DNA of 44,969 bases from Zoogloea ramigera (GTDB lineage: Bacteria; Pseudomonadota; Gammaproteobacteria; Burkholderiales; Rhodocyclaceae). Positions 1 through 44,969 of the stretch are shown here, piece after piece. Position 1 is the stretch's first letter, and each line of letters opens with the position of its first letter. Position numbers and translations under genes: made by a program. The notes under the pieces are model-generated. The model saw nothing but the letters and a program-made list of their open reading frames with translations. It did no database searches and was not told the origin of the DNA. The DNA lies in the NCBI RefSeq assembly GCF_006539865.1, contig NZ_BJNV01000042.1, forward strand, positions 1-44,969. The letters are read 5' to 3'.

Positions 1-16
1 ATTGACCTACTTCGAC

Positions 17-243
17 TCGGAGCGTCGACATCGACCTTCGGAAGATCGACATCCACCCTCGGAGCGTCGACATCGACCTTCCGAAGATCGACATCGAGCC
101 TCGGAGCGTCGACATCGACCTTCCGAGCGTCGATATCGAGCCTCCGCGGGTCGACGTCGAGCCTCGGAACATCGACGTCGACCTTCGGAGCATCGACGTC
201 GACCCTCCGAACCTCGACGTCGCCCCTCCGAGGCTCACCCGCC
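17..243. repeat. 21-bp tandem repeat array, about 10.5 copies
   Basis: Ten full 21-bp units start at 17, 38, 59, 80, 101, 122, 143, 164, 185 and 206, followed by a partial unit from 227. Most units carry a TCGAC/TCGAT pair around a GTCGACATCGA-like core. The first units alternate between two types (GGAGCG and GAAGAT before TCGACAT), giving a 42-bp higher-order period; later units are more diverged. Because 21 is a multiple of three, both strands stay open: plus reads SERRHRP-type heptads, minus reads VDVDAPK-type heptads. The array lies just beyond the gat operon terminator and may begin outside the window. Whether it is translated is unknown. Confidence 0.9.
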
Positions 244-254
244 GTGCGGTGCAC

Positions 255-290
255 GAAAAACGGGCCGCCTCCCGGGGGAGCGCGGCCCGT
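255..290 (-). terminator. Rho-independent terminator of the gatCAB operon
   Basis: On the minus strand a GC-rich stem (CGGGCCGC pairing with GCGGCCCG, loop rich in C/G) is followed directly by TTTTT. It sits about 20 bp past the gatB stop codon and separates the operon from the 21-bp repeat array. Confidence 0.85.
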
Positions 291-309
291 CGTGGGGTGA
301 GGGGGCGCC

Positions 310-1770
310 TCAGCCCAGCTTCTTCTTCAGGATCTCGTTCACCTGGGCCGGGTTGGCCTTGCCCTTGCTGGCCTTCATGCACTGGCCGACCAGGGCGTTG
401 AAGGCTTTCTCCTTGCCGGCGCGGAACTCCTCCACCGATTTCTGGTTGGCGGCCAGCACCTCGTCGATGATCGCCTCGATGGCGCCGCTGTCGGTGACCT
501 GCTTGAGGCCCTGGGCTTCGATGATGGCGTCGGCCGACTCGCCTTCGCCGCTCCACAGCGCCTCGAAGACCTTCTTGGCGATGGCGTTGGAGATGGTGTT
601 GTCGGCGATGCGTGCGACCAGGCCGGCCAGCTGCGCGGCGCTCACCGGGCTGGCGGTGATGTCGAGCTCGGCCTTGTTGAGGCGCGCGGCGAGATCGCCC
701 ATCACCCAGTTGGCGCAGGTCTTGGCGTTGGCGGCGCCGGCGGCGGCGACCACGTCCAGGTAGTACTGGGCGGTCTCGCGGCTGGCGGTGAGAGTGGTGG
801 CGTCGTAGGCCGAGAGGCCGTATTCGCCCTGGAAGCGCGCCGACAGCGCAGCCGGCAGCTCGGGCAGTTCGCCCTTCACGCGTTCGATCCAGGCACTGTC
901 GATGACCAGCGGCAGCAGGTCGGGGTCGGGGAAGTAGCGGTAGTCGTGGGCGTCTTCCTTGCTGCGCATGGCGCGGGTCTCGCCGGTATCGGGGTCGAAC
1001 AGCACGGTGGCCTGCTGCACCTTGCCGCCGTCCTCGATGAGGTCGATCTGCCACTGGATCTCGTAGTCGATGGCCTGCTGCAGGAAGCGGAAGCTGTTGA
1101 GGTTCTTGATCTCGCGGCGGGTGCCGAACTCGGCCTGGCCGCGCGGGCGAACCGACACGTTGGCGTCGCAGCGGAAGGAGCCTTCCTGCATGTTGCCGTC
1201 GCAGATGTCGATCCAGCGCACCAGGGCGTGCAGCGCGCGGGCGTAGGCCACGGCCTCGGCGGACGAGCGCATGTCGGGCTCCGAGACGATCTCGAGCAGC
1301 GGCGTGCCGGCGCGGTTGAGGTCGATCCCGGTCATGCCGTGGAAGTCTTCGTGGAGGCTCTTGCCGGCGTCTTCCTCGAGGTGGGCGCGGGTGAGGTTGA
1401 CGCGCTTCTCGTAGGCGCCACCCTTGCCGTCGGGCACCAGCAGGTCGATGTGGCCGCCGACCACCACGGGCAGCTCGAACTGGCTGATCTGGTAGCCCTT
1501 GGGGAGGTCGGGGTAGAAATAGTTTTTACGGGCGAAGACGCTCTTCGGGGCCACCGTGGCGCCGATCGCCAGGCCGAAGCGGATGGCTCGCTCGACGGCG
1601 CCCTTGTTGAGCACCGGCAGCACGCCGGGCAGCGCGATGTCGACGCCGCAGGCCTGCACGTTGGGCTCGGCACCGAAGGCGATGCTGGCACCCGAGAAGA
1701 TCTTGGATTGCGTGTTGAGCTGGGTGTGGATTTCCAGCCCGATGACGACTTCCCAGTCGGTTCTGCTCAT
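310..1770 (-). CDS. gatB: Asp-tRNA(Asn)/Glu-tRNA(Gln) amidotransferase subunit B
   Basis: GatB is the tRNA-binding kinase-like subunit of the GatCAB complex. It activates Glu-tRNA(Gln) or Asp-tRNA(Asn) with ATP so that ammonia from GatA converts it to the amide form. The 486-residue length is normal for the family. The N-terminus [13 protein letters not shown], the segment [16 protein letters not shown] and a PDPDLLPL segment are GatB hallmarks, and the C-terminal YqeY-like helical tail ends in [14 protein letters not shown]. It is the last gene of the minus-strand operon gatC-gatA-lipoprotein-gatB, 30 bp after the lipoprotein gene, with a terminator behind it. The cell therefore probably uses the indirect route for Gln-tRNA and/or Asn-tRNA, although the window cannot show which. 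Confidence 0.97.
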
Positions 1771-1800
1771 GTTTTTTCTCTGGATTCCGGTTTGTTCAGT

Positions 1801-2304
1801 TCAGTCGCATTGGCCGGTGGCCTTGTCGATCAGCAGCGGCCACACATAGTCGTGGGCGCTGGCGGGGGAACACATCTGGTGGCAGTCGGCGAAGGCCACG
1901 GTGATCTGCTCGGCCTGCTCCCAGATGTGGATGCGGCAGTTGCGCGGGCCGGTGAGCTCGATGGACGGCAGGGCCTGGGTCTGGCGGAAGCTGCCCAGGT
2001 CGTAGCGGCAGCTGCCGCGCTTGGGCATCGTGAGCTCGACCTTGAGGGCGTTCACCTTTGAGCTGGCGATGTCCACCGTCGCCTTGCCGAAGTTGCCGGT
2101 CTCGTCGCGGAAGTTGCACTGGGTGTTCACCGAGAAGCTGCGCAGCGGCATCGGCTTGAGGCGGGCCTTGCCGCCGCTGGCCGGGCGTTCGGTGATGCCG
2201 CCCTGGTCGGGCTGGCGGCCGGGCAGCTCGACCGGCAACACCGAGCAGCCGGCCAGGCCGGCGAGCAGCCCGGCCAGGGCGAGGCGGCGGAGCAGGGCGG
2301 GCAT
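1801..2304 (-). CDS. Small cysteine-rich putative lipoprotein, gat operon
   Basis: This is a 167-residue protein whose family I do not recognise. The start [20 protein letters not shown] has a short basic n-region, a hydrophobic stretch and a lipobox LAGC with the lipid-acceptor cysteine at residue 20, so export and lipid anchoring are predicted. The mature part has six cysteines (QC, SC, NC, DCHQMC, QC), an even number compatible with disulfides in the periplasm. The ATG overlaps the gatA stop as TGATG, so translation is coupled to gatA, and gatB follows 30 bp later. Longer in-frame starts inside gatA would only add shadow sequence and would bury the signal peptide. No functional link to tRNA amidation is visible; co-transcription may be incidental. 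Confidence 0.8.
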   Translation of the reverse strand: MPALLRRLALAGLLAGLAGCSVLPVELPGRQPDQGGITERPASGGKARLKPMPLRSFSVNTQCNFRDETGNFGKATVDIASSKVNALKVELTMPKRGSCRYDLGSFRQTQALPSIELTGPRNCRIHIWEQAEQITVAFADCHQMCSPASAHDYVWPLLIDKATGQCD

Positions 2305-3764
2305 CAGGCCTCCTGCACCGCCGGGGCGCGGGTGTGCCAGTCGGTGGCTTGCTGAAACTGGTGGGCGGCGCCCAGCAGGTTCGCCTCGTGGAAGTATTTG
2401 CCGATCAGCTGCAGGCCCACCGGCAGGCCACCGGCGCCGAAGCCGGCCGGGTGCGACAGGGCGGGCAGGCCGGCCAGGTTGACGGCCACGGTGTAGATGT
2501 CGCCGAGGTACATCTGCACCGGGTCGGACGTCTTCTCGCCGAGGCCGTAGGCGACGGTGGGGTTGGTCGGCCCGGCGATGATGTCGCACTGCTCGAAGGC
2601 GGCGGCGAAGTCCTGGGCGATCAGGCGGCGCAGTTTTTGCGCCTTGATGTAGTAGGCGTCGTAGTAGCCGTGGGAGAGCACGTAGGTGCCCACCAGGATG
2701 CGCCGCTTGACCTCGGGGCCGAAGCCTTCGGCGCGGCTCTTGCAGTACATGTCGTTGAGGTCGGTGTACTGGGCGGCGCGGTGGCCGTAGCGCACGCCGT
2801 CGAAGCGGCTGAGGTTGGAGCTGGCCTCGGCCGGGGCGATCACGTAATAGGCCGGGATCGCCAGGCGCGCGTTGGGCAGGCTGACCTCGACGAGGGTGGC
2901 GCCGAGCCTGCGGTATTCGGCGATGGCGGCGTCGACGGCGGCGCGAACGTCGTCGGACATGCCCTCGGCGAAGAACTCGCGGGGCAGGCCGATGCGCAGG
3001 CCGGCCAGCGGCTGGGCCAGGCTGGCGCCGCAGTCGTCGTAGCTGCGCTCGAGGCTGGTGGAGTCGCGCGGGTCGTGGCCCATCATCGCGGTGAGGAGCG
3101 TGGCGCAGTCTTCGGCCGAGCGGGCGAAGGCGCCGCCCTGATCGAGCGACGAGGCGTAGGCGATCATGCCGAAGCGCGACACGCTGCCGTAGGTGGGCTT
3201 GATGCCGGTGATGCCGCACAGGGCCGCCGGCTGGCGCACCGAGCCGCCGGTGTCGGTGCCGGTGGCGATCGGCACCATGCGCGCGGCCACCGCGGCCGCC
3301 GAGCCGCCCGACGAGCCGCCGGGCACCTTGGTGGTGTCCCAGGGGTTGCGGGTGGGGCCGGCGTGGGAGCTCTCGTTGGAGGAGCCCATCGCGAACTCGT
3401 CCATGTTGGTCTTGCCGACCATCACCGCGCCGGCGGCCTTGAGCAGGCTGACCACGTGGGCGTCGTAGGGGCTGGTGAAGTTGGCGAGCATCTTCGAGCC
3501 GCAGGTGGTGAGCACGCCTTCGGTGCAGAACACGTCCTTGTGGGCGAGGGGGATGCCGGTGAGCGGGCCGGCGCTGCCGTCTTTGATGCGCGCGTCGGCG
3601 GCGCGGGCGGCGGCCAGGGCGCCACCCTCGTCGACGGTGACGAAGGCGTTGATCTGCCCGTCGCGGGCCTGGATGCGGGCGAGGCTGTCGGTGGCCAGTT
3701 CGACGGCGGAGACGGTTTTCGCGCGGAGGGCCGCGGCGATGTCCTTGAGGCTGGAATCAATCAT
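2304..3764 (-). CDS. gatA: Asp-tRNA(Asn)/Glu-tRNA(Gln) amidotransferase subunit A
   Basis: GatA is the glutaminase (amidase-signature) subunit that releases ammonia from glutamine and channels it to GatB. At 486 residues it has the usual length. The amidase signature is clear: a KDVF segment with the catalytic Lys near residue 77, then [13 protein letters not shown] and the [15 protein letters not shown] motif carrying the cis-Ser and nucleophile Ser of the Ser-cisSer-Lys triad. It lies 71 bp downstream of gatC on the minus strand and overlaps the downstream lipoprotein gene by one base (TGATG). Confidence 0.97.
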
Positions 3765-3835
3765 GGGCGTGGGCGACGATGAATGCGGTACGGGGCGCGG
3801 GCCGTGGGGCCCGGGCCGGGGGTCGGGGCGGCGGC

Positions 3836-5274
<1,439 letters not shown>

Positions 5275-5332
5275 GCATCGGCTGAACGGCCGGGCGCCCA
5301 CGTGAATCTCCCGATCCACCGTGAGCGTCAGC

Positions 5333-5353
5333 GACCCGGGCATGTCCCGGGTC
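5333..5353 (+). terminator. Hairpin between mreB and mreC, possible attenuator
   Basis: A perfect 8-bp stem (GACCCGGG and CCCGGGTC) with a 5-nt loop lies about 60 bp after mreB and 36 bp before mreC. It is followed by GTGCCGTTTG rather than a clean U-run, so it would be at best a partial terminator. A site that lets through only some transcripts would fit the need for far more MreB than MreC/MreD. Confidence 0.4.
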
Positions 5354-5388
5354 GTGCCGTTTGTCGAGCGACCTGATCCCGCCCAGTC

Positions 5389-6306
5389 GTGGTCGGCCAT
5401 TCGCCTCCTCCCTTCTTCAAGCGCGGGCCGGCTCCGCTGGCCAAGCTCGTCTTCTTCGTCATCGTCTCGCTGGCGCTGCTGATCTCCGACCTCAACCTGC
5501 GCTACCTCGACGCCTTCCGCCAGGGCCTGTCGGTGCTCGCCTATCCGCTGCAGATGGCGGCCGCCACGCCGGCGGATTTCGTGCGCAACGCCTCCAATTA
5601 TTTTTCGTCGCTGGTGCGCTTGCAGATCGAGAACAAGGAGCTGAAGAGCCGCCAGCTGCAAGGCGCCGAGCGCCTGCTGCGGCTCGACCAGCTGGAGCAG
5701 GAAAACCGCCACCTGCGGGCCCTGCTGGAAGCGCGGGAGCGCCAGCCGGTGAAGTCGGTGGTGGCGGAGATCATGTACACCGCCAAGGACCCGTTCTCGC
5801 GCAAGGTCATCCTCGACAAGGGCGACCAGGCCGGCATCGCCGCTGGGCAGGCAGTGGTGGACGAATCCGGCGTGATCGGCCAGATCACCCGCGTCTTTCC
5901 GATGCAGTCCGAGCTCACGCTGCTCACCGACAAGGACCAGGCGATCCCGGTGATGATCGTGCGCAGCGGCCTGCGGGCGGTGCTGTTCGGCTCAGGCAAT
6001 GGGCTGATGGAGCTGCGCTACCTGGCCGCCAACGCCGACGTGCAGCCGGGCGACAAGGTCGTCACCTCGGGCCTCGACGGCGTCTTCCTGGCCGGGCTGC
6101 CGGTGGCCACGGTGGCCAAGGTCGAGCGCGACCAGGCGCAGACCTTCGCCCGCATCCCGTGCCTGCCCGCCGCGGGGGTCGAGCAGTTCAGCCACGTGCT
6201 GGTGCTGGGACACCGGGAAAACCTGCCGCCGCGGCCGCCGGAGGCCGAGGTGATCAACAAGGGCAAGGGCGCCAAAGGCCGCAAGGCCAAGGCAGGCAAG
6301 GAGTAA
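5389..6306 (+). CDS. mreC: Rod shape-determining protein MreC
   Basis: MreC is a bitopic inner-membrane protein that links MreB filaments to PBP2/RodA and activates the elongasome. The 305 residues contain an N-terminal PPPFFKRGPAPLAKL cytoplasmic segment, one transmembrane helix at about residues 20-37 (LVFFVIVSLALLISDLNL), a coiled coil (about 70-110, ENKELKSRQLQ...) and the periplasmic double beta-barrel (about 120-275, including VILDKGDQAGI and VITSGLDG-like turns). The start is the GTG at 5389, the only start codon after an in-frame TGA at 5374. The tail is rich in Lys/Ala/Gly. mreD begins 3 bp downstream. Confidence 0.95.
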   Translation: MVGHSPPPFFKRGPAPLAKLVFFVIVSLALLISDLNLRYLDAFRQGLSVLAYPLQMAAATPADFVRNASNYFSSLVRLQIENKELKSRQLQGAERLLRLDQLEQENRHLRALLEARERQPVKSVVAEIMYTAKDPFSRKVILDKGDQAGIAAGQAVVDESGVIGQITRVFPMQSELTLLTDKDQAIPVMIVRSGLRAVLFGSGNGLMELRYLAANADVQPGDKVVTSGLDGVFLAGLPVATVAKVERDQAQTFARIPCLPAAGVEQFSHVLVLGHRENLPPRPPEAEVINKGKGAKGRKAKAGKE

Positions 6307-6309
6307 GCC

Positions 6310-6831
6310 GTGCAACCGACCAACCGCTCGAGCCGCATCCTGCTCCCGGTGAAGATGTGGTTTGTCTACCTCACCCTCTTCATCGCGCTGTTCCTCAACT
6401 ACATCCCCACCGGCCATCTGCCGGCGGTGCCGGATTTCGTCGCCCTGGTGCTGGCCTTCTGGTGCGTGCGCGAGCCCCTCAAGATCGGTATCGGCGCGGG
6501 CTTCGCGTTCGGCCTCCTGACCGACATCGGCGTCGGGGCAGCCCTCGGCCAGCATGCCTTCTCCTACGTGCTGCTGGCTTACGCGGCCAATGAGCTGTCG
6601 CGCCGGGTGCTGTGGTTCACGCCGGTCGAGCAGGCCCTGCATGTGCTGCCGCTGCTATTCATGTCCCAGGTGGTGATGGTGCTGGTGCGCCTGATGGCCG
6701 GCGCCGAGTTTCCGGGCTGGTGGATGTTCTTTGGCGCCTTCGTGGCCGCGCTGCTGTGGATCCCGCTGCATTACGTGCTGCTGCTGCCCCAGTATCAGCC
6801 CGTCTCGCGGGACGAGAACCGGCCGATCTAG
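6310..6831 (+). CDS. mreD: Rod shape-determining protein MreD
   Basis: MreD is a small polytopic inner-membrane protein of the elongasome, thought to balance MreC activation of PBP2. The 173-residue length and position directly after mreC fit. The sequence holds about five hydrophobic segments, with the family's GLLTDIGVGAALGQHAFSY motif in the middle. The start is a GTG three bases after the mreC stop, giving MQPTNRSSRILLPVKMWFVY. The next gene, mrdA, begins 6 bp after the stop, so the cluster is almost certainly one operon. Confidence 0.93.
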   Translation: MQPTNRSSRILLPVKMWFVYLTLFIALFLNYIPTGHLPAVPDFVALVLAFWCVREPLKIGIGAGFAFGLLTDIGVGAALGQHAFSYVLLAYAANELSRRVLWFTPVEQALHVLPLLFMSQVVMVLVRLMAGAEFPGWWMFFGAFVAALLWIPLHYVLLLPQYQPVSRDENRPI

Positions 6832-6837
6832 CCCCCC

Positions 6838-8730
6838 ATGACCGTCATGCGTACGCCCGAGCAGGAGCTCGCCCGTTTTCGCGGCCGTCTGGCGGTGGCC
6901 GGGGTGGTCGCGCTGCTGTGTTTCGGGCTGCTCGCGGCGCGCTTCTTCTACCTGCAGGTGATGCGCTACGACTACTACTCGACGCGCGCCGAGGACAACC
7001 GCATCTCCCTGGTGCCCATCGTGCCCAACCGCGGGCTGATCACCGACCGCCATGGCACCGTGCTGGCCCGCAACTACTCGGCCTACACGCTTGAGATCAC
7101 GCCCTCCCGGGTTGCCGACCTCGACGCCACCATCGAGGAGCTGTCCACGCTGGTGGATATCCAGCCTAAAGACCGGCGCCGCCTCAAGAAGCTGATGGAC
7201 GAGAGCAAGAGCTTCGAGTCCCTGCCGATTCGCAACCGGCTCTCCGACGAAGAGGTCGCCCGCTTCATCGCCCAGCGCTACCGCTTTCCCGGCGTCGAGC
7301 TGAAGGCGCGGCTGTTTCGAGACTATCCGATGGGCAGCTTCGCCTCCCACGTGATCGGCTATATCGGCCGCATCAACGACCGCGACCTCGAGCGCATCGA
7401 GGAGAGCGACGATTCCGCCAACTACCGGGGCACCGACCACATCGGCAAGTCAGGCCTCGAGAAGAGCTACGAGCGCGACCTGCACGGGATCACCGGTTTC
7501 GAAGAGGTCGAGGTCGACTCCGGCGGCCGCGCCGTGCGCCTCCTGCGGCGCACCCCGGCGATCCCGGGCAACAACGTGGTGCTGACCCTCGACCTCAAGC
7601 TCCAGGAGATCGTCGAGAAGGCCTTCGGCAACCGCCGCGGCGCGCTGGTGGCGATAGAGCCTTCCACCGGCGGGGTGCTGGCGCTGGTGTCCACCCCCAG
7701 CTTCGACCCCAACCTGTTCGTCGATGGCATCGCGCCCCAGGACTGGGACCAACTCAACACCGACCAGGACAAGCCGCTCCTCAACCGGGCCATCTACAGC
7801 GCCTACCCGCCGGGCTCCACCTTCAAGCCCTTCATGGCCCTGGGGGCGCTCACCACCGGCAAGCGCACGCCCGGCCAGACCCTCGCCGACCCCGGCTATT
7901 TCAACTACGGCGGCCACCGCTTCATGGACGACAAGGTCGGCGGCCATGGCGGCGTCGACATGTACAAGTCCATCGTGGTGTCGTGCAACACTTATTACTA
8001 CGTTCTCGCCAACGACATGGGCATCGAATCGATCGCCAACTTCATGCGTCCGCTGGGCTTCGGCCAGCGCTCGGGCATCGACCTGCCGGGCGAGGCGGAG
8101 GGCGTGCTGCCCTCGCCCGAATGGAAGAAGCGCCGCTTCAAGCGCCCCGAGCAGCAAAAATGGTTCGGCGGCGAGACCATCTCGGTGGGCATTGGCCAGG
8201 GCTACAACGCCTACACACCCCTCCAGATGGCCCAGGCGCTGGGGGCGGTGGTGAACAACGGTGTGCTGTACCGGCCCCACATCGCCCGCCATGTGGTCGA
8301 CGCCAAGACCGGTGAGAAGCGGACGATCGAGCCTGAGCCCCTGCGCACGATCCCCTTCAAGCAGTCCCACATCGACCTCATCAAGCGGGCGATGGTGGGC
8401 GTGAACAAGGCCGGCACGGGCTCGCGGGCCTTCGCCGGCGCGCCCTACGAGGTGGGCGGCAAGACGGGTACGGCTCAGGTGTATTCGCTGAAGGGCGGCA
8501 AGTACGTGGAGGGCCGGGTGGCCGAACGCCTGCGCGACCATTCGTGGTTCATCGCCTTCGCGCCGGCCGACAAGCCGGTCATCGCGCTGGCGGTGCTGGT
8601 GGAGAACGGCGGTTTCGGCGCCCAGTCTGCCGCGCCCATCGCCCGCCAGGCGCTCGACTACTACCTGCTCGGCAAGGTGCCGGCGGGCATCGCGGCCGAA
8701 GATCCGGCGGCCGAGGAGTCGGCCGAATGA
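6838..8730 (+). CDS. mrdA: Penicillin-binding protein 2, elongation transpeptidase
   Basis: PBP2 cross-links new peptidoglycan during rod elongation and works as a pair with RodA. The 630 residues include an N-terminal membrane anchor (about 20-42), a dimerisation/pedestal region and a C-terminal transpeptidase domain. The active-site motifs are intact: S327-T-F-K (nucleophile and general base), the SCN motif in VVSCNTYYY, and KTGTAQ near the C-terminus. The family segment NRGLITDRHGTVLARN follows the anchor. The stop overlaps the rodA start as ATGA, coupling synthesis of the two partners. Confidence 0.97.
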   Translation: MTVMRTPEQELARFRGRLAVAGVVALLCFGLLAARFFYLQVMRYDYYSTRAEDNRISLVPIVPNRGLITDRHGTVLARNYSAYTLEITPSRVADLDATIEELSTLVDIQPKDRRRLKKLMDESKSFESLPIRNRLSDEEVARFIAQRYRFPGVELKARLFRDYPMGSFASHVIGYIGRINDRDLERIEESDDSANYRGTDHIGKSGLEKSYERDLHGITGFEEVEVDSGGRAVRLLRRTPAIPGNNVVLTLDLKLQEIVEKAFGNRRGALVAIEPSTGGVLALVSTPSFDPNLFVDGIAPQDWDQLNTDQDKPLLNRAIYSAYPPGSTFKPFMALGALTTGKRTPGQTLADPGYFNYGGHRFMDDKVGGHGGVDMYKSIVVSCNTYYYVLANDMGIESIANFMRPLGFGQRSGIDLPGEAEGVLPSPEWKKRRFKRPEQQKWFGGETISVGIGQGYNAYTPLQMAQALGAVVNNGVLYRPHIARHVVDAKTGEKRTIEPEPLRTIPFKQSHIDLIKRAMVGVNKAGTGSRAFAGAPYEVGGKTGTAQVYSLKGGKYVEGRVAERLRDHSWFIAFAPADKPVIALAVLVENGGFGAQSAAPIARQALDYYLLGKVPAGIAAEDPAAEESAE

Positions 8731-9866
8731 ACTCGCGCCTCGACCCCCGCCGCTGGCTGCACTACCTGCTGGCGCCGCTGGACGGCCCGCTGACCCTGCT
8801 GATCCTGATCCTCGTCGGCTACGCCGCGGTGGTCATGGTGAGCGCCTCGCCAGAGCGCCTCGGCACCCTCGCGCTGAATACCGCCGTCGCCTTCTCGGTG
8901 ATGTGGATTGCCGCCAAGACGCCGCCGTCGCGCATGATGAGCGCGGCGCTGCCGCTCTACGCGATCGGGGTGCTGCTGCTGATCGCGGTGGCGCTGTTCG
9001 GCGATGTCTCGAAGGGCGCCCGGCGCTGGCTCAACATCGGCGTGACTCGCATCCAGCCGTCCGAACTGCTCAAGATCGCGATGCCGCTGACCCTCGCCTG
9101 GTACTTCCAGAGCCGCGAGGGGATGCTGCGGGCGCGGGATTTCTTCATCGCCGCCGGGCTGCTGCTGCTGCCGGTGGGGCTGATCGCCAAGCAGCCCGAC
9201 CTCGGCACGTCCATCCTGGTGGCCGCCTCGGGTTTTTACGTGCTGTTTTTTGCCGGCCTCACCTGGCGCCTGATCCTGCCGGTCGCGGTGGTGGGCATCG
9301 TCGGCATCGGTGCCATCGTGGCGATGGGCGACACGATCTGCCAGCCGGGCGTCGACTGGCCAGGCCTGCGGGAGTACCAGAAACACCGGGTGTGCACCCT
9401 GCTCGACCCCACCTCCGACCCCCTCGGCAAGGGCTTCCACATCATCCAGTCCACCATCGCCATCGGCTCCGGCGGCGTGTTCGGCAAGGGTTGGGGCAAG
9501 GGCACCCAGACGCACCTCGACTTTCTGCCCGAACGGCATACCGACTTCATCTTTGCGGTGCTCACCGAGGAATTCGGGCTTGCCGGCGCCCTGTTTCTTG
9601 TTGTAGTCTATATATTGTTGATTTTTCGCGGCCTTTTTATTGCCGCTGGTGCCCCGACCCTGTTTTCGCGCCTCCTCGCCGGCGCACTGACGCTGATCTT
9701 CTTCACTTACGCGTTCGTAAACATGGGCATGGTGAGCGGAATCCTCCCCGTTGTCGGGGTCCCGCTGCCCTTCGTCAGTTACGGTGGCACTGCACTCGTT
9801 ACCCTGTGTCTTGGTGTTGGAATGCTGATGAGCATCCAGCGCCATCGTCGCCGGGTAGGTACCTGA
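8727..9866 (+). CDS. mrdB: Peptidoglycan glycosyltransferase RodA
   Basis: RodA is the SEDS-family glycosyltransferase that polymerises lipid II in the elongasome. Starting at the ATG that overlaps the mrdA stop gives 379 residues, the family's normal length, with about ten transmembrane helices. SEDS signatures visible are KGARRWLNIG and RIQPSELLKIA in the middle, the loop segment PERHTDFIFAVLTEEFG carrying the conserved Asp/Glu region, and GVPLPFVSYGG near the C-terminus. A longer in-frame reading from inside mrdA would add a non-membrane shadow sequence and is rejected. A short TATATA-containing stretch near 9600-9650 is AT-rich compared with the rest but stays in frame. Confidence 0.96.
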   Translation: MNSRLDPRRWLHYLLAPLDGPLTLLILILVGYAAVVMVSASPERLGTLALNTAVAFSVMWIAAKTPPSRMMSAALPLYAIGVLLLIAVALFGDVSKGARRWLNIGVTRIQPSELLKIAMPLTLAWYFQSREGMLRARDFFIAAGLLLLPVGLIAKQPDLGTSILVAASGFYVLFFAGLTWRLILPVAVVGIVGIGAIVAMGDTICQPGVDWPGLREYQKHRVCTLLDPTSDPLGKGFHIIQSTIAIGSGGVFGKGWGKGTQTHLDFLPERHTDFIFAVLTEEFGLAGALFLVVVYILLIFRGLFIAAGAPTLFSRLLAGALTLIFFTYAFVNMGMVSGILPVVGVPLPFVSYGGTALVTLCLGVGMLMSIQRHRRRVGT

Positions 9867-9870
9867 ACCC

Positions 9871-9892
9871 GCGCGCGTCTTGCTGCGCGCGC
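9871..9892 (+). other. GC-rich inverted repeat between mrdB and rlpA
   Basis: GCGCGCG at 9871-9877 pairs with CGCGCGC at 9886-9892 around an 8-nt loop. There is no U-run. It may slow decay of, or partly separate, the mrdB and rlpA messages; no function is shown. Confidence 0.35.
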
Positions 9893-9902
9893 CCGAACAG
9901 GA

Positions 9903-10979
9903 ATGAGCGTCATGCCCCCTGTAGCGATGTTCCGTCGCGCCGGCTCCCTGCTGGCGCTCCTTCTGGCTGCCCTGTCGTTTTCGGCGCCTTCTTCCGCACT
10001 TGCCACTGATTCCGCGCCGCTGATGCCGGAAGCCTCCGCACGTTCCGGCCTCAAGCTCTCGTCGCCGGCCGCGTTGGCCGCCGGCCGCTTCAAGTTCGAC
10101 GGCGAACCCGAAGCCGCCGAGGACGAACCGGCCGCAGACGTCGCACCGCGCCCGATCCACAACGTCGACAAGAGCGAGTATGCGCTGCCGACCACCTTGC
10201 CGGGCAGTGGCAGCCAGTTCCGTGAGAAGGGTGTCGCCAGCTGGTATGGCAAGATGTTCCACGGCCGCAAGACCTCCAGCGGCGACACCTACGACATGTA
10301 CGCGATGACCGCAGCCCACCCGAGCCTGCCGATTCCCAGCTACGTGAGGGTGACCAACCTCAATAATGGCCGTTCGGCGGTGGTCCGGGTGAATGACCGC
10401 GGCCCCTTCCATCCGGGCCGCATCATCGACCTCTCCTACGCCGCAGCCTACAAGCTCGGTTATACCGACCAGGGTCAGGCCAATGTCGAGGTGGCGCTGG
10501 TGCTGCCTGAAGACGTGGCGCTGGTCCACCCGGCGCGCCCGATCCCGCCGGTGCGCAAGGCCAGGCCGGCGCTGCAGCCGACCATCGCAGCCGCACGTCA
10601 GCAAGCGGCTCCGGCGGCGGCCCCTGCCGAGGTGCCGCGCCCGATGCAGCCCGAGTTGCCCGTGGTGGCGAGCGTTCAGCCGGCCGTGGTGCCTGTCGCC
10701 TTGGCCACCGTCGCTGCCGCTGGCGGCAAGCAGCCCGAGCGCGGTGGTTCGCAGGTCTTTTTGCAGCTGGGGTCCTTCCCGTCGCTGCCCAATGCAGAGT
10801 CCTTCAAGGTCTTCGTCGAGAGTGAGCTCAAGTGGCTCCGCGAGTCGGTGCTGGTGCTGTCCTCCGAGGGCAAGTACCGCCTCCATATCGGCCCCTTTCC
10901 GTCGGCTGCCGAGGCTCGTTCGATGGCCGAGCGGATCGCCGGGACGCTCAAGCTCAAGCCTTTCGTCGTCCAGCGCTGA
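9903..10979 (+). CDS. rlpA: RlpA family septal lytic transglycosylase, SPOR domain
   Basis: RlpA cleaves denuded glycan strands at division sites. The 358-residue product has a signal peptide (hydrophobic core SLLALLLAALSFSA), a disordered acidic linker, the double-psi beta-barrel domain at about 105-200 (GVASWYGKMFHGRKTSSGD, VRVNDRGPFHPGRIIDLS with the catalytic Asp), a Pro/Ala-rich linker and a C-terminal SPOR domain (about 280-357, VFLQLGSFPSLPNAESF) that targets bare glycan at the septum. Unlike the classical rare lipoprotein A, no lipobox cysteine is seen, so it is probably a soluble periplasmic form. Translation may start at 9903 or at the ATG at 9912, which is better spaced from AGGA at 9900. 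It follows mrdB by 36 bp. Confidence 0.93.
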   Translation: MSVMPPVAMFRRAGSLLALLLAALSFSAPSSALATDSAPLMPEASARSGLKLSSPAALAAGRFKFDGEPEAAEDEPAADVAPRPIHNVDKSEYALPTTLPGSGSQFREKGVASWYGKMFHGRKTSSGDTYDMYAMTAAHPSLPIPSYVRVTNLNNGRSAVVRVNDRGPFHPGRIIDLSYAAAYKLGYTDQGQANVEVALVLPEDVALVHPARPIPPVRKARPALQPTIAAARQQAAPAAAPAEVPRPMQPELPVVASVQPAVVPVALATVAAAGGKQPERGGSQVFLQLGSFPSLPNAESFKVFVESELKWLRESVLVLSSEGKYRLHIGPFPSAAEARSMAERIAGTLKLKPFVVQR

Positions 10980-10997
10980 CCCTTTTGCCGTGGCTGG

Positions 10998-11013
10998 CCA
11001 CGCCCCGGCGTGG
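10998..11013 (+). terminator. Possible weak terminator after rlpA
   Basis: CCACGC and GCGTGG form a 6-bp stem with a CCCG tetraloop 18 bp after the rlpA stop, followed by GCTGGTTTGC. The U-tract is poor, so termination here is uncertain. Confidence 0.3.
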
Positions 11014-11112
11014 GCTGGTTTGCGGGTTGGGTTGCAGGGGTGCAACGCATGTTGTTTTTTTGCGAAAAGCATAAAACCATGCTGGTAACAAGGAAATTTT
11101 TCTCATCTCGTC

Positions 11113-11118
11113 TATAGT
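11113..11118 (+). promoter_or_regulatory. Candidate -10 element upstream of small Cys-rich gene
   Basis: TATAGT (5 of 6 to consensus) sits in a conspicuously AT-rich 60-bp stretch (11045-11130), 26 bp before the next start codon. No good -35 is at the expected distance, so it may depend on an activator or may not be the true element. Confidence 0.35.
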
Positions 11119-11144
11119 GAAATAAACACGCGAGGAGAAAGATC

Positions 11145-11453
11145 ATGAGCTTCATCGATTCGCCCATCAGCCGTTGCGAAGCCGTTCGCGAAATGGTGCT
11201 GACCGACCAGACCCAGGGCCAATGTGCGCTTGAGCACGGATGTCCGCCAGGGCGTAACTGCCCGCTGGATGGTTGTTTTGCCGAAATCTCCGGTGTCACC
11301 GAAGCGGCCGTGGTTGCCGAGGTGCTCGCTGCCGAAGCGGCCCATCATGTTCAGGAGGAGTCTCCGACCTCATGGCAAACCGAACCCTCGGAACCCGTCA
11401 AAAGCTCGTTTTCCGCGGTCCCGACAAAGGACCAGGAAAGGCTGGCAGCCTGA
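11145..11453 (+). CDS. Small cysteine-containing hypothetical protein
   Basis: This is a 102-residue protein whose family I do not recognise. The start is well supported by AGGAG at 11132-11136, 8 bp before the ATG. Five cysteines lie at residues 11, 27, 33, 39 and 44, the last four within 18 residues as C-x5-C-x5-C-x4-C, which could hold a metal or form disulfides. No signal peptide is seen, so a cytosolic metal site is more likely. The region after residue 60 is Ser/Thr/Pro-rich and looks disordered. Its 3' end overlaps the next small gene by 82 bp in another frame, suggesting that the two are expressed together. It has its own AT-rich upstream region rather than being tied to rlpA. Confidence 0.7.
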   Translation: MSFIDSPISRCEAVREMVLTDQTQGQCALEHGCPPGRNCPLDGCFAEISGVTEAAVVAEVLAAEAAHHVQEESPTSWQTEPSEPVKSSFSAVPTKDQERLAA

Positions 11454-11608
11454 GCAGGCCCCGAAACCCCCTTGTGGCGCCGGCGCTGCTGCGCAAGGCC
11501 GGTGCCCACGAGAAGACGGTGGGGGCTATGCGGCAGGCGTCAAAGCGCGAGCTTGCCCGGCAGCTTGAAAAGCCTGCCGGAGGTGAGGGGGCCAAGAAGC
11601 CAGGCTGA
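11372..11608 (+). CDS. Small basic hypothetical protein (RNPLVAPALLRKAGAHEK type)
   Basis: This 78-residue very basic protein is read in a different frame from the end of the preceding gene. AGGAGGAG at 11353-11360 lies 11 bp before the ATG. The motif RNPLVAPALLRKAGAHEK followed by a Lys/Arg/Ala helix resembles a small uncharacterised protein that I recall as recurrent in proteobacterial genomes (R-N-P-x-V-x-x-A-x-x-RKAGAH-x-K). That match is from memory and needs a search. A basic helix could bind nucleic acid, but no function is claimed. The 82-bp overlap with the upstream gene is unusually long for real gene pairs, so one of the two ends may be non-functional. Confidence 0.6.
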   Translation: MANRTLGTRQKLVFRGPDKGPGKAGSLSRPRNPLVAPALLRKAGAHEKTVGAMRQASKRELARQLEKPAGGEGAKKPG

Positions 11609-11812
11609 GAGTTCCGCTGGAAGCCCTGCGGGCTGTGGCTGTGGTGGTATTGACTTGCGAAACGCCTTGTCGGGCAGGCTTGGGAAGCGTTGTGTGCCGG
11701 GTTTATGGCCGCAGCGCTTTTTTGCTTTTTGTCGTGGCGCTGTTGCTGTTACCCGTGGCGTTTTCCGAAACACGTTTTTATCCGCCTTTGCTGCAGCCCC
11801 GATGCTGCTACA

Positions 11813-11897
11813 GGTGAGAACAAATTCGCACTTGGTCGGTAGAGCCGGGGTGGGGCCTTTATTTTGGCCTCCGTGCGCAAATGAATTCGCACCGACA
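11813..11897. repeat. REP-like cluster of imperfect palindromes
   Basis: Two imperfect palindromes with a shared core ATTCGCAC (11814-11831 and 11873-11892) flank a GGGGCC/GGCCTC hairpin centred near 11860. GTCGGT at 11835-11840 also pairs with ACCGAC at 11891-11896, so the unit can fold as a larger cruciform. The form is that of repetitive extragenic palindromic elements, which are short non-coding repeats usually found many times per genome. Copy number cannot be checked inside this window. Confidence 0.55.
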
Positions 11898-12245
11898 GGG
11901 AGCCAGGCCGGTTTGGAGTATTGCCAGCGGATGGCTGGGGCAGAGCCTTTGTTTTTGGCTTGCCGAGGTTCGGCCACCCAGGTCGCCGATGAGCGAGCGC
12001 CTTCGGTAAAACCCAGGCGCTGCCTCAGCACCCGCTATCGTGTCTCCATCGTGCCCTTGACCCACTCGCCCGACACAGGATGCGGGCTTTCCGCCGGCTC
12101 GTCTGGTGAGGGCCCGGCTTTGCCGGCGGGGTGCCCGCGACGGCGCAAGGCAGCTCGGTGCCGTAGCTCGTATTCATGCGCCGCTGGGGGGGCGGCGTGG
12201 TGTTTTCGTAACGCCCGACATGCGTCGTTGCCGAGTCGAGGGCTC

Positions 12246-12276
12246 GCCGGGAAACGGCCGTCGACCGCTTCCCGGC
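12246..12276 (-). terminator. Hairpin downstream of parB
   Basis: GCCGGGAA (12246-12253) pairs with TTCCCGGC (12269-12276), extended by an inner CGG/CCG pair, about 40 bp past the parB stop on the minus strand. No U-tract follows, so it is either a Rho-assisted end or a 3' stability hairpin. Confidence 0.4.
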
Positions 12277-12313
12277 TCCGCGATGAACGCTTGAATACCC
12301 GATGTAGTCAGGT

Positions 12314-13192
12314 TCAGCGCAGTTTCTCTAGCAGGCCTTCGAGCTGGTCCAGGTCACCGAACTGGATGGTGACGGCGCCGGCGCCTTTCTTGTTGGCCTT
12401 GATCTTCACCGTCGCGCCGAGGCGGTCGGCGATTTCCTCTTCGAGGCGCAGGATGTCCCGGCTCGGTTGCGGGGTCGGCAGCTTGGACTTGGGGTTGAGC
12501 GCCTGCTGGGCGAGGCGCTCGGCTTCACGCACCGACAGCCCGCGGGCGGCGATCAGGTTGGCCAGGCCGATCTGGGTGGCGCCGTCGAGGGGCAGCAGCG
12601 CCCGGGCGTGGCCCATGTCGATGTCGCCCGCCATCAGCAGCTCCTGCACCGGTGCGGCCAGCTGCAGCAGACGCAGCAGGTTGGAGGCAGCCGGGCGGGA
12701 GCGCCCGACGGCCTCGGCGGCCTGCTGGTGGGTCATGCCGAACTCGTCGATGAGGCGCTGGATGCCGCCGGCCTCTTCGAGGGGGTTGAGGTCTTCCCGC
12801 TGGATGTTCTCGATGAGGGACATCGCCAGCGCCGCCTCGTCGGGGATGTCCCGCACCAGGCAGGGCACCTCGGCGAGGCCGGCGATCTGGGCGGCACGCC
12901 AGCGGCGTTCGCCGGCGATGATTTCGTAGCGCTTTGCGTCGAAGAGCCCGCCCTGGGGCCCTTCCAGGCGCCGCACCAGGATCGGCTGCATCACGCCCTG
13001 GGTCTTGATCGAGGCGGCGAGCTCTTCGAGGGAGCCCGGGTCCATGCGGGTACGGGGCTGGTATCGGCCCGGCTGCAGCTCGGTGGCGGGCAGGGTCTGC
13101 AGTTCGCCCCCGGAGCTGTCGCCGTCGTCGTTGTTGGCGGCGAGGAGGGCGTCGAGGCCACGGCCGAGGCCTTTGAGTTTGGGAGGTGCCAT
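12314..13192 (-). CDS. parB: Chromosome partitioning protein ParB
   Basis: ParB binds parS sites near the origin, loads as a CTP-dependent clamp and spreads to form the segregation complex. The 292 residues show the usual order: N-terminal PKLKGLGRGLDALLA (ParA-contact box), the CTP-binding ParB/Srx fold with YEIIAGERRWRAAQ (GERRWRA box) at about 105-120 and SLIENIQREDLNPLEEA, a helix-turn-helix (MTHQQAAEAVGRSRPAASNLLRLL) at about 155-180, and a C-terminal dimerisation region. It is the last gene of mnmG-rsmG-parA-parB, 70 bp after parA. The ATP synthase operon, often next in related genomes, does not follow here. Confidence 0.97.
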   Translation of the reverse strand: MAPPKLKGLGRGLDALLAANNDDGDSSGGELQTLPATELQPGRYQPRTRMDPGSLEELAASIKTQGVMQPILVRRLEGPQGGLFDAKRYEIIAGERRWRAAQIAGLAEVPCLVRDIPDEAALAMSLIENIQREDLNPLEEAGGIQRLIDEFGMTHQQAAEAVGRSRPAASNLLRLLQLAAPVQELLMAGDIDMGHARALLPLDGATQIGLANLIAARGLSVREAERLAQQALNPKSKLPTPQPSRDILRLEEEIADRLGATVKIKANKKGAGAVTIQFGDLDQLEGLLEKLR

Positions 13193-13262
13193 GTTCGCTC
13201 TCAGGGATTCGCCGGGTGATGCGGCGATCCGGTGGCGCCGCTGTCAGGGGTGTGTCGTTGCA

Positions 13263-14033
13263 TCAGAGGGTCTTGACCCGTTCGATCATCTCTTTGGCGA
13301 AGGCCAGGTAGGCCTGGGCGCCCTTGGCGCTGCGGTCGAAGACCACGCCGGGGATGCCGTGGCTGGGCGCTTCGGCCAGGCGCACGTTGCGCGGCACCAC
13401 GGCCTTGAAGACCTTGTCGCCGAAGTGCGCCTCGAGCTGGGCCGAAACCTGCTGCTGGAGCGTGACGCGGGGATCGAACATGACCCGCAGCAGGCCGATG
13501 ATGGAGAGGTCGCGGTTGAGGTTGGCGTGCACCTTCTTGATCGAGTTGACCAGGTCGGACAGGCCTTCGAGGGCGTAGTACTCGCACTGCATCGGGATGA
13601 TCACGCCGTGGGCGGAGCACAGGCCGTTGAGGGTGAGCAGCGACAGCGAGGGCGGGCAGTCGATCAGGATGAAGTCGTATTCGCCGGCGTGCAGGGCGAG
13701 GGCGTCGCGCAGGCGGTTTTCGCGGCGGTCGAGGCCGACCAGTTCGATCTCGGCGCCGGCCAGGTCACGGTTGGCGGGGATCAGGTCGTAGTTGCCGGTC
13801 TCGGAGCGCACGCGGGCTTCGGCCACGGTGCACAGGCCGACCAGCAGGTGATACACCGACTGGCTGAGGCCGCGCTTGTCGATGCCGCTGCCCATGGTCG
13901 CGTTGCCCTGGGGGTCGAGGTCGATGAGCAGCACGCGCTGGCCGGCGGTGGCGAGGCCGGCGGCGAGGTTCACGCAGGTGGTCGTCTTGCCGACGCCACC
14001 CTTCTGGTTGGCGATGCAGAAAATGCGGGCCAT
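13263..14033 (-). CDS. parA: Chromosome partitioning ATPase ParA
   Basis: ParA is a deviant-Walker ATPase that binds the nucleoid as an ATP dimer and pulls ParB-parS complexes apart. The 256 residues start MARIFCIANQKGGVGKTT, with the deviant Walker A KGGVGKTT at 11-18 (signature Lys first). DLDPQGNATMGSG (Walker A' region) and FILIDCPPSLSLLTLN (Walker B) follow. Short N-terminus without a helix-turn-helix means chromosomal Soj-type rather than plasmid type I ParA. The start lies one base after the rsmG stop, so translation is probably coupled. Confidence 0.97.
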   Translation of the reverse strand: MARIFCIANQKGGVGKTTTCVNLAAGLATAGQRVLLIDLDPQGNATMGSGIDKRGLSQSVYHLLVGLCTVAEARVRSETGNYDLIPANRDLAGAEIELVGLDRRENRLRDALALHAGEYDFILIDCPPSLSLLTLNGLCSAHGVIIPMQCEYYALEGLSDLVNSIKKVHANLNRDLSIIGLLRVMFDPRVTLQQQVSAQLEAHFGDKVFKAVVPRNVRLAEAPSHGIPGVVFDRSAKGAQAYLAFAKEMIERVKTL

Positions 14034-14034
14034 G

Positions 14035-14670
14035 TCAGGTTCGTTTCACGATGAGGAGGTGACGCTCGGCGTCAAGGCCGGGCACGGCCAGTTCGATGCT
14101 CTGCTCCAGCGCGAAGCCGGCCGGGATGCGGGCGATTTCGTCGGCGGGGTAGATGCCTTTCATGGCGAGGATGCGGGTGTCGGGGCCGGCCAGGTGGGCG
14201 GTTAGGGCGACGAAGTCGGCCAGGTCGGCAAAGGCGCGGGAGATGATGCCGTCCGGCGCCTCGGGGGCGTAGGCGGGCTGCCAGTTTTCGATGCGCGCGT
14301 GGTGGGCGCGGAAGTTGGGCAGCTTGAGCTCGATGCGGGCCTGGTTCTGGAAGCTGGCCTTCTTTTGCACGGTCTCGACGGAGTCGACCTGCAGGTCGGG
14401 CCGGGCGATGGCCAGCACGACGCCGGGCAGGCCGCCGCCGGAGCCTACATCCACCAGCCGCTTGATGCCGGCCAGGGCCGGCAGCGCCGACAGCGAATCG
14501 AGCAGGTGGTGGGTGAGCACCTGGCCTTCGTCGCGGATGGCGGTGAGGTTATAGACCTTGTTCCACTTGATCAGCAGCCGGGCGAAGGCGTCGAGGCGCT
14601 CGGGCGTGTCGGCGGGCAGATCGAGGCCGAGGGCCTGGATGCCGCTGGAGAGGGCGTCTTGCAGGTTCAT
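14035..14670 (-). CDS. rsmG: 16S rRNA (guanine-N7) methyltransferase RsmG
   Basis: RsmG methylates N7 of G527 in 16S rRNA using S-adenosylmethionine; loss of the modification causes low-level streptomycin resistance in other bacteria. Starting at the ATG that overlaps the mnmG stop (ATGA) gives 211 residues, [18 protein letters not shown], the normal length; a longer in-frame start inside mnmG is rejected. The SAM motif [20 protein letters not shown] is at about 67-86 and [20 protein letters not shown] precedes it, both typical of the family. Confidence 0.96.
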
Positions 14671-16571
14671 TCGGGCTTGTGCTCCGTGCCGCGGGCCAGC
14701 TCGCCGCGCTTGAGCCACACCAGCAGCAGCGAGATGGCGGCGGGGGTGATGCCCTGGATGCGGCTGGCCTGGCCGATGGTCTCGGGCTTGTGCTGGTTGA
14801 GGCGGCCCTGCACCTCTTTGGAGAGGCCGCGCACGGTGGTGTAGTCGAGGTCGGCGGGCAGGCGGGTGTTCTCGGCGCCGGCGTGGCGGGCGACTTCGTC
14901 CTGCTGGCGGTCGATGTAGCCCTGGTACTTGGCGGCGATCTCGAGCTGCTCGACCACCTGCGGGTCGGTCTCGGGGGCTTCGGGGGCGCCGGGCAGGGTC
15001 ATCAGCGCGGCGTAGCTCACGTTGGGGCGGCGCAGCAGGTCGAAGTAGCTGTATTCGCGCTCGATGCTCTTGCCGAGCACGGCCTCGGCGGCTTCCGCCG
15101 GAACCTTGGCCGGGGTCGCCCAGGTGGCGCGCAGGCGGGCGGATTCGCGCTCGATGGCCTCGCGCTTGGTGCAGAAGGCGGCCCAGCGTTCGTCGTCCAC
15201 CAGGCCGAGGCCGCGGCCGATTTCGGTGAGGCGCAGGTCAGCGTTGTCCTCGCGCAGGCTGAGGCGGTATTCGGCGCGGGAGGTGAACATCCGGTAGGGC
15301 TCGGAGACGCCGCGGGTGATGAGGTCGTCCACCAGCACGCCGAGGTAGGCCTCGTCGCGGCGCGGGCACCAGGGCTCGCGGCCCTGCACCTGCAGCGCGG
15401 CGTTGATGCCGGCCAGCAGGCCCTGGGCGGCAGCTTCTTCGTAGCCGGTGGTGCCGTTGATCTGGCCGGCGAAGAACAGGCCACCGATCGACTTGGTCTC
15501 GAGGCTGGACTTGAGCTTGCGCGGGTCGAAGTAGTCGTACTCGATGGCGTAGCCGGGGCGCAGGATGTGGCAGTTCTCGAGGCCCTTGATGGAGCGCACG
15601 ATGTCGAGCTGGACGTCAAAGGGCAGGCTGGTGGAGATCCCGTTGGGATAGATCTCGTGGGTGTCGAGGCCTTCGGGCTCGAGGAAGACGTGGTGGCTGT
15701 CCTTGTCGGCGAAGCGGTGGATCTTGTCTTCGATGCTCGGGCAGTAGCGCGGGCCGACGCCTTCGATCACGCCGGCGTACATCGGCGAGCGGTCGAGGTT
15801 GGCGCGGATGATGTCGTGGGTGCGGCTGTTGGTGCTGGTGATCCAGCACGGCAGCTGGCGCGGGTGCTGGCTGGCCTTGCCGAGGAAGCTGAACACCGGC
15901 ACCGGGTCGTCGCCGGGCTGTTCCTGCATCACCGAGAAGTCGATGGTGCGGGCGTCGAGGCGCGGCGGCGTGCCGGTTTTGAGGCGGCCCTGGGGCAGCG
16001 CGAGCTCCTTGAGGCGCTGGCCGAGGCTGATCGCCGGCGGGTCGCCGGCGCGGCCGGCGGAGTAGTTCTGCATCCCGACGTGGATCAGCCCGTTGAGGAA
16101 GGTGCCGGCGGTGAGCACCACTGCGGGCGCCTCGAAGCGCAGGCCGATCTGGGTGACGACGCCGGTGACCCGGTCGCCCACCACGGTGAGGTCGTCCACG
16201 GCCTGCTGGAAGATCTGCAGGTTGGGCTGGTTCTCGAGGCGGCGGCGGATCGCGGCCTTGTACAGCACCCGGTCGGCCTGGGCGCGGGTGGCACGCACGG
16301 CCGGGCCCTTGCTGGCGTTGAGGATGCGGAACTGGATGCCGCCTTCGTCGGTGGCCGCAGCCATGGCGCCGCCGAGGGCGTCGACCTCCTTCACCAGATG
16401 CCCCTTGCCGATGCCGCCGATGGACGGGTTGCAGCTCATCTGGCCGAGGGTTTCGATGTTGTGGGTGAGCAGCAGGGTGGAGCATCCGGCCCGTGCTGCG
16501 GCGAGAGCAGCTTCGGTGCCGGCATGGCCGCCGCCGACAACGATCACGTCGAATCGGGTGGGGTGAAGCAT
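14667..16571 (-). CDS. mnmG: tRNA uridine-5-carboxymethylaminomethyl synthase MnmG (GidA)
   Basis: MnmG is an FAD enzyme that, with MnmE, installs the cmnm5 group on U34 of tRNAs reading NNA/NNG codons. The 634 residues have the N-terminal dinucleotide-binding motif [19 protein letters not shown] (about 11-29), the GidA signature [12 protein letters not shown] and a second signature [17 protein letters not shown], plus the C-terminal helical MnmE/tRNA-binding region that includes [14 protein letters not shown]. It is the first gene of the minus-strand cluster and overlaps rsmG by 4 bp. Confidence 0.97.
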
Positions 16572-17037
16572 TGGGAAACCGGGGAAGGTGGATCGGGGGA
16601 GCCGAATAATACGGCCTTGCGCTGCAAAAATACAGCGCTGCGCACCCCGGTTGAGGCGAAAATCAACGCTTTTACAACGGCTTACCGTATTTTGAAGAGC
16701 GCTCTGGGGGCGTTGCCGGCAGTCCGATGGCGGGAGTTCGGGCCGTACGTTTCATGGGGGGCTCAATACCGGCGCCGTGCCGCCGTTAAAAAGTGAAGGT
16801 CAGACGGCGGTCGGCCGCTTTCCGCCAACCGGAGCGCCGCGAGGACGCTGGCTCTCTGCTGTGGTGATCGCCCGGTGGCTTTCTCCAGCCGGGCCCGGGT
16901 AGGGCCTGTTTTCTGGATAATCCGAAGTACGGTATTCGGCTGCAGCGGAAGCGGGTGTGGGTGGGGGTTTCCGGGGCTGAAGGTGCGAGTTCCGTAAGTG
17001 TGCAATCTGTGATGGTGATCGAGCGGGTCCATGGTCA
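16572..17037. other. 466-bp divergent intergenic region mnmG / hybrid kinase
   Basis: The mnmG side is AT-rich and holds the candidate promoter at 16606-16634. Near the kinase, an imperfect 18-bp palindrome at 16922-16939 (CCGAA/TTCGG arms) could be an operator. A minus-strand frame at 16763-17038 encodes a His/Pro/Arg-rich product with no recognisable feature and is not called. An 8-codon frame starts at 17031 and overlaps the kinase ATG; its significance is unknown. Confidence 0.5.
16606..16634 (-). promoter_or_regulatory. Candidate mnmG promoter
   Basis: Read on the minus strand, TGTATT, 17 bp, then TATTAT (5 of 6 to the -10 consensus) lies about 35 bp upstream of the mnmG ATG in an AT-rich pocket. 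The -35 match is poor, so confidence is modest. Confidence 0.4.
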
Positions 17038-21746
<4,709 letters not shown>

Positions 21747-21750
<4 letters not shown>

Positions 21751-23165
21751 GCGCCCCGGCCATCAACCCCTTTGTGTGGGCCGACTACTTTGAAACCGGC
21801 TTCGATGATGTCGATGGGCAGCACCACAAGCTGGTGGACTTCATCAATGCCCTCGCCGGCCGTGCCATCAGCGGTGTCCCGATCCGGCCGGACGAGCTCT
21901 CCCATTCCCTCGACGGGCTGGCCCGCTATGCAGTACATCACTTTGCGACCGAGGAGGCCCTGATGGAGCGGGCCGGGCTGGACCCGCGGCACATCGGGGC
22001 CCATCGCAAGGCGCACGCTGATTTCGTCACCCAGGTCGAGGCGATGCGTGGCACCGCCGACCCGATGGGGGCGCTGCCGGGGCTGTACAACTTCGTGACC
22101 AGCTGGCTGAGCTTCCATATCCTGGACACTGACCAGAGCATGGCGCGTCAGCTGCGCGCCGTGGCGGCCGGCGCCTCGCCAGCGCAAGCCTTCGTCGCCG
22201 ACCAGGCCCAGAGCCGCGACCCGGGCAGCACCGCCCTGATCGCTGCGGTGCGCAGCCTGCTCGGGCTGGTGGCCGAGCGCAACAAGGAGCTGCAGAACAT
22301 CAACGCCAGCCTCGAGGCCCGGGTCGCCGAACGCACCGCGGCCCTGACCGCCGCCAACCGCGATCTGCTCGCGGCCCAGCGGCGCCTCCACGAGGCCGAC
22401 CGTCTTGCCGTGGTGGGGCAGCTGGCCGCCGGCGTCGCCCATGAAATCAACAACCCGCTGGGCTTCATCACCGCCAACCTGCGGACGCTCCATCAATACG
22501 CCAGGCGTCTGCTCGCCCTGACCGAGGAGGCCGGCCGGCTGGCCGAGGCCGGCGGGCAGGGCGGCGCCTGGAAGGCCTTGCGGGGGGCGGCCGACCTGGA
22601 CTACGTGGCGGCCGACCTGCCGGGCCTGCTCGAGGAGAGCACCGGGGGGCTGCAGCGGGTCGGCGATATCGTCCAGGTGTTGCAGGGCCTGGCCAGCCCG
22701 GGGCCGCTGGAGTTCGCTCCGGTGCCGATGGCCCAGCTTCTCGACGGGGTGGTCGCAGCGACGGCAGACAGCCGTCAGCCCGGCCAGGTGCTGGAGCGCG
22801 ACTATGGCACCCTGCCGGTGCTCGAGGTCAATGCCGCGCTGCTCAGCAGCGCCCTGGAGGCCTTGCTCCACAACGCCGCCCAGGCCCTGGGCAGCGGTCC
22901 TGGCCGCATCATCCTGCGGGCGCGGGAGCACGATGGCGAACTGGTGATCGAGGTGGAGGACAACGGCTGCGGCATGGACGAAGCCACCTGCGCCCGGGTT
23001 TTCGAGCCCTTTTTCACGACCCGGCCGGTGGGGCAGGGGCGCGGGCTGGGCCTGTCTTCGGCCTATCGCTTCGTCGCCAGCCATGGTGGCCGCATCGTCG
23101 TGCGCAGCCGGCTTGGCCGGGGCACCTGTTTCCGGGTCACGCTGCCCCTCGAGCGGCCTCGCTGA
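21747..23165 (+). CDS. Bacteriohemerythrin-histidine kinase
   Basis: This 472-residue soluble kinase begins with a hemerythrin domain (about 9-135) in which all seven di-iron ligands can be placed: H26 (QHHKL), H65 and E69 (HFATEE), H86 and H90 (HRKAH), H124 and D129 (HILDTD). A coiled coil follows (about 175-215), then a DHp domain with H232 in [12 protein letters not shown] and an ATPase domain with [18 protein letters not shown] and GRGLGLS motifs. Hemerythrin di-iron sites bind O2 and can react with NO, so an oxygen/NO sensor role is inferred. It has no receiver or Hpt and must donate phosphate to a partner; the upstream hybrid kinase is an obvious candidate because of the ATGA overlap. 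A longer in-frame reading from inside the upstream gene is rejected. Confidence 0.92.
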
Positions 23166-23245
23166 GCGCCCCCAGGGAACCCATCCCCCGTGGGGGGGCA
23201 AGGAGACGTGGGGAGGCCCTGCGTTTCCTTGGGAGAACGATATGA

Positions 23246-23269
23246 AAAACCCGGCCGCGGCCGGGTTTT
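23246..23269. terminator. Bidirectional terminator between convergent kinase and htpX
   Basis: A perfect 24-bp palindrome: AAAA, then CCCGGCC/GGCCGGG arms, then TTTT. It ends with a U-run on either strand and sits between the convergent hemerythrin kinase and htpX genes. Confidence 0.85.
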
Positions 23270-23298
23270 GCATCTGGGTATCCGGGGTTACGGGCGCT

Positions 23299-24153
23299 TC
23301 AGCGCCTGCCGCCCGCCAGGGCGCGCAGCCGTGCGACGCGTTCTTCAGTGGCCGGGTGGGTGCTGAAGAGCCCGCGCAGGCCGCCGCCGGAGAGCGGGTT
23401 CATGATCATCATCTGGCCGGTTTCCGGGTGGGCTTCGGCGGTCGGCATCGGGATGCCGCGGGCGAAGGCGTCGATCTTCATCAGCGCGTCGGCCAGGGCG
23501 TGCGGGTCGCCGGCGATCTCGGCGCCGCCCCGGTCGGCCTCGAACTCGCGGGCGCGGGAGATCGCCATCTGGATCAGGCTGGCTGCCAGCGGAGCGAGCA
23601 GGGACACGGCGATCGAGGCGATCATGTTGGTCGGGCGGCCTTCCTCGTCGCGACCGCTGAAGAACATCGCGAAGTTGGCCAGCGCCGAGATGGCACCGGC
23701 CATGGTGGCCGAGATCGTCGAGATCAGGATGTCGCGGTGCTTCACGTGGGCGAGTTCGTGGGCCATCACGCCGCGCAGCTCGCGCTCGGAGAGCATCTGC
23801 AGGATGCCGGTGGTGGCCGCGACGGCGGCGTTCTCGGGGTTGCGGCCGGTGGCGAAGGCGTTGGGCTGGTCTTCGTGGATGATGTAGACCTTGGGCATCG
23901 GCAGCTGAGCCCGGCCGGCGAGCTCGCGCACCATGTTGTAGAGGTAGGGCGAGGAGGTCTCGTCGACCTGCTGCGCGTTGTACATGCGCAGCACCATCTT
24001 GTCGGAATTCCAGTAGGCGAAGATGTTCATCGCGCCGCCGAAGACCAGCGCCAGCAGCATGCCCTGCTTGCCGCCCAGCATCATCCCGATCGCGCCAAAG
24101 AGGGCGATGATGCCGGCCATCAGGATCGAGGTTTTCAGCCAGTTGCCTAACAT
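23299..24153 (-). CDS. htpX: Membrane zinc metalloprotease HtpX
   Basis: HtpX is an M48B inner-membrane protease that degrades misfolded membrane proteins alongside FtsH. The 284 residues have two N-terminal transmembrane helices (about 7-25 and 30-50), the zinc motif HELAH at 132-136 ([12 protein letters not shown]), two further hydrophobic segments, and the third ligand region [12 protein letters not shown]. The C-terminal [17 protein letters not shown] is typical of the family. It lies 90 bp after fmt on the same strand, past an inverted repeat, so it may be partly independent of def-fmt. Confidence 0.95.
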
Positions 24154-24207
24154 TTTTGACTATCCATCCTTTCGGGATGCTAAGTGGGGAACCGACGTTT
24201 AGATGAT

Positions 24208-24236
24208 GCCGGCCGCAGAAAATTCAATCGGCCGGC
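24208..24236 (-). terminator. Inverted repeat between fmt and htpX
   Basis: GCCGGCCG (24208-24215) and CGGCCGGC (24229-24236) form a perfect 8-bp stem with a 13-nt AT-rich loop, 8 bp past the fmt stop. No U-run follows on the minus strand, so termination would be partial or Rho-assisted. Confidence 0.4.
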
Positions 24237-24243
24237 AAGGTTT

Positions 24244-25164
24244 TCAGTCGAATCGGCTGCCCGCGGCGATCGGCATGCCGCGCAGGAACTCGGCGGCGGG
24301 CAGGCGCTTGCCGCCCGGCTTTTGCAGCTCGGTGATGCACAGCGCGCCTTCGCCGCAGGCGACGATCACGCCGGCGCCCTCGGCCAACAGCACTTCGCCC
24401 GGCGTGCCGGCGGCGTCGATGGCCCGCGCCCGCCACAGCTTGACGGGTGTTTGCTGCAGCGTGGCGACGGCCCCGGGGAAGGGGTTGAAGGCGCGGATGG
24501 CGCGCTCGAGCTCGGCGGCCGGGCGGTTCCAGTCGACGCTGGCCTCGGTCTTGCCGATCTTGGCGGCGTAGGTCACGCCGTCGGCGGGCTGGGGCGTGGC
24601 GGTGAGGCCGCCCGGCAGCGCCCGCAGCGCCTCGACGATCATGTCGGCGCCCAGCTGGGCGAGGCGGTCGTGGAGGCTGCCGGTGGTGTCGTCGGCGTGG
24701 ATGGCTTCGGCGCGGGACAGCAGCATCGGCCCGGTGTCGAGGCCGGCATCCATCTGCATGATGGTGATGCCGGTCGCCGCGTCCCCGGCCTGGATCGCCC
24801 GGTGGATGGGGGCGGCACCGCGCCAGCGCGGCAGCAGCGAGGCGTGGATGTTGAGGCAGCCGTGGCGCGGCAGGTCGAGAACGGCCTGGGGCAGGATGAT
24901 GCCGTAGGCGGCCACCACCAGCACGTCGGCCTGCACGGCCGCCAGCGGCGCCTGCTGCTCGGGCGTGCGCAGTTTTTCGGGCTGATGCACCGGGATGCCG
25001 GCGGCCAGCGCGACCCGCTTCACCGGGCTGGGCTGCAGCTGCATGCCGCGGCCGGCCGGGCGATCGGGCTGGGTGAGGACGAGGGGGACGTCGAAGCCGG
25101 CGGCGAGGATGGCCTCGAGGGCGGCAGCGGCGAATTCGGGGGTTCCGGCGAAGGCGACTTTCAT
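24244..25164 (-). CDS. fmt: Methionyl-tRNA formyltransferase
   Basis: Fmt transfers the formyl group from 10-formyl-tetrahydrofolate to initiator Met-tRNA. The 306 residues start [20 protein letters not shown] and contain the catalytic region with N, H and D ([26 protein letters not shown]) near 105-130, [11 protein letters not shown] after it, and the C-terminal OB-fold tRNA-binding domain with AFNPFPGA. The ATG shares one base with the def stop (TGATG). The def-fmt pairing puts formylation and deformylation of the nascent chain under one control. Confidence 0.97.
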
Positions 25165-25667
25165 CAGGCGGTGATCCGGGCCTTCTTGGCCAGTTTGCCC
25201 TTTATGCGGGTCTGTTTGAGCTGGGACAGGTATTCGACGAAGACCTTGCCGTCGAGGTGGTCGAGCTCGTGCTGAACGCAGACGGCGAGCAGCCCGTCGG
25301 CGTCGAACTCGATGGTCTCGCCCTTTGGGTTGAGGGCGCGCACGCGCACCTGCTCGGCGCGGGCGACCTTGTCGTAGATGCCGGGCACCGACAGGCAGCC
25401 TTCTTCACACACCTGTTCGCCCGAACGGGCGATGATCTCGGGGTTGATCAGGGCCAGCAGGCCGGATTTGTCCTCGGAGACGTCGATGACGACGACGCGC
25501 TTGTGCACGTCAACCTGGGTAGCCGCGAGGCCGATGCCGGGGGCTTCGTACATGGTTTCGGCCATGTCGTTGACCAGCTTGCGGATCTCGTCGTTCACCT
25601 CGACAACTTGGGTAGCGCGGGTGTGGAGGCGGGGGTCGGGGTAGCGGAGAATGGGTAGGAGAGCCAT
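25164..25667 (-). CDS. def: Peptide deformylase
   Basis: Def removes the formyl group from nascent proteins. The 167 residues have the three deformylase motifs: GIGLAATQ (motif 1, about 45-52), EGCLSVPG (motif 2, metal-ligand Cys) and QHELDHLDG (motif 3, HEXXH metal site). The N-terminus [14 protein letters not shown] is typical. It is divergent from the LysM gene across 137 bp that must contain both promoters; the gap is AT-richer than the genes, but I cannot assign -35/-10 pairs with confidence. Confidence 0.97.
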
Positions 25668-25804
25668 AAAGATTGCCGGATTAAGACTTTACGTGCAGAA
25701 TTTTGAGCCAAATCTGGGATGCTCGCGTCGTGTCGAGGCGAACATCCGGCTCTGCACATCAGACCGCTGAAAGCGCGCGAAATTCGAAAGCGAGCAAAAT
25801 TTCA

Positions 25805-26914
25805 ATGATTCGCATTATATCCGCCCTCCTGATTGGCGTCGCCGCTCTGGTTCCTGCAGCTGCCGGGGCCGCCGGCCCCATCCAGATTGCCGATGGCGCG
25901 CCCGATAGCCATGAAGTCGTGCCCGGCGATACCCTGTGGGGTATTTCCGGCAAGTTCCTCAAGGAACCCTGGCGCTGGCCCGAAGTCTGGCGCCTCAACC
26001 GCGAGCAGATCCGCAACCCGCACCTGATCTACCCGGGCCAGATGATCTTCCTCGACCGCCGGGGGCCGACCCTCAGCCTGGGGCGGCGCATCGGCCAGGG
26101 CGGCAGCAATCGGGCGCTCTACGAAAAGCGCTTCCCGCAGGTGTATTCCGAACCCGCCAAGGCGGCGATCCAGAGTATTCCGGTGCGCGCCATCGCGCCC
26201 TTCCTCACCGAGCCGCTGGTGGTGAGCGACCAAGAGGACAACGGCGCCGGGATCATCGTCGCGACCCAGGAAGGTCGGGTGTTCACCAGTGCCGGCGATA
26301 CCATCTTCGCCACCCGCATCACCCCGGGCGTGCCCACCTGGAACATCTACCGCAAGGCCAAGCCCCTCCGTGACCCGGTGACCGGCGAGGTCCTCGGCTA
26401 TGAAGCCACCTACCTTGGTCAGGCGCGGGTCAGCTCCGAGGCGGGCGTGCTGTCTCCCGACGATGCCGCAGCCAAGGCCGATGATGGCAAGGTGCAGATT
26501 CCCGCCGGCCTCGTGGTGAGCAGCTCCAAGCAGGAAATCGGCAAGGGCGACCGCCTGCTGCCGGCCGGCCGGCCCGAGCTGTTCAGTTACGTGCCCCACG
26601 CGCCCGACCAGGATCTGGACGGCCGTGTCGTGTCCGTCGTCAATGGCGTGGCCGAAACGGGCCGCTACAACGTGGTGTCCCTCAGCCTCGGCAAGCGCGA
26701 GGGCGTCGAAGTCGGGCATGTGCTGTCGCTCCATCGCAACCGGGGCAAGACCGTCTATCGCGAAGACGACGTGGGGGCGCCGCAGCAGTTCCAGCTGCCC
26801 GAGCAGCGCTACGGCCTCGTCTTCGTCTTCCGTGTCTTCGAGCGCATCTCCTACGGGTTGGTGATGGAGAGCGTCGGGCCGGTGACGGTGGCCGACAGCG
26901 TCCGCAAACCCTGA
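25805..26914 (+). CDS. LysM domain exported protein upstream of dprA
   Basis: This 369-residue protein has a signal peptide (MIRIISALLIGVAALVPAAAGA) and one LysM domain at about 36-85 (SHEVVPGDTLWGISGKFLKEP, ending NPHLIYPGQMIFL), which binds peptidoglycan glycan. The remaining ~280 residues have repeated beta-rich segments with no motif I recognise and no catalytic domain visible. A LysM protein of this type directly before dprA is common in betaproteobacteria. The ATG at 25805 is preferred over one at 25703 because only it places a signal peptide at the N-terminus; the ribosome site is weak. dprA starts 19 bp after the stop. Confidence 0.88.
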   Translation: MIRIISALLIGVAALVPAAAGAAGPIQIADGAPDSHEVVPGDTLWGISGKFLKEPWRWPEVWRLNREQIRNPHLIYPGQMIFLDRRGPTLSLGRRIGQGGSNRALYEKRFPQVYSEPAKAAIQSIPVRAIAPFLTEPLVVSDQEDNGAGIIVATQEGRVFTSAGDTIFATRITPGVPTWNIYRKAKPLRDPVTGEVLGYEATYLGQARVSSEAGVLSPDDAAAKADDGKVQIPAGLVVSSSKQEIGKGDRLLPAGRPELFSYVPHAPDQDLDGRVVSVVNGVAETGRYNVVSLSLGKREGVEVGHVLSLHRNRGKTVYREDDVGAPQQFQLPEQRYGLVFVFRVFERISYGLVMESVGPVTVADSVRKP

Positions 26915-26933
26915 CGCGTCCAGCCCGTTCGCC

Positions 26934-28022
26934 TTGCCGTCCAGCGACCCCCTGGCGCCCTGGCTGCGCCTGATCCTCACCCCGGGTGTCGGGCCCGGCC
27001 AGCAGCGGCAGCTGCTGGCTGCCTTCGGCCCACCCGAGGGCATCTACGCCGCCGGGCATTCGGCGATTGCGGCGGTCATCGGCGGCCCCGCAGCGCGCAC
27101 CCTGCTCGAGCACGATGCCACGCCAGCGGTGGAAGTCGCCCTCGAATGGCTGTCCCAGCCGGGCAACCGCCTGCTGACCCTCGGCGACGAAGCCTATCCC
27201 GCCGCGCTCCTCGAAATCCCCGACCCGCCCGTCGCGTTGTACGTGAAGGGCGACGCGGCGCTGTTGTCGCGGCCTTCGCTGGCGGTGGTCGGGGCCCGCA
27301 ACGCCACGCCCCAGGGCGAGGCCAACGCCGAGTCCTTCTCCCGCGCGCTGTCGGAGGCCGGGCTGTGCATCGTCAGCGGCCTGGCGCTGGGCATCGACGC
27401 CGCTGCCCACCGGGGCGGCCTGGCCGGGCCAGGCTCCACGGTGGCCGTCATCGGCACCGGCGCCGACCGCATCTACCCGGCGCGTAACGCCGCGCTGGCC
27501 CGGCAGATCGCCGAGGCAGGGGTGATCGTCAGCGAGTTTCCCCTCGGCATCGGCCCGCTGGCCCACAACTTCCCGCGCCGCAACCGCCTCATCGCTGGGC
27601 TGGCCCAGGGGGTGCTGGTGGTCGAGGCGGCCTTGAAGAGCGGTTCGCTGATCACCGCGCGGCTGGCCACCGACTGTGGGCGCGAGGTCTTCGCGATCCC
27701 CGGCTCGATCCATTCGCCGGTCGCGCGGGGGTGTCACCAGCTGATCCGCGACGGCGCCAAGCTCGTCGAGACCGCCGTCGATATACTCGATGAATTACGG
27801 CTCGCGCCACGCGAAGCCGCACCGCAGCTTGATTCGGCGCCCGTCGACGACGAGGGTGACGAGGCGCAGGTGATACGTGCAATGGGGCACGACCCGGTTG
27901 ATATGGATGCCCTGGTGCAGCGCACCAACTTGACGGCGGAAGCGCTCTACGCCATTCTGCTTGCGCTGGAGCTTGACGGACGGGTGTCGCGCCTGCCCGG
28001 CGGGCGTCTCCAGCGCCTCTGA
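26934..28022 (+). CDS. dprA: DNA processing protein DprA
   Basis: DprA protects incoming single-stranded DNA during natural transformation and loads RecA. The 362 residues contain an N-terminal helix-hairpin-helix/SAM-like region (about 1-60), the Rossmann-fold core at about 115-280 with VVGARNATPQGE, CIVSGLALGIDAAAHRGGL and FPRRNRLIAGL, and a C-terminal winged-helix domain (about 300-362, DMDALVQRTNLTAEALYAILLALELDGRV). The start is the TTG at 26934, the best codon placing the usual WLRLILTPGVGP segment near the N-terminus. The DprA homologue alone does not show competence. Confidence 0.95.
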   Translation: MPSSDPLAPWLRLILTPGVGPGQQRQLLAAFGPPEGIYAAGHSAIAAVIGGPAARTLLEHDATPAVEVALEWLSQPGNRLLTLGDEAYPAALLEIPDPPVALYVKGDAALLSRPSLAVVGARNATPQGEANAESFSRALSEAGLCIVSGLALGIDAAAHRGGLAGPGSTVAVIGTGADRIYPARNAALARQIAEAGVIVSEFPLGIGPLAHNFPRRNRLIAGLAQGVLVVEAALKSGSLITARLATDCGREVFAIPGSIHSPVARGCHQLIRDGAKLVETAVDILDELRLAPREAAPQLDSAPVDDEGDEAQVIRAMGHDPVDMDALVQRTNLTAEALYAILLALELDGRVSRLPGGRLQRL

Positions 28023-28048
28023 AATCGACCGGCCCCAGGCCCCGAGCC

Positions 28049-28528
28049 ATGTTCGACATCCTCGTTTACCTCTTCGAGAACTACGTCCACGCCGATGCGT
28101 GCCCCGAGCCCGCACAACTGGCGCGCAAGCTCACCGCCGCGGGTTTCGAGGAAGAAGAAATCGCCGATGCCCTCGAATGGCTGTCGGGCCTGCGCCAGAT
28201 GTCCGACGGCGAAAGCCCGTCCCACTGCGCGCGCCCCGGTTCGCTGCGCATTTATGCCCAGGACGAGCTGCTGCGCCTGGGCGTCGAGTGCCGTGGCTTC
28301 CTGCAGTTCCTCGAAAACTCCGGCATCCTCGATGCGGCCTGCCGCGAGATGATCGTCGAACGCGCGCTGGCGCTGGGCGAGACCGAGATCGAACTCGAGA
28401 ACCTGAAGGTCATCGTGCTGATGGTCCTGTGGCAGCAGGACAGGCCGATCAATGGCCTGATCCTCGACGAACTCCTCAACGACGCCGACGAGCCCGAGGA
28501 CGACATCGAGGCCATCGTCCTGCATTAG
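28049..28528 (+). CDS. smg: Smg family protein (DUF494)
   Basis: Smg is a small acidic cytosolic protein found after dprA in many beta- and gammaproteobacteria; its biochemical role is not established to my knowledge. The 159 residues begin MFDILVYLFENYVHADACP and include the family-typical GFEEEEIADALEWLSGL and the C-terminal LKVIVLMVLWQQDRPIN segment. It lies 26 bp after dprA and likely shares its transcript. Confidence 0.93.
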   Translation: MFDILVYLFENYVHADACPEPAQLARKLTAAGFEEEEIADALEWLSGLRQMSDGESPSHCARPGSLRIYAQDELLRLGVECRGFLQFLENSGILDAACREMIVERALALGETEIELENLKVIVLMVLWQQDRPINGLILDELLNDADEPEDDIEAIVLH

Positions 28529-28540
28529 CCGGCCCCCCGC

Positions 28541-28570
28541 TTGCAAGCCCGGCGCAGCCTTTCGTATGAT
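28541..28570 (+). promoter_or_regulatory. Putative sigma-70 promoter of topB
   Basis: TTGCAA, an 18-bp spacer and TATGAT (5 of 6 to the -10 consensus) end 50 bp before the topB ATG. This gives topB its own promoter, apart from the dprA-smg transcript. Confidence 0.55.
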
Positions 28571-28620
28571 GCGCCGCTCCCCCATAACCAGAGTCAGGCG
28601 TCTTCGGTCGCACCACGGGC

Positions 28621-31140
28621 ATGAGCAAGCAACTGATCATCGCGGAAAAACCATCGGTTGCGGCGGACATCGCCCGCTCCATCGGTGGCTTCACCAAAGA
28701 AAAAGATTACTTCGAGTCGGAGCACTACGTGCTCTCGTCGGCGGTCGGGCATCTGCTCGAGCTCACCGTGCCGGCCGAGTTCGAGGTCAAGCGCGGCAAG
28801 TGGTCGTTTGCGCACCTGCCGGTGATTCCGCCGCATTTCGCGCTCAACCCCATCGAGAAGACCGAAGACCGGCTCAAGCTGCTCACCCGCCTCATCAAGC
28901 GCAAGGACGTCACCGGCCTGATCAACGCCTGTGACGCGGGGCGCGAGGGCGAGCTGATCTTCAGTTTCATCGTGCAGCATTCCGGCACCACCAAGCCTGT
29001 CCAGCGCCTGTGGCTGCAGTCGATGACCGCCACCGCGATCCGCGACGGCTTCTCCCAGCTGCGGGCCGCCTCGGATGTCGAGGGCCTGCGCGAGGCCGCG
29101 GTGTGCCGCGCCGAGAGCGACTGGCTGATCGGCATCAACGGCACCCGGGCGATGACCGCCTTCAACTCCAAGACGGGCGGCTTCCACCTCACCACCGTCG
29201 GCCGCGTACAGACGCCGACGCTGGCGATCGTCGTCGAACGCGAAGAGAAGATCCGCGCCTTCAAGCCCACCGACTACTGGGAGCTCGAGGCCAGCTTCGG
29301 CTGCCAGGCTGGCGCCTATGCCGGCCGCTGGTTCGACGAAGGTTTCCGGAAGCCCGAGGAGGGCGCCCCGCTGTTCGAGCACGCCACCGCCTTCCGGCTG
29401 TGGGACAAGGCCCGCGCCGAGGCTATCAAGGCCAAGTGCGAGGGCAAGCCGGGCACGGTGGAAGAAGAATCCAAGCCGTCCACCCAGCTCTCGCCGCTGC
29501 TGTTCGACCTCACCTCGTTGCAGCGCGAGGCCAACGGCCGCTTCGGCTTCTCGGCCCGCACCACGCTGCAGCTGGCCCAGGCCCTCTACGAAAAGCACAA
29601 GGTCCTCACCTACCCGCGTACCGACGCCCGCGCGCTCCCTGAAGACTACGTGGGCCAGGTCAAGGGCATCCTCGGCGGCCTGCCGGACACCTACGCGCCG
29701 TTTGCCAACGAGATCGTCAAGCACGGCTGGGCCAAGCCCAACAAGCGCATCTTCAACAACGCCAAGATCTCCGACCACTTCGCCATCATCCCCACCGGTA
29801 CGGCGCCCAAGAGCCTGTCTGAGGCCGAGGCCAAGATCTACGACCTGGTCACCCGGCGCTTCCTGTCGGTGTTCTACCCTGCAGCCGAGTACCGCATCAC
29901 CACCCGCATCACCCGGGTCGAGGGCGAGGCCTTCAAGACCGAGGGCAAGATCCTCGTCAATCCGGGCTGGCTGGCGGTGTACGGCAAGTCCGCCGCGGTG
30001 AGCGAGGATGAGGGCGGTGCGCCCCAGCTGGTGGCCGTCGAGCCCGGCGAGAAGGTGAGCACCGACGAGATCCTCGTGAAGTCCCTGGTCACCAAGCCGC
30101 CTGCCCGCTTCAACGAAGCCACGCTGCTGTCGGCCATGGAAGGTGCCGGCAAGATGGTGGATGACGAGGAGCTGCGCGCCGCGATGGCCGGCCGAGGCCT
30201 CGGCACCCCGGCCACCCGGGCCCAGATCATCGAGAACCTGATCGGCGAAACCTACATGCTGCGGGACGGCAAGGAGCTCATCCCGACCGCCAAGGCCTTC
30301 TCGCTGATCACCCTGCTGCGCGGCCTTGGCACCAACGAGCTCACCTCGCCCGAGCTCACCGGCGAGTGGGAGCACAAGCTGGCCCAGATGGAGCGAGGTG
30401 CGCTGTCCCGCGCCGAGTTCATGGAGCACATCCAGGCCATGACCCGGGACATCGTCGAGCGGGCCAAGCGCTACGAATCCGACACCGTGCCCGGCGACTT
30501 CGCCACCCTGGCCACGCCCTGCCCCAAGTGCGGCGGCGTCGTGAAGGAGAACTACAAGAAGTTCGCCTGCCAGAGCTGCGACTGGAGCGCCTGGAAGATC
30601 GTCGCTGGCCGCCAGTTCGAGATCGACGAGATCGAGATGCTGCTGTCGTCCGGGCGGGTCGGGCCGCTGCTGGGCTTCCGCAACAAGATGGGGCGCCTCT
30701 TCAACGCCGAGATCCGCCTCAACGACGACAAGCAGCCCGAGTTCGACTTCGGTCAGCCGAAGGAGGACGAGAACGCCGAGCCGGTGGATTTCTCCGATCA
30801 GCAGCCCCTGGGCGCCTGCCCGAAGTGCGCGTCGCGGGTCTTCGAGCACGGCCTTTCCTACGTCTGCGAGAAGTCCGTCGGGCCGGGCAAGTCGTGCGAT
30901 TTCCGGTCCGGCAAGATCATCCTGCAGCAGCCCATCGAGCGCGAGCAGATGTACAAGCTCCTCGAAACCGGCAAGACCGACCTGCTTCGTGGCTTCGTCT
31001 CCAGCCGCACCAAGCGCAAGTTCTCGGCCTTCCTGGTGCGGGGCGACGACGGCAAGGTCGGCTTCGAGTTCGAGAAGAAGGAGCCCAAGGCGCCCGCCGC
31101 TAAAAAACCCGCAGCCCGCAAGAAGGCCGCGTCCGAGTAG
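28621..31140 (+). CDS. topB: DNA topoisomerase III
   Basis: TopB is a type IA topoisomerase that decatenates and unlinks DNA strands. The 839 residues have the N-terminal TOPRIM domain (LIIAEKPSVAADIARSIGG, then NACDAGREGELIF), the catalytic tyrosine Y331 in LTYPRTDAR, the GLGTPATRAQIIENL motif, and a long C-terminal part with two zinc-ribbon-like segments (CPKCGGVV...CQSCDW and CPKCASRV...CDF) and topoisomerase C-terminal repeats. The tail is Lys/Ala-rich. At 839 residues it is longer than E. coli TopB (653), because of the C-terminal repeats. Confidence 0.96.
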   Translation: MSKQLIIAEKPSVAADIARSIGGFTKEKDYFESEHYVLSSAVGHLLELTVPAEFEVKRGKWSFAHLPVIPPHFALNPIEKTEDRLKLLTRLIKRKDVTGLINACDAGREGELIFSFIVQHSGTTKPVQRLWLQSMTATAIRDGFSQLRAASDVEGLREAAVCRAESDWLIGINGTRAMTAFNSKTGGFHLTTVGRVQTPTLAIVVEREEKIRAFKPTDYWELEASFGCQAGAYAGRWFDEGFRKPEEGAPLFEHATAFRLWDKARAEAIKAKCEGKPGTVEEESKPSTQLSPLLFDLTSLQREANGRFGFSARTTLQLAQALYEKHKVLTYPRTDARALPEDYVGQVKGILGGLPDTYAPFANEIVKHGWAKPNKRIFNNAKISDHFAIIPTGTAPKSLSEAEAKIYDLVTRRFLSVFYPAAEYRITTRITRVEGEAFKTEGKILVNPGWLAVYGKSAAVSEDEGGAPQLVAVEPGEKVSTDEILVKSLVTKPPARFNEATLLSAMEGAGKMVDDEELRAAMAGRGLGTPATRAQIIENLIGETYMLRDGKELIPTAKAFSLITLLRGLGTNELTSPELTGEWEHKLAQMERGALSRAEFMEHIQAMTRDIVERAKRYESDTVPGDFATLATPCPKCGGVVKENYKKFACQSCDWSAWKIVAGRQFEIDEIEMLLSSGRVGPLLGFRNKMGRLFNAEIRLNDDKQPEFDFGQPKEDENAEPVDFSDQQPLGACPKCASRVFEHGLSYVCEKSVGPGKSCDFRSGKIILQQPIEREQMYKLLETGKTDLLRGFVSSRTKRKFSAFLVRGDDGKVGFEFEKKEPKAPAAKKPAARKKAASE

Positions 31141-31157
31141 CCCGGCCCTCGCGGCGT

Positions 31158-31190
31158 AAAAAAAGCCCGCCATCTCCGGCGGGCTTTTTT
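31158..31190. terminator. Bidirectional terminator between topB and HDOD gene
   Basis: AAAAAAAGCCCGCC and GGCGGGCTTTTTT arms around ATCTCC form a strong stem flanked by A- and T-runs. It sits between convergent genes and can end transcripts from both sides. Confidence 0.92.
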
Positions 31191-31204
31191 ACGTGTGCGC
31201 GGCC

Positions 31205-32062
31205 TCAGGCGAGGGCGGCGATGATCGTCTCTCGGAAGTCGTCGATCTCGGCATCGGTGGTGCCGAGGAAGATCTTGGCGTTGTCCAGGGCGCGCTCGCT
31301 CACGATGTCCGCGTCGTCGACGAAATCGCTGATCACGTGCTCGGCGATCAGGGTGACCGCGATCAGCGCGAGGGCGCCGGCCGGCAGCTCCTTCTCGGGC
31401 AGGATATAAACTTCCGGGTCGTGGTGATAGCGGATCGCCGCGGCGATCGTCGGCGGCAGCCCCCAGTTGCGGGCCAGCAGCCAGCCGACCACCGCGTGGT
31501 CGCACTTGAAACGCTGCTGCTCCTGGGTGATCAGGGCGGCGGCACGATCCTGGGAGGCGGCATAGACGGCGGCGTAATCCGGGAAGTTGGCCAGCATCAC
31601 CGGGATCGCCGCGTCGTGGAACAGGGCGTAGGTGTAGGCGCTCTCGGGTGAGATGCCCACATGCTTGCGTGCCAGCACACCGGTGGCCAGGGCCAGGGTC
31701 GAGGCGCGGGACCAGAATTTTTCCATCAAGGGCGTGGGTGGGTTGCCCGAGGCATTGCGCAGGGCAACCGAGATCACCACGTTCAGGATGTTGCTGATGC
31801 CCAGCCGGCTCACTGCCTGCTGCACGCTGCGCACCGGTGCCGCGCTGCCGAAGATTGGCGAGTTGGCCAGCTTCACCGCCATCGCCGACATGCCCACGTC
31901 AGACGACAGGATGCGGGTCAGCACCTTGATGGAGGGGTCTTCGCGCTGGGCCTCGAACATCACCTCGTTGACGGTGGCCGGGCAGGCGGGGATGCGGATG
32001 TTGGCGAGGACTCCCTCAAGTTCCGCTTGGGAGGGCGTCTGGAGTAAGGTGTCTGTATTCAT
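31205..32062 (-). CDS. HDOD domain protein
   Basis: HDOD domains are HD-related output or scaffold domains often linked to c-di-GMP and two-component signalling, usually without proven hydrolase activity. The 285-residue protein starting MNTDTLLQTPSQAELEGVL has the HDOD core from about residue 20 to 220 (RIPACPATVNEVM, ILSSDVGMSAMAVKLANSP, VQQAVSRLGISNILNVV, ALFHDAAIPVMLANFP). No receiver or other partner domain is attached. A longer in-frame start at 32212 would add a Pro/Arg-rich non-conserved leader overlapping the divergent gene and is rejected. It stands alone as a minus-strand gene with its terminator next to the stop. Confidence 0.88.
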   Translation of the reverse strand: MNTDTLLQTPSQAELEGVLANIRIPACPATVNEVMFEAQREDPSIKVLTRILSSDVGMSAMAVKLANSPIFGSAAPVRSVQQAVSRLGISNILNVVISVALRNASGNPPTPLMEKFWSRASTLALATGVLARKHVGISPESAYTYALFHDAAIPVMLANFPDYAAVYAASQDRAAALITQEQQRFKCDHAVVGWLLARNWGLPPTIAAAIRYHHDPEVYILPEKELPAGALALIAVTLIAEHVISDFVDDADIVSERALDNAKIFLGTTDAEIDDFRETIIAALA

Positions 32063-32201
32063 GGCGGTGGGGGCCTGTAATGCTGGGTTTGGAACGCTCT
32101 CAAGAAACATCTTTCCATCTGGAGGCCATGGCCGGCCGTGTCTGTTCGCCCTTTTGCGGGGAGCGCCAGACCGGCCTTGCCGAGGAACGGAGGGCTGAGC
32201 C

Positions 32202-32696
32202 ATGACACGCAAACCGCGCGGCGTGTTGATCGTCGCCAGCCTGGCCTTCGTGTCGTCCCAGACATACCTCGCTTACCTGCTCGGTGGTTTACGGCCAAAT
32301 ATTCTGACTCTGCAGTTAACTTTTCATGCCGGACGCTATTGGGAGATTCTAGGCCTATGGGGTGAGCTTGGGCAAAGAGCATACCAGGGGCATTTTGGTT
32401 ACGACGGAGTGCACGCCGTCATTTACGCGGTTTTCGGTTACCTGCTGGCCACCCGCAGCGGCCTGTACCCGGCCGCCGAGGCGCAGGCCATGGCCCGCAC
32501 GGCCTGGATGCTGCCCGGGGCCGCGCTCTTCGATCTGCTGGAGAACCTGCTCCAGCTACAGGTGCTGGCTGGCCCCTTCGGGGCGCAGACGGCGGCGATC
32601 CCCTTGTCGGCCCTGTGCGCGGCGTGCAAATGGGGCCTCGCGGCGTGGTTCGCGCTGCGGATCGGGCGCCGCGTGGTGTCTAAATTAGGGGTTTGA
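32202..32696 (+). CDS. Putative four-helix membrane protein, unknown function
   Basis: This is a 164-residue protein I do not recognise. Four hydrophobic segments are visible, around residues 7-28 (VLIVASLAFVSSQTYLAYLL), 70-84, 104-125 and 135-158. GGAGGG at 32188-32193 supports the ATG. It is divergent from the HDOD gene across 139 bp. Base composition around 32280-32400 is AT-richer than the neighbours, possibly reflecting the membrane segments or transfer. Confidence 0.7.
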   Translation: MTRKPRGVLIVASLAFVSSQTYLAYLLGGLRPNILTLQLTFHAGRYWEILGLWGELGQRAYQGHFGYDGVHAVIYAVFGYLLATRSGLYPAAEAQAMARTAWMLPGAALFDLLENLLQLQVLAGPFGAQTAAIPLSALCAACKWGLAAWFALRIGRRVVSKLGV

Positions 32697-32777
32697 GGGC
32701 GTGCGTCACGGCGGACCGTCGGACGCCTTGTGTATAAATGGGGGCCGACAAACCGGACGAACACCTTCCCCATCCCC

Positions 32778-34760
32778 ATGACCCAGCAGTCCCGATCCGG
32801 CGGCTCACCGGCCGAGCGGGCAGAGGCCCTGCTGACCCGCAGCCGGAGCCGCTTCCTGCAAGCACTCCGCGAGGCGGCGGAGGAGGTCATCCACCATCCC
32901 GACTGGCTGGATGCCTTCACTGGCGCGGCCGGGGAGTGTTTCGACGAGCTCTCCAGCCAGCGCCCAGGGCGTGGCCCCGAGGACGTCCGCGGGCTCACCG
33001 CGTCGCGGATGAATCTCGTTCACGACAACGAGACGGATTACTCGATCGCCCTGATCAACCTCGATCAGCGCCTGCACGATTACTGCGGGCGTGATCTGGC
33101 GGCCCTCCACATGCGCATGAGAATGCAGCTGGTCGGCACGCCGCTGGTGCTGCAGGACGAGTCGCCCCTCGGTACCGAGAGTGTCTGCCGGGCCCTGCGC
33201 GGCCTGAAGGAAGCCGAGCGTCTCAGCGCCACCGAGGCCCTGGGCCTCCTCCAGCAGCTCGAGGAGCCCTTGCGCCGGCATCTGTCCGGTTTCTACCGGG
33301 CCTTCGAGCACGAGCTGGCGAACGAGGGCCTGGGGGCCCGCGTGCGAGGCCGGCCCCAGCACGTGGAGCCGGACGAGGAGGCCCCTGATTCGGCGGACAG
33401 CCCGGCGGCCCGTGTGAAGCTCGGCGTCCATCCGGTGGATGCGCTGCGTCTCTCGGTGCTGGCCCGCCACAAGGGCAAGCCCCAGCCGGCGGGCGGCCTG
33501 GACCGCAGCCTCGCGTCGGCGCTCATCGATCGCATCGAGGCCTGGCTGGGCGAGCGCCAGCAATACGGCGCGGGTGTCCCGGTGTCGCTCGGGGCCAGCG
33601 AGCTGGGGGCCCTGCTCAGCCCGACCAAGGCGGCCGCGGTCGAGGTCATCGAGACCATCTGTGGCTATGCCGCCGAGGCGCCCAGGCTGCCGACCCCCTT
33701 CCGCTCCCTCATCGCCAGGCTGCGGGTGCCCTTGCTGCGCCTGGCTTTGCGTAGCGAGACCCTGCTCGCGGCCGAACGCCATGCGGCCCTGCGCATGGTG
33801 GATCAGATCGCCAACCTCGGGCGCACGGTGGCCCCCGATTGCTCGCCGGACCTGCCGGTCTGCCGCGGCCTGCTCACCATCGTGAACACCCTGGCCCAGG
33901 CCCCGCGCATCTCCGACAAGGATTTCGAGGCGGCGCTGGGGGCCGTGGAAGCCCTCGTCCTCAGCCGTCAGCGCAGCGCCGTGGCCCGGGCGGCGGCCTT
34001 CAAGAGCGAGGTCGAGCGCATGGAGCGGCGCGATGTGGCCCTGCAGCACGCCTGCCGCGCGCTGTATCTGGTGATCGGTCACGCCAAGCCCAGCCCGGTG
34101 CGCAACTTCCTCGAAAACTACTGGGTCCATGTGATCGCCAAGGTGGCCTACCGCCACGGCTCCGACAGCGCCGAATGGGCGACCCGCCTGCACACCGCCA
34201 ACCGGCTGCTGGCCACGGTGGACGACAGCCAGGGCGCGCGGAGCCTGAAACGGCGCGTCGCCGAGATCCCCTATCTGATCGAGGAACTCAAGGAAGGCCT
34301 GGGCTGGGTCGGCCTGACCGAATCCCGCATCTGGGACGCCCTGGCGCCCTGCATGGCGCTCCACGCCAACCTGATTGCCGGCAAGCCGGCCCCCGAGTTC
34401 GTGCCGCGCCGCTCCTCCTGCCGGCCCACCTTGAGCAGCCGCGCCGAAAAGTCGGGGCTGCGCGTGCTCAAGCACAAGCAGTACGTGCCGGGCGAGCTCC
34501 CGCTGCCGCCCGCCTGGGCGGCCCTGGAGGTCGGCGACACGGTCTCCGTCGCGCTGCCCGACGGCAGCGTGATGCGCGGCTTCGTGGCCCAGTTCGCGCC
34601 GCTGCGGCAGGTCATCCTGATCGCCGACGGCGATGACAACGTGCAGCTGGCGATCACCGCCCGGGCCCTGTCCCAGCAGGTCGAGCTGCCCGAGACGCAG
34701 CTGTTCCGGCCGGTTTCCATCGTGGACGAAGCCGCCAGCAGCAAGCTGGTCCACACTTGA
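32778..34760 (+). CDS. DUF1631 family protein
   Basis: This 660-residue, mostly helical, soluble protein matches the DUF1631 type known from beta- and gammaproteobacteria: an N-terminal SLARARFLQAL-like segment, then LVHDNETDYSIALINLDQRL, long helical repeats and a C-terminal beta-rich part at about 590-645 (LEVGDTVSVALPDGSVMRGFVAQFAPL) that looks like a small barrel. A PilZ-like c-di-GMP site is not seen. The ATG at 32778 (MTQQSRSGG) is chosen over one at 32730, which overlaps a TATAAA -10-like element at 32733-32738. Function is unknown. It ends 83 bp before uvrA. Confidence 0.8.
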   Translation: MTQQSRSGGSPAERAEALLTRSRSRFLQALREAAEEVIHHPDWLDAFTGAAGECFDELSSQRPGRGPEDVRGLTASRMNLVHDNETDYSIALINLDQRLHDYCGRDLAALHMRMRMQLVGTPLVLQDESPLGTESVCRALRGLKEAERLSATEALGLLQQLEEPLRRHLSGFYRAFEHELANEGLGARVRGRPQHVEPDEEAPDSADSPAARVKLGVHPVDALRLSVLARHKGKPQPAGGLDRSLASALIDRIEAWLGERQQYGAGVPVSLGASELGALLSPTKAAAVEVIETICGYAAEAPRLPTPFRSLIARLRVPLLRLALRSETLLAAERHAALRMVDQIANLGRTVAPDCSPDLPVCRGLLTIVNTLAQAPRISDKDFEAALGAVEALVLSRQRSAVARAAAFKSEVERMERRDVALQHACRALYLVIGHAKPSPVRNFLENYWVHVIAKVAYRHGSDSAEWATRLHTANRLLATVDDSQGARSLKRRVAEIPYLIEELKEGLGWVGLTESRIWDALAPCMALHANLIAGKPAPEFVPRRSSCRPTLSSRAEKSGLRVLKHKQYVPGELPLPPAWAALEVGDTVSVALPDGSVMRGFVAQFAPLRQVILIADGDDNVQLAITARALSQQVELPETQLFRPVSIVDEAASSKLVHT

Positions 34761-34843
34761 GGGGCTGAGCGGAGGGCCGAGGGCGCACCCGCAGCGCCCG
34801 GGCGCTCTACAATGCGGATCGCCCGCATTTATAGCCCCTCGCC

Positions 34844-37800
34844 ATGTGCTCCGATCCCGCCTGCCCGGCCCCCCACGCTGCCGGCCCCGACGACAGCGCC
34901 GCCATCCGCATCCGCGGCGCCCGCCAGAACAACCTCAAGAACCTGTCCCTCGACATCCCCCACCACGAACTCGTGGTGGTGACCGGCGTGTCCGGCTCGG
35001 GCAAGAGCTCGCTGGTCTTCGACACCCTGTATGCCGAGGGGCAGCGCCGCTACGTCGAGACCTTCTCGCCCTACGCGCGGCAGTTCCTCGACCGCATGGA
35101 CAAGCCCCAGGTGGATCGCATCGAAGGCGTGCCGCCGGCCATCGCCATCGACCAGACCAACCCGGTGCGCACCTCGCGCTCGACGGTGGGCACGATGACC
35201 GAGCTCACCGACCACTTCAAGCTGCTCTACGCCCGGGCCGCGCGGCTGCATTGCCGCGGCTGCGGCCAGCCGGTGAAGCGCGACACGCCGGCCACGGTGT
35301 TCGCCGAGCTGTCGGCCCGCGCCGCCGCGGCCGGCGACCCGCGCCTGGTGGTGAGCTTTCCGGTTACGGTGCCGGGCAATTTCAGCGAGGACGAGATCAC
35401 CGAGCTGCTGGCCCGCCAGGGCTACACCCGCATCCACGCCCGCGACGGCAGCCTGCTGCATGTGGTGCAGGACCGCTTCCGCCTGGCCGGCGCCGAGCAC
35501 GCCCGGGTGATGGAGGCCCTCGAGACCGCCTTCGCCGCCGGCCACGGCCGCCTCAGCGTGCATGCCCTGGGCGACGGTGACGAAACCCGCTGGAAGTTCA
35601 GCACCGGCCTCCACTGCGCCGACTGCGACATCGCTTACGCCGAGCCCACGCCCAGCCTGTTCTCCTTCAACTCGCCCATCGGCGCCTGCGAAACCTGCCG
35701 CGGCTTCGGGCGGGTTATCGGCGTCGATTTCGGGCTGGTCATCCCCGACGAATCCAAGACCCTCGCCGAAGGCGCTGTCAAACCCTGGCAGAGCCCCAGC
35801 TTCAAGGAGTGCCAGGGCGATCTCGAGAAGATGGCCAAGAAGTACGGCGTGGCCATGGACATCCCTTTCCGCGACCTGCCGGCCGAGCACCGCCGCTGGT
35901 TGCTCGAAGGCGACGACAAGTGGAAGAACTGGGATTCGTCGTGGCCGCGCTACTGGTACGGCGTGCGCCACTTCTTCGACTGGCTAGAGAGCAAGGCCTA
36001 CAAGATGCACATCCGGGTGCTGCTGTCGCGCTACCGCAGCTACACCGAATGCCCGGCCTGCCACGGCGCCCGCCTCAAGCCCGATGCGCTGCTGTGGCGG
36101 CTGGGGAGTGGGGCGGTGGGAAGTAGGGAATGGGGAATGGGGGCGCAGGCTGACGCGTCCGCGCCTGACGATCGCCAGCGCACCGACGCCGAGCAAGGCC
36201 CACTTCCCACTTCCTGTTTCCCTCTCCCCATCCATCAGCTGATGGCCCGCCCCATCGACGAGATCACGCCCTTCGTCGCAGCCCTCGAGCTGCCCGCGCC
36301 GCTGGACGAAGCCACCGAGCTTCTTCTCGGCGAGATCCGCGGGCGCCTCAAGTACCTGCAGGACGTCGGCCTCGGCTACCTCACGCTGGATCGCCAGTCG
36401 CGCACCCTGTCGGGCGGCGAGGTGCAGCGCATCAACCTCACCACCGCGCTGGGCACCTCGCTGGTGAACACCCTGTTCGTGCTCGACGAGCCGTCCATCG
36501 GCCTCCATCCGCGCGACATCGGGCGCATCCTCGGGGTGATGGAGCGCCTGCGCGACGCCGGCAACTCGCTGGTCGTCGTCGAGCACGACCCGCAGCTGAT
36601 GCTCGCCGCCGACCGCCTGCTCGACATCGGCCCCGGCCCCGGCGAGCGCGGCGGCGAGATCGTCGCTTACGGTGCGCCCACCTCCATCGCCAATGATCCC
36701 GCCTCGCTCACCGGCGCCTACCTGGCCGGCCGCAAGCGCGTCGACACCCGCCGCCAGATGCGCCCGGTGGCCGCCGATGCGCCGCGCCTCAGCCTCACCG
36801 GCGCCCGCCAGCACAACCTGCAGGGCGTCGATCTGGCAATCCCGCTGCGGCGCCTGGTGGGTATCACCGGCGTGTCCGGCTCGGGCAAATCCACGCTGAT
36901 CCAGGACGTGTTGTTCCCGGCGCTGGCCAAGCACTTCGGCCAGCCGGCCGAGCCGCCCGGCGCCTTTGGCGGCCTCCTGGGCACCGAGCACATCAAGGGC
37001 GTCGTGATGGTGGACCAGTCGCCCATCGGCAAGAGCGCGCGCTCCAACCCGGTGAGCTACGTGGGTGCCTGGGACGCCATCCGCAAGCTCTTCGCCAACC
37101 TCGACGAGGCCAAGGAGCGCGGTTACACGCCGGGCACCTTCAGCTTCAACTCCGGCACCGGGCGCTGCCCCACCTGCACCGGCTCGGGCTTCGAGCACGT
37201 CGAGATGCAGTTTTTGTCGGACGTGTATCTGCGCTGCCCGGACTGCGACGGCAAGCGCTACCGGCCCGAGATCCTGGCCCTCGACTGGCGCGGCAAGTCG
37301 GTGGCCGACGTGCTCGAGATGACCGTCTCCGAGGCCCTGGCCTTCTTCGCCGATCAAAAGCCCGTGCTCGCCGCGCTGGCGCCGCTGGCCGACGTCGGCC
37401 TCGAATACCTGCGCCTCGGCCAGCCGGTGCCCACGCTCTCCGGAGGCGAGGCCCAGCGCCTCAAGCTCGCCGGCTACCTCGCCGAAGCCGCCCAGCTGGC
37501 GGCCAAGAAGTCGAAGAAGGGCGCGGTCGGCGCTGTGAGTGATGAGCCCGGCCTGCTCTTCCTGTTCGACGAGCCCACCACCGGCCTGCACTTCGAGGAT
37601 GTCGCCACGCTGCTGTCGGCCTTCGAGAAGCTGCTGGATGCCGGCCACTCGCTGGTCGTCATCGAGCACAACCTCGACGTGATCGCCGCCGCCGACTGGC
37701 TCGTCGACCTCGGCCCCGAGGGCGGCAGCGGCGGCGGGCAGATCGTCGCCGAAGGCACGCCGGCTCAGCTCGTCGCCACGCCGGCCTCCCAAACCGGGCG

Positions 37801-40471
37801 GGCCCTGGCCGACTACGCCGCCCAGCTCGCCGCGCTGCAGGCGGCGCCGGTGGTGGCCGAGCCGCCGGTGCGCTACCGGGCGGTGCCCGACCCGGCGATC
37901 ACCATCCGCCACGCCCGCCACCACAACCTGCAGAACGTCAGCCTGTCGATTCCGCGGGACCAGTTCACGGTGATCACCGGCCTGTCCGGCTCGGGCAAGT
38001 CCACGCTGGCCTTCGACATCGTGTTCGGCGAGGGCCAGCGGCGCTACCTGGAATCCCTCAACGCCTACGCCCGGCAGTTTGCCCAGCCCTCGGCGCGGCC
38101 CGACGTGGACGCCATCTTCGGCATCCCGCCCACCGTCGCCATCGAGCAGCGGGTCAGCCGCGGCGGGCGCAAGAGCACGGTGGGCACCCTCACCGAGATC
38201 CAGCCCTTCCTGCGCCTGCTCTACGTGAAGCTCGGCACCCAGTACTGCCCCGGCTGCGATGTGCCCGTCACGCCCCAGAGCTTCGAGGCCATCGTCGCCC
38301 AGATCATGCGCGAAGCGGCTGGCGAGTCGGTCGAGCTGCTGGCACCGCTGGTGGTGAACCGCAAGGGCCTGTACACCGACCTCGCCAAGTGGGCCCGCGG
38401 CAAGGGCTTCGAGCAGCTGCGCGTCGATGGCGACTACCTGCCCACCAAAAAGTGGCCGCGCCTCGACCGCTACAAGGAGCACAACATCGAGCTGCCGGTG
38501 GGCATGCTGGTGGTCGGCCCCGACACCGAAGCCGCCCTGCGCGAGCAGGTGCAGGCCGCGCTTGAGCACGGCAAGGGCGTGCTCAAGGTGAACCGCCTTG
38601 ACGCCCCCGGCGTGCCGCTGCTCACCCTGTCCACGCTGCGCGCCTGCCCCGACTGCGGCACCAGCTTCCCCGAGCCCGACCCGCGGCTGTTCTCCTACAA
38701 CGCCAAGCACGGCTGGTGCCCGGACTGCTACGGCACCGGCCTCAAGATCGCCGGCCGCGTCGAGAACCCCGACGAGCTCGATCTGGGCGAACTGGAGGCC
38801 GAAAGCGACGAAGCCTGCCCCAGCTGCCACGGCGCCCGCCTCAACCCGGTGGCCCGCGCGGTGCGCTTCCGCGACTTGGGACTGCACGAGCTCGCCTCGC
38901 TGCCGGTGGGCAAGGTGTCGGGCTTCTTCGGCGGCCTGCAGCTGGCCCACCGCGAGGCCGAGATCGGCCGCGACCTGGTGGCCGAGATCCGCGGTCGGCT
39001 CGATTTTCTGCAGCAGGTCGGCCTCGGCTACCTGGCCCTCGACCGCGCCGCGCCCACGCTGTCGGGTGGCGAGGCCCAGCGCATCCGGCTGGCGGCCCAG
39101 CTCGGCTCCAACCTCACCGGGGTGTGCTACATCCTCGACGAACCGACCATCGGCCTGCACCCGCGCGACAACCAGCTGCTGCTCGACACCCTGGAGGCCC
39201 TGCGCGGCCGCGGCAACACCCTGCTGGTGGTCGAGCACGATGAGGACACCATCCGCCGCGCCGACCACGTCATCGACCTCGGCCCCGGCGGCGGGGTGCG
39301 CGGCGGCCGGGTGGTGGCCGAAGGGCGCCTCGCCGACCTGATGGCGGCCCCCGAATCGGCCACCGGCCGCTGCCTGCTGGCGCCGCTGCAGCACCCGCTC
39401 GCCCCGCGCCGCGAGGTCAGCGACGATCACCCGGCGCTCATCGTCGAAGGCGCCACGCTGCACAACCTGAAGAACGTCACCGGCCGCGTGCCGCTGGGCC
39501 GGCTGACGGTGGTGACCGGCGTGTCCGGCTCGGGCAAGTCCACCTTCGCCCGCGACGTGCTGCATGCCAGCCTCGCCGCCGACGGCCCGGTGGGCTGCAC
39601 CCGGCTCGCCGGCCGCGAGCTGATCGGCCGCCTGCTCGAGGTGGACCAGACCCCCATCGGCAAGACGCCGCGCTCCTGCCCGGCCACCTACATCGGCTTC
39701 TGGGACGCCATCCGCAAGCTCTTCGCCGATACCAACGAGGCGAAGATCCGCGGCTGGACGGCCTCGCGCTTCTCCTTCAATACCGGCGCCGGGCGCTGCC
39801 CGGTGTGCGAGGGCCAGGGCCAGATCACCGTCGAGATGAATTTCCTGCCCGACGTCAAGCTCCCCTGCGAGGCCTGCGGCGGCGCCCGCTTCAACCCCGA
39901 GACCCTGGCCGTGCGCTGGAAGGGCAAGAGTGTCGCCGAGGTGCTGAACATGGCCGTCGAGGACGCGGTGGAGTTCTTTGCCGCCCACCCGTCCATCGCC
40001 CACCCGCTCAAGCTGTTGCAGGACGTGGGCCTCGGCTACCTCACCCTCGGCCAGCCCAGCCCGACGCTGTCGGGCGGCGAGGCCCAGCGCATCAAGCTGG
40101 TCTCCGAGCTGGCCAAGGTGCGCGGCCGGGCCGGTGAGTCGCCCAGCGGCCCGGGCCGCCCGCTGCCGCCCGAAAAGCACACTTTGTATGTGCTCGACGA
40201 GCCCACCGTCGGCCTCCACATGGCCGACGTGGAGAAGCTGATCCACGTGCTGCACCGCCTCGCCGCGGCCGGCCATACGGTGCTGGTCATCGAGCACGAC
40301 CTCGACCTGATGGCCGAGGCCGACTGGATCATCGACCTCGGCCCGGAGGGCGGCGACGGCGGCGGAGAGATCGTCGCCGAAGGGCCGCCGGAGGCGGTGG
40401 TGCAGGTGGCCCGCTCCCACACCGGGCGCATCCTCGGCGAGTTCCTGGCCGCCCGGCGGGCGGGCGGGTGA
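34844..40471 (+). CDS. uvrA: Tandem-fused UvrA-type excinuclease ATPase (double length)
   Basis: UvrA is the damage-recognition ATPase of nucleotide excision repair. A normal UvrA has about 940 residues and two ATP-binding domains; this product has 1875 residues and four. Walker A motifs ([32 protein letters not shown]) start near residues 47, 676, 1046 and 1558, each with an LSGGE signature further on ([40 protein letters not shown]). Both halves have CxxC zinc pairs ([55 protein letters not shown]). One protein may thus mimic a UvrA dimer. Long UvrA paralogues of this kind are known from other betaproteobacteria, so a standard uvrA probably exists elsewhere. Residues about 420-461 come from an in-frame palindromic insertion. 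A TACAAT at 34808-34813 is a possible -10. Confidence 0.93.
36102..36231. repeat. Palindromic repeat inserted in frame in uvrA
   Basis: The left arm (about 36102-36141, G-rich, with GGGAAGTAGGGAATGGGG) is the imperfect reverse complement of the right arm (about 36199-36231, C-rich, with CCCACTTCCCACTTCC). About 55 bp between them contain a smaller dyad around CGATCG. The element interrupts the normally continuous UvrA segment between LLWRLG and IHQLMARP, adds about 42 codons and has no stop in the uvrA frame. Composition and form are those of intergenic GGGAAGTGGG-type repeats, not of UvrA sequence. Confidence 0.75.
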
Positions 40472-40580
40472 TGTGCTCCGCTGCCACGTCTCGACAGGCT
40501 TCGGGCAAGTCGCCGACAATCGGGTCGCGGCGCCGGTATGGGTTTGCGGCCACGCAGAATGTGACGAAGAGGTGATGAAA

Positions 40581-41615
40581 ATGTCGTTCGACAAGAACCA
40601 AACCACAGGTCGGCCACGCCTGGCCGCGTTGCAGCAGGGGGCTGGTGCGCTCGGCCTCGCCGTGCTGTCGGCCGGCGCGCTGGCCGGCAATCCGGGCGCC
40701 TGCGCGGCGATCGCCGACAACACCGAGCGCCTAGCCTGCTACGACGAATCGGTCGGCCGGCCGCACCAGGAGGCGCCACCCCCGGCCGCCGCCGTGCCGC
40801 TGGCCCGGGAGCCCTCGGCCCTCTCGAAGCGCTGGGAGCTCGACGCCGAGGACAAGCGCGGCACCTTTCTGATCACCCCCTACAAGCCCACCTACATCCT
40901 GCTCGGGCGATGGACCAATTCGGCCAACCGGATGCCGACCTCGCCCAACCCGGCCAACGCGCTGAACGAGCCCGTCGATGTCGATCCGGTGGAGGCCAAG
41001 TACCAGATCAGCTTCAAGACCAAGCTGTGGGAAGGCCTGGTGGGCCGCCATGGCGACCTGTGGCTGGGCTACACCCAGCAGTCCAACTGGCAGGTGTACA
41101 ACAAGAGCTTCTCGTCGCCCTTCCGCGAGACCGGCTACGAGCCCGAGCTGATGGCGGTGTTCCGCACCAACCTGGATGCCGGCCTGGGCTTCAAGGTGAA
41201 GATGCTCTCCGTCGGCCTCAACCACCAGTCCAACGGCCGTGGCCAGCCCCTGTCGCGCAGCTGGAATCGGCTGATGCTGCAGGGCGGCATCGAGAGGGGC
41301 GATTTCGCGCTGATGCTGCGCAGCTGGAAGCGCTTCGAGGAGACGGCCAGTAAGGACGACAACCCGGACATCAGCCGCTACCTCGGCTACGGCGACCTGC
41401 AGGCCATCTGGCGCCTGGATGCCCACGAGCTCTCCTTCAACCTGCGGCCGGGTTTCAGCAGCCGTGGCTCGGCCCAGGTCGACTGGACCTTCCCCATTCA
41501 CCGCAACCTCAAGGGCTACCTGCAGTTTTTCACCGGATACGGCGAGACCTTGATCGACTACAACCACCGCCAGAGCACCTTCGGCCTCGGCGTCTCGCTG
41601 GTGGACTGGCTATAG
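40581..41615 (+). CDS. pldA: Outer membrane phospholipase A
   Basis: PldA is an outer-membrane beta-barrel that hydrolyses misplaced phospholipids in the outer leaflet when it dimerises with calcium. The catalytic triad is intact: H215 and S217 in NHQSNGR, and N229 in SRSWNRL; spacing 215-229 equals E. coli 142-156. The start at 40581 (344 residues) is chosen because GAGG at 40569-40572 is 8 bp away and a signal peptide (core ALGLAVLSAGALAG) follows; the ATG at 40575 is only 2 bp from it. A short N-terminal region with ERLACYD precedes the barrel. The C-terminal LVDWL is barrel-like, though Leu replaces the commoner terminal Phe. Confidence 0.93.
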   Translation: MSFDKNQTTGRPRLAALQQGAGALGLAVLSAGALAGNPGACAAIADNTERLACYDESVGRPHQEAPPPAAAVPLAREPSALSKRWELDAEDKRGTFLITPYKPTYILLGRWTNSANRMPTSPNPANALNEPVDVDPVEAKYQISFKTKLWEGLVGRHGDLWLGYTQQSNWQVYNKSFSSPFRETGYEPELMAVFRTNLDAGLGFKVKMLSVGLNHQSNGRGQPLSRSWNRLMLQGGIERGDFALMLRSWKRFEETASKDDNPDISRYLGYGDLQAIWRLDAHELSFNLRPGFSSRGSAQVDWTFPIHRNLKGYLQFFTGYGETLIDYNHRQSTFGLGVSLVDWL

Positions 41616-41657
41616 CACTGGATTCACGACAAGAGGGCACCCGAACGACATCCTGAT

Positions 41658-41720
41658 GTGACGCATTTTGCTGCAAGGCGAAAAAATGCAATTTTGTGTC
41701 ACGCGGCTTGCAGTTATCAT
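41658..41720 (+). promoter_or_regulatory. Putative promoter/operator upstream of leader ORF
   Basis: TATCAT at 41715-41720 is a good -10 candidate, with a weak TTTTGT 17 bp upstream. Two interleaved inverted repeats cover it: GTGAC (41658-41662) with GTCAC (41698-41702), and CTGCAAG (41671-41677) with CTTGCAG (41707-41713). The arms overlap in order and so cannot all pair at once in RNA, which suits protein binding sites better. Confidence 0.4.
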
Positions 41721-41792
41721 GCTCGACGGAACCACGGTCGCAACATGGCCGAGGGTTAGAGACAGCAATTCAACCCGTCAGAGGTGAAAGTC

Positions 41793-41855
41793 ATGCCCCA
41801 GCAAAATCCGTCGACACTCCCGTCGGCCTCCCTTTCTCCCAAGTCCGGAGGCTGA
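41793..41855 (+). CDS. 20-residue leader ORF upstream of binding-protein gene
   Basis: An ATG at 41793 has a clear ribosome site (AGAGGTGA from 41780, GAGG 8 bp from the ATG) and encodes 20 residues, Ser/Pro-rich with no hydrophobic stretch, ending at TGA 41853-41855. The stop is 4 bp before the next start, and the ribosome site of that gene (GGAGG at 41847-41851) lies inside this frame, so translation of the leader would affect access to it. It is not a signal peptide for the next gene because it is in another frame. Function as a leader peptide is inference. Confidence 0.5.
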   Translation: MPQQNPSTLPSASLSPKSGG

Positions 41856-41859
41856 GCGG

Positions 41860-42591
41860 ATGGTCAGTCAATACAAGCTCAGTGTCTGCCCCCACGACAC
41901 TGCCAAGAACCTGCTCGGCTGGTTCACCCTCAACACCTACCTGCAGCGCAAGCTCGGCACGGGCATCCACTTCGAGCCCCAGGACAACTTCCTGATCGAA
42001 CGCAAGGCCGTGCTGGAGGAGGAGCATCACGTGGTCGTGTATGCCAACCCGTACAGCGCCCTGTGTTTTGCCCGCGACAAGGGCTTCGTGCCGGTGGCCC
42101 GGCCGGTGAATGTCGTCGATGAGACCATCGTGGTGGCCCGTGCCGGCGCCGAGGTGCCGGCGGCGCCGCGCATCGCCAGCGCCACCGACAAGCTCATCAT
42201 CCACAACCTGGGCCTCAAGGTGCTCGAGCGGGCGGGGATCGACAGCGGGGCGGCGGAGTTCAAGTTTGTCGGCAACCACCTCAATGCGGCCAAGGCCGTG
42301 CTTCAGGGCGAGGCCGACCTGGGTTTCGTCTTCAACGAAACCTGGGCCGGCATGAACGCCTCCACCCGCGCCGAACTGCAGGTGATCGGCGAGAGCCACG
42401 ACGGCCACGCCTTCCACTGCTTCATGGTGGCGCCCGAGTGGGCCGACAAGCGGGAGGCGATCCAGCAGATCCTGTGCGGCATGCACCTCGACCCGGCCGG
42501 CCTGCGGGTGCTCGAAGACCTGAAGTTCAAGGCCTTCGAGCCGATCGGCGACGAGATCATCCCGGTGCTGATCAAGCTCGCCGGAGGCTGA
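41860..42591 (+). CDS. PhnD-like substrate-binding protein without signal peptide
   Basis: This 243-residue protein resembles the periplasmic binding proteins of the phosphate/phosphonate (PhnD) type: LSVCPHDTAKNLLGWFTL near the start, VVVYANPYSALCFARDKGFVPVARP, KFVGNHLNAAKAVLQGEADLGFVFNETW in the second lobe and a C-terminal helical end. It begins MVSQYKLSV, with no signal peptide, so the product should stay in the cytosol unless a different start exists; upstream frames do not supply one. No permease or ATPase gene is next to it. It may be a ligand sensor for an unseen partner. GGAGG 8 bp before the ATG supports the start. Confidence 0.75.
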   Translation: MVSQYKLSVCPHDTAKNLLGWFTLNTYLQRKLGTGIHFEPQDNFLIERKAVLEEEHHVVVYANPYSALCFARDKGFVPVARPVNVVDETIVVARAGAEVPAAPRIASATDKLIIHNLGLKVLERAGIDSGAAEFKFVGNHLNAAKAVLQGEADLGFVFNETWAGMNASTRAELQVIGESHDGHAFHCFMVAPEWADKREAIQQILCGMHLDPAGLRVLEDLKFKAFEPIGDEIIPVLIKLAGG

Positions 42592-42617
42592 GGGGCTCGG
42601 TGGCAACCGTCGCAGGG

Positions 42618-42647
42618 ATGGGGGTCGGGGTAAAATCCGGCCCCCAT
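42618..42647 (+). promoter_or_regulatory. Stem-loop with a -10-like element before metallopeptidase gene
   Basis: ATGGGGG (42618-42624) and CCCCCAT (42641-42647) form a 7-bp stem; the 16-nt loop contains TAAAAT (42631-42636), a -10-like hexamer. It is 18 bp before the ATG at 42666. It may be a promoter with an overlapping dyad or a simple hairpin; no -35 is evident. Confidence 0.35.
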
Positions 42648-42665
42648 CCACATCCGGCTTTCGCG

Positions 42666-43205
42666 ATGACCGCCGCCCACCTCAAATACCTCGCCGGCTA
42701 CTCCGCGCACCTCGTCGACCAGGTGGGCGCCTGCCTCGCTGACGGCAGCCTGGGCGAGCGCCTGCTCCGCCGGTATCCACAGCCCCACGCCGTGCGCAAC
42801 GACGGGGCGCTGTACGACTACGTGAGCGGGCTCAAGGCGAGCCGCCTCAAGAACGCGCCGCCGCTCAGCAAGGTGCTGTGGGACGGCAAGCTCGCGAGCC
42901 TCCACAACGCGCTGGGCACCCATACCCGGGTGGCGCGGGTGCAGGGCGGCAAGCTGCGCACCCGGCGCGAGATCCGCATCGCCGATGTGTTCCGCGAGGC
43001 GCCGCCGGAGTTTCTGGGGATGATCGTCGCCCACGAACTCGCCCACCTGAAGGAGCCGGCGCACGACAAGGCGTTTTATCAGCTGTGCTGCCATATCGAG
43101 CCGGCCTATCACCAGCTCGAGTTCGACGTGCGGGCCTGGCTGTGCTGGGTCGAGGCGGGCGGGGCGGCGCCGTGGGGCGCGCCCGGAGGGAGCCCCGCCC
43201 CGTGA
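42666..43205 (+). CDS. YgjP-like M48-type metallopeptidase domain protein
   Basis: This 179-residue protein has the zinc motif H123-E-L-A-H127 in IVAHELAHLKEPAHDKAFYQ, followed by a downstream helix IEPAYHQLEFDVRAWL, the layout of the small YgjP/DUF45-type metal-dependent hydrolases. The HLKE..H segment provides the likely third ligand. No signal peptide or membrane helix is visible, so it is probably cytosolic. The ATG at 42666 is chosen because the longer in-frame reading overlaps the preceding gene. Substrate is unknown. The Gly/Pro-rich C-terminal ~20 residues look disordered. Confidence 0.82.
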   Translation: MTAAHLKYLAGYSAHLVDQVGACLADGSLGERLLRRYPQPHAVRNDGALYDYVSGLKASRLKNAPPLSKVLWDGKLASLHNALGTHTRVARVQGGKLRTRREIRIADVFREAPPEFLGMIVAHELAHLKEPAHDKAFYQLCCHIEPAYHQLEFDVRAWLCWVEAGGAAPWGAPGGSPAP

Positions 43206-43211
43206 ATGCAT

Positions 43212-43236
43212 GACGCCAGCCGTGAGGGCTGGCGTC
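43212..43236. terminator. Strong hairpin between convergent genes
   Basis: GACGCCAGCC and GGCTGGCGTC form a perfect 10-bp stem with a GTGAG loop, 6 bp after the metallopeptidase stop. There is no U-run on either side, so it may act with Rho or protect 3' ends of both convergent transcripts. Confidence 0.5.
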
Positions 43237-43284
43237 GGCGCCGATGCCTGCGGCGGGCTGGGCGGAGCCCGGCCCTGGGGGCGC

Positions 43285-44356
43285 TCAGAGCGTCAGGCTG
43301 CCCTTCAGCTTGTCGAGCAGCTTGTTGCCGAGGCCCTTGACCTTGAGCAGCTCGTCGAGGCTGGCGAACGGGCGGGCTGCGACGATGGCTGCGGCGACGG
43401 TCTTCGAGAGGCCCTTGACCGCGGCGAGCTCGGCGCTGCTGGCGGTGTTGACCGAGACCGCGGCGGGCTTCGCCTTGCTGGGCTTGTCCTTGGCGCTGGA
43501 TTTGGCCGCGGCTTTGCCGGCCTTGGTGGCCTTGGTGGGTTTGGCGGCCGGTTCGGATCCGGGGGCGGCCGCAGCAGGTGCCGCGGCGGTGGTTTCGGGC
43601 CAGCTGACGGGCTGCGCAAAGTTGGCGTAGTCGCGGGTCACGAAGCCGATCGGCGTCCACTCACGCAGCAGCAGGGCGATGTGCCAGCTGCCGGCCGGCT
43701 GGCTGGCTGGCAAGCGGCACGTCGACGCGCACGTCGTGCCAGGCTTGCTGGCCGCCCAGGCAGCCGAGCTGGCTGGCGGCGAGCGGCACGCCGTCGGGCT
43801 TGCCGCTGGTGTAGGGTGCGGTGAGGGCCCACAGCTCGAGGGACAGGGTGCCGCTGAGGTTGTCCGGGGCGCGGGGGTTGGTGATGCCGGCGGCGTGGAG
43901 GGTGGCGCTGCCGTCGCCGAGTTCGAAGCCGGCGGGGCCGTTGATCTCGGGCTGGGCGAAGCTCTCGCGGCGCGGGTAGTTGGCGTAGTCGTGGACTTCG
44001 TCGAAACGGCCGTCGTGGCCGGCGGCGAGCACCAGCACCATGGTGTGGGTGCCGTGGCCTGCGGGCGGGAAGGCGGCGCCTTCGGCGCCCACGTACTGCT
44101 GCGACTCGGTGCTCAGCGGGCCGATGGGAACCTGGGCGACCAGCGTGCCGGCGCCGGCATGGCCATCGAAGGGTTCGGCGCAGGCCCACAACTGGAGCGC
44201 CCAGTCGCGGTCATCGACCTTGGCCGAGGCGGCGACGAGCAGCTCGGCGTCGAGGCGGACGTGGTCGCCGCTGAAGCCGTAGGCATGGGTTGAGCCGAGC
44301 CGGACGTCGCCGGTACGCGGGCCCGGGGTGACCCGGAGGAGCTTGGGGGTTTGCAT
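43285..44356 (-). pseudogene. Frameshifted gene: duplicated beta-type domain plus C-terminal helix-hairpin-helix
   Basis: Two overlapping minus-strand frames form one gene. The first part (44356 down to a TGA at 43661-43663) encodes MQTPKLLRVTPG and two related domains: LQLWACAEPF...YVGAEG...DYANYPRRESFAQP and LELWALTAPY...HDVRVDVPL. The second part, in another frame to 43285, continues PAGSWHIALLL...RDYANFAQPVSW, an Ala/Lys-rich linker, and a ComEA-like helix-hairpin-helix (VNTASSAELAAVKGLSKTVA, ELLKVKGLGNKLLDKL). The switch falls in a (CCAG)3 tract at about 43697-43711; removing one 4-bp unit joins the frames as VPLASQPAGSWHIALLL and gives 355 residues. The internal duplication (PAG..H...VLVL against PAGSWHIALLL) supports that reading. 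No signal peptide is seen. It may be a sequencing error, a decayed gene or phase-variable. The domain family is not recognised. Confidence 0.75.
43697..43711. repeat. Tetranucleotide (GGCT/AGCC) tract at the frameshift
   Basis: Plus strand GGCTGGCTGGCTGGC, three full units and a partial one, inside the coding region of the frameshifted gene. Gain or loss of one unit changes the frame; loss restores it. Confidence 0.85.
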
Positions 44357-44663
44357 CGTGTGCGGCCTGGCAGTCTGGAAAGCGCACGATTCTGCGGGGG
44401 CTGGCGGGGCAGCGTCAATCAAACGGCGATTGATTTTTTGGATGCACCGACAGAGGGCAGAAAACCCCCGAAACCCGCACCAACAAAGGGCTTGCACCAC
44501 ATCGGTGCGGGTCTCGGCGGAGGGCTTTCAGAGTAGCACTCTATCTAACAATGTCATGAAACCCGCGTCAGCAAAGGTGTTCAGGTTTTCACGTTGTGGC
44601 GATACCCCTAAATCTACCCCCAGGGCGAATTACGGGGCAGGGAAAGGGCTTAGGCTCGGTGCG
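44357..44663. other. 307-bp intergenic region with repeats beside a serine recombinase
   Basis: No gene is supported. The right part (about 44530-44640) is less GC-rich than the rest of the window. It contains a long inverted repeat (44468-44517) and a degenerate direct repeat with core AAACCCGC..CA.CAAAGG at 44470-44490 and 44558-44577. With a recombinase gene next door these could be remains of recombination or transfer sites. Confidence 0.5.
44468..44517 (-). repeat. 14-bp inverted repeat, possible recombinase terminator or site
   Basis: Arms CCGAAACCCGCACC (44468-44481) and GGTGCGGGTCTCGG (44504-44517) match at 13 of 14 positions around a 22-nt loop. On the minus strand the stem is followed by GGGGTTTTC, so it could end recombinase transcripts; it could equally be a recombination-linked dyad. 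Confidence 0.5.
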
Positions 44664-44969
44664 TCACTCGCCCTTCGAGCAAGCCCGCTTCACACTCGCA
44701 GCCGAAATGCCGAAGTGTTCGGCCGTCGTCTTGATGCTGGCGGAGTTCTCGGCACGCCAGGCGCAGACGGCGGCATCGTCAATGCTCTTGGACCGCCCCA
44801 GGGCCTTGCCTTCGGCCTTGGCGCGTTCGAGGCCGGCGAGCTGGCGGGCCTTGAGGTTTTCCCGCTCCAGCTCCGCCACCGCGGCAAGCATGGTCAGCAT
44901 CAGCTTTCCGGCGGGCGTGGCCAGGTCGAAGCCTTCCCGCATCGAAACCACCGACACGCCCTTGGCCTT
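44664..44969 (-). CDS. Serine recombinase/resolvase, C-terminal part (5' end outside window)
   Basis: The visible 101 residues run off the right edge and begin KAKGVSVVSMREGFDLATPAGKLMLTMLAAVAELERENLKARQLAGLERAKAEGKALGR when read in short pieces: the end of the resolvase catalytic domain (GFDLATPAGKLMLTML), the long dimer helix (AELERENLKARQLAGLERAKAEGK) and a C-terminal helix-turn-helix (TTAEHFGISAASVKRA). This is the small resolvase/invertase type (Tn3/Gin-like), not a large serine integrase. The catalytic serine lies outside the window. Such enzymes resolve cointegrates or invert DNA and mark mobile elements or plasmid-derived segments, in keeping with the change in composition next to it. 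Confidence 0.9.
   Translation of the reverse strand, partial: KAKGVSVVSMREGFDLATPAGKLMLTMLAAVAELERENLKARQLAGLERAKAEGKALGRSKSIDDAAVCAWRAENSASIKTTAEHFGISAASVKRACSKGE

Follow-up and report, generated by a model that had tools for sequence, protein, structure and literature searches.

A dispersed palindromic repeat lies in frame in uvrA of Zoogloea, in a loop that carries unrelated palindromes in other genera

The uvrA gene in the DNA analysed here (the window, 44,969 nt) contains, in frame, a palindromic repeat that is missing from sister species, and unrelated palindromes occupy the same loop in other genera. Selfish repeats seem to have entered this one UvrA loop repeatedly. We consider it likely that the insert stems from a dispersed family of non-coding palindromic repeats, one copy of which entered uvrA and was tolerated in a disordered loop of variable length. 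The interpretation of an earlier note on this DNA, which saw an intergenic-type palindrome inserted in frame into uvrA at 36102-36231, is supported, and the element was located within that range at 36104-36229. The unrelated palindromes in the same loop of other genera are an addition to it. The features are as follows.

34844..40471, + strand: uvrA, double-length (two fused UvrA halves), 1875 aa; from the open reading frame, NCBIfam and Pfam
36050..36076, + strand: CPACHGARL, second CxxC pair of the first UvrA half; from direct reading and alignment to solved UvrA structures
36104..36229, + strand: in-frame palindromic element of 42 codons; missing in G005, G007 and 14 other Zoogloea loops, with a homologue in G003 and G014
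36104..36143, + strand: 5' arm of degenerate G-rich heptads (GGGNANT type); from sequence reading
36161..36182, + strand: core palindrome, GCGCCTGACGATCGCCAGCGCA in this copy, TGCGCTGRCGATCGYCAGCGCA in better copies elsewhere; from comparison of copies
36173-36183, + strand: half-core CGCCAGCGCAC; from sequence reading
36199..36229, + strand: 3' arm of C-rich inverted heptads; from sequence reading and fold

NCBIfam UvrA models match both halves of the product of 34844-40471, in which Pfam finds the domains UvrA_inter, UvrA_DNA-bind and ABC_tran. The double-length model PRK00635 scores 1107.9 bits and stays under its cut-off of 3054 bits. The insert begins 27 nt after the end of CPACHGARL (36076) and is flanked by the LLWRL codons upstream, which end at 36103, and by IHQLMARP downstream. 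Solved single-length UvrAs have a short turn at this place, VGGKHI in 2r6f, right after the CPxCxGxRL motif. The place had been thought continuous in UvrA proteins, which does not hold for the double-length type, as the double-length UvrAs of many other genera have about 35 residues there and the closest outgroup read, G031, has 73. A structure model of a 419-residue fragment is poor overall (mean pLDDT 66.5, pTM 0.39), its PDB matches are UvrAs, and it gives pLDDT below 50 at fragment residues 182-209, where the insert spans 179-220 with short strands on either side. The earlier suggestion of a loop behind CPACHGARL agrees with this low-confidence part of the model. We read the insert place as a turn within a beta-hairpin, disordered and variable in length, situated between the second CxxC pair and the first-half ABC signature. 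Elsewhere in the window, about ten 21-bp units (16-232, consensus CTCGGAGCGTCGACATCGACC, 77% matches) lie at the contig end, directly downstream of a gene at 310-1770 on the minus strand that we take to be gatB-like.

The insert is 126 nt long, stop-free in the frame that is used and with three stops in one other frame. Such a stop-free frame is not rare in these elements; 40 of 90 frames are open in 15 paired elements. The claim of about 42 added residues without a stop holds for the 42 stop-free codons, but eight residues of the nearest relatives, G005 and G007, are replaced and the net gain is 34 codons. With 10 nt of flank per side, the insert folds at -75 kcal/mol (z -2.78), a value that 2 of 200 shuffles equal. 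Its gapped self-complementarity is matched by 1 of 500 codon shuffles and by none of 500 base shuffles. The ungapped inverted-repeat score is 9, and 6 for the related insert of G003. The window insert is a real yet imperfect palindrome and, being below the threshold of 13 for strong loops, it is left out of the strong-loop count given below. A search of Rfam with the insert returned chance-level matches far under the gathering scores. A consensus RNA structure was also considered and rejected: across elements, changes occur on both sides in 7 of 15 predicted pairs, the consensus fold is weak (-9.4 kcal/mol) and the covariation term of +0.43 gives no net support, so no RNA structure is claimed.

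The insert belongs to a dispersed repeat family with GGGNART heptad arms and a palindromic core. In the home genome (G000, 4.6 Mb in 207 contigs), the pattern GGGNANTGGGNANTGGG has 110 matches versus 4 for the reversed control. Among 38 arrays in 34 loci, a sample biased to strong arrays from which a degenerate genic array elsewhere could escape, 37 fall between predicted genes and the uvrA array is the sole one inside a gene. Genes were called here by a simple codon score trained on the window's uvrA, and inside means at least 45 nt from both gene ends; some other arrays overlap ends by up to 34 nt. Same-direction genes flank 24 arrays, convergent genes 4 and divergent genes 4; 5 arrays lie at contig edges, and 1 lies in uvrA. 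The expectation of many, mostly intergenic copies was therefore confirmed.

The heptad unit is GGGNA(A/G)T, with some GGGGATT and GGGGACT units, and the G-arm precedes the C-arm in all paired arrays. Between the arms, a palindromic core near TGCGCTGRCGATCGYCAGCGCA is common to copies in five genomes; 32 copies of the half-core CGCCAGCGCAC were counted in the home genome, seven of them in or beside arrays. Paired elements measure 46-268 bp. By eye they have no fixed end, and TAG is found within heptads only; REPs of the REP/RAYT system, for comparison, are stem-loops of 20-40 bp tagged with GTAG or CGTC at one end and go with a Y1 transposase. In uvrA, the insert takes the place of 24 nt of the empty site and does not duplicate a target; MITEs are marked by target-site duplication and by terminal inverted repeats of an IS. 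At E 1e-5, Y1_Tnp has two matches in G003 and one in G014, and none in G000, G005 and G007, which are drafts and may miss it. Where arrays overlap gene ends, a GGGTAG unit seems to provide the stop codon (L017 and L002; G000 C53:28680 and C7:166823). C-rich arms end about 3-15 bp from predicted start codons at G000 C87:3757, C6:116825, C2:128188 and others, which leaves little space for a usual ribosome-binding site.

Within Zoogloea, the insert is found in 3 of the 19 loops read (G000, G003 and G014), and the other 16 hold eight residues instead, as had been predicted for homologues without the segment. In G005 and G007 they read PVATGALA and PAATGALA. The 8-codon state can be aligned in all 16 loops and is nearly identical in G007 and G018. 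Outside its own locus, the G000 insert finds its best match in the uvrA insert of G003 (71.6 bits, 89% over 54 nt), and the next best match, elsewhere, reaches 55.4 bits. The cores of G000 and G003 are 89% alike, about the same as the flanking gene with 88.4%. Between G003 and G014, 82 of 107 aligned bases of the insert are equal and the indels sum to zero, with flanks 93.7% equal. In G014 both arms are of the GAGG type and complementary; in G003 only the 5' arm is of that type. The fold has -67.7 kcal/mol in G014 and -45.7 kcal/mol in G003, whose insert has much of the pairing lost. A segment conserved in homologues at the amino-acid level had been named as evidence against an insertion. Two congeners do carry a homologue, but the amino-acid sequence of the insert peptide is not conserved among the Zoogloea carriers.

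The strict heptad pattern is present in 5 of 23 genomes of the genus (G000, G003, G005, G007 and G014). The TGAGGAG variant of the G003 and G014 inserts has 2 and 0 matches in these two genomes, while matches are more numerous in G005 and G013. The arm type is thus no simple function of the host. The heptad unit seems to turn over between Zoogloea species. GAGGNGT arrays were seen as different heptad units in other Zoogloea genomes (G013, G002 and G005). The arms appear to change jointly, perhaps because one arm is copied onto its partner, or through slippage.

On the uvrA tree, G000 is placed beside G005 and G007, and G003 and G014 are found apart. A single clade of the Zoogloea carriers is rejected (AU p 2.8e-105), and grouping the five heptad-rich genomes together is only weakly rejected (p 0.038). 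Since the carriers are not one clade, two arrivals, exchange, or loss must be part of their history. The carriers have in common three sites in the 81 nt downstream of the insert, at which G005, G007 and 11 or more of the 13 others differ, and the remaining flank of about 1800 positions has one more such site. This pattern, noticed post hoc, would point to allele exchange. A single insertion in Zoogloea followed by precise losses was considered and is less favoured; an excision would have to rebuild the eight codons, near letter-identical in G007 and G018. From these alignments we tentatively prefer arrival by replacement with exchange, or two arrivals, over one insertion with losses.

The loop was read in 230 loci, which comprise 30 loci of a first search, 80 named records and 120 family loci, the latter from 148 matching non-Zoogloea genomes among 395 searched in the family. 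Cutting was done by script for 215 loops and by hand for 15. Of the 204 distinct script-cut loops, 31 reach an ungapped inverted-repeat score of at least 13. As a control, 5250 windows of 105 nt or more were taken from other parts of these genes, and 15 of them score as high (Fisher p 1.8e-34; the set covers script-cut loops). A run of N accounts for one of these control hits, and some of the rest (L111, L149, L333) resemble real repeats elsewhere in uvrA. Including the hand-read loops, 36 of 219 are strong, compared with 9 of 6750 codon-shuffled sequences, for which 135 loops of at least 45 nt were shuffled. Below the threshold and outside these counts are the two Zoogloea inserts scored above and an Accumulibacter (g76) loop with a score of 11. 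Carriers are frequent in some genera, with 10 of 19 loci in genus g72 and 10 of 16 in g68 (Aromatoleum). On a tree of 147 rows, at least 14 state changes are required for 35 carriers; this tree is a quick one in which 36 of 144 inner branches are open, and the carriers L031, L032 and L283 were added by hand. None of the 120 fetched family loci has a stop or frameshift in the loop (L313 is cut by a contig end within it).

By eye, the loop repeats were sorted into nine types: the GGAGCGGC REP, GGGGWCAGA palindromes, the Aromatoleum GCCGCCGACG type, a CCCTCTCCC or PLPPGEG type, the Zoogloea heptads, GCGACGGACG, and three single cases, one of which has 36-bp arms (L111, Burkholderiaceae). L298, L300 and L313 were typed by a translated motif, and their scored arms are another sequence. 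Within types that have several members, matches reach 62 to 404 bits. The best matches between types are 40.1 bits (20 nt), 36.2 bits (22 nt) and 28.2 bits, followed by values of at most 24.3 bits; the two above 30 bits we take to be shared remnants of the loop. L268, from the Aromatoleum genus, matches two types, with a GGGGACAGACC palindrome and 20 nt common with GCCGCCGACG-type loops, and this locus may perhaps record successive insertions.

Among the types other than the Zoogloea heptads, genome-wide dispersal was tested for the GGAGCGGC REP alone. G234, a one-contig genome of 3.87 Mb, contains 121 exact copies of GGAGCGGCNNNAGCCGCGA versus 0 of the reversed control. The first 30 of the 121 hits fall into 16 sites, of which 14 lie between predicted genes and two are genic, both in uvrA. 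One of these two sites is the first-half loop. The other is the stretch between the UvrA halves (L341, about 86097), which is REP-derived and in-frame.

These observations are most simply explained by tolerance within a disordered loop. Repeats would land more or less anywhere, and most genic insertions would be lost. In the loop, judged from the sequences, insertions that keep the frame could survive and would be translated as a floppy linker. The loop would then act as a permissive landing pad, in which selection holds the frame and its openness and not the sequence. Attraction to the site or a use of the insert is possible. We regard it as rather unlikely, if worth keeping in mind, that the first-half loop is a true hot spot, in which unrelated mobile palindromes of many betaproteobacterial genera are kept beyond chance tolerance, with a second pad between the halves in G234. 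Insertion might then be attracted by, for example, a pausing or single-stranded spot; alternatively, a hairpin at the loop position in the message or gene might help UvrA.

A rival proposal is that the insert is useful, with an mRNA or DNA hairpin or a G-quadruplex that slows transcription or translation, or with a peptide that tunes UvrA, so that the palindrome itself is selected. The recurrence of unrelated palindromes at one place would fit this, as would the complementary GAGG-type arms retained in G014 and the two-sided changes in the predicted pairs. The available text of Di Nocera et al. (PMC3733652) also speculates on mutation rates being altered by REPs that lie in repair genes. However, the palindrome is missing in 183 of 219 loops, and even in the rich genera g72 and g68 only about half of the loci carry it. 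Pairing is much reduced in G003, and joint changes of the arms are also expected from arm-to-arm copying. We therefore hold a selected palindrome to be improbable. That no insertion took place, and that an ancestral linker of about 35 residues drifted to low complexity, is suggested by the linker lengths in other genera and in the outgroup G031. This is very improbable, as the insert DNA shares arms and core with the dispersed family and most Zoogloea loops have the alignable, in part near-identical 8-codon state.

Many of the genomes are drafts, a good number of them metagenome-assembled, which leaves a slight chance of a pseudogene or an assembly artefact; this reading has hardly any credibility given the open frame of 1875 aa, the related inserts in two further genomes, and in-frame palindromes also in complete one-contig genomes such as G234. 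A hairpin at the junction might finally suggest that the segment is transcribed yet missing from the protein, by translational bypass or excision. Such a step would be superfluous for an insert that is stop-free and a multiple of three, and we give it the least weight of all. Toleration of a repeat copy in the loop remains our favoured reading.

By definition, bacterial palindromic repeats are extragenic, and those found in frame are regarded as scattered curiosities. The Zoogloea insert adds a new member to a known phenomenon, and the surprising part is the recurrent colonisation of one loop. An earlier report of repeated colonisation of one UvrA loop by unrelated repeats was not found in the open-access literature. 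This loop of a repair protein has been entered by several or more unrelated repeat types, across many genera and in sparse as well as rich genomes, and represents a natural experiment that could address tolerance versus attraction at coding sites, the turnover of insertions and the effect of a translated repeat on a repair enzyme. For annotation it is a warning not to take low-complexity peptides in UvrA, which come from repeat DNA, for domains.

The available sections of Rehm et al. 2015 (PMC4692102) describe G-rich heptamer repeats of Xanthomonas and Nostoc, GGGNATC or GGGGA(C/T)T, as tandem 7-nt units, mostly intergenic and often near gene ends. In Xanthomonas, many form convergent (inverted) pairs. 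Intragenic copies are rare, with 7-11%, and G-quadruplex formation in vitro is a further trait of these repeats. The Zoogloea repeats are similar in their tandem 7-nt G-rich units, their many intergenic copies and their frequent G-then-C pairs. They differ from what these sections report in the genus, slightly in the unit (GGGNART) and in one copy that lies in frame deep in a gene. The shared palindromic core between the Zoogloea arms was not seen described there for the heptamers. From the text at hand, the heptad arms fit these heptamer repeats better than the Rickettsia palindromic elements (RPEs), which had been brought up for comparison. RPEs are described, in the accessible parts of PMC2229807 and PMC3733652, as palindromic repeats of about 105-146 bp that occur in frame in conserved protein genes and between genes. 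The likeness stands as an analogy, namely a palindromic repeat translated in frame inside a gene, but not as membership: sequence and arms appear to differ, the host is Zoogloea-like and not a member of the Rickettsiales, and 1 of 38 arrays lies in a gene. As far as those parts go, RPEs enter many genes of one genus, whereas here unrelated repeats enter one loop of one gene in many genera.

The closest precedent for a repeat inside uvrA is Di Nocera et al. 2013 (PMC3733652), whose available text reports REPs within coding sequences, prominently those of DNA repair genes such as uvrA and uvrB. Thauera is listed there with in-gene REPs, the uvrA cases come from Opitutus terrae and Thioalkalivibrio, and recB of two Xanthomonas species was entered at about the same site. 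With the exception of recB, the REPs described hit the same functional class at different sites. Compared with these cases, as far as they are set out in that text, several element types here reuse one uvrA loop across the family.
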